Positions 1 through 64,000 of a stretch of DNA of 64,000 nt are shown piece after piece. The position numbers and the translations under genes are program-made. Under the pieces are notes generated by a model that saw only the letters and a list, made by a program, of their open reading frames with translations, was not told the origin of the DNA and searched no databases. The stretch covers positions 496,001 to 560,000 of the forward strand of contig NZ_JAHWUS010000003.1 in assembly GCF_019455445.1 (NCBI RefSeq). The letters run 5' to 3'. Numbering within the stretch: position 1 is the stretch's first letter; every line of letters begins with the position of its first letter. The DNA comes from Pseudaquidulcibacter saccharophilus (lineage in GTDB: Bacteria > Pseudomonadota > Alphaproteobacteria > Caulobacterales > Aquidulcibacteraceae).

Positions 1-1228
1 CACCAAGGCGAACCACAATATCCCTTGTTGGTTCACGTAAATCAGTTTGCGGATTTAGTGCGCGAAGGTCGGAATATTCCAAAATTCTTGTTCCTTCTGG
101 CGCATTGGAATTGGCCCAACCACTTGGGGGTATGTTCGACATATCCATATTTGGGTCATCTTTCATCATCAATTCCATGTTCATATCAGACATGGTTAGG
201 AGCGCGCGTGGGCGGGCAACAGGCTTTTCACCTACTTGCCCCAACGATGTTGCAAGGGTGCCGATGGCAAATCCGGTGCGGTCTATTGGTTCGGCGGTGA
301 TTGTATAGGGTTTATCGTCTTTCGGTTCGACAATTACGTCATAGGTTTCGGCATTACCAAAGCGGAATTCATCAACTTGGACTGGCTCAACATCTTGTCC
401 ATCGGCCTGAACAATGGTCATTTTAAGACCAGGTATGCGAACGTCATACATGCTCATGGCGGAGGCATTGATAAAGCGTAGGCGGATTTTTTCACCCTTT
501 TTGTAAATTCCTGTCCAATTTTGGTTTGGTGTCATCCCATTTATCAAAAAATCATAACCTGTTACGTCCGATAAATCTGTTGGCAACATGCGCATTTTCC
601 CCCACTCTAATGAGGTTTTGCTTGCCGCCCCAAAACCGCGTTCCTTGGCATCCTTTAAATAATCAACGATTGTCTTGCGGTGATATTGGTAATAATCAGA
701 TGATGATTTTAAATGTTGCAGGGTTTGCTTTGCACTTTCATGCTTATAGTCAGATAGCAAAATGACATATTCACGATCTGATTTTATTTGTTCTTCTTTG
801 GGGTCGATAATTATTCCGGCATATAGGCCTTCTTGTTCTTGCCCCAAGGTGTGCGAATGATACCAATATGTGCCAGACTGCTTAATCGGGAATTTATAGG
901 TAAAGGTTTCATTTGGTTTAATCGGCATTGTGCCATTAAAACCCGGCGCACCATCCATATTCCCTGGTACAATTAGGCCATGCCAATGAACCGATGTATC
1001 TTCATTCATATTATTGGTTACGTGAACTATTGCTTCATCGCCGTCTTTAAATCGTAAAACAGGGCCGGGAAGGGTATTATTAATGGTGATTTTGTTTGAT
1101 GTGACACCGTTTATTGTCACATTTTGTCTGGCGATAACCAGATTGTATTCTTTGGTTTCTGCATGCGCAATCATTGGCAAGGCAAAACCAAATGCCAAAA
1201 GCAATTTGGCAAATTTCATGATTTTCAT
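1..1228 (-). CDS. copA: CopA-family multicopper oxidase (3' end beyond the window)
   Basis: Periplasmic copper-resistance multicopper oxidase, expected to oxidise Cu(I) and bind copper. Reading the minus strand from the ATG at 1228 gives an open frame that never closes before base 1, so the C-terminus lies outside. The N-terminus is a signal peptide (MKIMKFAKLLLAFGFALP, ending near AHA). Cupredoxin domain 1 carries two type-2/type-3 copper motifs, HWHGL and YWYHSH, and later PNQNWTG and a Met-rich run (MSDMNMELMMKDDPNMDMS) typical of CopA. The last copper motifs (HPxHxHG, HCHxxxH) would lie off the edge. A second in-frame ATG sits at 1219. The upstream neighbour in the same direction is copL, 55 bp away, the order known from copLA operons. 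Function is secure from the motifs; exact substrate is not. Confidence 0.88.
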   Translation of the reverse strand, partial: MKIMKFAKLLLAFGFALPMIAHAETKEYNLVIARQNVTINGVTSNKITINNTLPGPVLRFKDGDEAIVHVTNNMNEDTSVHWHGLIVPGNMDGAPGFNGTMPIKPNETFTYKFPIKQSGTYWYHSHTLGQEQEGLYAGIIIDPKEEQIKSDREYVILLSDYKHESAKQTLQHLKSSSDYYQYHRKTIVDYLKDAKERGFGAASKTSLEWGKMRMLPTDLSDVTGYDFLINGMTPNQNWTGIYKKGEKIRLRFINASAMSMYDVRIPGLKMTIVQADGQDVEPVQVDEFRFGNAETYDVIVEPKDDKPYTITAEPIDRTGFAIGTLATSLGQVGEKPVARPRALLTMSDMNMELMMKDDPNMDMSNIPPSGWANSNAPEGTRILEYSDLRALNPQTDLREPTRDIVVRLG

Positions 1229-1283
1229 TGATTTGATTTCCTGAAAAAATTACAAAAAGCGCATATGTTGCGCAAACTTATAA

Positions 1284-1673
1284 TCAGGAAAAGTTTTTCG
1301 GCGGTCGCTCTGGTGGTGTTTGCGGTTCAATAATTGCAAAAGCTATCGCTTCTGGGCTTTGGATGTTTCCCATGAATTGCGGGCTGATTTGAACGTTTGG
1401 CTCTGTGATTGCAATTGTTCCATTGCAATGTCCATATGAACACGTACAAGCGTTATCGCAGCATTTATTATGTTGCTTATCCCACTGTTGGTGGGCATCC
1501 ATCTTCATTACATGGGGGCCTGTCATATCATGGCAAGGCATATCAGAAGTCATTGCCGTGGCATTATGATGCGATACTTTTTCAAGTTCACAAGAATGAT
1601 AATTCCCATTACCAAGCATTAAAGCAAATGCCAGCAAGGGGATGAAAACCAAATTTTTGAACCATAATGCCAT
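1284..1673 (-). CDS. copL: CopL-like His/Cys/Met-rich exported protein
   Basis: A 129-residue protein with an N-terminal hydrophobic segment (residues about 6-20) and then a metal-binding body: HSCELEKVSHH, MPCHDMTGPHVMKMD and the cluster NKCCDNACTCSYGHC. The C-terminus ends in PPERPPKNFS, close to the RPPR-type tail of CopL-family regulatory proteins. CopL is known to lie directly upstream of copA and to be needed for copper-induced copA expression; here copA starts 55 bp downstream on the same strand. The metal-rich composition and position are seen; the CopL assignment is by composition and context, since such sequences diverge fast. It could instead be a simple periplasmic copper chaperone. 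Confidence 0.68.
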   Translation of the reverse strand: MALWFKNLVFIPLLAFALMLGNGNYHSCELEKVSHHNATAMTSDMPCHDMTGPHVMKMDAHQQWDKQHNKCCDNACTCSYGHCNGTIAITEPNVQISPQFMGNIQSPEAIAFAIIEPQTPPERPPKNFS

Positions 1674-1716
1674 GCAATTATGCTACACGCATTGCTGCTA
1701 TTAGTAAATAAAATAG

Positions 1717-2412
1717 TTATTTAGTAATCGTACGCTCTACTAATGCCTTCATGATTTTATATCCTTCGGCATTGGGGTGAACGCCGTCACCGCTAAGGGT
1801 GGTTGGAAGCCCGCCTTTTTCATTTACCATAGGGGTATAATAATCAATAACTTTAAGATTATTTGCCTTGGCATATTTCGCAATCTCAATATTCAATTGG
1901 GCAATTTGTGGTGCAGGCTTAATATCTGGTGACCAATAATAATGATCGGCCGGCAATAATTTACAAAGCACAACTTCGATTTTATTTGCCTTGGCGATTT
2001 CGGCCATTGATTTGATATTGCCCATAATGGTTTCAAGGCTAACTGGCCCTGTATTGCCGGCTATGTCGTTGGTTCCTGCAAGGATTACAACCTTTTGCGG
2101 CTTAAGCGCGACAACATCTTGGCGGAAGCGCAACAACATTTGCGAGGTGGTTTGCCCACTTATGCCGCGATTTATAAAATGTTGATTAGTGAAAATATTT
2201 TGTGCGCCAGTATCCCAAAATTGGGTAATAGAATCGCCCATAAATACAACGCGGGCTTTATCAGGTTTCGCGCTAATAAGTTGGGTGTTTTCGGCTTGGA
2301 AACGTGCAAGATTTGGAAAGTCTTTAATTTCCTCGGCTTGTGCCGCGCCAAAACATGCAAAGCTTAAAATGCCAAGGCTTATTATTGATGCACGTAGTTT
2401 CATTTTCTTCAC
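1717..2412 (-). CDS. Exported SGNH/GDSL-type hydrolase
   Basis: A 231-residue secreted esterase-like protein. A signal peptide (MKKMKLRASIISLGILSFACF, cleavage near AQA) precedes the SGNH blocks: block I VFMGDSITQFW with the nucleophile Ser in GDS, block II NRGISGQTT, block III GTND, and block V DGVHPNAEG with the Asp-x-x-His pair. All four catalytic/oxyanion blocks are intact, so it should be active on an ester (lipid, acetylated sugar or similar); the substrate cannot be read from sequence. It ends 43 bp from the copL start and begins 8 bp downstream of purN's stop on the same strand, so it may be read through from purMN. Confidence 0.85.
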   Translation of the reverse strand: MKKMKLRASIISLGILSFACFGAAQAEEIKDFPNLARFQAENTQLISAKPDKARVVFMGDSITQFWDTGAQNIFTNQHFINRGISGQTTSQMLLRFRQDVVALKPQKVVILAGTNDIAGNTGPVSLETIMGNIKSMAEIAKANKIEVVLCKLLPADHYYWSPDIKPAPQIAQLNIEIAKYAKANNLKVIDYYTPMVNEKGGLPTTLSGDGVHPNAEGYKIMKALVERTITK

Positions 2413-2420
2413 CCTCTCTA

Positions 2421-3050
2421 TTATATTTTTATCATTTCTAGCTTGCCATCATTGAGGCAAGCGCCATTAGTCAATATTATTTTTCCCGATGCCACAGCGT
2501 CAACACACAATGGATAAAGAATATGTTCCTTTATGATTACGCGGCTTGCCAGTTTATCGGCATCATCACCATCCATTATTTCAACTTCGGCCTGTCCAAT
2601 AATGGCACCTTCATCAACGCCGGCATTTACAAAATGAACGGTGCAGCCGGCGGTTTTATCACCGGCATCAATTGCCCGTTGATGGGTGTGTAACCCTTTA
2701 TATTTCGGCAAAAGAGAAGGGTGGATATTAATCATTTTCCCTTCCCATTTTTCAACAAATTCAGCTTGGAGAATGCGCATAAAGCCCGCGCAAACTACAA
2801 GCTCGGCATTGAAATCCAATAATGCTTGATTAAGTGCTGTTTCAAAATCTGTGCGGGTTGCGTAATCTTTGTGATTGACAAGTTTTGACGGGATATTTGC
2901 GGTTTTGGCGCGTTCAATCGCCTTTACTTCGGGTACATTGACAATAAGACCGACAATTTCAAAACTTGCGCCATTTTGTGCAAAATTTATAATTGACTGA
3001 AAATTAGAGCCAGACCCAGAAGCCAGAACCACAACACGCTTCTTAGCCAT
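2421..3050 (-). CDS. purN: Phosphoribosylglycinamide formyltransferase PurN
   Basis: Third step of de novo purine synthesis: transfers the formyl group of 10-formyl-THF to GAR. The 209-residue protein starts [18 protein letters not shown] (phosphate-binding SGSGSN loop) and has the catalytic segment [13 protein letters not shown] and the distal VDEGAII Asp region. I chose the ATG at 3050 rather than an upstream in-frame start at 3071, because it overlaps the end of purM by 8 bp (ATGGCTAA), the usual translationally coupled arrangement, and matches the family N-terminus. Full length for the family. Confidence 0.95.
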
Positions 3051-4098
3051 TATTTGCCACCAATTGACCAATTACCATTGGTTCTTCACCTGCGGCGAAT
3101 AATGCGCCAAGCACAACATCCATATGCGAAGCATCCACACAAAGTACAAGCCCGATACCACAATTGAATGTGCGGTGCATTTCAGGAGTTGTAACATTAC
3201 CAACTTCTTGTAACCATTTGAAAACAGGCGGGAATTCCCATGCTTCATAATCAAATTGTGGTGCCAAAGTTTCAGGTAACATGCGCGGCGTATTCTCGGT
3301 TAAGCCACCACCTGTTATGTGTGCCAAACCTTTTATCCAGCCATTTTTGATTAATGGCATGACGGATTTTACATAAATACGGGTTGGCTCAAGCAGGGCT
3401 TCTGCCAAGGTTTTACCTGTCGCAAATGGCGCCTCATCAGACCATTTAAGACCAGAACGTTCAACAATTTTGCGAACCAGTGAATAACCGTTTGAATGTG
3501 GGCCAGAAGAGGTAAGGCCGATTAATAAATCACCAGAGTGCATTTTGTCATGAAGCGGGATAAGTGCCTCACGCTCTGCGGCGGCAACACAAAAACCAGC
3601 AAGGTCATATTTTTTGTCTTCATACATGCCAGGCATTTCAGCGGTCTCTCCGCCAATTAACGCACAATCAGCAAGTTTACAGCCATCGGCAATGCCCGCA
3701 ACCACAGAGGTTGCCACCTCAACATCAAGTTTTGAACATGCGAAATAATCAAGGAAGAACAAAGGCTGCGCGCCTTGTGCCAAAACATCATTAACGCACA
3801 TCGCCACCAAATCTTGACCGATTGTGTCGTGTTTTCCTGTTTCAATTGCAATCTCAAGCTTGGTGCCAACGCCGTCTGTACCTGAAACCAAAACAGGGTC
3901 TTTAAAGCCCGCCGCTTTAAGGTCAAATAGGCCACCAAAACCGCCCAAAGATCCCATAACACCAGGGCGATTTGTTGCCTTGGCAAGAGGTGAAATGCGG
4001 CGCACCAATTCTTCGCCGGCATCAATGTCAACGCCCGCATCTTTGTAGGTAAGGCCTGTATTGTGATTATTGCTATTAGTGTTAATGTTATCTGGCAT
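3043..4098 (-). CDS. purM: Phosphoribosylformylglycinamidine cyclo-ligase PurM (AIR synthetase)
   Basis: ATP-dependent ring closure of FGAM to AIR in purine synthesis. The 351-residue frame from the ATG at 4098 ([11 protein letters not shown]...) carries the family signatures [66 protein letters not shown] and [16 protein letters not shown]. An extended start at 4161 would add 21 unconserved residues, so 4098 is preferred although no strong ribosome binding site is visible there. It is the first gene of purM-purN and is divergent from hdaA, with about 70 bp between the two starts to hold both promoters. Confidence 0.95.
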
Positions 4099-4169
4099 TT
4101 GAAAACTACATTTGTTAGTTAAACTAAGAACGCTATTAAAGATAATTTTGAAATTTTCCACATTTATTC

Positions 4170-4784
4170 ATGCAAAAAGAAAACATACCACAGTTAGGCT
4201 TTGATTTTGGCGATACGCATTTGCCAAAATTAATTGATTTGGTGCATTCTCATTACCAATATCCAATCGAAAAATTTTCAAATCCCGAAAATTGGCTTGG
4301 CAATCTTGCATTTTTGGAAGTTGGCGACGAAGACTTCAAGATTGAATTAATTAATAGCATTAAAAACATCCCTGTAATCGACTTTGATGTTTTGAGCAAT
4401 TCAGAAGCCTTGGAATATTTTTATAAATCAGAACGGGGTGAGGGGATATTCCTTTTTGTCGGTAAAATCAGAAATATTGAACAACCAGACCTAAAGTCCC
4501 GCTTTGATAATATTATTAAGTTTAATTTGCCGGATTTGAAGCAGGCGGAATTTGACAAAATCTGGAATAATTGGGCAAATCCGCGTGGAATAAAAACACC
4601 AAAAGATGCACAAAAACAATTTTACAAGCAGATAAATTTTAATCTGGTCACCATATTTAAATTTTTTGACTTTATAGATGAATATTGCAATTCTAAAAAA
4701 AGCCTAGCGGCTGATGATATTGAAAAAATCATTTCGGGCTTTGGCAATAAACATATTGAGCAAGATATATTCGATGACACTTGA
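4170..4784 (+). CDS. hdaA: HdaA-like DnaA-regulator, P-loop not visible
   Basis: A 204-residue protein directly upstream of ppk-ppx, the place where alphaproteobacteria carry hdaA, the Hda homologue that with the sliding clamp promotes hydrolysis of ATP bound to DnaA. Near the N-terminus, residues 8-13 read QLGFDF, a good match to the clamp-binding QLxLxF/QLSLPL type motif. The C-terminal part resembles the AAA+ lid: LKSRFDNIIKFNLPDLKQAEF and FKFFDFIDEYCNSKKSLAADD. The middle, where Hda has a GxxGxGKT Walker A, reads NLAFLEVGDEDFKIELI, with no Lys-Ser/Thr P-loop, and no clear Walker B. Identity rests on position, length and these partial matches. The stop overlaps the ppk start by 11 bp. Confidence 0.66.
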   Translation: MQKENIPQLGFDFGDTHLPKLIDLVHSHYQYPIEKFSNPENWLGNLAFLEVGDEDFKIELINSIKNIPVIDFDVLSNSEALEYFYKSERGEGIFLFVGKIRNIEQPDLKSRFDNIIKFNLPDLKQAEFDKIWNNWANPRGIKTPKDAQKQFYKQINFNLVTIFKFFDFIDEYCNSKKSLAADDIEKIISGFGNKHIEQDIFDDT

Positions 4785-6918
4785 AATTGTGGATGTAAAA
4801 GAAAAGTTCACTGCTCCTGAAGAGCGTTACATTAACCGTGAGATTTCATGGCTTGAATTCAATGCCCGCGTATTAGAAGAGGCAAACAATCCAAATCACC
4901 CGATTATGGAGCGCCTGAGATTTTTATCAATTTGCGGCAATAACCTTGATGAATTTTATATGGTTCGCGTGTCTGGTTTACGCGAATTGTTAAAAACCAA
5001 AAGTAAGGTTCTATCTGCGGACGGTCTTTTGCCCACCGAACAGCTTGAACGCATCAATCAGGTTGCTGGGCGCCTTATGCAACGCCAACAAACCTTATGG
5101 CGTGAATTGCAAATCGATCTTAAAAAAGTTGGTTTCAAAGTTTTAAGTTTAAAAGAAGCACTTGAATTCGATACCAATGATTTACGCAAGCATTTTATGG
5201 AAGAGATTTATCCAATCCTTACCCCGCTTGCGGTTGATCCGGCGCACCCATTCCCATTCATTCCAAATTTAGGTTTTGCAATTGCCTTTGCGCTTTCAAG
5301 AACCGATAATGGAAAGCAGATGAATGCACTTGTGCCAATTCCGCAAATGATTCCGCGCTTTATTGAGCTTAAGCGGGAACGCAATATGCGTTACTTTGTG
5401 GCATTGGAAACCGTTATTGAGCTTTTCCCTGATGCCTTGTTTCCGGGGTTTGAGGTGGTGGCATCCGGCGCATTCCGCATCATTCGTGATAGTGATATTG
5501 AACTTCAAGAAGAGGCAGAAGATCTTATTTTACAGGCACAGGCCGCATTAAGAGAGCGGCGACGTGGTGAGGTGGTGCGTCTGAAAATTGATGCCAATAT
5601 GAGCGAAGATATGCGCGAATTCATCCGTGAAGAGATGAATGTGCATACGCGCGATTTGGTTGTGGTTGACGGTATTTTGGGGATTGCGCAATTATCGCAA
5701 TTAATCCCTGAAGACAGACCGGATTTAAAATTCAAACCATTTGTCCCACGTTTCCCAGAACGTATCCGTGAGTTTGGTGATGATGCCTTTGCGGCAATCC
5801 GTGCCAAAGATATTTTGGTTCACCACCCATTTGAAACTTTTGACGTTGTGGTGCAATTCATTCGCCAAGCGGCAAAAGACCCCAATGTTGTTGCGATTAA
5901 ACAAACGCTATACCGGACATCTGCAAATTCCCCGATTGTTGCCGCACTTATTGAAGCGGCCGAAAGTGGCAAGCTGGTTACTGCAATTGTTGAAATTAAG
6001 GCCCGCTTTGATGAAGAAGCAAACCTTAAATGGGCGCAAGATTTGGAGCGGGCAGGGGTTCACGTTGTTTTTGGCTTTGTGAATTTAAAAACCCACGCCA
6101 AGGTTTCTTTGGTTGTTCGTAAAGAGGGCAAGAAATTCCGGACCTATACCCACTTTGGAACCGGTAATTATCACCCAATAACCGCGAAAATTTATACTGA
6201 CTTGTCACTATTTACCGCGGATGAAGCCTTGGGGCGTGATGCCGGACGATTATTTAATTATGTGACAGGCTATGCGATGCCGCAAGAGCTTGAAAAATTA
6301 AAAATGTCACCGCTTACGTTGAAAACAACCTTGTTGGCGCATCTTGATGATGAAATTAGAAATGCCAAGGCGGGCTTGCCTTCTGGGGTTTGGGCAAAGC
6401 TAAATGCCTTAATCGATCCTGAGGTTATTGATAAACTTTATGAGGCATCACAAGCGGGTGTTAAGATTGAACTTATTATACGCGGTGTCTGCGGCTTAAG
6501 ACCGCAGGTTCGGGGTTTGTCTGAAAACATTAATGTTAAATCAGTGATTGGTCGTTTCCTTGAACATTCAAGGATTGTGTGCTTTGCCGCCGGAAAAGCA
6601 TTGCCAAGTAAAGATGCCAAAGTGTTCATTTCATCGGCTGATTGGATGACAAGAAACCTTGAACGACGGGTTGAAACACTGGTTCCAATTTGTAATCCAA
6701 CAGTTCATCGCCAAGTGCTAGAAGAAATAATGGTGACTTATTTGAATGATGTCGCCCAAAGTTGGATAATGAATTCAGATGGTTCATATCACAAACGTCA
6801 CTGCGAAGACGGTAATGCTTTTTCTGCCCATGAGTATTTTATTTCAAATCCAAGCTTGTCAGGGCGCGGAAGTGCTATTAAAGCACTCAAAAAACCAAGG
6901 CAAAGACGCACTTCGTAA
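4774..6918 (+). CDS. ppk: Polyphosphate kinase 1
   Basis: Makes and degrades polyphosphate from ATP through a phospho-histidine intermediate; membrane-associated cytosolic enzyme. The 714-residue protein starts at the ATG at 4774 (MTLEIVDVKEKF), overlapping the end of hdaA; a longer frame from 4714 would lie inside hdaA and is not conserved. The N-terminal domain opens RYINREISWLEFNARVLEEA. Catalytic features: IKQTLYRTS, the autophosphorylated His at about residue 441 in NLKTHAKVSLVVR, HFGTGNYHP and a second conserved His near residue 598 in FLEHSRIVCF. It is coupled to ppx by a TAATG overlap, so synthesis and exopolyphosphatase are co-translated. Confidence 0.97.
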   Translation: MTLEIVDVKEKFTAPEERYINREISWLEFNARVLEEANNPNHPIMERLRFLSICGNNLDEFYMVRVSGLRELLKTKSKVLSADGLLPTEQLERINQVAGRLMQRQQTLWRELQIDLKKVGFKVLSLKEALEFDTNDLRKHFMEEIYPILTPLAVDPAHPFPFIPNLGFAIAFALSRTDNGKQMNALVPIPQMIPRFIELKRERNMRYFVALETVIELFPDALFPGFEVVASGAFRIIRDSDIELQEEAEDLILQAQAALRERRRGEVVRLKIDANMSEDMREFIREEMNVHTRDLVVVDGILGIAQLSQLIPEDRPDLKFKPFVPRFPERIREFGDDAFAAIRAKDILVHHPFETFDVVVQFIRQAAKDPNVVAIKQTLYRTSANSPIVAALIEAAESGKLVTAIVEIKARFDEEANLKWAQDLERAGVHVVFGFVNLKTHAKVSLVVRKEGKKFRTYTHFGTGNYHPITAKIYTDLSLFTADEALGRDAGRLFNYVTGYAMPQELEKLKMSPLTLKTTLLAHLDDEIRNAKAGLPSGVWAKLNALIDPEVIDKLYEASQAGVKIELIIRGVCGLRPQVRGLSENINVKSVIGRFLEHSRIVCFAAGKALPSKDAKVFISSADWMTRNLERRVETLVPICNPTVHRQVLEEIMVTYLNDVAQSWIMNSDGSYHKRHCEDGNAFSAHEYFISNPSLSGRGSAIKALKKPRQRRTS

Positions 6919-8429
6919 TGAATCTTGTGTACGACACTAATAATTATACCGGCTATCGGCATGCAGTGATTGATATTGGTTCAAACTCTGTTCGTCTGGT
7001 AATTTATCTTATTGTTGGGAAAACCTTTATTCCAATACATAACGAAAAAGTGCTTGCTGCATTGGGGCGGGGCATAAGTGAGACTGGGAAATTATATGAA
7101 CCCGGTGTTGCCTTGGCGCTAAATTCAATAAAGCGTTATAAGTTGTTGATTGATAACTTAAAAATTGAATCGGTTGATGCCATTGCAACCGCTGCTTCGC
7201 GCGATGCAAGCGATGGCGCCGAATTTATTGCCTATATTAAAAACGTTATTGGAATTCCCGTACGTTTGATCGATGGCTCTGAAGAAGGTTATTATTCATC
7301 AATTGGTGTGAAATCAGGCACAACTAATGCCACCGGGATTATGGGCGATTTGGGTGGTTCAAGCCTAGAATTAGTGGATTTAAAAAGCGCTTCATTCAAA
7401 GAATCACACAAGCTTGGCCCATTGGCAATTGGCGATATTGCATCAATTCGTGAAATTGGTGGCAATGTCGAACAAGTCCGCAAAGCCATACGTTCAGTTT
7501 TAGAAAAGTCACAGGCTTTGAAGCTTTGTAATGGTGATGAGTTTCATGCGGTTGGTGGTGCGTGGCGTAACCTTGCGCAGATGCATATGGACCATAAAAA
7601 CTACCCATTAAAAGTATTGAATAATTATACGATTGATGGCCGCGAAATGCGGGAGTTTTGTAATTTCGTAATCCGCCTTAGCCGTAAAACCATTGAAAAG
7701 GTTAGGGGGATTTCGCAAAGGCGTGCTGATTCATTGCCTTATGCCGCCCTTTTGATGAGTGAGATTATCGAAATCGGAAAACCCAAAGAAATTGTTATTT
7801 CGTCATATGGTCTGCGCGAAGGGGTTTTGACTGATCATTTGGGATTTAATGAAAACCCACTTTCAGACGGAATACGTGCAATTTTACATCTTGATAAAGC
7901 GGCACTAAATTTTACCGATGAAGCGTATAAATGGCTTGTAGATTTTTTACCGCTTGATGTGGATGGTATTTCTGAAGTTCGTCAAAAAGAACTTTTGAAT
8001 GCAAGTTGTGCATTGGTAAATATTGGCATGGGGCTTCACCCCGATCACCGTGGTCAACTTGCCTATGAATTGGTTTTGCGTGCCCCTTACCCTGCGGCAA
8101 GCCATAATGAACGGGTGTTTTTGGCGCATACTATTGCACGACGTTATGGTGAAAAACCAGAAGATATAGCCGAAAATGAATCGGCACGTCTTTTAAATTC
8201 TGAATATGCAAAAATTGCGGATTTCTTTGGCTCTGGCTTGCGCCTTGCCTCTAGTCTTGCAAGCAATAGTGGCGAGATATTAAAGCAGACAAGATTGGTT
8301 AGAATGGGAAACAATTTTCATATCGAATTACCAGAACGTCTGCGGGATTTAATTTCTGATAGTGTGATTAAACGCCTAAAACAATTGGAGCAACAGTATC
8401 AAAAACTAATCAATCACGACAATGATTGA
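6918..8429 (+). CDS. ppx: Exopolyphosphatase, Ppx/GppA family
   Basis: Releases phosphate from polyphosphate ends, or hydrolyses pppGpp; the two activities cannot be told apart by sequence. The 503-residue protein has the two actin-like ATPase phosphate loops VIDIGSNSVRLVIY and GDLGGSSLELVDL, the GEExYYSS region (SEEGYYSSIG), and a C-terminal HD-like helical domain containing GLREGVLTDHL. The start ATG shares one base with the ppk stop (TAATG). It is the last gene of hdaA-ppk-ppx; a short AT-rich hairpin overlaps its stop codon. Confidence 0.93.
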   Translation: MNLVYDTNNYTGYRHAVIDIGSNSVRLVIYLIVGKTFIPIHNEKVLAALGRGISETGKLYEPGVALALNSIKRYKLLIDNLKIESVDAIATAASRDASDGAEFIAYIKNVIGIPVRLIDGSEEGYYSSIGVKSGTTNATGIMGDLGGSSLELVDLKSASFKESHKLGPLAIGDIASIREIGGNVEQVRKAIRSVLEKSQALKLCNGDEFHAVGGAWRNLAQMHMDHKNYPLKVLNNYTIDGREMREFCNFVIRLSRKTIEKVRGISQRRADSLPYAALLMSEIIEIGKPKEIVISSYGLREGVLTDHLGFNENPLSDGIRAILHLDKAALNFTDEAYKWLVDFLPLDVDGISEVRQKELLNASCALVNIGMGLHPDHRGQLAYELVLRAPYPAASHNERVFLAHTIARRYGEKPEDIAENESARLLNSEYAKIADFFGSGLRLASSLASNSGEILKQTRLVRMGNNFHIELPERLRDLISDSVIKRLKQLEQQYQKLINHDND

Positions 8430-8438
8430 TGTTATTTT
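8409..8438 (+). terminator. Possible intrinsic terminator at the end of ppx
   Basis: ATCAATCA (8409-8416) can pair with TGATTGAT (8423-8430) around a 6-nt loop, followed by GTTATTTTTG. The stem spans the ppx stop codon and is AT-rich, so it is weak. Confidence 0.4.
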
Positions 8439-8442
8439 TGCC

Positions 8443-8472
8443 TTGCTGTGACAATCTTTACCCTTGTTATAT
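8443..8472 (+). promoter_or_regulatory. Candidate promoter of the YdcH-family gene
   Basis: TTGCTG (8443-8448) and TTATAT (8467-8472) are separated by 18 bp and lie about 50 bp upstream of the start codon at 8524. The fit to the housekeeping sigma consensus is fair; read by eye only. Confidence 0.35.
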
Positions 8473-8523
8473 CGCTAATAAATATTAGTCTCATACTGTA
8501 AATAATAATAAGGAGGATATGGT

Positions 8524-8769
8524 ATGCAAGAAAATCATCTTGATAATGCCTTGGCAGAAGAGTTTGCAGGGAAAGGTGAAATTATTCACAAATTAAAAAC
8601 AACAAACCCCTATTTCAAAGGCCTTATGGAAGAAAACCATAAACTTTGGGTCGAGATTAATAATATCCAGAATGAAGTTACGCCCGCCGATGACATGGTC
8701 CTTGAAGACCTTGAAAAGAAGCGGCTTGTCATTCTTGATGAAATTGGCAAACTAATTGCCGAAGGCTAA
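8524..8769 (+). CDS. YdcH/DUF465 family small protein
   Basis: An 81-residue, highly charged, all-helical protein: MQENHLDNALAEEFAG, then HKLKTTNPYFKGLMEENHKLW and VLEDLEKKRLVILDEIGKLI. The pattern of a short helical hairpin with FxxLxEExHxLxxxI and a KKxRLxLKDEIxxxL-like end is that of the YdcH/DUF465 family, whose biochemical role is not established. It has the strongest ribosome binding site in this part of the window (AAGGAGG, 10 nt before ATG) and its own terminator, so it is probably a well-expressed single gene. Confidence 0.78.
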   Translation: MQENHLDNALAEEFAGKGEIIHKLKTTNPYFKGLMEENHKLWVEINNIQNEVTPADDMVLEDLEKKRLVILDEIGKLIAEG

Positions 8770-8775
8770 AAAACA

Positions 8776-8809
8776 AAACCCCCAAATTAAATTTGGGGGT
8801 TTATTTTTT
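8776..8809 (+). terminator. Intrinsic terminator of the YdcH-family gene
   Basis: Perfect 11-bp stem AAACCCCCAAA (8776-8786) / TTTGGGGGTTT (8792-8802), loop TTAAA, followed by ATTTTTT. The upstream A-run would also make it work for the minus-strand gene ending at 8827. Confidence 0.9.
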
Positions 8810-8826
8810 GAGGATGTTGTTTTGAA

Positions 8827-9189
8827 TTATCTGTACGCTATGCGCCATTCACCACGTCCAGCTTTGCACATATAGGTATCTTTGCTGATACGGTCGCCGT
8901 TTGCGAATTTAGTGATTTTAACACCCCAGCCACAGCCAGCACGGTTAACATAACGTGGCTCTTGTAGGCGAACTGCAACAATGCGACGATTGTCATAGCG
9001 ATCATTGTGGTAACGATTATCGCGGAAGCCATCATGGTCACGGATTACAACATCTGCGCGGTGGTCGCGGTCTGGGCCATCAATGCGCACTGTGGTTGGA
9101 TGTGGTGCATAATAGTCTTTTGCAGATGCAGCAACTGGAACTATTACAGTTAAACCGGTTAAGGCAAGTAATGCAATTTTGTTTCTCAT
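8827..9189 (-). CDS. Small exported basic protein, function unknown
   Basis: A 120-residue protein with a clear signal peptide (MRNKIALLALTGLTVIVP, cleavage near ASA) and a mature part rich in Asp, Arg, His and Tyr (DHDGFRDNRYHNDRYDNRR), ending in a Cys-containing segment NRAGCGWGVKITKFANGD ... DTYMCKAGRGEW; the two Cys could form a disulfide. I recognise no enzymatic motif. The start at 9189 is chosen because AAGAAGGAA lies upstream and the signal peptide follows directly; an upstream ATG at 9270 would add 26 Pro/Arg-rich residues and lacks an SD. Its leader is unusual: it contains two C-rich tracts and a hairpin. Confidence 0.7.
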   Translation of the reverse strand: MRNKIALLALTGLTVIVPVAASAKDYYAPHPTTVRIDGPDRDHRADVVIRDHDGFRDNRYHNDRYDNRRIVAVRLQEPRYVNRAGCGWGVKITKFANGDRISKDTYMCKAGRGEWRIAYR

Positions 9190-9531
9190 AATTTTATTCC
9201 TTCTTCTTCGTGTCTTTCTTCTATGTGTCTTTGACGAAAGACGCTTGCTAGGGGGGGGAGGAGAAACCATAGGGGAGGAGGTTTTGTTTCGCGCCCTTCG
9301 TCATTGACAGGTACATATTCGCATACCCAATATGAACGAGATTTTTTTGATGAATTTATTTTCGGTTCAGATAAAATTTTAAAAATTATAAAATAACATG
9401 CAAAATCAAGGTGTTATCTATTTGCTGGTTTGTTGTAATAAATTTATCTGCATTAAATTTTGGAAAACTTGATTTATTTTGCATTTTAAAATATCTCACA
9501 GAAATATTTCGGGGCGAAAGAAAGATATAAA
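9190..9531. promoter_or_regulatory. Divergent intergenic region with C-rich leader tracts (minus strand)
   Basis: About 340 bp between two divergent starts. On the minus strand it holds CCTCCTCCCC (9272-9281), CTCCTCCCCCCCC (9251-9263) and a hairpin GTCTTT-CGTC-AAAGAC (9227-9242), all upstream of the start at 9189. The part from 9300 to 9531 is AT-rich and probably carries the promoter of the gene at 9532. No further gene was seen. Confidence 0.5.
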
Positions 9532-10575
9532 TTGCCAACACTTATAAAATCAAAAACCATTAAAAGCTTGGAAGAGTTGGTAGCGCGCGGGCTGCTTGAT
9601 GCAAATAATTCCGATAAGCTTGCAGAAGTGGCGGCGAAATATTCAATTGCAATCCCACAAAATATTGCCGGTATGCTATATAGTGATGCGATTGCAAAAC
9701 AGTTCATCCCGTCAAAGGATGAGTTAGTTACCCTTGAGCGGGAGTTGGCGGACCCAATTGGTGATGATGCCCATTCACCTTTAAAAGGCCTTGTTCATCG
9801 TTACAAAAACCGCGTTTTGATAAAGCTTGTTGAAGTTTGCGGGGTTTATTGTCGTTTTTGTTTCAGGCGTGAAAATGTTGGCGACAATAAGGGGCAGGCA
9901 TTAAAGGGCGATGAGCTTGAACAAATTTATGGTTACTTACATCAGCATAAAGAGATTGACGAAGTAATTCTTACCGGTGGTGACCCATTGGTGGCAAGTG
10001 TGCGCCGCCTTAAAGAAGTTGCCGAAAATATTGCAAAGATTTCCCATATAAAATTCTTTAGAATCCACACGCGGGCGGTTATTGCCAATCCTGAAATAAT
10101 AAATGATGAATTGATTGCCGCATTAAAAGCATCGCAGAAATCCGTGAAAATGGTAATTCACACCAACCATGCCATAGAAATAAATGACGCGGTTAAAGTT
10201 GCAATCAATAAGCTTGTTGATGCAAAAATTCAGCTTTTTTCGCAAAGCGTTCTTTTGCGCAATGTAAATGATAAGCCAGAGGTTTTGGCCGAATTATTTA
10301 ATACTCTTTTGCAAAACAACATAAATCCATATTATTTGCATCACCCCGATTTAGCAAAGGGAACGGGGCATTTCTATCTTAACCTTGAAGAAGGTGCAAA
10401 GATTTATCGTGAAACTACCAAATTAGTTTCTGGAATTGCCTTGCCAAAATACGTGATTGATATACCAGGTGGATACGGCAAAATCCCCGTAAACTCTGGG
10501 CAAGTTATCAAAACTTCGGATGGCTTTATTCTAATTGATAATAATGGCAAACGCCATAATTACCCTATTTTATAG
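9532..10575 (+). CDS. KamA-family radical SAM protein (lysine 2,3-aminomutase-like / EF-P beta-lysylation)
   Basis: Radical SAM, PLP-using aminomutase family. The 347-residue protein carries the cluster motif VCGVYCRFCFRRENVG (Cys-x3-Cys-x2-Cys), upstream DPIGDDAHSPLKGLVHRYKNRVL, then LTGGDPL, HTRAVIANPEII, QSVLLRNVND and YYLHHPDLAKGTGHF, all standard for KamA/EpmB proteins. A free-lysine aminomutase and an EF-P lysine-modifying EpmB cannot be separated here, and no efp or epmA gene is in the window. The start is a TTG at 9532, since family conservation (IKSLEELVARGLL) already begins just after it and no in-frame ATG fits. Its end overlaps the convergent metC end by 11 bp. Confidence 0.88.
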   Translation: MPTLIKSKTIKSLEELVARGLLDANNSDKLAEVAAKYSIAIPQNIAGMLYSDAIAKQFIPSKDELVTLERELADPIGDDAHSPLKGLVHRYKNRVLIKLVEVCGVYCRFCFRRENVGDNKGQALKGDELEQIYGYLHQHKEIDEVILTGGDPLVASVRRLKEVAENIAKISHIKFFRIHTRAVIANPEIINDELIAALKASQKSVKMVIHTNHAIEINDAVKVAINKLVDAKIQLFSQSVLLRNVNDKPEVLAELFNTLLQNNINPYYLHHPDLAKGTGHFYLNLEEGAKIYRETTKLVSGIALPKYVIDIPGGYGKIPVNSGQVIKTSDGFILIDNNGKRHNYPIL

Positions 10576-11722
10576 CCGCGAAACCACGCTCTAAATCTGC
10601 AATCAAATCATCCTCATCCTCAAGGCCGATTGAATAGCGTATTAAGGCGGTTTTATTTGTCCATTTAGGGTCTTTACGGGTTGCCAATTGTGGCGCGCAA
10701 TTTATCACAAGGCTCTCATAACCGCCCCATGAAAATCCCAAAGAGAATAATTCATAAGCATTAAGCATCTTATTAATTTGTGCGTCACTTAAATCTTTTA
10801 GGATAATAGAGAATAAACCACCCGCACCCGTAAAATCGCGTTTCCAGATTTCATAATCTGGTGACGTTGGCAGGGCAGGGTGTATAACTTCGGCAACAAT
10901 ATCTTGCTTCTCAAGCCAAGAGGCAATTTTACGTGCAACCTTGTCCTGATGATTCATTCTTAAAATCATGGTTTTAAGACCGCGAAGGCACAACCATGCT
11001 TCTTCAGCAGCGACACCAATGCCAAGATCGCGGTGGGTCTCTTTTAATTTTTTGAATAAATCATCTCGTTTAACGCTTACGGAACCAAGAAGGACATCCG
11101 AATGCCCACCTTGATATTTGGTAAGTGCTTGAATCGAAATATCAACCCCAACATTCAACGGTTTGAAATAAACCCCCGCACTCCAAGTATCGTCAATTGC
11201 GGTAAGAATATTGTGTTTTTGCGCGACATTTACAATCGCAGGAATATCTTGAATTTCTAGCGTTAAAGACCCTGGGCTTTCAAGGAAAATCAATTTTGTG
11301 TTTGGGCGAATAAGTTTTTCAATATCAGCGCCAATACGTGGATCATAATATTCTGCCTCAACCCCAAAACCTTTTAAAACGCTGCTACAAAAGCGGCGGG
11401 TTGGGCCATAAATACTATCGGTAATAAGAATATGATCACCACCTTTTATAAAGGCAAGCAATGTCGTTGTTATTGCCGAAAGACCAGATGGGCATAGTAT
11501 TGTGCCATTGGCATCCATAATACCATTAAGGGCATCGGTTAGAAAATCATGGGTCGAAGTGCCTTCAAGACCATAAGATTTCTTGTCCGAATATAAATCC
11601 TCTGCACTATCAAGAATGACTGTGCTGCCGCGTTGCGATGGCGGGTTTACAAAGCCTTCATGTTGTTTTGGATTGCGCCCAAGGTGGGAAAGTCTAGTTG
11701 CTAGTTTTTTATCGTTATTCAC
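10565..11722 (-). CDS. metC: Cystathionine beta-lyase (PLP-dependent)
   Basis: Cleaves cystathionine to homocysteine, pyruvate and ammonia. The 385-residue protein belongs to the Cys/Met-metabolism PLP family: VNPPSQRGSTVIL, the cofactor stacking region DSIYGPTRRF, ESPGSLTLEIQDI, DDTWSAGVYFKPL with the PLP-binding Asp, and the Schiff-base Lys at about residue 201 in ALTKYQGGHSDV. YGPTR and the GGYESL segment near the C-terminus favour beta-lyase over gamma-synthase. It is the last gene of NUDIX-sseA-metC, 10 bp after sseA. Confidence 0.9.
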   Translation of the reverse strand: MNNDKKLATRLSHLGRNPKQHEGFVNPPSQRGSTVILDSAEDLYSDKKSYGLEGTSTHDFLTDALNGIMDANGTILCPSGLSAITTTLLAFIKGGDHILITDSIYGPTRRFCSSVLKGFGVEAEYYDPRIGADIEKLIRPNTKLIFLESPGSLTLEIQDIPAIVNVAQKHNILTAIDDTWSAGVYFKPLNVGVDISIQALTKYQGGHSDVLLGSVSVKRDDLFKKLKETHRDLGIGVAAEEAWLCLRGLKTMILRMNHQDKVARKIASWLEKQDIVAEVIHPALPTSPDYEIWKRDFTGAGGLFSIILKDLSDAQINKMLNAYELFSLGFSWGGYESLVINCAPQLATRKDPKWTNKTALIRYSIGLEDEDDLIADLERGFAAIK

Positions 11723-11732
11723 TTTTCAGCCT

Positions 11733-12599
11733 TTATACCATATCGGCACAGACAATTGGTGCATCATCGCGCGCACCCCATTCAGCCCATGATCCGTCAT
11801 AGACCGCAACCTTGTCTTTGCCAATTTTATCAAGTGCCAAAGCCAGAATACACGCCGTAACACCCGTGCCACAGCTTGCAATAATCGGCTTGTTTAAATC
11901 AATGCCAAGTGCCGCAATTTGTGCCTTTATTTCATCATTGCTTACCATTGTGCCGTCTGAATTAATCAATTGGGCATAATGCCAGTTTATTGAATTTGGA
12001 ATGTGACCTGAATTAAGGTTTGGCCTCGGCTCTGGTTCGGTTCCAGAGAATCGTGCAGGTGAGCGCGCGTCAACGACTTGTGTTCCTTGATCTTCACAAA
12101 TCGCCAATACTTGTGAAAAATCCCTGATTAAATCATTGCGGATACGGATTGTGAAATGTCTTTCCCAATGGCTAACTATTGCGTCATCTGTTGGGCGCCC
12201 TTCGGCAAGCCATTTTTTAAGGCCACCATCAAGCACCGCCACATCATCGTGCCCCATAAGGCGGAACATCCACCAAACGCGCGGCGCAGAAAAAATTCCA
12301 TGAGAATCATAAATGATTATTTTTACACCATCACCAAGGCCAAGTTTGCGAACACGACTTGCAAATTTTTCAGGACTTGGAACCATGTGTGGATAGGGGC
12401 TGGTTAAATCTGCTATTTCATCAATATCAAAAAATACCGCGCCTTTGATGTGGCAAAATTCATATTCTTGTTTTGCGTTTCTGCCACTATTTGGCATGAA
12501 CCAACTGGCATCAATCACATGTATATCAGGACTATCGATATGCTCTGCAAGCCATTCGGTACTTACTAGCGGACAATTCCCATCAGATACGGCAACCAT
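11733..12599 (-). CDS. sseA: 3-mercaptopyruvate/thiosulfate sulfurtransferase SseA
   Basis: Two-domain rhodanese of 288 residues. The N-terminal domain has LVSTEWLAEHI, VIDASWFMP and HIKGAVFFDIDEIADL; the C-terminal domain has VVDARSPARFSG, GHIPNSINW and the active-site loop SCGTGVTACI with Cys at about residue 243. CG(S/T)GVTA is the 3-mercaptopyruvate type, while classical rhodaneses have CRxGx[R/T]. GGGGAGAA lies just upstream of the ATG. Adjacent to metC, so the pair suggests a sulfur amino acid breakdown unit. Confidence 0.92.
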   Translation of the reverse strand: MVAVSDGNCPLVSTEWLAEHIDSPDIHVIDASWFMPNSGRNAKQEYEFCHIKGAVFFDIDEIADLTSPYPHMVPSPEKFASRVRKLGLGDGVKIIIYDSHGIFSAPRVWWMFRLMGHDDVAVLDGGLKKWLAEGRPTDDAIVSHWERHFTIRIRNDLIRDFSQVLAICEDQGTQVVDARSPARFSGTEPEPRPNLNSGHIPNSINWHYAQLINSDGTMVSNDEIKAQIAALGIDLNKPIIASCGTGVTACILALALDKIGKDKVAVYDGSWAEWGARDDAPIVCADMV

Positions 12600-12610
12600 T
12601 TCATTCTCCC

Positions 12611-13396
12611 CTAATGAAATTGTTTTGTGGAATAAGGATAAAAATCCTTAACATCTGTCTCTACCCATAAATTAATACCTTTGTCTATTGTTTTCGTTTG
12701 TATTAGCGGCATATTTTTACAATCAAGAAATTTTTTTATTTCTTCAAAACTTGAAAAGTTTGATAATAAAGACAAATTTGCCATTGTTGGGAAAAGAGCA
12801 TTAATTACACCGGTTTCAATATTTTGGAGTGCCGTTGCCGGTTTTTGCCATAAAAAATCGGTTATTTCTTTTTTATCTGGAATAATTTCCGCATTTTGTG
12901 CAATCTCGGCCAAGTAAAACCATGTTAAATAACGTTTTTGCGCATATTCAGGCGGAACCCATATGGCAATGGGCGTTAATAAATCTAATGCCGGCTTAAA
13001 ATCATTATCTTTCATGAAATTATTGAAATATATAGGCGTTTCTATGATTTTCTTTCGTTCAGGATGTTGGTTGAAATTATCGCCGATAAGGGTTTGATTT
13101 TTATCGCGTGCCAATAGATAGCCGGTTTCTTCAAAGGTTTCACGAATTGCCGCCATTTTTGCAATGTCATCAAGATTTGGGTTTTGCGGCAATAATTCAC
13201 AATCATTAAGGTCGTGTTTGCCACCGGGAAACACATATGCGCCACCCGCAAATTTAATTTTTTCATGGCGTTTTACAAGCAAAACCTCGAGGGCTTCATT
13301 ATTACGCCTTATCGGGATTATAGTTGATGCCCTGTTTAATTTCGCAAAAATACCAAGCGATGTGTCATCAATAATTTGTTTTTTGGGGTGTTGCAT
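12611..13396 (-). CDS. NUDIX hydrolase
   Basis: A 261-residue NUDIX protein of the longer, CoA-pyrophosphatase/RNA-decapping-like type. After RASTIIPIRRNNEALEVLLVKR comes GGAYVFPGGKHDLND and, after an insertion, the NUDIX helix AAIRETFEETGYLLA (REx2EExG). The substrate is unknown. I take the ATG at 13396 (MQHPKKQIIDD); an in-frame TTG at 13456 would translate straight through a 14-bp perfect inverted repeat and is doubtful. No SD precedes 13396, since the hairpin sits there. First gene of the NUDIX-sseA-metC run, 11 bp from sseA. Confidence 0.82.
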   Translation of the reverse strand: MQHPKKQIIDDTSLGIFAKLNRASTIIPIRRNNEALEVLLVKRHEKIKFAGGAYVFPGGKHDLNDCELLPQNPNLDDIAKMAAIRETFEETGYLLARDKNQTLIGDNFNQHPERKKIIETPIYFNNFMKDNDFKPALDLLTPIAIWVPPEYAQKRYLTWFYLAEIAQNAEIIPDKKEITDFLWQKPATALQNIETGVINALFPTMANLSLLSNFSSFEEIKKFLDCKNMPLIQTKTIDKGINLWVETDVKDFYPYSTKQFH

Positions 13397-13398
13397 AA

Positions 13399-13431
13399 AA
13401 TTAAACCGGAAAACATGTTTCCGGTTTAATT
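13399..13431 (-). terminator. 14-bp perfect hairpin between the J-domain gene and the NUDIX start
   Basis: AATTAAACCGGAAA (13399-13412) pairs perfectly with 13418-13431 around a 5-nt loop. Read on the minus strand it follows the J-domain gene and is followed by TT and then the NUDIX ATG at 13396. It could be a terminator of the upstream gene or a structure occluding NUDIX translation. Confidence 0.6.
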
Positions 13432-13473
13432 TGCAGATATTCTTATTTTTTGACAAGTGCCAAGCACTTATGT

Positions 13474-14211
13474 TTATGCGCTTAGGCGGATATTGTCTTG
13501 ACCGCTATCATCATCTTTTTTGCGTGGTCGTTTGGCCATCATCAAAATTTTATCTAGTGCCGCAACCGCGCGGTCAGTAACGGTTTCAGTGATTTCAACA
13601 TCCAAATATAGATGCCCCGGTTTACGATCGCGGGTTTGTGGCAAACCACGACCCTCAACCTTTAAGCGGGCGCCATCTGGTGTGTTTTCAGGTAGTTTGA
13701 CTTTGTAACGGCCCGTTGGGGTGTCAATTTCAGCATAACCACCGCTCTTAGCCTGATTATTTGAAATTCTAAGAATGGATGAAATATCACCACCTTCGGC
13801 ACGGAAACCATCTTCTTCACGAATGTTTATAACACAGGCAACAGTTTTGCCGCCAATTGAAGTAATAATGCGATCGCCTTTTCTTGCACCCGCTGGAACT
13901 TTGATATTTGCTTTTCCAAGTGGGCAAGAGCCTTTAACAATCCCGCCTTTTGCAGCAATATAAATTGAAACAGGAAGGTCAATTTCAATCATTCTGCTAG
14001 AACGCAAAGGGTGTTCAAGGTGTCTATCAGCGGTAGCCGCAGCACCAGTTAGAATGCGATACGCATTTTCCGCTGCCGCAAATCTTTCACGCGCTTCCGG
14101 TGAAGGATTAATGTCTGGGTGACAGGTTTTAACAATGGCACGGAATGCTCTCTTTGCAGAGGATGCATCTGAACCGGGGCTAATGCCAAGAATCTCATAT
14201 GGTGAAGTCAT
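13474..14211 (-). CDS. J-domain protein with DnaJ-type C-terminal substrate domain
   Basis: DnaK co-chaperone-like protein of 245 residues. The N-terminal J domain reads SPYEILGISPGSDASSAKRAFRAIVKTCHPDINPS, with the HPD tripeptide that stimulates DnaK. There is no Cys-rich zinc centre. The rest, IEIDLPVSIYIAAKGG ... VKLPENTPDGARLKVEGRGLPQ, matches the beta-sandwich of type II (CbpA-like) J proteins, including a GRGLP-type turn. It is shorter than full CbpA. The start at 14211 follows AAAGG; an upstream frame to 14241 is unconserved. Divergent from pdxH. Confidence 0.85.
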   Translation of the reverse strand: MTSPYEILGISPGSDASSAKRAFRAIVKTCHPDINPSPEARERFAAAENAYRILTGAAATADRHLEHPLRSSRMIEIDLPVSIYIAAKGGIVKGSCPLGKANIKVPAGARKGDRIITSIGGKTVACVINIREEDGFRAEGGDISSILRISNNQAKSGGYAEIDTPTGRYKVKLPENTPDGARLKVEGRGLPQTRDRKPGHLYLDVEITETVTDRAVAALDKILMMAKRPRKKDDDSGQDNIRLSA

Positions 14212-14351
14212 ACAACCTTTATCGCGAAACATGGTTATCAAGTGGTAAACAAGGAATTTAAAAATAGTTAAAATACATAATTTTATGATAAAATTTTTAT
14301 GACTTTGAAATTGTCACTTTTGTTTTGGATATATAGTTATATAAAGAAGGC

Positions 14352-15017
14352 ATGACTGATAAAGCGATACCACATTCACCAACTAATGATGACTATCAAT
14401 TTAATGCACCGTCTGATGCAAACTTAATTGATGAAAACACTTTGCCTTTGGATATTTTTGCCCATTGGTTCGCGGAGGCCAAGGCAAAAGAAATAAATGA
14501 TCCAAATGCATTTTGTTTATCGACCGTTGATGAAGATGGTATGCCAGATTCGCGTATGGTTTTATTAAAAGACTATGATGAAAACGGTTATGTTTTTTAT
14601 ACCAATTTCCATAGCTCAAAGGGGCAACAAATCCTTGCAAGCAAAAAGGCATCTATTTGTTTTCACTGGAAAAGCCTAAGACGCCAAGTTCGCATTCGTG
14701 GCATTGTTGAAGTAGTTAGTGATGAAGAGGCGGACGAATATTTTGCAACTCGTGCCCGTCAATCGCAAATCGGTGCATGGGCATCAAAACAGTCGGAAAC
14801 CATGGATGGTTTAGGTGAATTGTTAAAAAATGTTGCCGAGTACGGTGTGAAATTTAACATTGGCAAAGTTGCGCGCCCACCATATTGGTCAGGTTTGAGA
14901 ATTGTTCCGCTACGCATCGAATTTTGGCGTGACCGCGCATTCAGATTGCATGAGCGTGTTGAGTATTCACGCAAGAACCCAAGCGATAATTGGTCAGTGA
15001 GACGTCAATTTCCATAA
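14352..15017 (+). CDS. pdxH: Pyridoxamine 5'-phosphate oxidase
   Basis: FMN enzyme that makes pyridoxal 5'-phosphate from PNP/PMP. The 221-residue protein has the family run [22 protein letters not shown], the FMN/PLP segments [13 protein letters not shown] and [29 protein letters not shown], and the C-terminal [17 protein letters not shown] and [10 protein letters not shown] signature. Full length; AAGAAGG precedes the ATG. PLP made here serves enzymes such as the neighbouring metC and KamA-like products, although they are not co-transcribed. Confidence 0.97.
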
Positions 15018-15148
15018 CATGAATTGTGATTCATGTATGGATTATAATCAAAAAGTCGTATATGCTTTTGCATACAAGTTAGTCTATTGTGCATGACGGA
15101 CTAATTCTACTAAACAAAATAGAACTAAAAATGAAAAGGGGATAATAT

Positions 15149-16789
15149 ATGCTCGGGTTAATGCAGGAATGGCCTTTAACCGTTGATAAAATTTTCGATC
15201 ATGCGAAAATTAACCATCCAAATCGTGAAATTATTACGCGCTCTGTTGAGGGGCCGATTGTTACCACAAATTATGGTCAATGTTACGATAGGGCAAAAAA
15301 GCTTTCAAATTGGTTGTTGCGTCAAGGTGTTACAATTGGTGACCGCGTCGCATCATTAGCGTGGAATACTGCAAATCACCTTGAATGTTGGTACGGCACC
15401 ATGGGGATTGGTGCAATTTTGCACACGTTAAACCCACGTCTTTTTGCCGACCAATTAATCTATATCATTAACCACGCAGAAGACGAATTTATCTTCACTG
15501 ATTTAACCTTTATCCCAGTTCTTGAGAGCCTTGCAAAGCACGTCCCAACGGTTCGTGGTTATGTCGTTCTTACCGACAAGGCAAATATGCCAAATACCAC
15601 ATTGCCAAATGTGTATTGCTATGAAGAAATCCTTGAAGAGCAGGACACAGATGTAAAATGGGGCGGCTTTGATGAGCGTACAGCCGCTGGCCTTTGCTAT
15701 ACTTCTGGTACAACTGGCAACCCAAAAGGTGTAATGTATTCACACCGTTCAAACATCCTTCACTCATTAATGTCGATGCAAAAAGATGTTTTGGGCTTTG
15801 GCTGTGATGACGTGGTGATGCCTGTGGTTCCAATGTTCCACGCCAATGCTTGGGGGCTTGCGCTTTCTTGCCCTGCGGCGGGCGCGAAAATGATTATGCC
15901 TGGTTCAAAAATGGACGGGCAGTCTATTTATGAAATGCTTGAAACTTATGGTGTTACAGTTACCGCTGCTGTGCCGACTGTTTGGTTGATGCTTCTGCAA
16001 TTCCTTGAAGCAACTGATAGCAAGCTAACCTCATTGCGTAGTGTTGCGGTGGGTGGTGCTGCACTTCCGGAACGTATTTTGAAGGCGTTTGAAGATAAGT
16101 ACGGCGTTGAAACCAAGCAAGTTTGGGGTATGACCGAAACTTCACCACTTGGTACGGCATGTTCATTAACCCCAGAGGTTCGCGCATTGCCACCAGAAGA
16201 GCAACGTAAAATCAAACTTAAAGCAGGTCGTACACCATTTGGTGTTGAGCTTAAGGTTCTTCGTGAAGGGCAAGAGGCACCACGCGATGGCAAAACATTT
16301 GGTAACCTTATGGTTCGTGGCTTTGCTGTATGCTCTGCTTATTATAAGGGTGAGGGCGGTGGCGTCCTTGATAAAGACGGATTCTTTGATACTGGTGACG
16401 TGGCAACCATTGACGAATATGGTTACATGCAAATTACTGACCGTTCTAAAGATGTTATCAAATCTGGTGGCGAATGGATTTCAACCATCGATATTGAAAA
16501 TATTGCCGTGGGCGTTGACGGTGTTGCTGTTGCGGCTGTTATTGGTTCATACCACCCTAAATGGGATGAAAGACCGCTTTTGGTTATTGAAACTAAACCA
16601 GATGTGGAAGTTCTAAAAGAAGATGTTTATAAATATCTTGAAGGCAAAATCGCAAAATGGTGGACGCCGGATGATGTTGTATTTGTTGAAAAAATCCCAC
16701 TTGGTGCAACTGGTAAATTAAACAAACTTGCACTTCGTGAAATGTTTAAAGATTATGTTTTGCCAACTGCGGTTGAAGTTAAAGCTTAA
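15149..16789 (+). CDS. Fatty-acyl-CoA ligase (AMP-forming, AlkK/FadD-like)
   Basis: Activates a carboxylic acid to its CoA thioester via an acyl-adenylate. The 546-residue ANL enzyme has the P-loop-like [30 protein letters not shown], the acyl-pocket [29 protein letters not shown], the hinge [32 protein letters not shown] and the C-terminal catalytic Lys region [11 protein letters not shown]. The LHTLNPRLF start region matches AlkK-type medium-chain acyl-CoA ligases; chain length preference is inference. An AAGGGG site precedes the ATG. It ends on the same TTAA that ends the convergent MBL gene. Confidence 0.92.
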
Positions 16790-17649
16790 TCAAACCAAAT
16801 ATTTTTAACCAAACCCAAATCAATCAGGCGCAGTAAATGCGCCTGAATGTTTTTTCGGGCAGCGGAATGAAGTGCAGGATTAAGTTCGGGATAGATTGCC
16901 AATAAAATCTCATCCAGCCCAACAAGACCATTTTCAATACATCTTATTATCTGTTCGTCACGTTCAAGGCGATGATTTATAAGCGCGTTTATATAATCAT
17001 TTGGTTGGACAATTGGCGCGCCATGGGTTGGGTATAAAATATCAAACTTTAAATCGGCAATCTTTTGCAAATTTTTCATATAAAGCGTCATGTTACCATC
17101 GGGCGGTAAAACCACGGTTGATGACCAACCCATAATATGATCCCCACAAAACAGTGCATTCTGCGCGGCAAATTCAAAGCAGAAATGGCTCGCACTATGA
17201 CCGGGGGTATATATTGCCTTTAGCTTGATTTCGTTGTTTTCGATTATGTCGCCATCATTAAGTTCGATATCGGCAATAAAACCGTGCATATCCTCGCCAA
17301 TGTCGTCTAATGCATCGCTAAAATCGGGTTTATGCCCATATATTTTTGCATCACAATATTTTTGTAATTCATAAGACAATGGGTAATGGTCGGCATGTGA
17401 ATGAGTTACTAAAATATGGGTTATAACCTTGCCTTTGGCAAATTTTAATAATGCCTCAAGATGGTTTTTATCTTTTGGGCCGGCGTCAATTATTATAATT
17501 TCTTTATTGCCAATCACATAAGTGCCCGTTCCCTTAAAAGTAATAGGTGAGGGATTGTTTGCAATTATACGCGTAATTTGGGGGGCAAGCTGATCAGGTT
17601 TGCCATATTCAAAATCAAGTGAATGATTAAAATTTAATTTTGTAGCCAT
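16786..17649 (-). CDS. MBL-fold metallo-hydrolase (LACTB2/glyoxalase II-like)
   Basis: A 287-residue metallo-beta-lactamase-fold protein with the zinc motif THSHADHYP (His83, His85, Asp87, His88), the later ligand His in YTPGHSASHFCF, the bridging Asp in LFCGDHIMGW, and a final DILYPTHGAPI His. After the hydrolase core it has a winged-helix-like C-terminal part, as in LACTB2-type proteins. The substrate is unknown; a thioester or nucleic acid phosphodiester is possible. It lies convergent to the acyl-CoA ligase and divergent from clpS, with no operon partner. Confidence 0.87.
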   Translation of the reverse strand: MATKLNFNHSLDFEYGKPDQLAPQITRIIANNPSPITFKGTGTYVIGNKEIIIIDAGPKDKNHLEALLKFAKGKVITHILVTHSHADHYPLSYELQKYCDAKIYGHKPDFSDALDDIGEDMHGFIADIELNDGDIIENNEIKLKAIYTPGHSASHFCFEFAAQNALFCGDHIMGWSSTVVLPPDGNMTLYMKNLQKIADLKFDILYPTHGAPIVQPNDYINALINHRLERDEQIIRCIENGLVGLDEILLAIYPELNPALHSAARKNIQAHLLRLIDLGLVKNIWFD

Positions 17650-17726
17650 ACGTCTTGATAAAATTATTTTATTTCTTATTTCAAGAGAAAGTTTTGCAAA
17701 AACGATTTTAATATTATAATATTCAA

Positions 17727-18095
17727 ATGAAAATTATGGGGTCGCAATTGGGCGGTAATTGGTATTTAGGCGATGAAGAAAACTCTGTTAACAACGGACA
17801 GAAGACGATTGCCGTTGCCACCAAGCCTGTTCCAAAAACCAAAAGACCCTCTAAATATAAGGTGCTTTTGCTGAATGATGACTACACACCTATGGAGTTT
17901 GTAGTTTATGTCCTTGAGCAGTTTTTTAACAAAAGCATCGAAGACGCCACACGAATTATGCTGATGGTACACCAAACCGGTGTAGGTGTCTGCGGTATTT
18001 ATACATATGAAATAGCAGAGACAAAAGTTGCACAAGTTTTGGAACTTGCACAAAGAAATGAGCATCCATTACAGTGCATTATGGAAAAAGAATAG
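17727..18095 (+). CDS. clpS: ClpS adaptor of ClpAP
   Basis: N-end-rule adaptor that hands proteins with bulky hydrophobic N-termini to ClpAP. The 122-residue protein has a variable N-terminal extension, then the family core [20 protein letters not shown] (Asn-Asp-Asp binds the N-terminal amine), [23 protein letters not shown] and the C-terminal [10 protein letters not shown]. The first ATG at 17727 is used; a second in-frame ATG three codons later is possible. clpA follows 132 bp downstream with a candidate promoter of its own. Confidence 0.96.
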
Positions 18096-18148
18096 AAAAC
18101 AACTTTTGTCTCACTTGAAACTTTCAAAATTTCTTCCTTAATTTATAG

Positions 18149-18177
18149 TTGACGGCTGTGCTGTGAAATACGATAGT
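18149..18177 (+). promoter_or_regulatory. Candidate clpA promoter
   Basis: TTGACG (18149-18154) and GATAGT (18172-18177) are separated by exactly 17 bp, about 50 bp before the clpA start. It suggests clpA can be transcribed apart from clpS. Read by eye. Confidence 0.4.
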
Positions 18178-18227
18178 TTCCAACATGTCGCCGATTCAAA
18201 TCAATGGGTCACAGAAAGGGAAACAAC

Positions 18228-20561
18228 ATGCCAGCATTCTCCCAAAATCTTGAACAAACTCTTGAACGCGCGATTACACTTGCCAATGAGCGCAAGCACG
18301 AGTTTGCGACCCTTGAACATTTGTTACTTGCATTGCTTGATGATGACGATGCCAAAGAGGTTCTTAATGCTTGCGGTGCGGAATTTGAACGTCTGCGCTC
18401 CGACCTTGTAAGCTATATTGATCACCAATTAAAGGACATCATTACTGATAAGGGTATAAGTGCGCGTGCGACGGCTGGCTTCCAGCGGGTTATTCAACGT
18501 GCTGTTTCGCATGTTGATTCATCTGGTTCAAAAAAACGTGTAACAGGTGCAAATGTATTGGTTGCACTTTTCTCTGAGCGGGAATCAAACGCCGTTTATT
18601 TCCTTCAGGAGCAAGATATTACGCGCTATGATGTCGTAAATTATATTTCGCATGGCATTGCTAAAAAACCTGGTCTTTCAACCGAAAAACGTATCAGCGG
18701 TGCGAATGAAGATAATGAAGATGATTATTCAAAAGACGAAGAAACCGTAAAAGAGCGCCCGCAAACCGATGCTTTGGCTGCTTATTGCGTGGATTTGAAT
18801 GAAAAGGCGATGGCCGGCGGGGTTGATCCGCTAATTGGCCGTGAGGCAGAGGTTGAGCGTGTTATTCAGGTCTTATGCCGTCGTTCAAAAAATAACCCGC
18901 TTTTGGTTGGCGACCCTGGGGTTGGTAAAACCGCAATTGCCGAAGGCTTGGCGCGTAAAATTGTTGAAGGTAATGTGCCGCAAGTATTGCTAGATGCCAC
19001 TATATTCTCGCTTGATATGGGTGCGCTTTTGGCGGGAACACGTTATCGCGGTGATTTTGAAGAACGCCTGAAACAAGTTTTAAAAGAGCTTGGAACTGTT
19101 GAACATGCGGTTTTATTCATTGACGAAATTCACACAATAATTGGTGCGGGTGCAACATCTGGCGGGGCGATGGATGCCTCTAACCTTTTGAAACCGGCTT
19201 TGCAAAATGGTTCGCTTCGTTGCATGGGGTCAACCACATTCAAAGAATACAAACAGCATTTTGAAAAAGACCGTGCTTTGGCGCGACGCTTCCAAAAAAT
19301 TGATGTTAATGAGCCATCTGTTGAAGACACTATCCGCATTCTTATGGGGCTTAAATCAGCATATGAAACACACCATAATTTACGCTATACTAGCGATGCG
19401 ATTAAGGCAGCGGTTGAATTATCCAATCGTTATATTGGTGACCGTAAACTTCCAGATAAGGCGATTGACGTAATTGATGAGGCAGGGGCCGCACAACGCC
19501 TATTGCCAGAATCAAGACGTAAAAAACAAATTGGCGTAAAAGAAATTGAGGCGGTGGTTGCGAAAATTGCCCGCATCCCTGCCAAAGCGGTTTCTAAAGA
19601 CGATTTAGAAGCTCTAAGAACTTTGAATTCCGATTTGAACCGTGCGGTTTTTGGGCAAGAAGATGCATTAGAGGCATTGTCATCGGCCGTGAAATTGGCA
19701 CGTGCTGGACTGCGTGATTTGCGCAAGCCAATTGGATCATACTTATTTGCCGGCCCAACCGGCGTTGGTAAGACCGAGGCGGCAAAACAACTTGCGGCAA
19801 CTTTGGGCGTTGAAATGATACGTTTTGACATGTCCGAATATATGGAGCGTCATACAGTATCACGTTTAATTGGCGCCCCGCCAGGATATGTTGGCTTTGA
19901 CCAAGGTGGTCTTTTGACCGATGCGATTGACCAACACCCTCATTGCGTATTGTTGCTTGATGAGATTGAAAAGGCGCATCCAGATTTGTTCGCAATTTTG
20001 CTTCAGGTTATGGATAACGGTGCATTGACCGATTCAAACGGTAAAAAGGTCGATTTCTGTAATGTTATTATCATCATGACCACCAATGCAGGCTCTGCGG
20101 ATGCGGCGCGTGAATCTATTGGTTTTGGTCGTGGCAAAAGAGAAGGTGAGGAGGATGAGGCAATTAAACGTATGTTTAGCCCTGAATTCCGTAACCGTCT
20201 TGATTCAGTAATTCACTTTAATCCGCTGAAACCTGAAATTGTTGGCAATATCGTTGATAAATTCATTGTACAAATGGAGGCACAACTTTCAGAGCGTCAG
20301 GTTGAAATCGAACTTACCGACAAGGCACGCGCATGGTTATCTGAGCGCGGCTATGACGAAGCAATGGGCGCAAGACCATTGGCAAGACTTATTCAAGAAA
20401 AGGTCAAAAAACCGCTTTCCGAAGAATTGCTATTTGGTCAATTGCGAAATGGCGGCTTGGTTCGTATCGATGTTGATGACAAAGATAAGGAACAATTGGC
20501 ATTCTATTTCGAGCCTGTGTTACCCAAAGCCCCGCAGCGTGTTAAAAATGCCAAAGCATAA
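18228..20561 (+). CDS. clpA: ATP-dependent Clp protease ATP-binding subunit ClpA
   Basis: Hexameric AAA+ unfoldase that feeds ClpP. The 777-residue protein has the N domain (two Clp_N repeats, where ClpS docks), D1 with Walker A GDPGVGKT near residue 228 and [13 protein letters not shown], and D2 with GPTGVGKT near residue 509 and [14 protein letters not shown]. It lacks the long ClpB middle coiled coil, and the ClpP-binding loop region is in D2. The ATG at 18228 ([12 protein letters not shown]) follows AAAGGGAAA and matches ClpA starts; the upstream in-frame ATG at 18204 is not conserved. Ends in a strong terminator. Confidence 0.97.
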
Positions 20562-20564
20562 TAA

Positions 20565-20594
20565 AAAAGCCCTTCGTAAGAAGGGCTTTTGTTT
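20565..20594. terminator. Bidirectional intrinsic terminator between clpA and the HIT gene
   Basis: 11-bp stem AAAAGCCCTTC (20565-20575) / GAAGGGCTTTT (20580-20590), loop GTAA, with T-runs on both sides (GTTTT on plus, TTTATTAT on minus). It serves clpA and the convergent HIT gene. Confidence 0.92.
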
Positions 20595-21046
20595 TATAAA
20601 GCAGCTTTAATTTTTTCAGCCAGTACTTTTAATTCATCTTTATCCGCCGGTTCAAATTGCCCGTGTCCTTTTAGCGGAACACCTTCTGAACGTGGAACAA
20701 TATGGAAATGAAGGTGGAAAACCGATTGACCACCCGCAGCGCCAGAAAATTGGAACATTGAAATACCTTCTGGGGTCAGTGCTTTTTGAACCGCATTGGT
20801 AATTTTTTGAACCCGTTCCATTAAGGCGCCAAGTTGTTCAGTTGGATAATCAAGGAAGTTACGTGCCTTTGCTTTTGGGATTACCAAAACGTGACCCGGC
20901 GCTTGCGGGAAGGCGTCCATAATCGCAATTGCGATGTCATCTTCATAGACCTTAAAGCAAGGAATTTTGCCATCTATAATTTGTGCAAAAATATTATTGT
21001 CGTCATATTCACCAAATAAACCCATATCAACCATGCTGTTCCCCAT
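20594..21046 (-). CDS. HIT-family nucleotide phosphoramidase/hydrolase
   Basis: A 150-residue histidine-triad protein, HinT-like. NIFAQIIDGKIPCFKVYEDD and APGHVLVIPKAKARNF lead to the triad VFHLHFHIVPR with His111, His113 and His115; the middle catalytic His attacks the alpha phosphate of purine nucleotide conjugates. The C-terminal extension after the triad is that of bacterial HIT proteins. The start at 21046 is supported by GAGGGA 8 nt upstream. Convergent with clpA, divergent from the TipN-like gene. Confidence 0.93.
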   Translation of the reverse strand: MGNSMVDMGLFGEYDDNNIFAQIIDGKIPCFKVYEDDIAIAIMDAFPQAPGHVLVIPKAKARNFLDYPTEQLGALMERVQKITNAVQKALTPEGISMFQFSGAAGGQSVFHLHFHIVPRSEGVPLKGHGQFEPADKDELKVLAEKIKAAL

Positions 21047-21228
21047 TGAATTTATCCCTCTATAATATGAAAAAAATCTTTGTCATCTTTAAATGCGCAT
21101 TAAAAGCGAATGTTTCCATTATTAGGTGCATATTTGACTTGCAAATAATAATATTTACAGATTTATAGCCTTTTGAGATTTATTGTTTAATAGTATAATA
21201 AAGCGCAATTTTTTAGAGCATCTGTATA

Positions 21229-23667
21229 ATGAACTTTGATGATGATTCAGTCGAACCCAAAATAAAAAATAGACTTGGGTTAGGTATGGAGATTCCTGTA
21301 ACAGATGGTGAAAATGTTCCTTCGCGCACCGGTGACAGCCTAACAGTCCCTGAAGAAAAACCGAAATCATACATATTTGATACTACCGAAGAAGAAGTTG
21401 CCGGAAAAAAAGTAAAACGCCGTCGTCGTAAAAAGCAAAACAGCAATATTATGCTTTATTCAATCGTGGTGGCGATTATCTGGATTATCGCGGCGGTTTT
21501 GGTAATTAATCAAACCAATCCTTCGATTACAAATTCTACTGAATTAGCGGCACTTATTGTAACTTTAATTGGCCCTGCGGCGTTTGCTGTGCTTGCTGGC
21601 TTGATGGGCGATATATTGGTGCGTTCAAATAATAATGCCCGTATGCTTGCCAATACCACACGCCGCCTGTTGCAGCCAGAAGAGGGTTTGGCAGGAAGCG
21701 CACGTTCGGCGATTCTTTCAATCCGAAGTGAGATTGAAAAACTAGACGATACTTTGGGTTCGGTTTCCAATCGTTTGGGCAGCCTTGAAAATTCAATAAG
21801 CGATAAAACTCAAAGCCTTAAACAAGTTTCTGAAGATGCAAAAACCGGTGCGTTTGCCCTTGTTGATACAATGGAAAATGAGCGTAAGCGCCTTAATAAT
21901 TTGCTTGAAGGAATTGCAGAACTAACCCGTACGGCACAGGTAACAACCAAAAGCGCTGCCTTGGGGTTGGATGAAAAGGCGCAATTACTTGTTGAAGCCG
22001 CACAAGCACTTGCACGTAATTCTGATGAGGCAACCCAATCGGCACAAATTGCGGCCGATAAGCTTGATAATGCAGTTTCAAAGGCGATGGGGGCAATTTC
22101 AAACCTTGATGAGGCATCGCAACGCGGTGAGGAAGCGCTTAGTAAGGCACATGATTTGATGGTTATGGCGCGCCTTAAAACCGATGATGCGGTTGATGGT
22201 GTGTCTAGTGCTGCAAGCTCTCTTAATGACGCGGCGGAAAATATTTCAACGACTGCGTCAAAAGTTAATGATATTCTTGCTATTAATGCCAATACCGCCC
22301 GCGATTATAGCGTTTCAACAATTGATGAGGTGAGGGCAATTGCCGAAGAAACAGCGCGCAAAATCGCACTTGCCTTAAAGACAGAAGCGCAAAAAGCCCG
22401 CGAAGTTGCCGACCAAAGCATGGCTGCTTTGGAAAATACCACTGGTTCAATCCATTCACTTGCGGAACAGGCAAGCAAGGCAATTGCCGAACAGCTTGAA
22501 AATAATTCACGCCACGTTGAAAATCTTAAACAGCATAGTTTTGAGATGAATAAAGAGGCGGATCAATTTGTTGAAAACCGTCTGATAAATGCCAAAAGCC
22601 TAATTAATCAGTCGGCAAATATTTTAAATGAAACCGGCACACAAATTGAAGAACGTTTTAGTAATGTTGCCAAGGCATGTGCTGATCAGGCGCAATCAGT
22701 TGAAAACATAATTGATAATCTTAATCAAAAACTTGCAAAACTACCAGAGCAGGCAAAAGAGCGCGCCGATGCCGTTGAAAATGCATTATCGGATACACTC
22801 AATCGCCTTAATGAAACTGGCAGACGTGCCGCCGAAGAAACACAGGCACTCGATGCCGCCTTCCAAGAGCGCCTAAAACAATCTTATTCTGCATTGGGTG
22901 AGGTTGTGCAACGTCTTGGTGGTCTTTCAGGGGTAATTGCGCCACCAGATGTTGGGACATCGGTAGAAACTGCACCAATCCAGCAATTACCGCCTAAAAA
23001 AGAAACCGTTGAAAAGAAGCCAGAAGATACCAAGCCAAAATTTGGTCACATCTTGTCGCCACAAACGCCAATAAGATCAACGCCAGTTACACACTCTGCC
23101 GATGAAGTTAAGGTGCCCGCGGAGGAGACAAGCAAGTTAAACCTTCGGGGACGTGAATTTTTTGAAGATATTGATAATCAGCTTGGGGAAGAAAACCAAG
23201 TTGAAGCTAAAAAACCGCTAGTTTTAAAGGTTGATAGTAATCCATCTGAAAAAACTGTGAAGCGCGACAATCCATTTGAAGGTATCAATTTGCGTGATGG
23301 TGCAGATGCACCGAAATCAGATTGGAATTGGTCAGATATTTTTTCGGCGATTGACGATAAAAATGGTCATGCCCCAACTAATGTCGCTGACTTAATTGCC
23401 GATAAGACATTAAACAGAAATATTAATTATGCGGAAATAGAACAAATTTCCCAAATTTATTCGCGTGAACGCAGCAAAGCAATTATACAGGTCAAAGTAT
23501 CTTTAAAAGAAAATGTTTCAATATTATCATCATACATTGGCGCGCAAAGTGAACTTCGTTCCAAAGTAATTAAATATGTTGAAGAAAACCGCGAAAAAGC
23601 AATGCGCGGAAGATTGAATAATAATGAAACCGCGTTCTTTTTGATTGCAGAAGCCGTTTTAAACTAG
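21229..23667 (+). CDS. TipN-like membrane-anchored coiled-coil scaffold
   Basis: An 812-residue protein with a charged cytoplasmic N-terminus (KVKRRRRKKQ before the membrane), two transmembrane helices at about residues 74-95 and 103-125, then some 450 residues of Ala/Glu/Lys-rich helical coiled coil (for example TTKSAALGLDEKAQLLVEAA), a Pro/Lys linker near residues 585-660, and a compact C-terminal domain starting WNWSDIFSAID and ending NNNETAFFLIAEAVLN. This layout, two N-terminal membrane helices, a long coiled coil and a short conserved end, is that of the caulobacterial polarity factor TipN. I infer TipN-like; a different coiled-coil scaffold is possible. No ATG alternative fits better. 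Ends on the same CTAG as the convergent lipoprotein gene. Confidence 0.58.
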   Translation: MNFDDDSVEPKIKNRLGLGMEIPVTDGENVPSRTGDSLTVPEEKPKSYIFDTTEEEVAGKKVKRRRRKKQNSNIMLYSIVVAIIWIIAAVLVINQTNPSITNSTELAALIVTLIGPAAFAVLAGLMGDILVRSNNNARMLANTTRRLLQPEEGLAGSARSAILSIRSEIEKLDDTLGSVSNRLGSLENSISDKTQSLKQVSEDAKTGAFALVDTMENERKRLNNLLEGIAELTRTAQVTTKSAALGLDEKAQLLVEAAQALARNSDEATQSAQIAADKLDNAVSKAMGAISNLDEASQRGEEALSKAHDLMVMARLKTDDAVDGVSSAASSLNDAAENISTTASKVNDILAINANTARDYSVSTIDEVRAIAEETARKIALALKTEAQKAREVADQSMAALENTTGSIHSLAEQASKAIAEQLENNSRHVENLKQHSFEMNKEADQFVENRLINAKSLINQSANILNETGTQIEERFSNVAKACADQAQSVENIIDNLNQKLAKLPEQAKERADAVENALSDTLNRLNETGRRAAEETQALDAAFQERLKQSYSALGEVVQRLGGLSGVIAPPDVGTSVETAPIQQLPPKKETVEKKPEDTKPKFGHILSPQTPIRSTPVTHSADEVKVPAEETSKLNLRGREFFEDIDNQLGEENQVEAKKPLVLKVDSNPSEKTVKRDNPFEGINLRDGADAPKSDWNWSDIFSAIDDKNGHAPTNVADLIADKTLNRNINYAEIEQISQIYSRERSKAIIQVKVSLKENVSILSSYIGAQSELRSKVIKYVEENREKAMRGRLNNNETAFFLIAEAVLN

Positions 23668-24317
23668 TCCGCGTTATTTTCACGAACCCATTTCATAACA
23701 TCAACTGCAAGCATTTGCGTGGCTTGTTCAAGACCGTTTGCGGCCTGAATAGGCTTGCCCTTTATTGCGGGTGCAGTTGCACTAAATGTTTTTGCGGCAA
23801 TTGGCGAACGAGTGCTTACATCAATAATTCTAACAGATGCATCAATTCGTGCGGTTCCGGCCTTGCCCCATTTTGGCATTGTAACTTCATAACGTGATAC
23901 ATCAATTGCAAGTTCATAATTTGCCCGCACCGTTGTATTGCCACGCGTTGTTGCCAAAAAGGCATTCGCTTTTTCAAATGTAGAAATGAAAATATTTTGA
24001 ATTGCAACCGGCGTCGGTGATGCCAGTCTTAAACCTTCAATATAGGCATAAGAGCCATCATTCATTAAAACTACAACTGAGCTTCCAGAAAGTGCCGATG
24101 GCATTTCAGGCGTATCAACCGCCACAGAATAGGGCGCGGCTGTTTCAAATACTTCCCCTTTATAATCACCCAACATAGGGGCAACCATTGATGGCTTACC
24201 AGGCTTTGGTAATAATGAAATGCAACCGCCCAATGGCAAAAGCGCAAGGCCAATAATACCCAATCCAATTTTCTTGGTGATTTTATTGCGGTTGAAATAT
24301 GAAATATTGAATATCAT
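23664..24317 (-). CDS. ABC-transport auxiliary lipoprotein of the Mla-type operon
   Basis: A 217-residue lipoprotein: basic N-terminus, hydrophobic stretch and lipobox LGGC with the lipidated Cys at about residue 32 (start at 24317). The mature part fits the PqiC/LptE-like ABC-type transport auxiliary lipoprotein family found beside MCE genes: PYSVAVDTPEMPSALSG, YAYIEGLRLASP, YELAIDVSRYEV and VRIIDVSTRSPIAAKTF. It probably links the MCE protein to the outer membrane. The ATG at 24317 overlaps the mlaD stop as TAATG; an ATG four codons earlier (24329) is an alternative. Confidence 0.85.
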   Translation of the reverse strand: MIFNISYFNRNKITKKIGLGIIGLALLPLGGCISLLPKPGKPSMVAPMLGDYKGEVFETAAPYSVAVDTPEMPSALSGSSVVVLMNDGSYAYIEGLRLASPTPVAIQNIFISTFEKANAFLATTRGNTTVRANYELAIDVSRYEVTMPKWGKAGTARIDASVRIIDVSTRSPIAAKTFSATAPAIKGKPIQAANGLEQATQMLAVDVMKWVRENNAD

Positions 24318-25396
24318 TATTTTTTCCATTTAACGCTATTGCTTGGTGCTTTTGATAAGAAACCATTCGGGCTATCACTAACTTCGTCCAAGGTGCGGTT
24401 TAGATTATCAGAAGCAGATTTTACTGATTGTGCCGCCGCATTCATGCTTGGTAGGGTATCATATGTGCCCATTGTAAAGAACTTATCAACTGAAATGGTG
24501 GCGGCGTTGAAGTTATTGACCGCCGCATCAAGATTTTCAGTTGATTTGTGAATATTCTTTGCGCTGGCATTGATTTCAACAAGTGCTGAATCTGCGCGCT
24601 GTATAGTTTTGTCGGTAGATTTTGATAGATTGTTTAAATTTACGACCAAATCATTGGAATTATTCAACAAGGTTCCGGTTTGAGTAGTAAGATTTTTTCC
24701 AAGCTCATTATAAGTATTTGCCATTTGCGGCACTGCCTGCATTGATTTTGCAAGCACCTTAACTTCTTGCCCTGCCTGATCAATTGAACGTGCCGCTTGG
24801 GTCGCGCTGTCAAGTAATTGACCATTACCTGCAAGGCGTGCGGTTGATGTATCAAGGTTTTTTAAAGTTTCTGAGAAGCTTTTTAAGTTCTTATCATTAA
24901 GCAGACGGTTAAGGCGAACAACTGTTTCAAGGGCATTATCCAGAACGCCTTCACCACCTTCTAAGAAACGATCAAGTTGCCCTGGTCGTGATGCGATTAA
25001 TGGGCGCTCTTGCCCTTTTAGGCGTACAAGAGGGGGGGAGTTTTCACCACCTGCGAGAATTTGAATATATGAAAGACCAGTTATGCCTGATGGCTCTAAT
25101 TGTGCCACTGAATCGGTTTTTACAGGTGTTTCAGAGGTTATACGAATGCGGGCAATAACATTACTTGGGTTGGTTTTATCAAGGCTTAGTTTTGAAACCT
25201 CACCAACTTTGATACCGTTAAAACGAACTTCAGAGCCGATTTCAAGCCCACGGACAGGGCCACGGAAGCTAACGTCATATTCGCCATATTGCTGATCAAA
25301 ACCGGTATTGGCAATCCAAACGGTGAATATCGCAGCCAAAACTAACGATAAAATCGTAAACGCACCAATAAGAACAAAGTTTGCCTTCGTCTCCAT
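24317..25396 (-). CDS. mlaD: MlaD-family MCE domain protein
   Basis: Inner-membrane-anchored, lipid-binding subunit of an MCE phospholipid transporter. The 359-residue protein has one N-terminal TM helix (about residues 8-29), then an MCE domain (YDVSFRGPVRGLEIGSEVRFNGIKVGEV ... GITGLSYIQILAGG), then about 180 residues of predominantly helical, Asn/Ser/Thr-rich sequence with NNL and DLVVNLNNL repeats. E. coli MlaD is about half as long, so the extended helical tail is a feature of this type. Downstream of mlaF by 35 bp and coupled to the lipoprotein gene. Confidence 0.9.
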   Translation of the reverse strand: METKANFVLIGAFTILSLVLAAIFTVWIANTGFDQQYGEYDVSFRGPVRGLEIGSEVRFNGIKVGEVSKLSLDKTNPSNVIARIRITSETPVKTDSVAQLEPSGITGLSYIQILAGGENSPPLVRLKGQERPLIASRPGQLDRFLEGGEGVLDNALETVVRLNRLLNDKNLKSFSETLKNLDTSTARLAGNGQLLDSATQAARSIDQAGQEVKVLAKSMQAVPQMANTYNELGKNLTTQTGTLLNNSNDLVVNLNNLSKSTDKTIQRADSALVEINASAKNIHKSTENLDAAVNNFNAATISVDKFFTMGTYDTLPSMNAAAQSVKSASDNLNRTLDEVSDSPNGFLSKAPSNSVKWKK

Positions 25397-25431
25397 AAAA
25401 AGACCTTTATAATTTAGCCCTTAAAGCCAAT

Positions 25432-26229
25432 TTAAGCCAATGCAGCCCTGCCACGTGGTCCGGAGAAATATTCTTCTACCCAACCTTTGGCATTGCCGCG
25501 AACATAATCTAAAGTACCAATCGCGGAAACCTTTTTATCAGAAAGAACCGCGATTCTATCACAGGCATCACGTAATGTATCTAAATCATGTGTGATTAGG
25601 AATACAGTTAAATTTAAGGATGCCTGTAATTCATTCAATAATGAATCGAAATTGCCAGCAGTGATGGGGTCAAGCCCTGCTGTTGGCTCATCAAGAAATA
25701 ATATTTCGGGGTCAAGCGCCAATGCGCGTGCCAATGCAGCGCGCTTTCGCATACCGCCAGAAAGTTCAGAAGGTAATTTTTCTGCCGAATCAAGGTTTAA
25801 ACCAGCCATCATTATTTTTAATTCAGCCAGCTCAAGAATTAATTCTTCGGACAATTTAGTATGTTCACGTAATGGAATCATAACATTTTCAATGACCGTA
25901 AGGTTAGAAAATAGCGCGCCATCTTGAAACATTATGCCCCATTTTTGCGGTAATCTTTGCTTGGCATTTGCATCATTCCAAACATCAATGCCGGCAACCC
26001 GAACCATGCCTTCGGTGGGTTTGTTTAAGCCTATGATTGTGCGCAATAATACCGATTTGCCCGCACCAGATCCGCCGACAAGACCGATTGTTTCACCACG
26101 CATCACATCTAAATCAAGATTTTCGTGAATGCATTTCGTTCCGAAGCAATTTTTAATCCCCCTAAGGCAGATGACTTTCTGCTCATCGGGGATATCAAGA
26201 ATTGGGGTAATGGCGTTATCGTACTTCAT
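25432..26229 (-). CDS. mlaF: MlaF-type ABC transporter ATPase
   Basis: ATPase subunit that powers the MlaE/MlaD phospholipid transporter. In 265 residues it has Walker A GGSGAGKSV, Q-loop MFQDGALF, signature LSGGMRKRAALARAL, Walker B EILFLDEPTAGLDP and the switch His in FLITHDLDTL. GALFSNLTVIENV and LSGGMRKR are typical of MlaF. Its start ATG overlaps the mlaE stop (ATGA), so the two are translationally coupled. Confidence 0.95.
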   Translation of the reverse strand: MKYDNAITPILDIPDEQKVICLRGIKNCFGTKCIHENLDLDVMRGETIGLVGGSGAGKSVLLRTIIGLNKPTEGMVRVAGIDVWNDANAKQRLPQKWGIMFQDGALFSNLTVIENVMIPLREHTKLSEELILELAELKIMMAGLNLDSAEKLPSELSGGMRKRAALARALALDPEILFLDEPTAGLDPITAGNFDSLLNELQASLNLTVFLITHDLDTLRDACDRIAVLSDKKVSAIGTLDYVRGNAKGWVEEYFSGPRGRAALA

Positions 26230-27425
26230 ACATCAAGCTCATTATAAATCATGGCGAATATTGCATCGACAACAATTACCATAAATATGGCTTGTACAAC
26301 CGCAGCAGTGGTGTTTTTGCCAAGTGAAATAACATCATTCTCAACCATCATGCCTTGGCGGCATCCAATAATTGCAATGATGAAGGCAAATACAGGCGCC
26401 TTAACCATGCCGACCCAAAAATGAGTAATTCCAACCTCTTGTAGGCGAGACATGAACATTGTCGGGCTTAGGCCAAGCGAGAAAATAGCAACCAATGCAC
26501 CACCAGCAAGACCTGAAAAAATTGCGAATAAAACCAATATTGGCGTCATTACCAAAAGTGCAATAACACGCGGAATTACGAGCATTTCCATTGGGTTTAT
26601 GCCCATCGTTTCCATCGCGTCAATTTCTTGTGTCATTTTCATTGAGCCAATCTGCGCCGTAAATGCCGAATCTGATCGCCCTGCAAGGATAATTGCGGTG
26701 ATTAAAACTGCAAATTCGCGCAAGACGGAAACGCCGAGCAAATCAACGGTAAAAATTGTTGCCCCGAAATTATTAAGGGTCTGGGCACCCATAAAAGAAA
26801 TCACTGCGCCAATGAAGAATGTAAGGACGCAAACAATAGGAATTGCGTTAAGACCGGCGCTTTCGGCAATTGCGAAAGTTGGTGTCCAACGAATATGCCC
26901 TGGGTTTAATACGGCCTTCCAAAAGCATAAAATTGTATGCCCCATAAAGTTTAGCGAGCTTATAAGTTCGTTATAAAACCGTTTCCATGTATCGTAAACT
27001 TTTTTGCCGAATAGGGCGATGCCAGTATAACGAACCGTATCAAAAGTATAATCCCAATGATAAGAGTTTATTTTATTGAACAAGTTCAACAAATCTTCGT
27101 TTTGGCATATTATTTTTGCTTCACGTTCATGGTTTTTTGCAGTTTCAAGGATTTTTGAAATCAAAAATGCGCCAGATGTATCGATGTTTCCACATTTGTT
27201 TAAATCAATAATAATCTTATCAACATTTGATGCGGCGATGATTTCTGATTCAAGTTGTGCAATTTCATCTTCAACATTTGCAATTGAATTCTTGTTCCAA
27301 TCACCTTTAATAAGATAAATTATTGAGTTTTCGGCCTGTTTATATAGGATTTTGGGCAAATCATCGTTGCGTGCTTTATCTGATTGAATATCAGCCTCTA
27401 TTTGCGCTTGTGCATCCGCATTCAT
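26226..27425 (-). CDS. mlaE: STAS-MlaE permease fusion
   Basis: Permease of the MCE phospholipid transporter with an added N-terminal STAS domain. In the 399 residues starting at 27425, positions about 10-105 resemble STAS (DKIIIDLNKCGNIDTSGAFL, with the phosphorylatable-type Ser/Thr of the DTSG turn); after an amphipathic link the MlaE/permease domain follows, with AIPIVCVLTFFIGAVISFMGA, AGRSDSAFTAQIGSMKMTQEIDAMETMGI and several TM helices. In E. coli the STAS protein is the separate MlaB; here it is fused, as in several alphaproteobacteria. AAGG precedes 27425; an ORF extension to 27491 is unconserved. First gene of mlaE-mlaF-mlaD-lipoprotein. Confidence 0.92.
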   Translation of the reverse strand: MNADAQAQIEADIQSDKARNDDLPKILYKQAENSIIYLIKGDWNKNSIANVEDEIAQLESEIIAASNVDKIIIDLNKCGNIDTSGAFLISKILETAKNHEREAKIICQNEDLLNLFNKINSYHWDYTFDTVRYTGIALFGKKVYDTWKRFYNELISSLNFMGHTILCFWKAVLNPGHIRWTPTFAIAESAGLNAIPIVCVLTFFIGAVISFMGAQTLNNFGATIFTVDLLGVSVLREFAVLITAIILAGRSDSAFTAQIGSMKMTQEIDAMETMGINPMEMLVIPRVIALLVMTPILVLFAIFSGLAGGALVAIFSLGLSPTMFMSRLQEVGITHFWVGMVKAPVFAFIIAIIGCRQGMMVENDVISLGKNTTAAVVQAIFMVIVVDAIFAMIYNELDV

Positions 27426-27551
27426 ACTAATTGCCTTATTACAACCTATTAGATGCCCAAAATATAAAATAAAAGCAATATACAACGGCATTTAATTTTT
27501 GTTACGTATAAATGCGTATAATAATTTATCAAATTAAAAAAGGATTGACTA

Positions 27552-28532
27552 ATGCGTAAAGTTTTTGCTGGTTTATTGGTTTTAGCTTCTATCACACCGC
27601 TTTATGTGCAGGCGGGGCCATTTGGTAGAAATTTAGGAAATAGAGAATTTGGCAATCGCGTTTTTGGTGCAAGGGCTACTGATGCTGCACCAATTGAAAA
27701 TATGCAACGAGGCTCAATTATAGTTGATGGGCAAACCCGTACTTATCAATATTATATTCCAACTGGCGGTGGAAAACTGCCTGTGGTTATCATGCTTCAT
27801 GGTGGTGGTGGGAATTCCGACAATGCGATTAGAATGACGCATTTTAACCGACTTGCAGACAAAGAGAAATTCATTGCTGTTTTTCCTGATGGAAGTGGGC
27901 GCCAAGCCGATAAATTACTTACATGGAATGCAAGCCATTGTTGCGGATATGCCATGCAAAACAATGTTGATGATGTTAAATTTATTTCTAATTTGATTGA
28001 TGTTTTTATTAACACCCAGAATGCGGATAGTAAGCGTATCTATGTTACTGGGATGTCAAATGGGGCAATGATGACCCATAAAATTGGAATGAATCTAAGC
28101 AATAAAGTTGCGGCTATTGCAACTGATGTCGGCACGGTCTTTGGTGACGAGCCAATGGCAAAGGGACCATTAGCAGTAATGATGATTAACGGTGGTCTTG
28201 ATGAGAATGTTCCGCCAGCAGGTGGCGCACCGGGTGGTCCCGGTCGTCGGGCATGGAGTGTTGATACAATTCCAAATACCTATGCACAATCTGAATATTG
28301 GGCAAAAAACAATCATTGCACATCGCCTGTTAAATCATCTTATAATTCAATGGTTGATGTAACCAAATATTCTTGTCCTTCAAATTATGATGTTGTGCAT
28401 TATTTGGTAAAAGATAATGGTCATGCGTGGCCGGGCGGGCGCAAAGGTTCGGGTGTTGGAAATGGTCCATCACAATCATTTGATGCCAGTGAAGAAATTT
28501 GGAAATTTTTTAAAGCGCACCCAAAACAATAG
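27552..28532 (+). CDS. Exported alpha/beta esterase, PHB-depolymerase/LpqC type
   Basis: Secreted 326-residue esterase. A signal peptide (MRKVFAGLLVLASITPLYV, cleavage near VQA) precedes a Gly/Arg/Phe-rich spacer and the alpha/beta hydrolase core: oxyanion segment VVIMLHGGGGNSDN, FPDGSGRQ, WNASHCCGYAM, nucleophile elbow GMSNGAMM (Ser near residue 169), and the final His in DNGHAWPGG. The pair NASHCCGYA and GMSNGA is characteristic of the LpqC/feruloyl-esterase-like PHB depolymerase family. The natural substrate is unknown. AAAGGA precedes the ATG; divergent from the mla operon. Confidence 0.88.
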   Translation: MRKVFAGLLVLASITPLYVQAGPFGRNLGNREFGNRVFGARATDAAPIENMQRGSIIVDGQTRTYQYYIPTGGGKLPVVIMLHGGGGNSDNAIRMTHFNRLADKEKFIAVFPDGSGRQADKLLTWNASHCCGYAMQNNVDDVKFISNLIDVFINTQNADSKRIYVTGMSNGAMMTHKIGMNLSNKVAAIATDVGTVFGDEPMAKGPLAVMMINGGLDENVPPAGGAPGGPGRRAWSVDTIPNTYAQSEYWAKNNHCTSPVKSSYNSMVDVTKYSCPSNYDVVHYLVKDNGHAWPGGRKGSGVGNGPSQSFDASEEIWKFFKAHPKQ

Positions 28533-28600
28533 TTCGATATTCATTATAGAGGCTTGCAGGGTGGCATAATTTATGCTCAGACTTGATTTGCGGGGTAATT

Positions 28601-29578
28601 ATGCAGCTTAATATAGTTGAGGATGTCTTTAAATTTAAACAAGTTTTCCGAATCGCCCATGGTGCAAGAACTGAGGCGCGAGTTGTTAAGGTAACGCTTT
28701 CACAAGACGGATTTATAGGTCAGGGTGAATGCGTTCCTTATCCGCGCTATGGTGAAAGCCCACAAAGTGTTATGGCACAAATAGAGGCGGTAAGGGGCCA
28801 AATAGAGGCGGGTGTATCAATTGATGGTGCCCAAAGTTTGTTACCGCATGGTGCGGCGCGTAATGCGCTTGATTGTGCGCTTTGGGATTTAAAGGCAAAG
28901 CAGGAAGGGGCACGCGTTTGGGAGTTAGCAGGCCTTCCAACACCGCAACCTGTTCTTAGTGCGATTACAATCGTGATTGATGAACTAGATAAAATGGTTG
29001 CATCGGCGCTTTCATATAAAGATTTCCCATTGCTGAAAATCAAAATTGGTAGCGAAGGGGATATTGCATCGGTTGTTGAAATTGCCAAAGTACGAAATGA
29101 CGCCAGCCTTATTATCGATGCCAATGAGGCACTAGATATTAATGGTCTACACCGTCTTTTGAATGCATGTGATGGCTTGAATATTGCCCTTATTGAACAG
29201 CCATTAAAGGCGTCTGATGATGAAGAATTACGAAATATCAAAAGCCCATTTGTGATTTGCGCCGATGAGGCATTCCACACATCTGCCGATATTGAACGGC
29301 TTGCTTCCAAATACGATGCTGTAAACGTAAAAATTGATAAAACTGGTGGCTTTACCGAAGGCTTGAAATCAATAAAAATGGCCAAAGCCGCTGGATTAAA
29401 AACCATGATGGGGTGTATGGTTGGGACCAGTTTGGTTACTGCGCCTGCACAAATTTTGGCTAATATGACCGAATGGGTTGATTTGGACGGCCCGCTCTTA
29501 CTTGCCGAAGATCGTGAGTTTCCACTTGAAAACAATGGTGCTTTTTTATCTCCACCTGATAGAAAACTTTGGGGTTAA
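28601..29578 (+). CDS. Dipeptide epimerase (L-Ala-D/L-Glu epimerase type)
   Basis: Enolase-superfamily enzyme of 325 residues. The barrel shows LLKIKIG (KxK base), LIIDANEAL (first metal Asp), ALIEQPL (Glu), ICADEAFH (Asp) and AVNVKIDKTGG (the opposite-face Lys), the full catalytic set of the L-Ala-D/L-Glu epimerase group. In E. coli this enzyme recycles murein peptides. N-acetyl-D-Glu racemase (DgcA) is a close relative and cannot be excluded, but no dgcN is nearby. The ATG at 28601 follows GCGGGG. Only 2 bp separate it from the next gene. Confidence 0.86.
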   Translation: MQLNIVEDVFKFKQVFRIAHGARTEARVVKVTLSQDGFIGQGECVPYPRYGESPQSVMAQIEAVRGQIEAGVSIDGAQSLLPHGAARNALDCALWDLKAKQEGARVWELAGLPTPQPVLSAITIVIDELDKMVASALSYKDFPLLKIKIGSEGDIASVVEIAKVRNDASLIIDANEALDINGLHRLLNACDGLNIALIEQPLKASDDEELRNIKSPFVICADEAFHTSADIERLASKYDAVNVKIDKTGGFTEGLKSIKMAKAAGLKTMMGCMVGTSLVTAPAQILANMTEWVDLDGPLLLAEDREFPLENNGAFLSPPDRKLWG

Positions 29579-29580
29579 GC

Positions 29581-30657
29581 ATGGATATTGGAACGTTGTT
29601 TCTTGGCGATTATTTTGCAATGAGGCAGCATTTCATAAAGCTTGCAAACGACAATGGGTTTTTAATCGAAAGTTTTGAAAACCCGCACAAAGGACCCAAT
29701 TATAAACCCGTATTCATGGATTTTGCATCGGCGGGAAGTGAAGATGCAAAAAGCCTATTGGTAATTATTTCAGGCACGCACGGGCCAGAGGGTTATTGTG
29801 GTTCGGCAATACAAAGTGGCTTGTTAAAATCGAGTAAGGCAAAACAGTGGGCGAATAAACATAAAATATTGTTTGTTCATGCACATAACCCGTTTGGCTT
29901 TGCATGGGATGTTAGGTTCAACGAAGATAATGTGGATTTAAACCGTAATTATCTAGATGACTTTACAAATTTACCGGAAAATTTGCTTTATGACGAGATT
30001 AAAGATTGGGCCGTGCCACAAGATTTGTCCGAAGATGGGTTAAATTATTCGATTAAAAACCTTATGAATTATGCCCGTTCAAATGGCTTTCAGAAATTAC
30101 AAAGTGCGCTTACTGCTGGGCAATATAGCCATCCATCAGGTGTTTATTATGGTGGCAATTCGCCAACATGGTCACATTTGATACTTAAAAACCACATTGG
30201 TAAATACGCTGAATGTATTGATAATATTGTCTTTATTGATATCCACACCGGTCTCGGTGATTATGGAAAGTGTGAATTAATTTCATCATTGCCAAATGGC
30301 ACCATTGGCTTTGAAAAACTACATAAAATATGGGGTGATGAGGTTAAGTCCAGTGCAACAGGGGACAGTGTTTCGGCAAAATTAAATGGTTGTCTCGATA
30401 TAGCTATGATGAAGCATTTGGGCGAAAATAGGACATCATTCATAGCAGCAGAATTTGGTACTATTGACCCTATATCGGTTTTTCGTGCAACCCAAGCGGC
30501 AACATGGCTTTTGAACAATGATGGTTTAAATACCGAACTTGGTGAAATGGTGCGCGCACAAAATCGTGCTGCGTTTTATCCCAATGATTTGGAATGGTAT
30601 AATTCTGTTTGGCATAAAGCCGAGGAAATTATTTCAAAAGCTGTGGATAATTTATAA
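29581..30657 (+). CDS. DUF2817 / M14-like zinc carboxypeptidase family protein
   Basis: A 358-residue cytosolic protein of the DUF2817 branch of the M14 fold. Zinc and catalytic sites are visible: IISGTHGPEGYCGSA (His-x2-Glu), NVDLNRNY (substrate-binding Arg/Asn), IDIHTGLGDYG (third zinc His), and AAEFGT with the general-base-type Glu. The protein lacks a signal peptide. It starts 2 bp after the epimerase stop, so the two are surely one transcript, suggesting a cytosolic peptide-trimming step before or after epimerisation. The substrate is inference. Confidence 0.82.
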   Translation: MDIGTLFLGDYFAMRQHFIKLANDNGFLIESFENPHKGPNYKPVFMDFASAGSEDAKSLLVIISGTHGPEGYCGSAIQSGLLKSSKAKQWANKHKILFVHAHNPFGFAWDVRFNEDNVDLNRNYLDDFTNLPENLLYDEIKDWAVPQDLSEDGLNYSIKNLMNYARSNGFQKLQSALTAGQYSHPSGVYYGGNSPTWSHLILKNHIGKYAECIDNIVFIDIHTGLGDYGKCELISSLPNGTIGFEKLHKIWGDEVKSSATGDSVSAKLNGCLDIAMMKHLGENRTSFIAAEFGTIDPISVFRATQAATWLLNNDGLNTELGEMVRAQNRAAFYPNDLEWYNSVWHKAEEIISKAVDNL

Positions 30658-30777
30658 ATTTATCATAAAAATTTTGCGAAATGCACGAAATTAATTTGCC
30701 CACGCTTTTGGGCTGTTATAATGTTACATATTGAGTCCGATTAGGAGGCTGATTGGATTTTTATTGAAAGGTAAAAA

Positions 30778-32853
30778 ATGAAACAAGTTTCTGCGTCATT
30801 AGCGATTATTGCTTTTGCACTTTTGAGTGCAACCTATGCCAAAGCTGACGAAGGTATGTGGACATTTGATAATTTCCCATCCGATAAAGTTGAAAAGGAA
30901 TATGGATTTAAGCCTACAAAAGAATGGCTAAATAATATTCAAAATTCTGCTGTCCGTTTATCTTCTGGTTGTTCTGCAAGCTTCGTTTCTGAAAATGGCC
31001 TAATTCTTACAAATTGGCATTGCAGTGCTGAATGTACCGCTAACCTTACTACAAAGGAAAATGACTATTCAAAAGATGGTTTTTTTGCCTACAAGCGCGA
31101 AGATGAAAAACAATGCCCAGGTATGGAAGCACAAGTTCTTGAGCAGATTATTGACGTAACCCCAACAATTAAATCTGCTATTGCGGGATTGCCACAAGAT
31201 AAAATCTCAAGCGCGCGCAATGCGGCGATTTCCAAAGCCGAGGAGGATGCTTGTAAAGGTCTGGATACGAATAAATACCATTGTGACCTTGTAACTCTTT
31301 ACCGCGGTGGTGAATATAAAATATATAAATACCGAAACTATAATGACGTAAGACTAGTATTCGAACCAGAATATGCGGTTGGTTTCTTTGGTGGCGATCC
31401 AGATAATTTTAACTTCCCGCGCTATAACCTCGATTCATCATTCTTGCGCGCATATGAAAATGGCAAACCAGTTAAGTCTAAAAACTTCTTAAAATGGACC
31501 ACTGATGTGCCAAAAGAAGGGGAGTTGGTTTTTGTTGCCGGCAACCCTGGTTCAACTCAGCGCCTTAAAACCGTGAAGCAACTTGAATTTAACCGTGATC
31601 AAGTTTTACCTGTGCAACAATTGGTTCGTTCTGAATTGCGTGGTCGTTTAACAGAATATGTAAATCAATCTGATGATAATCGCCGCGAAGCAGGAGATTT
31701 ATTATTTGGCATTGAAAACTCATTCAAAGCACGTTTTGGCCAAATGCGGGCATTATCTGACCCTGAATTCTTTGCAATTAAAGTCAATGAGGAAAAAGAC
31801 TTACGGGCAAAGGTTGATGCGGACCCTGCTTTGAAAGCAAAAATTGGTAACCCGTGGGCGGATATTGAGAAAGCAACCGCAAAACAACAAGATCTATATC
31901 AAACTTTTGATTTCTTAGAGGCTCGTCCAGGTTCAATCTCAAGCCTTTATAGTGCGGCACGTATGATTGTTCGCGCCGCGGATGAGGCACAAAAGCCTGC
32001 TGCCGAGCGTTTACCTGGCTATTCTGCGGCTGGTTTAAAAGCTATTGAACATAATTTAATGGCAAAAACTCCTGTTTATAAAGACCAAGAAATTATGGGC
32101 CTTGAAACATGGCTTTCAAAAACACGTGAATATTTAACGGTTGATGATGCGAATGTAAAAACACTTTTGGGCAAAGAAAGCCCAGAGGCATTGGCAAGAC
32201 GCTTGATTAATAACACCAAACTTGAAGATTTGGATTATCGCAAAAAACTATTGGATGGTGGCAAGGCGGCGGTTTATGCCTCCGATGATCCATTAATCCA
32301 ATTTGTGATTAAGACAGACCCACAAGCACGTGCAATCCGTGAAAAATATATGGCCGAAGTAGATGGCCCAATGAGTGCGGCGGCAGAAAAAATTGCGCAG
32401 GCACGTTTTGCTGTTTACGGAAATCAACTTTATCCAGACGCAACTTTTACCCTTCGTCTTTCTTATGGCAAAATCCAGGGTTGGACATATAATGGTGTAA
32501 CCGTTCCGCCTTATACAAAAATGGGCGGTGCATATGAACGCGCGACTGGTTCATTCCCATTTGAAATGGCGCCAAAATGGCTCGCTAAAGAAGATAAAAT
32601 CAATAAAGACGTTGTTTTCGATATGTCTTCGAACAATGATATTATTGGTGGTAACTCTGGCTCACCAATGATTGATAAACAAGGCCGCGTAGTTGGCGCT
32701 GTGTTTGACGGTAATATCCATTCATTAGGTGGTGATTTTGCCTTCGACCCACGATTGAATCGTGCGGTAACTGTTTCAACTGCGGCAATTACCGAAGCGT
32801 TAAAAAATATCTATGGCCTTGATTATCTTGTCAAAGAATTAGGCGCGAAATAA
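30778..32853 (+). CDS. Exported S46-family dipeptidyl peptidase (DPP7/DPP11 type)
   Basis: Periplasmic exopeptidase removing dipeptides from peptide N-termini. The 691-residue protein has a signal peptide (cleavage near AKA, residue 22-23), a chymotrypsin-like first part with the catalytic His81 in LTNWHCSAECT, the VGFFGGDPDNFNFPRY signature with the S46 Asp region, an inserted helical domain, and the nucleophile Ser627 in IIGGNSGSPMID. Whether it prefers hydrophobic (DPP7) or acidic (DPP11) P1 residues cannot be settled by eye. Single gene with its own terminator, downstream of the epimerase pair. Confidence 0.93.
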   Translation: MKQVSASLAIIAFALLSATYAKADEGMWTFDNFPSDKVEKEYGFKPTKEWLNNIQNSAVRLSSGCSASFVSENGLILTNWHCSAECTANLTTKENDYSKDGFFAYKREDEKQCPGMEAQVLEQIIDVTPTIKSAIAGLPQDKISSARNAAISKAEEDACKGLDTNKYHCDLVTLYRGGEYKIYKYRNYNDVRLVFEPEYAVGFFGGDPDNFNFPRYNLDSSFLRAYENGKPVKSKNFLKWTTDVPKEGELVFVAGNPGSTQRLKTVKQLEFNRDQVLPVQQLVRSELRGRLTEYVNQSDDNRREAGDLLFGIENSFKARFGQMRALSDPEFFAIKVNEEKDLRAKVDADPALKAKIGNPWADIEKATAKQQDLYQTFDFLEARPGSISSLYSAARMIVRAADEAQKPAAERLPGYSAAGLKAIEHNLMAKTPVYKDQEIMGLETWLSKTREYLTVDDANVKTLLGKESPEALARRLINNTKLEDLDYRKKLLDGGKAAVYASDDPLIQFVIKTDPQARAIREKYMAEVDGPMSAAAEKIAQARFAVYGNQLYPDATFTLRLSYGKIQGWTYNGVTVPPYTKMGGAYERATGSFPFEMAPKWLAKEDKINKDVVFDMSSNNDIIGGNSGSPMIDKQGRVVGAVFDGNIHSLGGDFAFDPRLNRAVTVSTAAITEALKNIYGLDYLVKELGAK

Positions 32854-32870
32854 AACGCACAAAATTGATA

Positions 32871-32898
32871 AAAGCCCCCGAAAACGGGGGCTTTTTTT
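32871..32898. terminator. Intrinsic terminator after the S46 peptidase gene
   Basis: AAAGCCCCCG (32871-32880) pairs with CGGGGGCTTT (32885-32894), tetraloop AAAA, followed by TTTT. It also fits the end of the convergent acyltransferase gene at 32897. Confidence 0.93.
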
Positions 32899-33955
32899 AT
32901 AGGCCAATTTTAATTTTTCCCGATGGGGTTTCAATATATTTATAGATTAAATAGGCAATTGAAATAGTGCAGAATAGCCATACCATGCCGATATATAAGT
33001 CACCTTTTATGTTATACATCCAAAACCATGTCTTGGTTATAGTAAGCATAAATCCATGCGTCATAAACATTGAATAAGAAATTTTTCCGAAGAAATCGCC
33101 AATCGGATTATTTAATATCACGCTCTTAAATTTAATAAGGCCGGCAATCATAATCGGAAATCCGATATATGCTAGAATATATTCAAAGTACAAATTGTTG
33201 CGACGTATATTAAAATAGAATGCGGTTACAATTAATAATACAATCGCCAGTGTCTTAAGAAGATTGTCGTATTTTTCAGGAAGTTTTGCCATATATCTTG
33301 CGGCGATAATGCCTGCAAATAAACTTAATAATGCGCGCCCGCCACCAAAGAAAAAGGTTTTGTTATTCCATCCAATATTAAGGCTTGGGTGATGATAATT
33401 AATCCATGGATTAAAAATAATCGCGATGAAAAAGCCGAAGAACAAAATTGTATAAATTGTGAATGTTGATTTGGCGCCAAACTTTGCCCACGCAAGAAAG
33501 ACCATGCCAATTATAAATTCCCAAAAAATGGTCCAAACCTGAAACGCAAAAGGGTAAATGGTTCCATTTTTAATCAATTCTTCGGCGCCCATATGCGGTA
33601 AAACAAGAATATTTAGAAAAAATGCCTGAACCCAAGTGACTATTTGCCGATCAAAAGAATCAAAAATGTATATTCGGTATAGGCCAATTATTGCACCAAT
33701 AATTGTAACGGCAAAGAATACCGGATAAATCCGCCAAAAACGCTTGATGAAAAATGATTTGTATCTTGTCTTTGAAATCTGAACGGCGTCGAAACGCGCC
33801 ATCATTAGAAATCCACTGACAATAAAGAAAATTTCAACTGCAAGATAACCATGCGGCAGCAATTGGTGCCGCCCAAACATTGCGAAACCATGATATATGG
33901 TGATTATAATTGCGCATAAACCTTTTAAGGTGTCGAGAGATCGATACCGCCCCAT
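32897..33955 (-). CDS. Acyltransferase-3 family membrane protein (OafA/YrhL-like)
   Basis: A 352-residue polytopic inner-membrane protein of about ten TM helices. The family motifs are present: RSLDTLKGLCAIIITIYHGF with the conserved His, FFIVSGFLMMARF, and FFIKRFWRIYPVFFAV (R-x10-R type). Such proteins transfer acetyl or other short acyl groups to extracytoplasmic sugars (O-antigen, peptidoglycan, exopolysaccharide); no partner glycan genes lie nearby, so the acceptor is unknown. The C-terminal SGNH domain of OafA is absent. Confidence 0.9.
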   Translation of the reverse strand: MGRYRSLDTLKGLCAIIITIYHGFAMFGRHQLLPHGYLAVEIFFIVSGFLMMARFDAVQISKTRYKSFFIKRFWRIYPVFFAVTIIGAIIGLYRIYIFDSFDRQIVTWVQAFFLNILVLPHMGAEELIKNGTIYPFAFQVWTIFWEFIIGMVFLAWAKFGAKSTFTIYTILFFGFFIAIIFNPWINYHHPSLNIGWNNKTFFFGGGRALLSLFAGIIAARYMAKLPEKYDNLLKTLAIVLLIVTAFYFNIRRNNLYFEYILAYIGFPIMIAGLIKFKSVILNNPIGDFFGKISYSMFMTHGFMLTITKTWFWMYNIKGDLYIGMVWLFCTISIAYLIYKYIETPSGKIKIGL

Positions 33956-34329
33956 ATTTATCCATCAAAATTATTATATCAGATTTCAATATATATTTTT
34001 AAATTCTTGAAACGACTTTAACCAGAGAGTTATAAAAATGTGAAGGGGAACATGTGACAATTTCTTTTTAAAAAGAGGCTTAAAAAGAATCTAAAGCGAT
34101 ATTTTTGATAATTAAAGGCACTGAAAGTTTCGAATTTGTTATAAATGGCAAGATTTTGCTAAATAAAAAGTCATTATACGCAAAATTAGTTCATTATTTT
34201 GGCAAAACAAAGTTAATGTTGTTTATGCTGTCGAAAAAATTGACGTTAGCGGTGCATAATGGTCAATATTGGTTCAAGTGATTTATTATCACAAAGCTAT
34301 GGTGGCAATGAATTTTGTAGTTTGAAGGA
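33956..34329. other. AT-rich gene-less stretch
   Basis: Upstream of the acyltransferase start and of the RNA candidate. No coding frame with a ribosome binding site and no tRNA fold was seen. It probably holds promoters for the minus-strand acyltransferase and the plus-strand RNA candidate. Confidence 0.5.
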
Positions 34330-34490
34330 TTTTGTTAATCGGCATTTATGCTTCTCCTCCTCCCGCGTGATGCTGAATAATTAATTGATTTCAAAGCTAT
34401 TTATTGCTGCCAAATTTTGAACCCTCAAATAACCGTGAAAACGGGCTCTGATTAAAAATCGGTTTTTTGCATTCTCCGATTTTTTTAATT
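34330..34490 (+). ncRNA. Candidate small RNA with anti-Shine-Dalgarno loop
   Basis: On the plus strand CGGCAT (34340-34345) can pair with ATGCTG (34370-34375), exposing a 24-nt loop containing CTCCTCCTCCC (34354-34364). Downstream a GAAA-capped hairpin CCGT/ACGG (34433-34444) precedes a terminator-like hairpin (34454-34484) with a T-run. A loop with CUCCUCC ahead of a terminator is the plan of several alphaproteobacterial trans-acting sRNAs that block ribosome binding sites. The 5' end is not defined; no convincing promoter was picked. A 41-codon frame (34259-34384) overlaps but has no SD. Confidence 0.5.
34454..34490 (+). terminator. Intrinsic terminator of the small RNA candidate
   Basis: AAAAATCGG (34454-34462) pairs with CCGATTTTT (34476-34484), 13-nt loop, followed by further T. 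No plus-strand protein gene precedes it, so it implies a non-coding transcript. Confidence 0.65.
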
Positions 34491-34500
34491 TAGACATTGT

Positions 34501-34534
34501 AACCCTGAACTAGAAATGGTTCAGGGTTATTTTG
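34501..34534. terminator. Hairpin over the mtnP stop codon
   Basis: AACCCTGAAC (34501-34510) pairs perfectly with GTTCAGGGTT (34519-34528), 8-nt loop. Followed by ATTTTGT on the plus strand; on the minus strand, where mtnP ends at 34527, the tail is less T-rich. It may be a back-up terminator for the RNA candidate or the mtnP terminator. Confidence 0.6.
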
Positions 34535-35399
34535 TATTTGCGCCAACGCGTCTTAAAATTACCTCTAGCTTTTGCTCCATTAGAGGGTCTCTCGCGGATG
34601 GCGCTGTAATAATTGCGTTATCAAGCGCAAAATCATGCGGTGACGGGGTTCTTTGTGTGCCACTTACTGCTTCACATAGATTTTTTATAAGTTGCTTTGC
34701 CGCGGCACTATTGTGATGAAGTACTTTTATAACGCTAGTAACATCAACATTATCATGGTCTTCATTCCAGCAATCATAATCTGTTACCATTGCAACAGTA
34801 ACGTATGGGATTTCTGCTTCACGCGCTAATTTTGCTTCTGGCATATTGGTCATGCCGATAACGTCGCATCCCCAATTGCGGTAAAGTTCTGATTCTGCAC
34901 GGGTGGAAAATTGCGGCCCTTCCATAGCGAGGTATGTACCGCCTTTGTGAACTGTTACCCCGGTCTTTATGGCTGCATCATAAGCCATTTCAACTAGCCT
35001 ATCGCAAACTGGATGCGCCATTGAAACATGGGCAACCAAGCCCGTATCAAAGAATGATTTTGGCCTTGCAATTGTTCTATCTATAAATTGGTCAACAATT
35101 ACGAAATGCTCTGGTGCATAGCGATGTTTTAATGAGCCAACGGCAGAAAGTGAAACTATATCGGTAACACCAACCCTTTTTAATGCTTCAATATTGGCAC
35201 GATAATTAATTGAACTTGGGGTGTATTTATGACCGCGGCCATGCCTTGGTAAAAAAACGACTTCTTGACCATTCAAATCGGCAATAAAGAGGTCGTCAGA
35301 TGGTGACCCAAAATTAGTTTCAATGCCAACCCATTCGCCTTTAAGCCCATCGATTTCATAAAGGCCAGAGCCACCAATAATTCCTAATTTCCAGGTCAT
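34527..35399 (-). CDS. mtnP: S-methyl-5'-thioadenosine phosphorylase
   Basis: Phosphorolyses methylthioadenosine to adenine and methylthioribose-1-phosphate, the first step of methionine salvage. The 290-residue protein has the phosphate loop GIIGGSGLYEI, FLPRHGRGHKYTPSSINYRAN, AMEGPQFSTRAESELYR, IGMTNMPEAKLAREAEI and the purine-site VTDYDCW of MTAPs (Asp-x-Asp for 6-aminopurines). The ATG at 35399 gives the usual MTWKLGIIGG start; a GTG at 35411 is an alternative and neither has a strong SD. Stands alone. Confidence 0.95.
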   Translation of the reverse strand: MTWKLGIIGGSGLYEIDGLKGEWVGIETNFGSPSDDLFIADLNGQEVVFLPRHGRGHKYTPSSINYRANIEALKRVGVTDIVSLSAVGSLKHRYAPEHFVIVDQFIDRTIARPKSFFDTGLVAHVSMAHPVCDRLVEMAYDAAIKTGVTVHKGGTYLAMEGPQFSTRAESELYRNWGCDVIGMTNMPEAKLAREAEIPYVTVAMVTDYDCWNEDHDNVDVTSVIKVLHHNSAAAKQLIKNLCEAVSGTQRTPSPHDFALDNAIITAPSARDPLMEQKLEVILRRVGANTK

Positions 35400-35538
35400 T
35401 TTTTTACACAACTTAAGCTAATTTTAATAAAATTACTTCAAAGTAAGTGGGTATATTTTTACCATGAAGCTAAAATGATGATTAATACCAATAAGCTAAT
35501 ACTTTGAAAAAAAGATATTGCCAATAAGGAGAGTGAAT

Positions 35539-36960
35539 ATGCATATGCCAAATAGTTTGAATACAGAAGAAATGACTAATGCATATGATACTAAATTGGC
35601 ACAAGCAATTCATGATATTTCACAAATCAGCGGTCCTTTGGGGCTTGAATTAGTTTCTGTAAGCGGTGCAGTTGAAGAAGTTGTACGTTCGCACAACCAT
35701 CAAACGGCAACATTGGTGAGTATTTCTTCTTCGACACAAGATGTATCCAAGCAAAATCTCATGATGAGTGAGAAGCTTAAAGATGCAGAACAGATTATTA
35801 GACACTCTGCTGTGGATACAGATAAACGTATTACGCATGCAACCGAAGCCATGAATACATGGGCGAATAGTGCGCAGCAATCTGCTGACAGGGTTAATGA
35901 GCTTGCGCGACTTCTTGATGATGTAAACCAAATTGCAAAATCAATCGAAGCCATTGCATCAAACATTAATCTACTTGCTTTGAATGCAAATATAGAAGCA
36001 GCAAGGGCAGGCGAGGCGGGGCGCGGCTTTGCGGTTGTTGCCGCAGAGGTTAAGATGCTTTCTAACCGTACACGTGAATCATCTGTGCACATTCAATCAA
36101 CTGTTGGTTTGTTAACCTCAGAAATTTCTGGATTAAAGGCATCAAGTCAAGAAGATTTAATCTTGGCAAAGACAATGTCAGGCGAAATGGGGGATGCCGG
36201 TGAATCTTTGGAAGGTTTGCGGCAATCGTTCAACAATATTCAAAATATTGTATCAGAAATATCTGACACTGCGGCATATAATGCAGCTTCTACCGAAGGC
36301 GTAGTAAGTGAATTAAACAAACTTACAAGTGATGTTAAGGTCGTTGATAATCTTATGATTGACGCCGGAAAACGTTTAGAAGGCGTTTCAGACATTAGCG
36401 AAAAAATCATGCAAATTGTATCATCAGTTGGTGGCGCAAGTGTTGATAGTGAGTTTATTTCTTTTGCATCCGAGGCCGCAACCAAGCTCGCGGTAATTCT
36501 TGAAAATGCTGTAGCGAATGGCGAAATTTCTGCCACTGATGTCTTTGACACCAATTATATTGAAATTAAAGGCTCGGATCCACTTCAATATACAACCAAG
36601 TTTCTTCCATTGACTGATAAGTATTTTACCGAAATACAAGAAGAAATGCTTGAGCGTAACCAAAATATCGTATTCTGTGCGGCAATTGACAAGAATGGAT
36701 ATTTGCCAACCCATAATAAGAAGTTTTCGTTGCCACAAAAAGCTGGTGATCCTGCTTGGAATGCGGCAAATTGCAGAAATCGCAGAATTTTTAATGATAA
36801 AGTTGGTCTAAAATCTGGTCAAAATCAAGGTGAACCGCTTGTTCAAGCATATCGCCGCGACATGGGTAATGGCAATTATGTCATGATGAAAGATGTTTCG
36901 GCACCGATTTTTGTCGATGGTCGCCACTGGGGTGGTTTGCGCATAGGTATCAAGGCCTGA
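35539..36960 (+). CDS. Cytoplasmic methyl-accepting chemotaxis-type protein with C-terminal sensor domain
   Basis: A 473-residue soluble chemoreceptor. No TM helix or signal peptide is visible. Residues about 60-290 form the signalling coiled coil with the hairpin tip INLLALNANIEAARAGEAGRGFAVVAAEVK, which binds CheA/CheW. The C-terminal 130 residues (from DVFDTNYIEIKGSDPLQ through FCAAIDKNGYLPTHN, ANCRNRRIFND, YRRDMGNGNYVMMKDVSAPIF to GRHWGGLRIG) form a Cache/PAS-like sensory domain placed after, not before, the signalling region. The ATG at 35539 follows AAGGAG. The tip has LNANIEAA where LNAAIEAA is usual. No che genes are nearby. Confidence 0.88.
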   Translation: MHMPNSLNTEEMTNAYDTKLAQAIHDISQISGPLGLELVSVSGAVEEVVRSHNHQTATLVSISSSTQDVSKQNLMMSEKLKDAEQIIRHSAVDTDKRITHATEAMNTWANSAQQSADRVNELARLLDDVNQIAKSIEAIASNINLLALNANIEAARAGEAGRGFAVVAAEVKMLSNRTRESSVHIQSTVGLLTSEISGLKASSQEDLILAKTMSGEMGDAGESLEGLRQSFNNIQNIVSEISDTAAYNAASTEGVVSELNKLTSDVKVVDNLMIDAGKRLEGVSDISEKIMQIVSSVGGASVDSEFISFASEAATKLAVILENAVANGEISATDVFDTNYIEIKGSDPLQYTTKFLPLTDKYFTEIQEEMLERNQNIVFCAAIDKNGYLPTHNKKFSLPQKAGDPAWNAANCRNRRIFNDKVGLKSGQNQGEPLVQAYRRDMGNGNYVMMKDVSAPIFVDGRHWGGLRIGIKA

Positions 36961-37118
36961 ACTGTGCTTTAAAAAGCAAAATTTGATACTATATACAACA
37001 GGTGCGCAATAAATTGTGCATAGCACAAAATTAAATTAAATTAGATTTGCTTAAGTTGTATATTTATGCAATTAAGCGCTTGTAATTAATATATCGACCA
37101 ACATTTCAGGAGGTTTGG

Positions 37119-38873
37119 TTGAAACAGTTTCTCTTTACTATTGCTGGCGTATTTGTCGGCTTGATTTTATTTTTTGTAATACTTCCGATTATTTTACTTG
37201 CTGGTGCGGCTGGCTCATCAAAACCTGTAACGCCTAGTAATTCAGTCCTAGTTCTTGATTTACGTAAACAAATTACTGACCAAAAACCCGCAAGCCCATT
37301 CGCGTCAATGGATGGCAGTATCGCGGTGGTTGACGTGGTCAATAAATTATATCTTGCGCAATCTGATAATAATGTAAAAGGTCTTTATATCCGTGCACCG
37401 GAAGCCGGTATTGCACCAGCACATGCAGAAGAAATTCGTCAGGCAATTATCGATTTTCAAAATTCTGGAAAATTTGTGGTTGCACATGCCCAAGGTTTTG
37501 AAATGCCAACGCTTTCAAACTATGCAACTGTTTCTAGCGCAAAAGAAATATGGATGCAGGAAGGCTCTGATTTTACTGCAACCGGCTTAGTTTCTGAAAC
37601 TATGTTCTATGGCGGTTTGTTTGAAAAATTTGGGATTGTTCCTCAATTTGAGCAATTTTATGAATATAAAAATGCTGCCAACGTATATACGCAAAAAGAC
37701 TATACCGAGGCTCACCGTGAAGCGACAACTTCATTATTAAGCAGCATTTATAATTCATTCCTTGCCGATATTGCGTTTGACAGAAAAGTTGAAATTGAAA
37801 AATTAAAGACTACTTTGGATGCTGCACCGCTTACACCTGAACAAGCATTGCAAGCAAAATTGATTACGCACATTGGTATGCCAGAAGAGGCACTTGATTT
37901 TGCAATTTCACAAGCAGGTGGAAAAGGCAAAGCGCAAGCGCTCGATTTTGCTGATTATTCGCCATCGCCAAAATCTGGCCCATCTATTGCCGTTATAAAC
38001 GGGGAAGGGGCGATTATTACCGGCCCAGACCAACAATCATTATTTAGTAAAGAGCAAATCATGAATTCTGACGCAATTACTGCTGCAATTCGTGATGCGA
38101 CCGATGATAATGATATTAAGGCGATTGTTTTCCGTGTTTCTTCACCTGGCGGGTCTGCAATCGGCTCGGAACAGATTTGGGCTGCTGTTGAGCGTGCCAA
38201 AGCCAAGAAAAAGCCTGTTGTGATTTCAATGGGGGCATATGCGGCATCTGGCGGATATTATGTCTCTGCTGGTGCTGATAAAATCGTTGCTATGCCGACA
38301 ACTATTACCGGTTCAATCGGGGTTTTGGGCGGTAAAATGGCGGTTAATGGCGCATTGAATAAATATACCGGCATTAACGTAAGCTCTATTCAAATTGGTG
38401 GCCCATATGCAACTGCACTATCTGGTGCGGAGCCTTTCACCAACTCGCAACGCGAGGCCTTCCACAACGCTATGGCGCGCATTTATACGCAATTTACCGG
38501 CAAGGTTGCCGCTGGTCGTAAGCTGCCTATTGAAAAAGTGCAAGAAATAGCCAAAGGTCGCGTTTGGACAGGTCAACAAGCACAAGGTATTGGTTTGGTT
38601 GATAAAGTTGGTGGTTTAATGACCGCAATTGACGAAGCCAAAACACTTGCAGGTATTGATAAGAATAAAACCGTTACTCTTAAACAATATCCGGTTCCAG
38701 AAGATCCGTTCAAAGCACTTGCGTCTATGTTTGGCTCTAATACCCAAGCGGCGCGTGCAGCAGCGGTTTATGGCTTATTCCTCGGTGATGCCCGTCTTAA
38801 TGAGGTTTTGACCGACATCAACGCTGCAAATGACAATAAGGTGCAGGCAAAGGAATATATGCGCGTTAAATAA
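37119..38873 (+). CDS. sppA: Signal peptide peptidase SppA (67-kDa type, S49)
   Basis: Inner-membrane serine protease that degrades cleaved signal peptides. The 584-residue protein has one N-terminal TM helix (residues about 6-30) and the tandem S49 layout of long SppA: the catalytic Lys184 in FYEYKNAANVY in the first half, and the nucleophile Ser377 in AASGGYYVSAG in the second half. Other marks are RVSSPGGSAIGSEQIW, TGSIGVLGG and GRVWTGQQA. The start is TTG at 37119, backed by AGGAGG 5 nt upstream. Single gene with a strong terminator. Confidence 0.95.
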   Translation: MKQFLFTIAGVFVGLILFFVILPIILLAGAAGSSKPVTPSNSVLVLDLRKQITDQKPASPFASMDGSIAVVDVVNKLYLAQSDNNVKGLYIRAPEAGIAPAHAEEIRQAIIDFQNSGKFVVAHAQGFEMPTLSNYATVSSAKEIWMQEGSDFTATGLVSETMFYGGLFEKFGIVPQFEQFYEYKNAANVYTQKDYTEAHREATTSLLSSIYNSFLADIAFDRKVEIEKLKTTLDAAPLTPEQALQAKLITHIGMPEEALDFAISQAGGKGKAQALDFADYSPSPKSGPSIAVINGEGAIITGPDQQSLFSKEQIMNSDAITAAIRDATDDNDIKAIVFRVSSPGGSAIGSEQIWAAVERAKAKKKPVVISMGAYAASGGYYVSAGADKIVAMPTTITGSIGVLGGKMAVNGALNKYTGINVSSIQIGGPYATALSGAEPFTNSQREAFHNAMARIYTQFTGKVAAGRKLPIEKVQEIAKGRVWTGQQAQGIGLVDKVGGLMTAIDEAKTLAGIDKNKTVTLKQYPVPEDPFKALASMFGSNTQAARAAAVYGLFLGDARLNEVLTDINAANDNKVQAKEYMRVK

Positions 38874-38894
38874 TTGGTTTTAATTGTTTTGAAT

Positions 38895-38922
38895 AAGGCG
38901 GCGCATATGTGCCGCCTTTTTT
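38895..38922 (+). terminator. Intrinsic terminator of sppA
   Basis: AAGGCGGC (38895-38902) pairs with GCCGCCTT (38911-38918), loop GCATATGT, followed by TTTTATT. Confidence 0.92.
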
Positions 38923-38925
38923 ATT

Positions 38926-39242
38926 GCGCCATACCCAATATTGGGGAGGGGGCGAATAACACTATCAAACGCTATCATTCGCTATCATTGGGTACGAAAT
39001 GGATAGCATTTATAAAATGCGTTGAGTGGTTTAGATTTGGGTTTTATTGCCATCAACATGTCTGGCAATGCCTCCTTTAGGCGGCACTATAAACCCACAT
39101 ATCTGCGTGTGGATAATGATTAGCCTTTAGGGCAGAGGCAAACCAACCGGATATAATACCAACGGCATTCAGAGTTCTATATTCAGCAAAGCCTTAATTT
39201 ATAAAAGCAAAGCATTCCGCATACAAATAACCGCACCCAAAT
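38926..39242. other. Gene-less spacer with several short hairpins and a tandem 10-mer
   Basis: No credible gene. It holds the perfect palindrome CCCAATATTGGG (38934-38945) flanked by GC-rich arms, a tandem CGCTATCATT x2 near 38970-38991, GCATTT-ATA-AAATGC near 39007-39021 and TTGCCA...TGGCAA near 39049-39070. It may be remnant or RNA-structured sequence; function unknown. Confidence 0.45.
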
Positions 39243-39269
39243 AAAAACGGCGGGGAATTTTCCCCGCCG
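39243..39269 (-). terminator. Intrinsic terminator of TBDR 1
   Basis: CGGCGGGGAA (39248-39257) and TTCCCCGCCG (39260-39269) form a 10-bp stem; on the minus strand it is followed by TTTTT (39247-39243). Confidence 0.92.
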
Positions 39270-39293
39270 AAATTATAGTTTTTGATAATTCTA

Positions 39294-42158
39294 TTAGAAT
39301 TTAAGCTTGAAGCCCATGTAGTAAGCGCGGCCCAAAACGTCAAATGCGTTTGGATCAGTGTTACCATCTGGAGAGTTATCAAATACAGGTGGTTCTTTGT
39401 CGAATAGGTTATTAACACCAAAGATAAGATCTGTAGATGGTGTAACCGCCCAACGTGCTTGCGCATCTGTAACAGTATAAGCATCAGTACCAATGTAACC
39501 ACCATCTTCAAATACAGGTAGGTTTCCTTGGTTTTCCATTTTATCGTAATAAGTGGTGTTAACGGTAAGTTTAACGTCACCGATGTTGTAACCTAGAGAA
39601 AGAGTTGCTTTGTATTCAGGCAATGTTGCAGAAATATTGTATGAACCAATAGTTCCAGCATATTCAATACCATCCAACTCATATGATTTTAGGTAGTTCA
39701 TCAACAAGTTCACAGACATTTTGTCGTCAAAGATTTTGCTGTCTTTTACCAACCAACCTAGTGGAAGTTTGTAATCAACGCTTAAGTCAACACCTTGTGT
39801 TTGAAGCGCTGAAACGTTGCCCAATGAAGTTCTAACTTTAAGCTCACCAGTTGAGTCGCGATAAATCGCAGGTAGACCGATATCAGAATCGAAACATGCA
39901 GTTGAGTTCATGTCATTAGATGCGAAACATGCATTAACAACACCAGAAGCACCACCGAATTTAGTACCGATATAGTCTTCAACTTTGATGTCATAGTAAT
40001 CAAGAGTTACGGCTAGGCCTGGTACATAAGAAGGACGATAAACCGCACCCAAAGTCAAAGTCTTGCTGGTTTCCGCATCAAGATGCTTGTTACCATAAGA
40101 GAATGATTCGATTTGTGAGTTAGGTTGTACGAAACCAACAGTTACAGGGTTTACACCAAGTTGAGCAGTACAGAACGCAATTGTTTGAGCAGAAAGTGTT
40201 CTTGATGCACCGTTGTTTACGTTTTTAGTTGAGCAAGGATCGGTGAATTGAGGGAAGCCTTGGTCACCAGATTGGAACAATTCAAACGCAGATGGTGCAC
40301 GGCTTGCTTGCTGATACATTGCGCGAACCAACAAGTCATTAACAGGTTTCCATTGTAAACCTGCTTTGAATGCAGTGGTTTCACCAACTGATGAGTAGTT
40401 TGAGTAACGACCACCAACTTCAAGATCAAGTTTTTGAGCAAACGGAAGATCTGCAAGAAGAGGGAAGGTTGCCTCACCGAAGAATTCAGTAGCGTCATAA
40501 CCACCAGAAACCGGACGTTCAGCGTTGAAGCCGAAGATGTCGCCAGAGCCGTGAGCAGCATCAGGTTCGAATGCGAAATCATCTTTACGATATTCTGCAC
40601 CAACGTTGAAGCTTGCATAGCCTGCAGGAAGTTCAAACAGGTCACCACCAATGTTTGCGTTCAATACTGTACGTTCAAAGATTGTTGTATCGCTGAAGTT
40701 CAAACGAACGAAGTTAACTGCTGCTTCTGAAGCAGAGTTTGCACCAAACAAATCAAATGGTACGCAAGTTGGGAAGATTGCAAGAACCGCTGCGCCGCAA
40801 GAAGTTGTAGTTGCGCCTTGGCTAGTGCCGCGGGTAGCAGCAATCATTCTTGAACGAGAAACGTCGTTATATGTTGCGTCTCTGAATTCAGTTCTTCCGT
40901 AAGAAGCACTTACATCCCATTTAAAGCCAGTTGCAGTTGTGCCACCAATGCCAGAGAAGAATTGGAATTGTTTGTTGTTGTGGTCTTGAATACGTGCGCC
41001 AACTTGATCCATACGTTTACGGAAAACAAAGTTATCATTTGGATTTGCACGAGCAGCAAGAATTGATGCAAAGCTTGCGTCGATGAATGGGTTATCAGTT
41101 GCAACAGACAAACCAGTCATTGGAGTAGGTGCCAATTGGCTAGACTGACGGTTGTCAGTGTAGAACAATTCAAGACGACCAGTTACGTTATCAGTAAAGT
41201 TATATTTACCGAAAACAGCTGAAGAGATTCTTTCGCCAGGTGACATAAGGTTGTTTACTGGTGAGAAGTTGTAACGGTCATTAACCGCAGCGGTCATGTC
41301 GAAATCGTTACAATAACCTTGTGCAACGCCAGCTGCTGTAAATGAAATGTTAGTTGAAGAACCGTTTGATTGACAACCAGCGTTAGTAGCAGTTGATGCA
41401 AACGGGTTCAAAGGAACGTTATCAGCACGACCAGCAACACCAGTTGCAGAACCACCGGCATTTGAATATTTCGCCCAATCGCGTTCACCAGCAAGAACTA
41501 CATCACGTTTATAGTAAGATGTATAAGCAGTAATGTTACCTTTGCCATCAGCAAAGTCAGTGCCTAAGATTGCTGAGATGTCATAAGACGCACCATCACC
41601 AACTTCTGTAATGCCTGATTGGCCAGAAATTTGAAGACCATTGAAGTGATCTTTCATGATGAAGTTAACAACACCAGCCATCGCGTCTGAACCATATGTA
41701 GCAGATGCGCCACCAGTAACAACTTCAACTCTTTCAATCAAACCAGCAGGAATTGCGTTAAGGTCGATTGCAGAAGAAGCTTTTGTAGCAGGGGTCATAC
41801 GGTGACCGTTTACAAGAACTAGAGTTCTTGATGGGCCAAGACCACGAAGGTCAACAGTTGCAGTACCATCTGATGGGTTGTTTGATGCAGCAGTTAAACC
41901 AGGAACAACTTGTGGAAGGTTGTTAAGGATTTTTTCTGTTGTAAGCGAGCCAGTAGCTGCGATTTGAGCAGCGCCAAGTGAGGTAATCGGGCTTGCAGAA
42001 ACGTAATCTTTTTTAGCAATACGAGAACCGGTAACAACAACAGTATCACCAGTTGTAGTATCTTGTGCCATTGCAGGCATAGCCATTGCTAGACCGGAAA
42101 TAATGGTCCCTGCAAGCAATGCACCGCGCAGTTTATTAGAGTGTAAATTTATTTTCAC
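39294..42158 (-). CDS. TonB-dependent outer-membrane receptor 1
   Basis: A 954-residue TBDR: signal peptide with LRGALLAGTIISGLAMAMP and cleavage after AMA, a short linker with the TonB-box-like DTVVVTGSRI, plug domain (TEKILNNLPQVVPG, VDLRGLGPSRTLVLVNGHR, IERVEVVTGGASATYGSDAMAGVVNFI) and a 22-strand barrel ending in Phe (YYMGFKLKF). It imports an unknown large or scarce ligand with TonB energy; peptidase genes nearby suggest peptides, as inference. The start is a GTG at 42158 with AGGAG 9 nt upstream. Its promoter and leader are shared with TBDR 2. Confidence 0.93.
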   Translation of the reverse strand: MKINLHSNKLRGALLAGTIISGLAMAMPAMAQDTTTGDTVVVTGSRIAKKDYVSASPITSLGAAQIAATGSLTTEKILNNLPQVVPGLTAASNNPSDGTATVDLRGLGPSRTLVLVNGHRMTPATKASSAIDLNAIPAGLIERVEVVTGGASATYGSDAMAGVVNFIMKDHFNGLQISGQSGITEVGDGASYDISAILGTDFADGKGNITAYTSYYKRDVVLAGERDWAKYSNAGGSATGVAGRADNVPLNPFASTATNAGCQSNGSSTNISFTAAGVAQGYCNDFDMTAAVNDRYNFSPVNNLMSPGERISSAVFGKYNFTDNVTGRLELFYTDNRQSSQLAPTPMTGLSVATDNPFIDASFASILAARANPNDNFVFRKRMDQVGARIQDHNNKQFQFFSGIGGTTATGFKWDVSASYGRTEFRDATYNDVSRSRMIAATRGTSQGATTTSCGAAVLAIFPTCVPFDLFGANSASEAAVNFVRLNFSDTTIFERTVLNANIGGDLFELPAGYASFNVGAEYRKDDFAFEPDAAHGSGDIFGFNAERPVSGGYDATEFFGEATFPLLADLPFAQKLDLEVGGRYSNYSSVGETTAFKAGLQWKPVNDLLVRAMYQQASRAPSAFELFQSGDQGFPQFTDPCSTKNVNNGASRTLSAQTIAFCTAQLGVNPVTVGFVQPNSQIESFSYGNKHLDAETSKTLTLGAVYRPSYVPGLAVTLDYYDIKVEDYIGTKFGGASGVVNACFASNDMNSTACFDSDIGLPAIYRDSTGELKVRTSLGNVSALQTQGVDLSVDYKLPLGWLVKDSKIFDDKMSVNLLMNYLKSYELDGIEYAGTIGSYNISATLPEYKATLSLGYNIGDVKLTVNTTYYDKMENQGNLPVFEDGGYIGTDAYTVTDAQARWAVTPSTDLIFGVNNLFDKEPPVFDNSPDGNTDPNAFDVLGRAYYMGFKLKF

Positions 42159-42247
42159 TGTGGGTTTCTCCTAAAATTTTCCCCTGCTTTGAGACATACA
42201 GTCCCATTGCAAAGCGGAAAATTTGTTGAAAACGCCACTTAAGTCAA
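42159..42247 (-). promoter_or_regulatory. TBDR 1 promoter and structured leader
   Basis: On the minus strand: -35-like TTGACT (42247-42242), then a leader hairpin TGGGAC/GTCTCA (42206-42190) with a 5-nt loop, a G-run, and AGGAG before the GTG start. The 54 nt next to the start align without gaps to the same region of TBDR 2 with about 44 identical bases. Confidence 0.6.
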
Positions 42248-42271
42248 CTTACTTATTACATTTAAGTAAGT
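42247..42271. promoter_or_regulatory. 9-bp inverted repeat overlapping the TBDR 1 promoter
   Basis: ACTTACTTA (42247-42255) and TAAGTAAGT (42263-42271) form a perfect inverted repeat with a 7-bp spacer, touching the -35-like TTGACT. It looks like a regulator operator and is not kept in the otherwise similar TBDR 2 promoter. Confidence 0.55.
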
Positions 42272-42520
42272 GCATTCGCGTAACTTTGTCGCAAGTGTTG
42301 CGCAATTGTCGCAATTTGTTAAATCTTTATGTTTTTTATATCTATAATTGAAGATAATTTTCTCAAGATGTAGGAATTATAAGCAAGTTTCTTTCTTGTA
42401 AATAAAGCATAGTTCATTAAATTTAGTATATGCAGGTAAATATTATACAATAATTGCCTGTTTTTTGTACATGTTTTTAATGTTTTTGCACGCTTATTAG
42501 TTATTTATGCCAGTGAAAAT
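42272..42520. other. AT-rich spacer between TBDR 2 end and TBDR 1 promoter
   Basis: No gene seen. Contains GTCGCAAGTGTTGCGCAATTGTCGC near 42289 in broken palindromic form (ttgcgcaa core), possibly upstream regulatory sequence. Confidence 0.4.
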
Positions 42521-42543
42521 GGCGGGCATTCATTATGCCCGCC
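42521..42543 (-). terminator. Hairpin terminator of TBDR 2
   Basis: GGCGGGCAT (42521-42529) pairs with ATGCCCGCC (42535-42543); on the minus strand it is followed by ATTTTC. Strong stem, modest T tail. Confidence 0.75.
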
Positions 42544-42559
42544 AATCAATTATTTAAAC

Positions 42560-45500
42560 TTAGTACTTGAATTTCATACCAATTCGGTAAGTTCTTCCAA
42601 TTACACCCGCCGCAGAGAAGGCATAGTTGAAGTTTGATACACGTGAAGCATAACCAGTTGAACCATAAGAAGAGTTAGGGTCATAAGGTGCTTCGTTATT
42701 GAATATGTTACCAATATCAACATATCCAGTGTAGTTTTCATTTACTTTATACTCGAAGTGAGCGTCAGTATAAATGAAAGGCTTAACTTCACAAACAACA
42801 GGTGTTTTACCATCACGGTAGTAAGAGATTGTATGCAAGCCAGCAGCACATGGTTGATCCCATGTATCGCCTTGGTCCATTGCAATCCAGTTATAGCTAC
42901 CAGTGTAATAAGTTGTGAAGGTAGTGCTGAAGTTGCCATATTCAAATGTATTCTGCCAGTTACCTTTCCACTTTGGAGTACCAGAACCAGAAGTAATATC
43001 GTTATTACCTAAGGTACCATCAAAGCGTTCTACGTTACCTGCCATATCTTTTTGTTTGTAATATGAAATATATGATGCTTGAAGCCCAGTATTCCATTTC
43101 ACAGTGTTGAAAAGATTAAAGCGACCATTTGCAGCAAAGTCAAAACCAGAGTTGGTCATTTCAGCCAAGTTTTGGCGTGTGAAAATAACATATGCAACAC
43201 GTGGAATTGCATTTGGATAAAGCGTATCAGCTTCATCGGCAACAATTTTATAACCATCCGGAACGGTCTGACCAGCAAGGAATGCCTCAACAGCAGCGGC
43301 CCAACCAGATGGAGTCATGATAACATCTTTTTTGGTGATTTTGTAATAATCAAGAGACAAATCAATGTTTTTCAATGGACGATAAACAACGCCAAGAGAT
43401 GCACCAGTTGATTTTTCAGGTTTTAGGTCTTTTGCGGCAATTGTTGTTTTACCAATGCTGAATGCACTAGCATAAGTGTTGTTACCATGTGACGCCTTCC
43501 AAGCAGCGTTGCTAGACGTATAGCTAACAAAGCCTGTGGTTGGATCAGAGTTGGTTTCAGCAATTGAAGGGGCACGGAAACCTTTTGAGATGCTTCCACG
43601 GAATGCCAAGGTTGGCATTACTTCCCAGCGACCACTAAGTTTTGGTGAAAATGCTGATTGACCAGTTGAGTATTTGTCATAACGACCGCCAAGATTAAGA
43701 TCTAGGCCTTTTAATACTGGCGCATTCAATTCAAAGAATGCCGCATGAACAGAACGTCCACCAACTGCACCAAATGGGTTAATCGCAGAAGTCCAACGCA
43801 TAGTTGGATCGCCGCCAATTGGGTCTGGGTTCGCAGAGCGGTTTGAGATAGATTCCCAACGGGTATCAAGGCCCAAACCAATTGTTGACATACCGCCAGG
43901 CATAGAAATCAAATCTCTTGATGCGATACCTCTCAACTCGATTAGCTGTGAAACAGAGTTTTGAGTATTAACTGGTGCGATATAATCTCTTGTTGCCTGT
44001 GTGTTTGCAGACGGATTAACAAAGTTATACATACCGCTGTTAATGGCATTAACAAGATGGTTTAAATATAGAACGCCGTGACGCTCATAAGTAAGCCTGT
44101 TGTCAGATGCAGCGAGGTCAACACTATAATTCCATTTACCCGCACTTCCATCGATGCCAGTAGCAAAGCGGAATACTTGGTCAGTGGTTTCAGTGTAACG
44201 AGGAATATCTTCAAAGCGATAGAAGATTCTTGCAACATAACCTTGTGACGCAAATGGGTTGTTAGGGTTAAGTGTGCCATTAGCAGATGTACATGTAACT
44301 GTACCGATTGGGCATACATAAACTGGTAAGTATGCACCTAGAGAACCATATACACTGTTGGTTGCGTTCAAGCTAAATGTTGTACCAGCTTGACCAGCAG
44401 TTGCACCGCTTCTTAAAGGTTGCGGCGTGCCATCAAGGTGAGACTTATACTGATAGCCGCTAAACATGAAGTGAACTTGAAGGTTATCGCTTAGGTCTTT
44501 TACGCCATGCATAGCAAATGATGCACGAGTGTTTTCAGGATTCAAAACCGCGTATTTGTTTACGACATCCAACTGACAGAATGTTGGGTTAGATGCATAA
44601 CCAGATGTTGCTGTCGCACCAGGAACCATTGCTGTTCCAACGGTTACAGATGTCATAGAACCACAGCCTGCAGAAGGGTTGATTAATTGGTAATCACCTT
44701 TTTGAGTAGTGCCTAAATATGGTCTAACAACTGCTACACCAGTACCAGCGGTGCTTGCGCCAGTAAATGTGCCGTCAAATTGCAAACCGTTTACAATACC
44801 ATTTGTACGGCATGTTTGCTTGCCATCAACAACTGATGTTGCGCATAAACCGCTCATATTTGCTGTATTATAAGGATAGTCTAGATCATAAGCATGTAGC
44901 TCATCAGTGTGTTGATATTCTGCAGCAAAATAAAGGTTATAGCCATCATCAGCTAACTTTCCTTTGCCCCATAATATATTACCACCATAGTTTGCCTTAC
45001 CGCCATCAAAACGGTTGCCACCGTATATTTTACCGCTTAAGCCTTTATATTCTTTGCGGCTGATAACGTTAATAACGCCTGCAATGGCATCCGCGCCATA
45101 TGTTGAAGACGCACCTTCTTGAAGGACGTCCATTTGCGCTGTTACCATGTTAGGAATTGCGTTCAAGTCAACAAAGTTTCTTGTCGCATCATCGGCAAGT
45201 GGATAGTATGCCATGCGCATGCCATCAACAATTGTTAATGTTGAGTTTGATGTCATAGAGCGTAATGAAATAGCAGATGCACCTTGTGCAAAGTTTCCGC
45301 CTGCAGACCATTCGTTGGTCATTGCGCCACCACCGTTACCAGGAAGTGTTTGCGCAATTGCTTCAATTGTGGTTCCGCCACGTTTTTCCATTTGCACGGC
45401 ACTGATTTCTGTAATCGGCGCATTTGCTTTTAGGTTCTTGTTGCGGATAATCGAGCCTGTTACAATAACTACGTTCTCATCGCTCTTTACGGCCGTTTTT

Positions 45501-45598
45501 TCTTGCGCCATTGCCGGTGATATAAATATCATTCCCGAAATAATGGTCCCAGCAAGCAAAGCACCGCGTAGTGTGTTTTGTCTGTTTTGTCTTTCCAA
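42560..45598 (-). CDS. TonB-dependent outer-membrane receptor 2
   Basis: A 1012-residue TBDR. The signal peptide core LRGALLAGTIISG is the same as in TBDR 1 and ends at PAMA. The TonB-box-like ENVVIVTGSII is followed by the plug (IEAIAQTLPGNGGG, ISLRSMTSNSTLTIVDGMR, ASSTYGADAIAGVINVISRK) and a long barrel ending RIGMKFKY. It differs strongly from TBDR 1 after the signal peptide, so ligands probably differ. The start is TTG at 45598 with AGGAG 9 nt upstream, in the same leader as TBDR 1. Confidence 0.92.
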   Translation of the reverse strand: MERQNRQNTLRGALLAGTIISGMIFISPAMAQEKTAVKSDENVVIVTGSIIRNKNLKANAPITEISAVQMEKRGGTTIEAIAQTLPGNGGGAMTNEWSAGGNFAQGASAISLRSMTSNSTLTIVDGMRMAYYPLADDATRNFVDLNAIPNMVTAQMDVLQEGASSTYGADAIAGVINVISRKEYKGLSGKIYGGNRFDGGKANYGGNILWGKGKLADDGYNLYFAAEYQHTDELHAYDLDYPYNTANMSGLCATSVVDGKQTCRTNGIVNGLQFDGTFTGASTAGTGVAVVRPYLGTTQKGDYQLINPSAGCGSMTSVTVGTAMVPGATATSGYASNPTFCQLDVVNKYAVLNPENTRASFAMHGVKDLSDNLQVHFMFSGYQYKSHLDGTPQPLRSGATAGQAGTTFSLNATNSVYGSLGAYLPVYVCPIGTVTCTSANGTLNPNNPFASQGYVARIFYRFEDIPRYTETTDQVFRFATGIDGSAGKWNYSVDLAASDNRLTYERHGVLYLNHLVNAINSGMYNFVNPSANTQATRDYIAPVNTQNSVSQLIELRGIASRDLISMPGGMSTIGLGLDTRWESISNRSANPDPIGGDPTMRWTSAINPFGAVGGRSVHAAFFELNAPVLKGLDLNLGGRYDKYSTGQSAFSPKLSGRWEVMPTLAFRGSISKGFRAPSIAETNSDPTTGFVSYTSSNAAWKASHGNNTYASAFSIGKTTIAAKDLKPEKSTGASLGVVYRPLKNIDLSLDYYKITKKDVIMTPSGWAAAVEAFLAGQTVPDGYKIVADEADTLYPNAIPRVAYVIFTRQNLAEMTNSGFDFAANGRFNLFNTVKWNTGLQASYISYYKQKDMAGNVERFDGTLGNNDITSGSGTPKWKGNWQNTFEYGNFSTTFTTYYTGSYNWIAMDQGDTWDQPCAAGLHTISYYRDGKTPVVCEVKPFIYTDAHFEYKVNENYTGYVDIGNIFNNEAPYDPNSSYGSTGYASRVSNFNYAFSAAGVIGRTYRIGMKFKY

Positions 45599-45686
45599 TG
45601 TAGGTTTCTCCTAAAATATTCCCCCGCACTGAGGCAAAAAGCCCCACTGCAATAAAAAATTTGTTAGAAAATTACTACTTAGTCAA
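45599..45686 (-). promoter_or_regulatory. TBDR 2 promoter and structured leader
   Basis: On the minus strand: TTGACT (45686-45681), leader hairpin TGGGGC/GCCTCA (45646-45630) with loop TTTTT, G-run and AGGAG. Relative to TBDR 1 the stem has changed an A-U pair to G-C, keeping pairing. Confidence 0.6.
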
Positions 45687-45936
45687 TCCAAACATTACAT
45701 TTTTGACATGATTTCTGCACATTTTTGCCATAATTAATGCATGATTTTGCCATTATTTAGAAAAATCATTATTAGATTGGCATTTTGGCAACCAATTCTA
45801 TCTAAAAAAGGTGTGTATTGGTTGGCGTAAAATATGAAATACTAAATATTGAATTGTTGCTTATTGTTTTTTGTTTCAGTCTTTGTCTGATTCAATGTTT
45901 CTATATTTAATATTTGTACTCATGTTCAGGAATATA
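45687..45936. other. AT-rich spacer between TBDR 3 end and TBDR 2 promoter
   Basis: No gene seen. Two TTTTGCCAT-like copies near 45725 and 45747 and a broken ATTGG...CCAAT pair near 45776-45795 may be regulator sites. Confidence 0.35.
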
Positions 45937-45967
45937 AAAAAGGCGGCCCTTTAAAGAGCCGCCTTTT
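45937..45967. terminator. Terminator of TBDR 3
   Basis: AAAAGGCGGC (45937-45946) pairs with GCCGCCTTTT (45958-45967). T-runs lie on both sides, so it works for the minus-strand TBDR 3. Confidence 0.9.
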
Positions 45968-45990
45968 ATTTAAAATCAAATGATTAAAAA

Positions 45991-48933
45991 CTAGAAGTTT
46001 TTACGGAAGCTTGCATAGAATGTGCGTCCATACAAATCATAAGGACCACCAGCAACAGAGTTGCCCAAGCGAGTGTACCAACCAGAAATCTGGTTCATAG
46101 AAACGTTTGGTGGAGTTTCATCAAACACATTGTTAACACCAGCAGTTACAGACCAATCATCAGATTTATAACGAACTGAGAAACCATGAGTAATAGTTGC
46201 TTCAGTGTAAGGTTTAACTCGAGTGGTTGTTTTCGAGTAGATAGAACCTACAAGGTCTGAGTTTTCTACGCCGTAGTTAGCAAGATATTGCTCATTATTG
46301 TAAGCATAGTTTGATGCTTTACCAATAAAGTCGATATCCCATGTATATGTCCAATCGCCACGATCAAAACGAACAGTTGCGTCACCAACGAAGCTTGGTT
46401 GATAAATCAAGCCAGCATAATCGTCTTTTTCACCCAAAAACTCTTCGCCAGATTCAAGCATCCAGCTACCAGATAGGTTAACTGTCAACTTACCTAATGA
46501 GAATTCTTTGCGGTAATCAGCTTCTAAATCGATACCACGGCTAGTTAGCTGTTCAATGTTAACGTAACCAGTTGTAATAGAAGTGATTTTACCAAATTCA
46601 GAAGAGGTTGGATTTGTATCGCGTGTAAATTTGCTGCACAGTTCAGTACGACCAGTATAGCACAAATATGGAATGTAATAAGCATTCAATTTTGTGATAG
46701 TGTCATTAACTGTAATGTCATAATAATCTACGCGCATACGAAGATTTGTAGATTTTGGTGTCCAAGTTAAGCCAATATCCCAGTTGTCAGCTTTTTCAGG
46801 TTTAAGAATACCTTGAGAGCCTTGAGTGATAATAAGGGCAGACGAATAAGCACCTTGGTATGCAGGGTCTAGACCAATAGCCGAACAAGCCGCTTTGATT
46901 TCAGTATCTGTTGAATCTCCCCATTCAATACAAGGGTCAACAGAAGTTTGACCTAAGAAACCAGTTTGGTTTGCAAGGAACAATTCATAAAGTGCTGGTG
47001 CACGGAAGTTTGTGCCTTGTGAAGCAGAGAAACGGAACTCTGGAGTAATTTGCCAATTTAAATTAGCTTTATATACGCCATTTGATCCGTAAGATTTATA
47101 TTTAGATTGACGTCCAGAAAGGTTCAAATCAAGCTTTTCAACCAAAGGAAGTTTTGCAAGAACCGGAATATCCAATTCCAAGAAACCTTCTTTAACATTG
47201 TCTGTTCCTTTTGTACGGCCCGCACCAGTTGAGCCCCAAAGGTTTCCATCTTGAGTGATTGGACCTGGTTGGTCATCAATTGACTCTTCACGGTAATGTA
47301 AACCAGCTGCAAATTTCAAAGGACCTGCAGGAAGTTCAAATGCAGTACCGTTAATAGATGCTTCTACGATATTTTGTTCGTAATCAGTTTTACCAACATC
47401 ATGCGCAAAGAAATATTTTGTTTGCGCCGCGTCCCAATCGCCAGTTGCAACACTGTTTGCGTTCAACCAGTTAAATGGAACACAACCTGCGCCTGATCCA
47501 GTAGGACAGCCAACGATTGCTTGTTGGAACTCATCATATTTAATTACGTCTTGACCGTATTTACCGTGTGATTTACCGGTTTGCGCGTAAATTTCCCATT
47601 CCCAATCATTTGCAAATGCAGGCAATAAATCGCCAAAGCCACCGCCAATAGAAGCATTGAAACGGTAAGTGTCAATTGATTGGTCGTTGTTGAAGTCAAA
47701 TAATGCAACTGGGGCTGCATAACCACCAAATGGGTTATAAGATGCGCCCGGTGCAGTTAACCAAGAAGTTGTAACTGGAGATGCAAAAATTTGACGAAGT
47801 GAACGGAATTCTGATTCACGTTTGTTGTAGATTAAATCAGTTTTAACTTCCAAATCTTCACCAAATGGTAGTTGATAACGACCAGATGCGTATAGAGATG
47901 TAGTTTTAACAGGGTTTACTACAGTTGTTTCATCATTTTTAGATGATTTGAACGGGCGAAGCAAAATTTGTGCTGTCGGAGTTGCTGATGAACCACCAGT
48001 CGAAGTACCGATTTTTTTCCAACCCGGAATTGGGCCAGTTGAAGTAGAGTCAGGAACCCATTCACCAGCATTTGCACCGGAATAAACTCTTACAAGACCT
48101 TGAAGTTGGTTGTAGCATTTATATTGACCAGTTGCAGGATCAATTAGGTCGGCACGAGCGCCAGTTGTAGGGTTGAATGCATATTCTTGCTGACATTGTG
48201 CCCAATCACGATCTCCAGCTGTAAGTGCTTTACGTTCGTAATACTCGCCACCAATCATTACGTTGCCACGATCAAAGTTCCAGCCATATGAACCGTCAAC
48301 GCCATAACGTTCGCCACCACCGTCTTGGGTGACATAGGCTTTTGCACCGATTTTGCCGCCTTTTTGGTTGGTGTTGGTAATGATGTTAACAACGCCGCCA
48401 ACAGCTTCAGAACCATATACAGTTGATGCACCATCTTTTAGGAACTCAACACGGTTTTGCATAGAGAATGGAATGGTGTTCAAATCAACTGCGGCAACAG
48501 TACCACGAACACCAGCAGGAGGCATACGCTTACCGTTTACAAGAACAAGAGTCCTAGTAGCACCAAGTCCTCTCAAGCTTACTGTGTTAACGCCAGGGCC
48601 ACCATCAACAACATAGCCATTCCATGTTGAGTTAACCTGTTGTGCGCCAGCTGCAGTAGTTGAGCCGTAAATTACGTCAGAAGTTTCTGCATCACCTTTT
48701 AGTACAGATTCTTCGTTAGTAATTACCTGAATTGGAGATGTTGAGTTGAATTCGTTGCGACGAATACGAGAACCAGTAACAACTACGACACTTTCGTCTT
48801 TCTTTACTGCTTCTTCTTTTTTCTCAACTTTACTGTCTTCTTTTTTCGTTTCTTGTGCAAAAGCACTAGTACCAAGCATAAGCATCATTGCAGCAAAGCT
48901 TGTACCTAAAAGACCAGCTTTTCTAAATTTCAT
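45991..48933 (-). CDS. TonB-dependent outer-membrane receptor 3
   Basis: A 980-residue TBDR. Signal peptide MKFRKAGLLGTSFAAMMLML (cleavage after AFA), then a Lys/Glu-rich linker (KKEDSKVEKKEEAVKK) before the TonB-box-like ESVVVVTGSRI, plug (VNTVSLRGLGATRTLVLVNGKR, VEFLKDGASTVYGSEAVGGVVNII) and a barrel ending TFYASFRKNF. The linker and leader differ from TBDR 1 and 2. I start at the ATG at 48933, downstream of GGGAG; the open frame to 48981 adds unconserved residues. Divergent from the S9 peptidase gene, with a shared 680-bp control region. Confidence 0.93.
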   Translation of the reverse strand: MKFRKAGLLGTSFAAMMLMLGTSAFAQETKKEDSKVEKKEEAVKKDESVVVVTGSRIRRNEFNSTSPIQVITNEESVLKGDAETSDVIYGSTTAAGAQQVNSTWNGYVVDGGPGVNTVSLRGLGATRTLVLVNGKRMPPAGVRGTVAAVDLNTIPFSMQNRVEFLKDGASTVYGSEAVGGVVNIITNTNQKGGKIGAKAYVTQDGGGERYGVDGSYGWNFDRGNVMIGGEYYERKALTAGDRDWAQCQQEYAFNPTTGARADLIDPATGQYKCYNQLQGLVRVYSGANAGEWVPDSTSTGPIPGWKKIGTSTGGSSATPTAQILLRPFKSSKNDETTVVNPVKTTSLYASGRYQLPFGEDLEVKTDLIYNKRESEFRSLRQIFASPVTTSWLTAPGASYNPFGGYAAPVALFDFNNDQSIDTYRFNASIGGGFGDLLPAFANDWEWEIYAQTGKSHGKYGQDVIKYDEFQQAIVGCPTGSGAGCVPFNWLNANSVATGDWDAAQTKYFFAHDVGKTDYEQNIVEASINGTAFELPAGPLKFAAGLHYREESIDDQPGPITQDGNLWGSTGAGRTKGTDNVKEGFLELDIPVLAKLPLVEKLDLNLSGRQSKYKSYGSNGVYKANLNWQITPEFRFSASQGTNFRAPALYELFLANQTGFLGQTSVDPCIEWGDSTDTEIKAACSAIGLDPAYQGAYSSALIITQGSQGILKPEKADNWDIGLTWTPKSTNLRMRVDYYDITVNDTITKLNAYYIPYLCYTGRTELCSKFTRDTNPTSSEFGKITSITTGYVNIEQLTSRGIDLEADYRKEFSLGKLTVNLSGSWMLESGEEFLGEKDDYAGLIYQPSFVGDATVRFDRGDWTYTWDIDFIGKASNYAYNNEQYLANYGVENSDLVGSIYSKTTTRVKPYTEATITHGFSVRYKSDDWSVTAGVNNVFDETPPNVSMNQISGWYTRLGNSVAGGPYDLYGRTFYASFRKNF

Positions 48934-49612
48934 GGTCAATTCAATTCTCCCGTCTAATATAAAGAGCCAAAACCACGTCACAGGATTGGTAATTTAAGAT
49001 TAAAATTAAATCATAATACAGCAATGGAAACCTGCTTAATTGAAGAATTTACAAAAAAGCAATGTATATCGCCAAACTAACAAGTTCCGTGATTAAACTT
49101 TAGTAATGGTTGGTGCGCAAAATTTACAAGTATTAATCGCAGTTATATGAAATGTTTTTATACAAATGAGTAAATTTAAAAGTGATTTGTTACGAATTTG
49201 CAACAATTGTTATTGCTTTAAGCAATATTATTCGTTGTGTTTAGCATTTTTTGCCTTATTGCAAAATGGTATCAAGGTTTGATTGCAAATTTCATTTCAC
49301 ACAGGAATTTAGATTCGTATGTGACAAATCTCTATCATTTGTCATCATTAGCAATAACTATATTTCGGTTGAAATAAAAATTAATAAACTATAGATATAC
49401 GTGCATTGGGCGTATTGAAACTTTTAAAGAAGTATGGTTTCAATTGCCTTAGATTAACATGTTTTTATCTTTACATTTTTTCATGTTTAATAATTAAATT
49501 TTTAAATGTTTTCAAATCCGAGAAATGGAATATATATTGGGCTAAATTATTTCTTAAAATGAAATAGCCTAATTTATTCTTATATTTTGGAACGAGCTTT
49601 CTGGAGTGGCTG
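48934..49612. promoter_or_regulatory. Long divergent control region between TBDR 3 and the S9 peptidase
   Basis: About 680 bp, very AT-rich, no gene. It contains TGACAAAT-N7-ATTTGTCA (49322-49344), AACAATTGTT near 49203, and ATTGCT-TTA-AGCAAT near 49212. Its length and repeats suggest regulated divergent promoters, perhaps for co-induction of a receptor and a peptidase. Confidence 0.5.
49322..49344. promoter_or_regulatory. 8-bp inverted repeat, possible operator
   Basis: TGACAAAT (49322-49329) and ATTTGTCA (49337-49344) are perfect inverted copies 7 bp apart, between divergent TBDR 3 and S9 peptidase genes. Confidence 0.45.
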
Positions 49613-51682
49613 ATGCAAAAATTCAAGAAAAATTTTCTGATGACCTTAACTAGTTTGGCTACGGTTGGCCTTGTTTCTTATGGATTGCCAGCTATGGCAG
49701 AGCCTTGGAAACCTTCCACACCTGCATTGCCTGTTAGTAACATTGCTGATTTGCAAGTTATGAGTAGCGTAGTTATTTCACCTGATGGAAAACATGTTGC
49801 GGCTGTTACACTTGGCAGTAATAGACAAAATGTTGTGACCGTTTGGTCAACGGATGACATGACCAAGGCGCCGGTAACTATTGGCGCATCGTCAATGTCC
49901 ATATATTCAGTACAATTCCTGAAAAATGATCGTATTATGATAACCGGTCTTACTCCTGTTACCATGGGAGCGAATTCAGAATGGTACGCCAAATATACTA
50001 TTACAGACCTTGAAGGCAAAAAGTTTATTGAGCCATTTGGAAGTCAGGGCGAAATTTCAAACAAAGCTGGATTAGTTAGTCGACTTGGTAATGATAAGGA
50101 AAACGTATTATTTCAGGTTTTTAACGAAAAATCTTATACAGTAGATTTAGTGAAATATAATATTTATAAAGGAACCCAAGAAAGGCTTGCTCGTGGCGGT
50201 GACTACGAAGAATATGGCAGAGTCGATTCTAAAGGTGAACTAAGAACTAAATCTGAATTGAAACCTGAAGGCGGTAGTTGGATTAACCACATTTATTGGA
50301 AAAATCCTTCCGGCGATTGGATAGAACAACTTCCTCTTAAAGATGACATACATGAGAGACATACAATAAGTATTATCAAGCTTAATTATGATGCATCCAA
50401 GGCGTGGGTTATATCCAACCAGGAAGCAAATTATGCAGAAATAAAATTGTATGATTTCGCAACCCAAAAGTATGAAAAAACGCTTTTCAAAAATACTGAG
50501 TTTGATGCATCTGGCGTAGTATTCTGGCAACCATCTGAAGATGCTAATGAAGATGATCCAGTTTTGGGTGATATAGTGGCCGGTTATTGCTATGATGAGG
50601 CTGCAGAAGTTTGCGTTTATTCTGACCCAACTCTAAAAGGGTTACAGGCAAAATTAGAAAAATTATTCCCAAATACAAATGTATCTATTGTTGCAAGAAA
50701 AGGTGGTAAAGCTACTTTAGTGAAGGTCTCTGCGCCGCAATATCCAACGACTTGGTTCTTGCTTAAAGATGGCAAAAATCTAATTAAGATTGGTAGTGTT
50801 CTAAAAGATTTTGATATGAAAAATCTCGGAACAGCTCAATGGGTTGATATACCTGCGCGTGATGGAAATAAAATTCCATCCGTTGTTTACCTCCCACCTG
50901 GATACGATAAAACAAAAGATGGAACTATACCTTTGGTTGTTATGCCGCATGGTGGACCTTGGGCGCGCGATTATTGGGATTGGGATTTTTCTAATTGGGC
51001 ACAAATGTTTGCAACACGCGGATTTGCGGTTATCCAACCGAATTATCGAGGTTCTGAGGGACTTGGCTTGCAACATTGGAAAAATGGCGACAAGCAATGG
51101 GGTCTTGGAATGCAAGATGACGTTGATGATTCCGCGAAATGGCTAGTTGCACAAGGTGTTGCTGACCCTAACCGTATGATGGTGTATGGTTACTCTTATG
51201 GTGGTTTCTCGGCATCTGCTGCTGCAGCTCGCTCTGGAGGCGCTTCTAAGGGCTTATGGCAATGCGCAATTTCAGGTGCGCCTGTAATTGATATTGATAA
51301 ACTAAGGACTAATGAATGGGGTGAGGGGCGTATCCAACGTAAGGTACAAGGTTGGACCGTTGACGGATGGAACCCTCAAAAACATCTTGATGAAGTGGAA
51401 ATTCCTTGGCTAATTTATCATGGTGAATATGATCGTCAGGCTGATACAATGTATTCACATGATGCAACTGCTAAAATGAAGGCTTTGAATAAACCTAACT
51501 TTAAATATGTTGAAATTCCGCGAATGTCGCACCCTTTGGTTAAACAATACCCTGTACAACGCGAGTATTATTTGAACTTGATGTTGGATTGGATGGCAAA
51601 CGATTGCGGAAATATTTCAAAATATTTTGATGCACCAGATTCATCGTCCGCTGTAAAGAAAAAGCCGCCAAGCGGTCAGTAA
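49613..51682 (+). CDS. Exported S9-family prolyl oligopeptidase-type peptidase
   Basis: A 689-residue secreted serine peptidase. A signal peptide (cleavage after AMA, near residue 29) is followed by an N-terminal beta-propeller (repeats such as VVISPDGKHVAAVTL) that filters substrates by size, and a C-terminal alpha/beta hydrolase: VVMPHGGPWARDYWDWD, nucleophile Ser528 in GYSYGGF, Asp607 in HGEYDRQAD and His640 in RMSHPLVK. It should cut short peptides in the periplasm. A GAGTGG stretch lies before the ATG. Divergent from TBDR 3. Confidence 0.92.
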   Translation: MQKFKKNFLMTLTSLATVGLVSYGLPAMAEPWKPSTPALPVSNIADLQVMSSVVISPDGKHVAAVTLGSNRQNVVTVWSTDDMTKAPVTIGASSMSIYSVQFLKNDRIMITGLTPVTMGANSEWYAKYTITDLEGKKFIEPFGSQGEISNKAGLVSRLGNDKENVLFQVFNEKSYTVDLVKYNIYKGTQERLARGGDYEEYGRVDSKGELRTKSELKPEGGSWINHIYWKNPSGDWIEQLPLKDDIHERHTISIIKLNYDASKAWVISNQEANYAEIKLYDFATQKYEKTLFKNTEFDASGVVFWQPSEDANEDDPVLGDIVAGYCYDEAAEVCVYSDPTLKGLQAKLEKLFPNTNVSIVARKGGKATLVKVSAPQYPTTWFLLKDGKNLIKIGSVLKDFDMKNLGTAQWVDIPARDGNKIPSVVYLPPGYDKTKDGTIPLVVMPHGGPWARDYWDWDFSNWAQMFATRGFAVIQPNYRGSEGLGLQHWKNGDKQWGLGMQDDVDDSAKWLVAQGVADPNRMMVYGYSYGGFSASAAAARSGGASKGLWQCAISGAPVIDIDKLRTNEWGEGRIQRKVQGWTVDGWNPQKHLDEVEIPWLIYHGEYDRQADTMYSHDATAKMKALNKPNFKYVEIPRMSHPLVKQYPVQREYYLNLMLDWMANDCGNISKYFDAPDSSSAVKKKPPSGQ

Positions 51683-51687
51683 ATAAT

Positions 51688-51715
51688 AAAAAGCCCCCAG
51701 AAATGGGGGCTTTTT
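51688..51715. terminator. Bidirectional terminator between the S9 peptidase gene and oppA
   Basis: AAAAAGCCCCC (51688-51698) pairs with GGGGGCTTTTT (51705-51715), loop AGAAAT. T-runs on both strands; oppA's stop lies on its edge. Confidence 0.94.
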
Positions 51716-53340
51716 CATTTTATGCATAGATATCTTGAGCGGTGGTAATCGTTTGGATTATCTGCCCAGCCTGTTATGTTTGGATTTACTAGGTTGCGAC
51801 TTGAATCGAAGTAAATTGGAATAAATGCATTATCTTTAAGTGCAATTTTCTCTGCTTTTTCAATTAGTTCTTTGCGTTTGTTTGCATCTTTTTCAAAATC
51901 AGATTGTCGTAAATATGTATCAAAGTCTGGATTTGAATATTTGCCGTAATTCATTTCACCTGCTGATGTTTCAAAAGCATATAAAAAGTTGCGTGCGTCA
52001 TTAAAATCAGCAACCCAACCGGCATCGCCAACCTCAAAATCGCCTCTTTGCATTTTGTCGTAATTAATTTGAACATCGTTGCCAACAATGTGAACATTTA
52101 CCCAATCGCGGCCAATGTCGCGCCAGTTTTGTTGAACAACAGGCGCTATTCTTGGGTTATCGCGTGAATTACGATAGCTAAAGGTGAAATCCAATGGGTG
52201 TCCTGGGCCATAACCTGCTTCTTTCAGTAGTTTACGTGCCAGTTCTAATTTTTGCGCACGTGGCAAATCTTTCCAATCTTGGTGCACTTTTTCAAAATCA
52301 TAATTAAAGATACCTTTGGGAACTAATGAATACGCAGGTCTTTGTCCACCTTTTAAAATTTCATTGGTAATAAATTCACGGTCAATGGCAAGTGATAATG
52401 CTTCGCGAACTTTCGGGTCGTTAAAAGGCTTCTTTTTGATATTGAAGATATAATAGGTTATTGAGTTGTAATCAGAAATCCTTGCATAACCTGGCATGGT
52501 TCTATCTATTTCTTCACGTCTGGAGCCGCCAAAGTTGGTATGTATGTCAAGTCTATCTGTTTTTACCTGACGCTCGGCAGCAATGTCATCTTGGGTGGGG
52601 TAAAAATAAACCCCATCAAGGCAAACATTTTTTGCATCATAATATTTAGGGTTTTTGGAAATGTAAATAAAGTCGTTTGGTGACCATTGTTCTAGTTTAA
52701 AAGCACCATTTACAACAATATGCTCTGGGTTTATCCAGCTATCACCGTATTTTTCGACAACATGTTTGGGAACTGGATAGCTAATTGGATGGGTTAAAAA
52801 GTCTAATAAATAGCTTGCAGGATGTTCGAGGGTAACTTGAACGGTTTTGGGGTCAATCGCTTTGATGCCAAGTGCATCTTTTGGTAATTTTCCGTCAAAA
52901 ACCTGTTCTGCATTTTTTACTAAAAACAACATTGATGCATATTGTGTTGGTGGTTTCATTGTTAATAGGCGTTGCCAACCATAAACAAAATCATCCGCTG
53001 TTACAGGAACCCCGTCTGACCATTTTGCATCGCGTAACTTAAAGGTCCAGACCAAGCCGTCAGGGCTTGTAGTCCAAGAAGTTGCCATACCGCTGATTGT
53101 TTTTCCATCCGCAGTCGAAGTTGTTAAGCCTTCAAGCATATCAGAAATTATTTGATGTTCCCATGTCCCGGTTGCGACATAAGGATCAAGGCTTTTAGGT
53201 TCGCCGCTATTGCCAAAATGTATTATTTTGTCGCCACTTTGCTCATTTTTTTTGCTGCATGCGCCAAGCCCGCCACTTAAAAATAATGTCAAACAGGTTG
53301 CAGCAAGTAATTTATTATAAATCCGTCTGTTGGCGCTCAT
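51715..53340 (-). CDS. oppA: Oligopeptide ABC transporter substrate-binding lipoprotein
   Basis: Binds peptides in the periplasm for the OppBC permease. The 541-residue family-5 binding protein has a lipobox LGAC (Cys28) in place of the soluble signal peptide of E. coli OppA, then EPKSLDPYVATGTWE, the signature WTFKLRDAKWSDGVPVTADDFVYGWQRL, and the usual DPKVREALSLAIDREFI and GYGPGHPLDFTFSYR. AxDFVYxWxRL is the peptide-binding subgroup. On the same strand as oppBC but separated from them by a plus-strand gene, so it has its own promoter. Confidence 0.93.
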   Translation of the reverse strand: MSANRRIYNKLLAATCLTLFLSGGLGACSKKNEQSGDKIIHFGNSGEPKSLDPYVATGTWEHQIISDMLEGLTTSTADGKTISGMATSWTTSPDGLVWTFKLRDAKWSDGVPVTADDFVYGWQRLLTMKPPTQYASMLFLVKNAEQVFDGKLPKDALGIKAIDPKTVQVTLEHPASYLLDFLTHPISYPVPKHVVEKYGDSWINPEHIVVNGAFKLEQWSPNDFIYISKNPKYYDAKNVCLDGVYFYPTQDDIAAERQVKTDRLDIHTNFGGSRREEIDRTMPGYARISDYNSITYYIFNIKKKPFNDPKVREALSLAIDREFITNEILKGGQRPAYSLVPKGIFNYDFEKVHQDWKDLPRAQKLELARKLLKEAGYGPGHPLDFTFSYRNSRDNPRIAPVVQQNWRDIGRDWVNVHIVGNDVQINYDKMQRGDFEVGDAGWVADFNDARNFLYAFETSAGEMNYGKYSNPDFDTYLRQSDFEKDANKRKELIEKAEKIALKDNAFIPIYFDSSRNLVNPNITGWADNPNDYHRSRYLCIK

Positions 53341-53431
53341 TATATCAATCTCGGTAATGCTAATAAATTAATTTGAATTTATTCATGATTAAGATATGAA
53401 TCTCATGAACCACTATCAAGGCTAAAAAATT

Positions 53432-53974
53432 ATGAATATAAAATTTACAAGATTGAAAAAAGCTGCATTTTTAGTTCTATTGGCAAATTTTGGTCTGCCA
53501 AATGCAGTATATGCGCAAAATGATGCTCAAACGCCTTTGCAACCACTTTATCAATGTGCCACGCAAAAAGACGATGCTATGCGCCTAAAATGCTATGATG
53601 ATGTTGTTGCTGGGATAAAGGTTAAAGAAGAAAAAGCTGAATTAGTGGCAATTGATGCCCCAAAAATGCAGCAGTTGAAAAAAGAGGCATTTGGTTTTTC
53701 AATCCCGTCATTTTCAAAATTGAAAATCGTTAAGGAAAATGCCAAGAATGATGAGGGTGACAAGGTTGTAATGCTTGTTACCAAGTTTGATGACGGTGCA
53801 AAGCCCAAAGTATATTTCGATAATGGACAAATCTGGCAAGTTATCGATAGTGAAACAATTGATTATTTTAAATCGCTTCCAGCAAATGGTACAATACAAC
53901 GCGCTAGTTTTGGTTCATATATTCTTAGCTTACAAGGCAGCAAAAAAGGCTATCGTGTAAAGCGCGTTGAATAA
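53432..53974 (+). CDS. Exported protein with RLxCYD motif, function unknown
   Basis: A 180-residue exported protein: signal peptide (cleavage near VYA, residue 28), then LYQCATQKDDAMRLKCYDDVVAG, a Cys-x10-14-RLxCYD motif seen in several small proteobacterial envelope proteins, and a C-terminal half (VYFDNGQIWQVIDSE ... GSYILSLQGSKKGYRVKRVE) resembling a small beta barrel. The two Cys probably form a disulfide. No function can be given. It lies inside the opp locus on the opposite strand, its stop abutting the oppC stop. Confidence 0.75.
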   Translation: MNIKFTRLKKAAFLVLLANFGLPNAVYAQNDAQTPLQPLYQCATQKDDAMRLKCYDDVVAGIKVKEEKAELVAIDAPKMQQLKKEAFGFSIPSFSKLKIVKENAKNDEGDKVVMLVTKFDDGAKPKVYFDNGQIWQVIDSETIDYFKSLPANGTIQRASFGSYILSLQGSKKGYRVKRVE

Positions 53975-54880
53975 TTACCGATCTTTAGGGTCGATTGCGT
54001 CACGAAGGCCATCGCCAATAAAGTTAAGGCAAAACAATGTAATCATCATTGTTACCGCAGGAAAAAATAGCAACCACGGTGCAATTTCCATTTCACGCGC
54101 ACCGTTGGAAATCAAATTTCCCAAAGAGGTGAGGGGTTCTTGAACCCCAAGCCCTAAAAAGCTTAAGAAGCTTTCGGTTAGTATTACCGCAGGTATTGTA
54201 AGTGTTACATATACTACAACAGGTCCAAGTAGGTTTGGCACAATATGGCGTGTGATTATTTGATAAGTGCTAAGGCCGGCAGCTTGCGCAGCTTCAATAA
54301 ATTCTTTTTTGCGTAAAGAAAGTGTTTGCCCGCGAACAATACGTGCCATTGTAAGCCATTCAACCGCACCAATTGCCACAAAAATTAAAATGATATTGCG
54401 ACCAAAAACTACCATCAAAATTATCACGAAAAATATGAATGGTAATGCGTAAAGAATATCAACAATACGCATCATAATCTGATCAACTTTGCCACCAATA
54501 TATCCGGCGGTTGCACCCCATAATACACCAATTGTTAGCGATACAAATGTTGCAACAACACCAACAGCCAGTGATACCCGAAGGCCATATAAAAGCCTTA
54601 TGAATAAATCACGCCCTTGTGGATCGCCACCGAAAATAAACATGTTTTTAAGACTAGGCCCAACCAGAACCATGTCGTCAAAAATTTCATCATATTTATT
54701 GACCCAGAACAATGGACCAAAAAGCGCAAGTATTACCAATGCCCCCAAGACGTACATCGAAATCACAGCAGCCTTGTTTTTCATAAGTCTTGCAAGCGCA
54801 TCGTCCCACAATGATCGACCTAAAATAGCCGATTTTTCAAGCAATTGCGCTTTTTCCTTTGGGGTTGCAATCATGCTCAT
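53975..54880 (-). CDS. oppC: Oligopeptide ABC transporter permease OppC
   Basis: Inner-membrane permease, 301 residues, with a N-terminal cytosolic stretch, first TM near residues 38-58 and five more, an extracytoplasmic loop (GPSLKNMFIFGGDPQGRDLF) and the EAA loop EFIEAAQAAGLSTYQIITRHIVPNLLGPV that contacts the ATPase. FGGDPQGRDLFIRLLYG is the OppC signature. Its ATG overlaps the oppB stop (ATGA). Confidence 0.94.
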   Translation of the reverse strand: MSMIATPKEKAQLLEKSAILGRSLWDDALARLMKNKAAVISMYVLGALVILALFGPLFWVNKYDEIFDDMVLVGPSLKNMFIFGGDPQGRDLFIRLLYGLRVSLAVGVVATFVSLTIGVLWGATAGYIGGKVDQIMMRIVDILYALPFIFFVIILMVVFGRNIILIFVAIGAVEWLTMARIVRGQTLSLRKKEFIEAAQAAGLSTYQIITRHIVPNLLGPVVVYVTLTIPAVILTESFLSFLGLGVQEPLTSLGNLISNGAREMEIAPWLLFFPAVTMMITLFCLNFIGDGLRDAIDPKDR

Positions 54881-55806
54881 TCGTAGGTCACTTTCGGGTC
54901 AAGCATGCCGTAAATAATATCGGCTATAAGGTTTAGGATAATTATTAGAGAGGCATAAAGAATAACAACTGCCATAACCACTGGATAGTCGCGCTGTAAC
55001 GCGGATGTAACAAAGTTACGCCCAATGCCTGGAAGTTGGAATACATTTTCGATGACAACCGACCCTGTTATTAAACCAGCGCACGCAGGACCAAGATACG
55101 AGACCAAAGGTAATAAAGATGCGCGCAATGCATGTTTTACCAAAACAACAGAATCAGGAAGCCCTTTTGCACGTGCGGTTCGTATAAAGTTTGAACTTAA
55201 TACTTCGATTGTGCTTGAACGTACAAGGCGTGAAATAATTGCAATCTGTGGCAATGATAGGGTAACAACAGGTAATAATAAGGTCTCAAAAGTCATTTCA
55301 CCGAGATCAAGACCAGCAGTTGGCAGCCACCCAAGTTTAACACCAAAAAATAATGCCAATAGAGGGCCAGTAACAAATGTAGGGACACATATACCCGCCA
55401 TTGCCACTGCCATTACCGAATAATCTTGAATCTTATTTTGGTTTAATGCGGCAATCAGGCCAAGAGGAACCCCAATAAATATTGCAAGGCTTAGGGCAAA
55501 TATACCTATTGTAATAGAGACCGGAAAGCCATTGCCAATAATATCTGAAACATTTTGATTCTTATAAATAAGGCTTGGTCCTAGATCAAAAACGAAAAGC
55601 CCTTTTATATATTCGAAAAATTGTGCAAATAAGGGCTTGTCTAGGCCGTAATGCTGCATAACCAATTGACGAATTTCTGGCGACATTGCGCGCTCAGAAT
55701 CAAATGGGCTGCCGGGTGCAAGACGCATTAAAAAGAAAGCCATAGCGATAATAATAAACATCGTTGGTATTGCGACCAACAATCGTTTAAGCGCGAATGA
55801 CAGCAT
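54877..55806 (-). CDS. oppB: Oligopeptide ABC transporter permease OppB
   Basis: Inner-membrane permease, 309 residues: MLSFALKRLLVAIPTMFIIIAM, RLAPGSPFDSERAMSPEIRQ, HYGLDKPLFAQFFEYIKGL and the EAA-type loop FIRTARAKGLPDSVVLVKHALRASLLPLV (shown in part: RTARAKGLPDSVVLVKHA). The ATG at 55806 follows GGGGGA; the frame open to 55863 is unconserved. oppB-oppC form a coupled pair, but the ATPases OppD/OppF are not in this window. Confidence 0.94.
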   Translation of the reverse strand: MLSFALKRLLVAIPTMFIIIAMAFFLMRLAPGSPFDSERAMSPEIRQLVMQHYGLDKPLFAQFFEYIKGLFVFDLGPSLIYKNQNVSDIIGNGFPVSITIGIFALSLAIFIGVPLGLIAALNQNKIQDYSVMAVAMAGICVPTFVTGPLLALFFGVKLGWLPTAGLDLGEMTFETLLLPVVTLSLPQIAIISRLVRSSTIEVLSSNFIRTARAKGLPDSVVLVKHALRASLLPLVSYLGPACAGLITGSVVIENVFQLPGIGRNFVTSALQRDYPVVMAVVILYASLIIILNLIADIIYGMLDPKVTYE

Positions 55807-55923
55807 AGAAAAATCCCCCAAATGTGCCACTAGTGGAAGCCCATTTTTCATTTTTGCATACAATTTTATAAAATCATTGCTTAGTCAATTGAATTTGTGC
55901 AAGATTGTTAGATAAAGGTGTGT

Positions 55924-56661
55924 TTATTTGTAAATGCAGCTATCAAGCCCACTATCACGAACTGTATTTGCACCACGTGCAATCGCGTATGCACGCCTTT
56001 GAACATATGGCCCAGGGGAGTTAACGCGGTATTTTTGTGGGCTAGGCAGAATTGCTGCAATCCGTGCCGCTTCATATGGCGTAAGATCTTTTGCGTGTTT
56101 ATTGAAATAATAAAGCGATGCAGCTTCTGCACCAAAAACACCATCGCCCATTTCGGCAACGTTCAGATACATTTCCATTATGCGTCTTTTGGTCCAAATG
56201 GTTTCGGTTAATACTGTAAATCCTGCTTCAAAACCTTTACGTATGTATGAACGTGACGGCCATAAAAAAAGGTTCTTAGAGGTTTGTTGCGATATTGTTG
56301 ATGCACCACGAAGCTTCTTGCCTCTTTTATTGGCTTTGTATGCTTTTTGCATTGCATCTAACTCAAATCCATAGTGATGACAAAAACGGGCATCCTCTGA
56401 GGCAATTACCGAATCTACAAGATTTCGATTGATTTTTGACAGACTTATTGGATGGTAGCTTATTTTGTTACCTTCAATTGCCCTTTGTATCATTAGTGTA
56501 GTAAACGGGGCGGGAACAATCATATAAACTAATACCCACAAAACAGAGAATGCAACAAAGCCAATAATTAACTTACCAATCCACCCAAATAGTCCAGTCT
56601 TTCTTTTCTTGCGCTTTAAGGTTTCTAAAGGCGGTGTTGGTGTAAAATCAGGTTGGTTCAT
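55924..56661 (-). CDS. mtgA: Monofunctional biosynthetic peptidoglycan transglycosylase
   Basis: GT51 enzyme polymerising lipid II glycan strands. The 245-residue protein has one N-terminal TM helix (about residues 29-50) and the GT51 motifs SVIASEDARFCHHYGFE (catalytic Glu89), RGASTISQQTSKNLFLWP, KRRIMEMYLNVAEMGDGVFG and the closing LTPYEAARIAAILPSPQKY. No transpeptidase domain follows, so it is the MtgA type. Its start overlaps the queG stop (ATGA). Confidence 0.95.
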   Translation of the reverse strand: MNQPDFTPTPPLETLKRKKRKTGLFGWIGKLIIGFVAFSVLWVLVYMIVPAPFTTLMIQRAIEGNKISYHPISLSKINRNLVDSVIASEDARFCHHYGFELDAMQKAYKANKRGKKLRGASTISQQTSKNLFLWPSRSYIRKGFEAGFTVLTETIWTKRRIMEMYLNVAEMGDGVFGAEAASLYYFNKHAKDLTPYEAARIAAILPSPQKYRVNSPGPYVQRRAYAIARGANTVRDSGLDSCIYK

Positions 56662-57695
56662 TTTTGTTTTTCTAATTGGTTTATTGCAAATTGGGCGGAT
56701 GCCTTTATGCCGGCATTTTCTGAATTTAAATAGTTTTTTGCATATTTTAAAAGGGTTTTGTTTTCTGAATTACCTGCTGCAATTAACAGATTACGCAAAT
56801 ATTTATTAAATCCAATCCTCTTTATCGGGCTTTTACGGAATTTTTCGCGAAAGGCGGCATCATCTGGAACAAGCATGTCAGCAATTGACGAACTTTCAAA
56901 ACCTTCGCGTGGCAAAAAGTTCTCATCACTTGTTGGGACGGCAAACTTATTCCATGGGCATACGGCAAGGCAATCATCGCAGCCATAAATACGGTTGCCC
57001 ATTTTTGCCATTAATTCATCAGGAATTACCCCGTCATATTCAATTGTAAGATATGAAATACAAAGGCGCGCATCAATTTTGTAAGGGGCAATAATCGCCT
57101 TTGTTGGACAAATATCAACACATGAAGAACAATTACCGCAATGATTGCTTTCGTGTGTGTCATATTCAAGCTCTGTCGCAATTAATATCGAGCCAAGAAA
57201 TAAGTATGAGCCAAATTCACGCGAAACAAGATTTGTATGCTTTCCTTGCCAACCAATCCCAGCACGCGCAGCAAGCGGTTTTTCCATCAATGGGGCAGTA
57301 TCAACAAACACTTTAACTTCGGCACCTGATTTCTTGTGCAATATTCCTGCAAGAGCTTTAAGGCGCTTTTTGATTACGTCGTGATAATCATTGTTTTGTG
57401 CATATGATGAAATATTCGCATTTGCTTTTTGTGATAGCTTATCTAGTGGATTTGATGCAGGGGCATAATTAACCCCAAGCATTACAGCACTTATTGCGCC
57501 GTCCCACATCGCGTTTGGGTGACTTCGTCTTTCGAGTGTGGTTTCAAACCATTGCATAGTGCCATGGTAATTGTTTTCAACAAACTGTTTTAAATGTGCG
57601 CCGCTTTCCCACTCTTTTCTTGCGTCACAAATTCGCGCAACGTCAAAGCCATTTTCGATGGCAAGTTGTTTTATTGAATTCGCGCTAAGTGACAT
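56658..57695 (-). CDS. queG: Epoxyqueuosine reductase
   Basis: Last step of queuosine tRNA modification, a cobalamin and iron-sulfur enzyme. The 345-residue protein has the cobalamin-domain catalytic Asp in VFVDTAPLMEKPLAARAG (Asp132) and GWQGKHTNLV, then two [4Fe-4S] sites: CGNCSSCVDICP (Cys186, 189, 192, 196) and Cys212 with CDDCLAVCP (Cys239, 242, 246). A C-terminal HEAT-like helical part follows. Between a GST gene and mtgA on one transcript; no other queuosine gene is seen. Confidence 0.95.
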   Translation of the reverse strand: MSLSANSIKQLAIENGFDVARICDARKEWESGAHLKQFVENNYHGTMQWFETTLERRSHPNAMWDGAISAVMLGVNYAPASNPLDKLSQKANANISSYAQNNDYHDVIKKRLKALAGILHKKSGAEVKVFVDTAPLMEKPLAARAGIGWQGKHTNLVSREFGSYLFLGSILIATELEYDTHESNHCGNCSSCVDICPTKAIIAPYKIDARLCISYLTIEYDGVIPDELMAKMGNRIYGCDDCLAVCPWNKFAVPTSDENFLPREGFESSSIADMLVPDDAAFREKFRKSPIKRIGFNKYLRNLLIAAGNSENKTLLKYAKNYLNSENAGIKASAQFAINQLEKQK

Positions 57696-57702
57696 CAGAA
57701 CC

Positions 57703-58377
57703 TTAAAAATCTAGTGAAGCATAATGTGAAGGCGGTGGGAACGATAACAGCCTTTCACCAAGAATGATAGCAAAACTAGGGCGTTGCTTAAAGTTTTGGT
57801 AGTAGTTTTTGGCATTTTCAAACCTACTCCAGTCAATTAAATCAAGATAATCCAATATCGATATTTGTGATGCCGCAATCAAATCAACAAGGGATAAACG
57901 CTCCCCGGCAAGCCATTGTGATTTTGCTGTATGGCTGTCGATTGCGCCAAGATAATCGCGAATTTTATCACGAATTTGCCGCAAAACACCCGTGTCTGGG
58001 TATGAATTACGATTTATGTATTTATCAACTTTTTCAGCCAACGCCAATTCAAGAATGGGTTTGAAATCAGAATTAAATTCTTGAGCCTTAACGCGAATCT
58101 TTGCCCTTTCTAGGGGGCCTGAAGGGAATAGGGGAGGAGTTGGGATTATGTCTTCTAAATACTCAAAGCCTGCCATAGCGTCTGGAATGATTGCGCCATT
58201 GCCCCACAAATCATCAATTAAAACAGGCGTTCTTCCACGTTTGTCCACCGCAAGTAATTCGGGAGATACCCCACCCAATGGAACTTCAATAGTATGAAAA
58301 TTCACGTGTTTTTCACCCAATGCGATTTTCATCGCCCTTGATAAAGGATCAAATGTACGGGTGTGGAGAATTATCAT
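57703..58377 (-). CDS. Glutathione S-transferase family protein
   Basis: A 224-residue GST-fold protein: thioredoxin-like N-terminal domain (MIILHTRTFDPLSRAMKIAL, with FDPLSR in the active-site position; then KRGRTPVLIDD with the cis-Pro, and DAMAGFEYLED in place of the usual glutathione-binding ES.AI) and an all-helical C-terminal domain with LSLVDLIAASQI (the GST N-capping LSxADxxAA motif). The catalytic residue is not the usual Tyr/Ser/Cys in an obvious way. The ATG at 58377 is preferred; a TTG at 58395 is possible. Seven bp upstream of queG and probably co-transcribed. Confidence 0.86.
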   Translation of the reverse strand: MIILHTRTFDPLSRAMKIALGEKHVNFHTIEVPLGGVSPELLAVDKRGRTPVLIDDLWGNGAIIPDAMAGFEYLEDIIPTPPLFPSGPLERAKIRVKAQEFNSDFKPILELALAEKVDKYINRNSYPDTGVLRQIRDKIRDYLGAIDSHTAKSQWLAGERLSLVDLIAASQISILDYLDLIDWSRFENAKNYYQNFKQRPSFAIILGERLLSFPPPSHYASLDF

Positions 58378-58486
58378 AAAAGGTCTTTTGCCCAAAGTTG
58401 GTTAATATTTTATTTTATATCTATTACGTGCAAAATGGAAATCACATATGGTTTGATGTCGCGATAAAAAATACGCATAGCATAAT

Positions 58487-58728
58487 CGTGAGGTATAAAC
58501 CTAAGCGAAGCGCAAGCACGCCTTAGTGCCGCGCGGAGTCGCGCGCCCCACCGGAGGCATGAGGGAACAGCATTTGCGTTCAGCAAATGCCCTGAATTAG
58601 CCGTGAGGTATAAACTTAAGCGAAGCGCAAGCACGACTGAGTGCCGCGCGGAGTCGCGCGCCCCACCGGAGGCATGAGGGAACAGCATTTGCGTTCAGCA
58701 AATGCCCCGAATTAGCCGTGAGGTATAT
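58487..58728. repeat. 115-bp GC-rich tandem repeat, two full copies and a partial third
   Basis: Copy 1 spans 58487-58601, copy 2 spans 58602-58716; they differ at 4 positions. A third copy starts at 58717 (cgtgaggtata) and stops after about a dozen bases. Each unit contains the perfect hairpin GCATTTGC-GTTCA-GCAAATGC and GCGCG-GAGT-CGCGC, and is far richer in G+C than the flanks. It lies between the start of GST (minus) and yajC (plus). The long minus-strand frame here (58410-58688) is an artefact of the repeat. Confidence 0.92.
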
Positions 58729-58825
58729 ATTAATGCACAAATGTGTGCATAACCATTGAGATTTTGGTGTTTCGTATCTATTTAAGCAACAGTCTTTTTA
58801 AAAATTTAATTTTCATGAGGAAATA
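58729..58825 (+). promoter_or_regulatory. yajC upstream region
   Basis: Short AT-rich stretch between the repeat and yajC, with GAGGAA before the ATG at 58826. The yajC-secDF promoter must lie here or inside the repeat. Confidence 0.4.
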
Positions 58826-59173
58826 ATGTCTCTTTTACCAGCAATAGCTACTATGAATGTTCTTGCACAAGCCGCACCTGCTGCGGGTCCGTCAGATATT
58901 TTAATGAATTTCTTGCCGATTATTGCGGTGATGGTTGTGTTTTATTTCCTTCTTATCCGTCCACAACAACAACGCATGAAGCAGCACCAAAAAATGCTTT
59001 CAGAGCTTAAAAAAGGCGATACCGTTGTTACTTCGGGCGGATTTATTGGCAAGGTAAAAGCTTTGGGCGATGTTGACGTTTCTGTGGAAATTGCACCAAA
59101 TGTTGTGGTTAAAGTAGTGCGTGGAACTATTTCAGAAGTGCGCACTGAAACCCCTGCAAATGACGTGAAATAA
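58826..59173 (+). CDS. yajC: Preprotein translocase subunit YajC
   Basis: Small single-span inner-membrane partner of SecDF. The 115-residue protein has a short periplasmic N-terminus, a TM helix at about residues 27-45 (LMNFLPIIAVMVVFYFLLI), the signature RPQQQRMKQHQKMLSELKKGDTVVTSGG (core RPQQQRMKQHQKML) and a beta-rich cytosolic end. Full length. Begins the yajC-secD-secF operon; GAGGAA precedes the ATG. Confidence 0.96.
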   Translation: MSLLPAIATMNVLAQAAPAAGPSDILMNFLPIIAVMVVFYFLLIRPQQQRMKQHQKMLSELKKGDTVVTSGGFIGKVKALGDVDVSVEIAPNVVVKVVRGTISEVRTETPANDVK

Positions 59174-59189
59174 CAAAGGAAACAGTACG

Positions 59190-60830
59190 TTGATAAACTT
59201 ACCTCCCTGGCGCATCTGGACGGTAGTCATTGTTACTATTCTTGGAATTATTTGGGCGTTTCCAAATACCCTAAGTGAGGATGCACGTAACAAATTACCA
59301 AAATTTCTGCCACATTCGGCAATTAACCTTGGTCTTGACCTGCAAGGCGGTTCGCACCTTTTGTTTGAGGTGGACAAGAACGCCATTTATAAACAGCGTA
59401 TCGATGCCGTTTCGGATGATATGGTTGGTGTATTGCGGGGCAATGTTGAAGGTAGCAAAACCAAACTTCCTGCCCTTGCTTTTAGTGGTCGTGGCGTTTC
59501 GCCAGATGGATTAACAGCAAAAGTAACAATGACTAATCCGTCAGACGTTACAGAGGCGGTTCGTAGAATCACTACACTTGGGCAGCCTATTACTGATGCA
59601 AATGGGGTAAGTGCTTTAAAGGATTTGATTGTTACATCTAATGGTACAACAATCAGCGTTAATCTTTCACCAGAAGCAATGGTTTCGATGGAACGCCGTG
59701 CAGTTGCGCAATCAATCGAAGTTGTACGTCGTCGTATTGACGAAACCGGCACCAAAGAGCCTTCAATCACGCGCCAAGGTAATGATCGTATCGTTGTGCA
59801 GGCACCTGGTGAATCGGATCCAGAAAAATTAAAATCATTGATTGGTCAGACTGCAAAGCTTACTTTCCAAATGGTTGATGAAAGTGTTTCAATGCAAGAA
59901 GCAATGGCGGGTCGTATCCCACCGGGTTCTGTATTATTACCACAACCTAGCCGTCCTGAAGAGCCATATGTTCTTGTTAAAAGTCGTGCGACATTGGGCG
60001 GCGAAAACTTAACCGATGCGCGTCCAAACCAAGATCAAAACTCTGGTAATTGGGTGGTTTCATTCCGTCTTGATAGCGCGGGTTCAAAAATATTTGGTCG
60101 CGTTACAACCGATAATGTTGGCAAAAGATTTGCGATTGTTCTTGATAACAAAGTAATTTCTGCGCCAAATATTCAAGAGCCTATTCCAGGCGGTTCAGGT
60201 CAAATTACTGGTAACTTTACCCTTGAATCAGCTTCAGAACTATCAACCCTTTTGCGTGCAGGTGCATTGCCTGCGCCGTTGAAAATTCTTGAACAACGCT
60301 CTGTTGGTGCGGAATTGGGGCAAGATGCCGTTAATGCGGGCGCAAAAGCGGGTATTATTGCTTTGGCCTTTGTTGTTGTCTTTATGTTGCTTGCATATGG
60401 CTTCACTTTTGGTGGCTTCTCAATCATTGCGCTTGGTGTAAACGTAATATTGATTTTTGCAGGCATGGGTACTTTTGGCGCAACTTTAACATTACCAGGT
60501 ATTGCCGGTTTGGTATTAACACTTGGTATGGCCGTGGATGCCAACGTTCTTATTTATGAACGTATGCGTGAAGAGTATGCAGCAGGACGTTCGGTTGCAA
60601 TGGCACTTGATGCCGGTTTCAGCCGCGCGGTTATGACAATTATTGATGCGCACGTAACATCGTTATTGGCTGCAATTATTTTGTTCTATTTCGGTTCAGG
60701 CCCTGTCCGTGGTTTTGCATGGACATTGTCTTTGGGTATTTTAACTTCAGTATTTACTGCGGTTTTGGTTACGCAGGTTTTGATTGCCTTATGGTATCGC
60801 CGCACCAAACCAACCGTACTTCCTATTTAA
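59190..60830 (+). CDS. secD: Protein translocase subunit SecD
   Basis: Uses the proton gradient to pull exported proteins out of SecYEG on the periplasmic side. The 546-residue protein has TM1 (about residues 8-25), the periplasmic P1 head starting NLGLDLQGGSHLLFEVD, VVRRRIDETGTKEPSI and IVVQAPGESDP, a second head segment FSLESASELSTLLRAGALPAP-like (FTLESASELSTLLRAG), and five C-terminal TMs with the conserved GMAVDANVLIYERMREE. The start is TTG at 59190 with AAAGGA upstream; it gives the expected N-terminus. 16 bp after yajC. Confidence 0.96.
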   Translation: MINLPPWRIWTVVIVTILGIIWAFPNTLSEDARNKLPKFLPHSAINLGLDLQGGSHLLFEVDKNAIYKQRIDAVSDDMVGVLRGNVEGSKTKLPALAFSGRGVSPDGLTAKVTMTNPSDVTEAVRRITTLGQPITDANGVSALKDLIVTSNGTTISVNLSPEAMVSMERRAVAQSIEVVRRRIDETGTKEPSITRQGNDRIVVQAPGESDPEKLKSLIGQTAKLTFQMVDESVSMQEAMAGRIPPGSVLLPQPSRPEEPYVLVKSRATLGGENLTDARPNQDQNSGNWVVSFRLDSAGSKIFGRVTTDNVGKRFAIVLDNKVISAPNIQEPIPGGSGQITGNFTLESASELSTLLRAGALPAPLKILEQRSVGAELGQDAVNAGAKAGIIALAFVVVFMLLAYGFTFGGFSIIALGVNVILIFAGMGTFGATLTLPGIAGLVLTLGMAVDANVLIYERMREEYAAGRSVAMALDAGFSRAVMTIIDAHVTSLLAAIILFYFGSGPVRGFAWTLSLGILTSVFTAVLVTQVLIALWYRRTKPTVLPI

Positions 60831-60838
60831 GCGAGTGA

Positions 60839-61867
60839 ATGATGAAAACATCATCTAAATGGCCTTTAATCCGACTGGTTCCAAAGCAAACGCATTTTGA
60901 GTTTGTGCATTTTGCGCGCCTTGCGGCAAGTATTTCAATTCTTTTGGTAATCTTGTCTTTTGTATCTTTTGCAACTGGTGGCTTTAGAAAAAATCCGGTT
61001 GAAACTTTTAATGCGGCACAGGGTAATTTTGGACAAAAAACTAGTGCAGTGTTTGCAGATGCTTTCAACCTTGGTATCGACTTTAAAGGTGGTATTCTGG
61101 TTGAGGCGGTTGCACCAAAAGCAATCGATATTGCAGATTTAAGAAGCGAACTACACCATTTGCCAATCCGTGACCCACAGGTTCAGGGCTTTGATAAACC
61201 AAATCAGGTCATGGTTCGTTACCTTGCTGATCACGAAGATATGGAGCGCACAACGAAAATTGTGCGTGACGCAATTTCGCAAAAATATCCTGGTACTACT
61301 TTCCCTCCGGCAAGTTTTGTGGGCTCAAAAGTTTCTGGCGAACTTTATCAAAACGGTATTATGGCTTTGGTTGCCGCCATTAGCTTTATGCTTGTGTTTA
61401 TTTGGTTCCGCTTTGAGTTACAAATGGGTGTGGGTTCGGTTGCCGCACTTTTACACGACGTTATCCTAACCCTTGGATTTATGTCGGTAACAAGGCTGGA
61501 GTTCTCTTTGACATCAATTGCGGCAATTCTAACGATTATTGGTTATTCAATGAACGATACGGTCGTTGTCTATGACCGTTTGCGTGAAAATATGCGTAAG
61601 TTCAAAAAAATGCCAATGGCACAATTGATTGACCTTTCAACCAATGAAACACTTTCAAGAACCATTATCACTGGTATGACGACATTGCTTGCGCTTGTTG
61701 GTCTTACTGTGATTGGCGGTACCACAATTCAATCATTCACAATTGCAATGATTTTTGGTGTTATTATCGGTACTTATTCATCGATTTATGTTGCTGCGCC
61801 TTTCAGTCTTTTGATACCGCGCAACAAAATTGATAAGCCCGAAAAGATTGTGGACGACAGACCATAG
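60839..61867 (+). CDS. secF: Protein translocase subunit SecF
   Basis: Partner of SecD. The 342-residue protein has TM1, the signature FNLGIDFKGGILVEA, the periplasmic P4 part, and TM2-6 with SMNDTVVVYDRLRENMRK and NETLSRTIITGMTTLLAL. It starts at an ATGATG pair 8 bp after the secD stop. Its TAG stop overlaps the next gene's GTG start (TAGTG). Confidence 0.96.
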   Translation: MMKTSSKWPLIRLVPKQTHFEFVHFARLAASISILLVILSFVSFATGGFRKNPVETFNAAQGNFGQKTSAVFADAFNLGIDFKGGILVEAVAPKAIDIADLRSELHHLPIRDPQVQGFDKPNQVMVRYLADHEDMERTTKIVRDAISQKYPGTTFPPASFVGSKVSGELYQNGIMALVAAISFMLVFIWFRFELQMGVGSVAALLHDVILTLGFMSVTRLEFSLTSIAAILTIIGYSMNDTVVVYDRLRENMRKFKKMPMAQLIDLSTNETLSRTIITGMTTLLALVGLTVIGGTTIQSFTIAMIFGVIIGTYSSIYVAAPFSLLIPRNKIDKPEKIVDDRP

Positions 61868-62514
61868 TGAGGCATTCTTTATTGCAATATGCACAGGATA
61901 AAGATCCACGTCGTGGTTCTGCCTGTGCTTATTGTGATGAGAAATATCGCGAAGCTCTTTGCGCACTTGTTATTTTTGATACAGAAATTTGGTCAATCCA
62001 CATGCGCTCTGGTGAAATGGCGCAATTTCGCTTGCAGTTTTGGGCGGATTTAATTTCACAATATCCCAATTCAAAACCTTTTGATGATGCGTCACAGGCA
62101 TTGTTTGCTTTATTGAGTATATGCAATAAAGACACTTTGCTTTCCTATTTGGATGCGCACTATACATACCTTTCTGATAATGCCCTAGGGCGGTTACAGG
62201 TATGGCAAAACTATTTTACTCTATCGGCAAAAATTTGTGATCACTCTGGTGACTTTGCCAATCGTTGTGCACAAATGGTAATAAATGCCATCAATGGTGA
62301 CTTTGCAAAAAATGATAATTTGCTTGCGTCAATTAATTCCGGAATTGCGGTGCTGCCACCGGAAGAGAGGGGCAAATATATCAATGATTTGCTATTCCTA
62401 CGTTTGACCAAAAATAGTAAGTCATTCAACGATATTCATAATGAACCAGCGCGAAAACTTGGCCTCATTGCGCAGTTTAAGCTATTCACCGGTAGATTAT
62501 TTTCCAAGCTTTAG
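61867..62514 (+). CDS. Squalene/phytoene synthase-like protein, catalytic motifs missing
   Basis: A 215-residue cytosolic helical protein. The N-terminal pattern YREALCALVIFDTEIWSIHMR and MAQFRLQFWADLI matches the squalene/phytoene synthase fold (YxxALxAFxxEIxx...QLRLxWWRDAL), as in the NDUFAF6-like proteins found downstream of secF in alphaproteobacteria. The Asp-rich DxxxD prenyl-diphosphate motifs of true synthases are not visible, so a non-catalytic role is likely. The GTG start at 61867 overlaps the secF stop. The assignment rests on position and weak similarity. Confidence 0.62.
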   Translation: MRHSLLQYAQDKDPRRGSACAYCDEKYREALCALVIFDTEIWSIHMRSGEMAQFRLQFWADLISQYPNSKPFDDASQALFALLSICNKDTLLSYLDAHYTYLSDNALGRLQVWQNYFTLSAKICDHSGDFANRCAQMVINAINGDFAKNDNLLASINSGIAVLPPEERGKYINDLLFLRLTKNSKSFNDIHNEPARKLGLIAQFKLFTGRLFSKL

Positions 62515-64000
62515 TGTTTCAACACTTTTACAAAAAGCGGCTTGTGGTGGCTTTGCGGTAAGTTATCACCAATGTCGCATGATTGGATTTTGGCATTAAA
62601 ACCAAAGGCGTGGTCTGTGGCAATATTCAATAAACCTTGGTTATAGGTTGTCCCCAAAATACCGCCACATCTTACACGCTTTGCACCAGAAGTTTTGGTG
62701 AAGTCTTTCATGGTTCTATCCCATGGCACAAGACCAAAATCACCAACAGTAAGAACCGCAGTCTCCTGATCACCCATACGGTTTGCGGCACGATTGATAA
62801 TTGCATTTTCTTTTGGTGCACCAAGGCTTGGGTTAACGCCAATAACGGTTAGGCTGTTATCCATTGGGCGTGCCATTGTAGGTTCACCAGGAAGGGTAAC
62901 AGCGCGCCAATTTTCTTTGGCAAGAACGGCCAAAGAAGTCGGGTCATTTGCAATCGGAACCTGAATAACTGTCCAATTTGGTATGTCGCCGGCAATAAGT
63001 TTATTTGCACCCGCAACAATCAAAAGGGTTGCGCCATTCTTTTCGCCTTGGGTTACGAAGCTTTGCAATGCCTTGGGTGAATTTTCAACATTTGCCCAAC
63101 CAACAATATTGGTTTCACCAGTGCCACCAATTGGTGCGTCACCAAGGGTTGGAACAATGTTGACAACAAAGCCCAATAGGCAAAGCAAAGAAGCAATCGC
63201 CATTTGCCAATTACGAAGATATGCCCATATTGCGGCACCAATTAATGCAAAACCACTCCAGATAATGCCATATGAAGCAATATCAGAAAACGGCCTTCCA
63301 AGTGGGGCGGCAAGTGTTGAAATCAATAATAAAATTGCCATGCCGCTAAAGAAAACGCCGCCCATAAGCGCAATCTCATTTGCTATTTTAACCTTGCGGC
63401 GTTTCTTTCCTTTTGGCCTGCGTTTTTTTGGCTGTGGAGGAGGGACTAAAATTGGCTCATTGAATAATGCACTTGTCGCTTTAACCGCTGGTTCGGCTTC
63501 GGATTGGGCAGGTTGCGCACTGGTTTCTTCAACCTGATTATGCTCAATTTCTATTTCGTTTTCAGTGGTTTCTTCAATTGCATCAGTTTGAGTTAAAGTT
63601 TCAACTTCATCACTAATTGCAACGGGTTCGTCAGAAGATGCAGTTTCTTCTTTTAACTCTTCAGTTTCAGCTTCAGCGGTTTCGGGCGCAGTTACAACAT
63701 CATCAGAGGTTTTTTCATCTGTTGTTTCATCAACAACCGGCTCTGAATTTTGCTCTTGAGTTTCCTCATTGTCGCTTTCAGTAACATTTACTGTTGTGTC
63801 ATCTTCGGCGTCTTCTGCGGCGTCTTCTGTGGTGTTTTCAGGGGCGCTTTCGGGAATGCTTTCCAAAATACTTTCTGGTGCGTTCGCAATGATTTCTTCT
63901 TTTTTCTCTTCTAGCAATTCATCATCTGACAAACGCCAACGCTCAGAAAGATTGTTTTCTTCCTCTGCTTGGTCAATTGCCTCATTGGCGGCGCCATCCA
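62511..64000 (-). CDS. Membrane protein with degenerate EEP-like domain (5' end beyond the window)
   Basis: The minus-strand frame stays open to base 64000 (upstream of the TTG at 63932 it reads EEENNLSERWRLSDDE), so the true start is outside. Layout: about 180 residues of acidic, Glu/Thr-rich disordered sequence (for example ETEELKEETASSDEP), a basic patch KKRRPKGKKRRKVK, three TM helices, then a periplasmic domain. That domain follows the endonuclease/exonuclease/phosphatase fold (WANVENSP, TVGDFGLVPWDRTMKDFTK, TDHAFG, SHHKPLFVKVL), but GDFN has become GDFG and SDHxPL has become SHHKPL, so catalysis is doubtful. Convergent with the gene at 61867, sharing stop bases. Confidence 0.7.
   Translation of the reverse strand, partial: DGAANEAIDQAEEENNLSERWRLSDDELLEEKKEEIIANAPESILESIPESAPENTTEDAAEDAEDDTTVNVTESDNEETQEQNSEPVVDETTDEKTSDDVVTAPETAEAETEELKEETASSDEPVAISDEVETLTQTDAIEETTENEIEIEHNQVEETSAQPAQSEAEPAVKATSALFNEPILVPPPQPKKRRPKGKKRRKVKIANEIALMGGVFFSGMAILLLISTLAAPLGRPFSDIASYGIIWSGFALIGAAIWAYLRNWQMAIASLLCLLGFVVNIVPTLGDAPIGGTGETNIVGWANVENSPKALQSFVTQGEKNGATLLIVAGANKLIAGDIPNWTVIQVPIANDPTSLAVLAKENWRAVTLPGEPTMARPMDNSLTVIGVNPSLGAPKENAIINRAANRMGDQETAVLTVGDFGLVPWDRTMKDFTKTSGAKRVRCGGILGTTYNQGLLNIATDHAFGFNAKIQSCDIGDNLPQSHHKPLFVKVLKH

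Follow-up and report, generated by a model that had tools for sequence, protein, structure and literature searches.

A common 5' expression block before TonB-dependent receptor bodies of different history in Pseudaquidulcibacter saccharophilus

Two neighbouring genes for TonB-dependent receptors (TBDRs) in Pseudaquidulcibacter saccharophilus start with the same 5' block, whose history differs from that of the receptor bodies that follow. Between two genomes of the genus, receptor bodies have been replaced behind a block that was kept. We lean towards the explanation that a constant 5' expression block is retained while receptor bodies, with a history of their own, are exchanged behind it, perhaps with a stabilising hairpin in the leader. 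The window, i.e., the whole stretch of 64,000 nucleotides that was analysed, includes a locus with the gene order SppA, TBDR1, TBDR2, TBDR3, S9 peptidase, OppA-type binding protein and peptide permeases. TBDR1 (39294-42158, GTG start at 42158, 954 aa) and TBDR2 (42560-45598, TTG start at 45598, 1012 aa) lie on the reverse (-) strand, as do all features of the window located below. The Plug and beta-barrel domains (PF07715 and PF00593) score above the cut-off in TBDR1, TBDR2 and TBDR3, which identifies all three as TonB-dependent receptors. A role of the locus in peptide uptake is a fair guess, since the S9 peptidase, the OppA-type binding protein and the peptide permeases adjoin the receptors. 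The named receptors closest to TBDR1 come chiefly from Caulobacter and Sphingomonas relatives. A terminator-like hairpin, found 3' of TBDR2 by a consensus scan (42520-42544), ends the TBDR2 unit, so that TBDR1 probably has a promoter of its own, separate from that unit.

The 54-nt leaders of TBDR1 (42159-42212) and TBDR2 (45599-45652) align without gaps with 44/54 identities, as the first-pass annotation had it; the identity expected by chance is 13.7 +/- 3.1, with a maximum of 31 in 20,000 mononucleotide shuffles. The sequence upstream of TBDR3 matches that of TBDR1 at 14/54 positions, which is the chance level and agrees with the earlier remark that TBDR3 lacks the element. The former limit of the likeness at -54 has to be abandoned: BLASTN aligns 42094-42263 with 45534-45702 over 173 bp (74.6%, E = 1e-21), and the homology therefore takes in the promoter region, the leader and the signal peptide. 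The block spans about -105 to +64 (codon 22) and contains TTGACT, the leader, the AGGAG site (in TBDR1 a Shine-Dalgarno sequence at 42168-42172, 9 nt before the GTG) and most of the signal peptide, part of which, LRGALLAGTIISG, is identical in the two receptors. TTGACT begins 89 nt before the start codon of TBDR1 (42242-42247) and 88 nt before that of TBDR2 (45681-45686), as noticed earlier, and may represent a -35 element; the promoter scan found no sigma-70 consensus promoter and no consensus -10 at either site. We also considered a small upstream ORF (ATG/GTG GGR ...) that overlaps the TBDR starts and is open in TBDR1, TBDR2 and the copy in G018, a genome of the same genus. It was rejected, as it has no Shine-Dalgarno sequence and 4/6 of its first codons differ in amino acid between TBDR1 and G018. 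TTGCG boxes repeated upstream of TBDR1 were rejected as a TBDR-wide operator, given that they are found for 25/42 TBDRs and 50/83 controls and are thus not enriched.

A model built from the leaders of TBDR1 and TBDR2 (R1) detected one further copy among 60 family genomes, in G018 (E = 1e-18); across the own genome, searched to E 10, where the first-pass annotation had proposed to look for more TBDR leaders of this type, it yielded none beyond TBDR1 and TBDR2. A weak own-genome match (C5:304113, E = 0.0016, L048) proved on inspection not to stand before a TBDR and was rejected. A search of 398 genomes of the order with model R2 returned the two copies of the window, the G018 copy and one match in G021 (E = 0.004), the last of which was discarded because it lies behind a malate-dehydrogenase-like gene and not before a TBDR. 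The element was thus found in 2/398 genomes of the order. At the 13 inspected loci with relatives of the TBDR2 body, the leader element was not found; their signal-peptide motifs are related, and for some of them the start was probably predicted downstream of the true one.

We compared all 42 start regions of the genome (-200 to +120) against each other. Only TBDR1/TBDR2 (E = 3e-22) and L015/L016 (E = 6e-19) share leader and signal peptide, and L015 and L016 are likewise neighbours, with plug domains 3.2 kb apart. The bodies are related differently. The AU test rejects the bodies of TBDR1 and TBDR2 as sisters (p = 0.001), the grouping of TBDR1, its G018 allele and TBDR2 (p = 0.003), and the grouping of L015 and L016 with their G018 copies (p = 0.03). 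The TBDR1 body joins L015 (support 93/95 and 92/94 in two trees) and the TBDR2 body joins L016 (87/89); TBDR2 is a long branch, however, and its join with L016 has only 55/22 in the smaller set, which weakens the case for exchange. The divergence of the receptor proteins behind a common signal peptide, described at first sight of the sequence, is borne out. The histories of the 5' block (E = 1e-21) and the body (AU p = 0.001) conflict, and such a conflict is one mark of an exchange like that of the Helicobacter pylori bab genes, considered below.

The comparison of the window's genome (G000) with G018 included 42 TBDRs of the former and 30 of the 41 TBDRs of the latter, and gave 26 reciprocal-best pairs, in 23 of which the bodies are 88-98% identical at the protein level. 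Three pairs combine a kept leader with a different body: L010/L154 (body 57.8%, 75-nt leader 75/75), L021/L163 (53.6% and 74/75), and TBDR1 with its G018 allele (36.2% and 63/75). Their identity profiles are at 87-95% over the leader and the first 150 nt, and at 44-79% in the body. For TBDR1 and its G018 allele, the nucleotide profile is 82/90 from -165 to -75, 63/75 from -75 to 0 and 82/90 in the first 90 coding nucleotides, followed by 125/210. Identity drops sharply past about 150 nt in L010/L154, and similarity resumes near the stop codon in both L010/L154 and L021/L163. At the window locus in G018, identity is 92-97% for the flanking proteins (94-97% for most neighbours) and 94% for the binding protein, whereas TBDR1 is 34%, TBDR3 37% and the peptidase 45% identical, and TBDR2 is absent; the 5' block of TBDR1 is kept inside this otherwise replaced stretch. 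It should be noted that some observations speak against an exchange of bodies behind the block: TBDR3 at this locus was replaced along with its leader, the drop in L021/L163 is gradual across the first 600 nt, and similarity between TBDR1 and its G018 allele returns only ~300 nt past the stop codon.

Both leaders are predicted to fold into a hairpin at the site claimed by the earlier annotation. In this fold, a 9-bp outer helix, AAATTTTCC/GGAAAATTT, is linked by a TGC/GCA step to an inner hairpin of 6 bp with a loop of 5 nt. Sequence, folding and pair counts place the inner hairpin at 42190-42206 in TBDR1 (TGGGAC-loop-GTCTCA) and at 45630-45646 in TBDR2 (TGGGGC-loop-GCCTCA); the extended hairpin of TBDR1 (42174-42224) would be in the RNA only if transcription begins upstream of it. 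Compared to dinucleotide shuffles, the 67-nt leaders have z-scores of -3.67 (TBDR1, -21.4 kcal/mol) and -3.44 (TBDR2, -21.5 kcal/mol); the 54-nt leaders folded alone have z-scores of -1.90 and -2.76, respectively. The G018 copy, which sits before a different receptor body, folds with a z-score of -2.70 and has the inner stem TGGGGC/GCCCCA with the loop AATGC. The inner stem is intact in 3/3 leaders, each with its own loop. In the three-copy alignment, 53/54 pair cells are standard, the single broken cell being a U-U mismatch in the outer helix of TBDR2, and partners slid out of register are paired in at most 68.5%. The pair changes over the three copies comprise one two-sided and four one-sided events. 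The compensatory change reported earlier is thus a real swap of a base pair, yet it does not exceed chance: with three sequences and one two-sided change, 163/500 column shuffles equal the observed covariation, which is not significant. Random substitutions would leave the inner stem intact in 1.4% of cases without transition bias and in up to 11% when that bias is strong. Since the three leaders fold well and such survival has low odds, we regard the hairpin as probable, and, as the shuffles perform so well, the covariation as suggestive only. The broken outer pair and the non-significant covariation count against the hairpin part of our explanation, as do the homologous leaders of G019 (z = +0.54, no better than shuffles) and G020 (z = -1.99, modest). 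The pair counts come from a three-row alignment (A4) only, because MAFFT left the hairpins of distant leaders misaligned in a six-leader alignment (A3). By eye, leaders of G020, G019 and G007 resemble the element, with a hairpin followed by GGGGA and a Shine-Dalgarno sequence.

At E <= 0.001, Plug is matched 42 times in the genome, and 40 of these matches exceed the cut-off; we folded TBDR leaders genome-wide from starts chosen by rule and used 83 control genes for comparison. From -60 to -8, TBDR upstream regions are more structured than the controls (mean z -1.01 versus -0.15, p = 0.005); from -45 to -8, the energy differs (p = 0.006) but z does not (p = 0.18); and from -110 to -58, the 42 TBDRs and 83 controls show no difference in structure. 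Between G000 and G018, 72/144 predicted pairs survive a change in 26 TBDR leaders, compared to 48/149 in 20 control genes, every pair being entered from both sides so that the counts lack independence. Per changed pair, TBDR leaders have no more two-sided changes (6/144) than controls do (7/149). Because the TBDR upstream regions are the more structured and their pairs survive more often, a short stem-loop before the Shine-Dalgarno sequence seems to be a common, and not a special, feature of the TBDR genes of this genome. When 45/80 named loci were inspected for starts and folds, many had, by eye, a stem-loop before the Shine-Dalgarno sequence.

The common block could also have arisen when an entire TBDR gene was duplicated in tandem, after which the bodies diverged fast while selection held the promoter, leader and signal peptide, the hairpin being incidental. 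TBDR1 and TBDR2 are adjacent on one strand, sharing of the 5' block is confined to neighbouring pairs, and TBDR1 itself is doubled in tandem in G020 (copies 74% and 73-79% identical), all of which fits a duplication. Conversely, the body trees reject both TBDR1+TBDR2 and L015+L016, and bodies of the TBDR2 type are scattered, occurring at E <= 1e-60 in 11/397 other genomes of the order (34-42% identity) and in none of the other four genomes of the genus. We consider duplication followed by divergence unlikely; the trees and the scattered bodies suggest that one neighbour acquired the block from the other by copying or conversion, or that bodies were set behind it.

Two further explanations would assign the leader a regulatory role. 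SisA, of the alphaR8 family, represses TBDRs of Caulobacter, where the pairing was tested by compensatory mutation (PMC12559287); RusT also represses TBDRs there (PMC11005374). The leader might likewise be the target of a trans-acting alphaR8 (MmgR/SisA) sRNA that pairs near the Shine-Dalgarno sequence: as with SisA/CrfA in Caulobacter crescentus, TBDR leaders would be post-transcriptional control points. The genome does contain an alphaR8 RNA (RF00519, 48.5 bits, gathering score 41) with an exact copy of the 10-mer UUUCCUCCCU, taken from PMC12559287, and its predicted pairing is stronger at TBDR starts (-9.2 kcal/mol) than at control starts (-5.2 kcal/mol), 7/42 versus 0/83 reaching -12 or below. 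Unlike that in Caulobacter, this pairing is predicted only, and it is not specific. When the seed is shuffled, 15/150 seeds separate TBDRs from controls equally well and 28/150 give >= 7 strong sites, the excess being due to G-rich Shine-Dalgarno sequences; TBDR1 (-9.5) and TBDR2 (-10.8) are average targets, and the hairpin is not called for. Targeting by alphaR8 is therefore improbable. Far less probable still is the protein- or ligand-responsive leader of the first-pass annotation, a riboswitch-like cis-regulator of these receptors, for which we found no support. The leader is structured and its stem is kept in all three copies, which would suit such a regulator; however, the loops differ in 3/3 copies, the conserved core is limited to the stem, GGGGA and the Shine-Dalgarno sequence, the window has no Rfam 15 match at gathering scores, and among the genomes searched the element was found only in the own genome and one other of the genus. 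The other half of that earlier reading, the spread of an expression cassette, was the better one, given the differing histories of block and body, and there is good support for an expression unit common to the two genes.

In the explanation that we favour, exchange of bodies behind a constant block, the constant unit would consist of the promoter region, the structured leader, a strong Shine-Dalgarno sequence and the signal peptide. In tandem arrays of TBDRs, neighbours would come to share it through gene conversion or because a new body was inserted after a copy of the block; between genomes of the genus, the body can be swapped out and the block retained. Homologous recombination is the presumable mechanism, with the block as one anchor. 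With less assurance, we suggest that the mRNA begins with the hairpin or close to it, and that this stem-loop leaves AGGAG free and serves for stabilisation in general, not for switching by a ligand. A stabiliser of the ompA kind has its stem-loop within a few nucleotides of the mRNA 5' end, and lengthens the half-life of other mRNAs when attached to them. A 1992 paper by Belasco reportedly describes the stabilising stem-loop of the ompA 5' UTR. In Escherichia coli, the ompA 5' UTR stabilises its mRNA (PMC2777011). The present hairpin resembles it in belonging to the mRNA of an outer-membrane protein and in preceding a free Shine-Dalgarno sequence, and perhaps protects in the same manner; homology of sequence is not claimed. 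The position of TTGACT would permit a stem-loop near the mRNA 5' end, yet the scan found no consensus -10.

The nearest parallel is with babA, babB and babC of H. pylori, in which exchange within the first 60-240 bp brings a body under a different 5' region (PMC4552749). In both cases surface proteins agree at their ends and differ in between; here, however, the proteins are TonB-dependent receptors of an alphaproteobacterium, we noticed no phase variation by CT repeats, and the 3' end is not clearly common to TBDR1 and TBDR2. In the literature on TBDR stem-loop leaders, TBDR mosaicism and shared leaders, in which few subscription journals were covered, we found neither the element nor a rule that breakpoints fall at the signal peptide. 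We read modular receptors behind a fixed block as what would be a new variation on the known shuffling of surface proteins.

A wider and more doubtful proposal, to which we give limited credence, is that promoter, hairpin and signal peptide form fixed expression sockets, each both an expression unit and a recombination anchor, with bodies repeatedly swapped between paralogues and between strains. If this is true, receptors could be exchanged for new peptide substrates or for escape from phages, and expression would not be lost. The modular reading provides a testable rule, i.e., breakpoints at the signal peptide, and a caution that receptor orthology inferred from position and promoter may mislead. 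TonB-dependent receptors, of which a genome can have dozens, set the diet and the phage entry of many aquatic bacteria, and a constant block with exchangeable bodies would let a transferred receptor be expressed at once.

Besides TBDR1, two further cases of a kept leader (the 75 nt before the start) in front of a diverged receptor body were found between the genome of the window and a second genome of the same genus: in the TBDR gene pair L010/L154 (G000:C5, about 169 kb), the leader is identical at 75/75 positions and the body at 58%, and in the pair L021/L163 (G000:C4, about 823 kb), the values are 74/75 and 54%. Besides TBDR1/TBDR2, the genome of the window contains a second tandem TBDR pair, L015/L016 (G000:C6, about 258-262 kb), in which promoter, leader and signal peptide are common to both genes, and the bodies behind them are unrelated. 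The second tandem TBDR1 homologue in another genome (G020:C5:71603-74460) is broken into two reading frames, by either a frameshift or an assembly error.

The S9 peptidase adjoining the receptors (window 49613-51682) has only 45% identity to the gene at the same place in the same-genus genome G018, between neighbours of 94% and more; therefore, it seems to have been exchanged along with the receptors.

GGGG lies within 20 nt upstream of the start codon in 23 of the 42 TBDR genes of G000, compared to 14 of 83 control genes; thus, the TBDR ribosome-binding sites are unusually G-rich. An alphaR8/MmgR small RNA (G000:C8:56636-56645, minus strand; RF00519, 48.5 bits), which contains an exact match to UUUCCUCCCU and a terminator, lies close to a response regulator that we take to be CpdR-like. 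This RNA is a likely candidate regulator of TBDRs in this genome.
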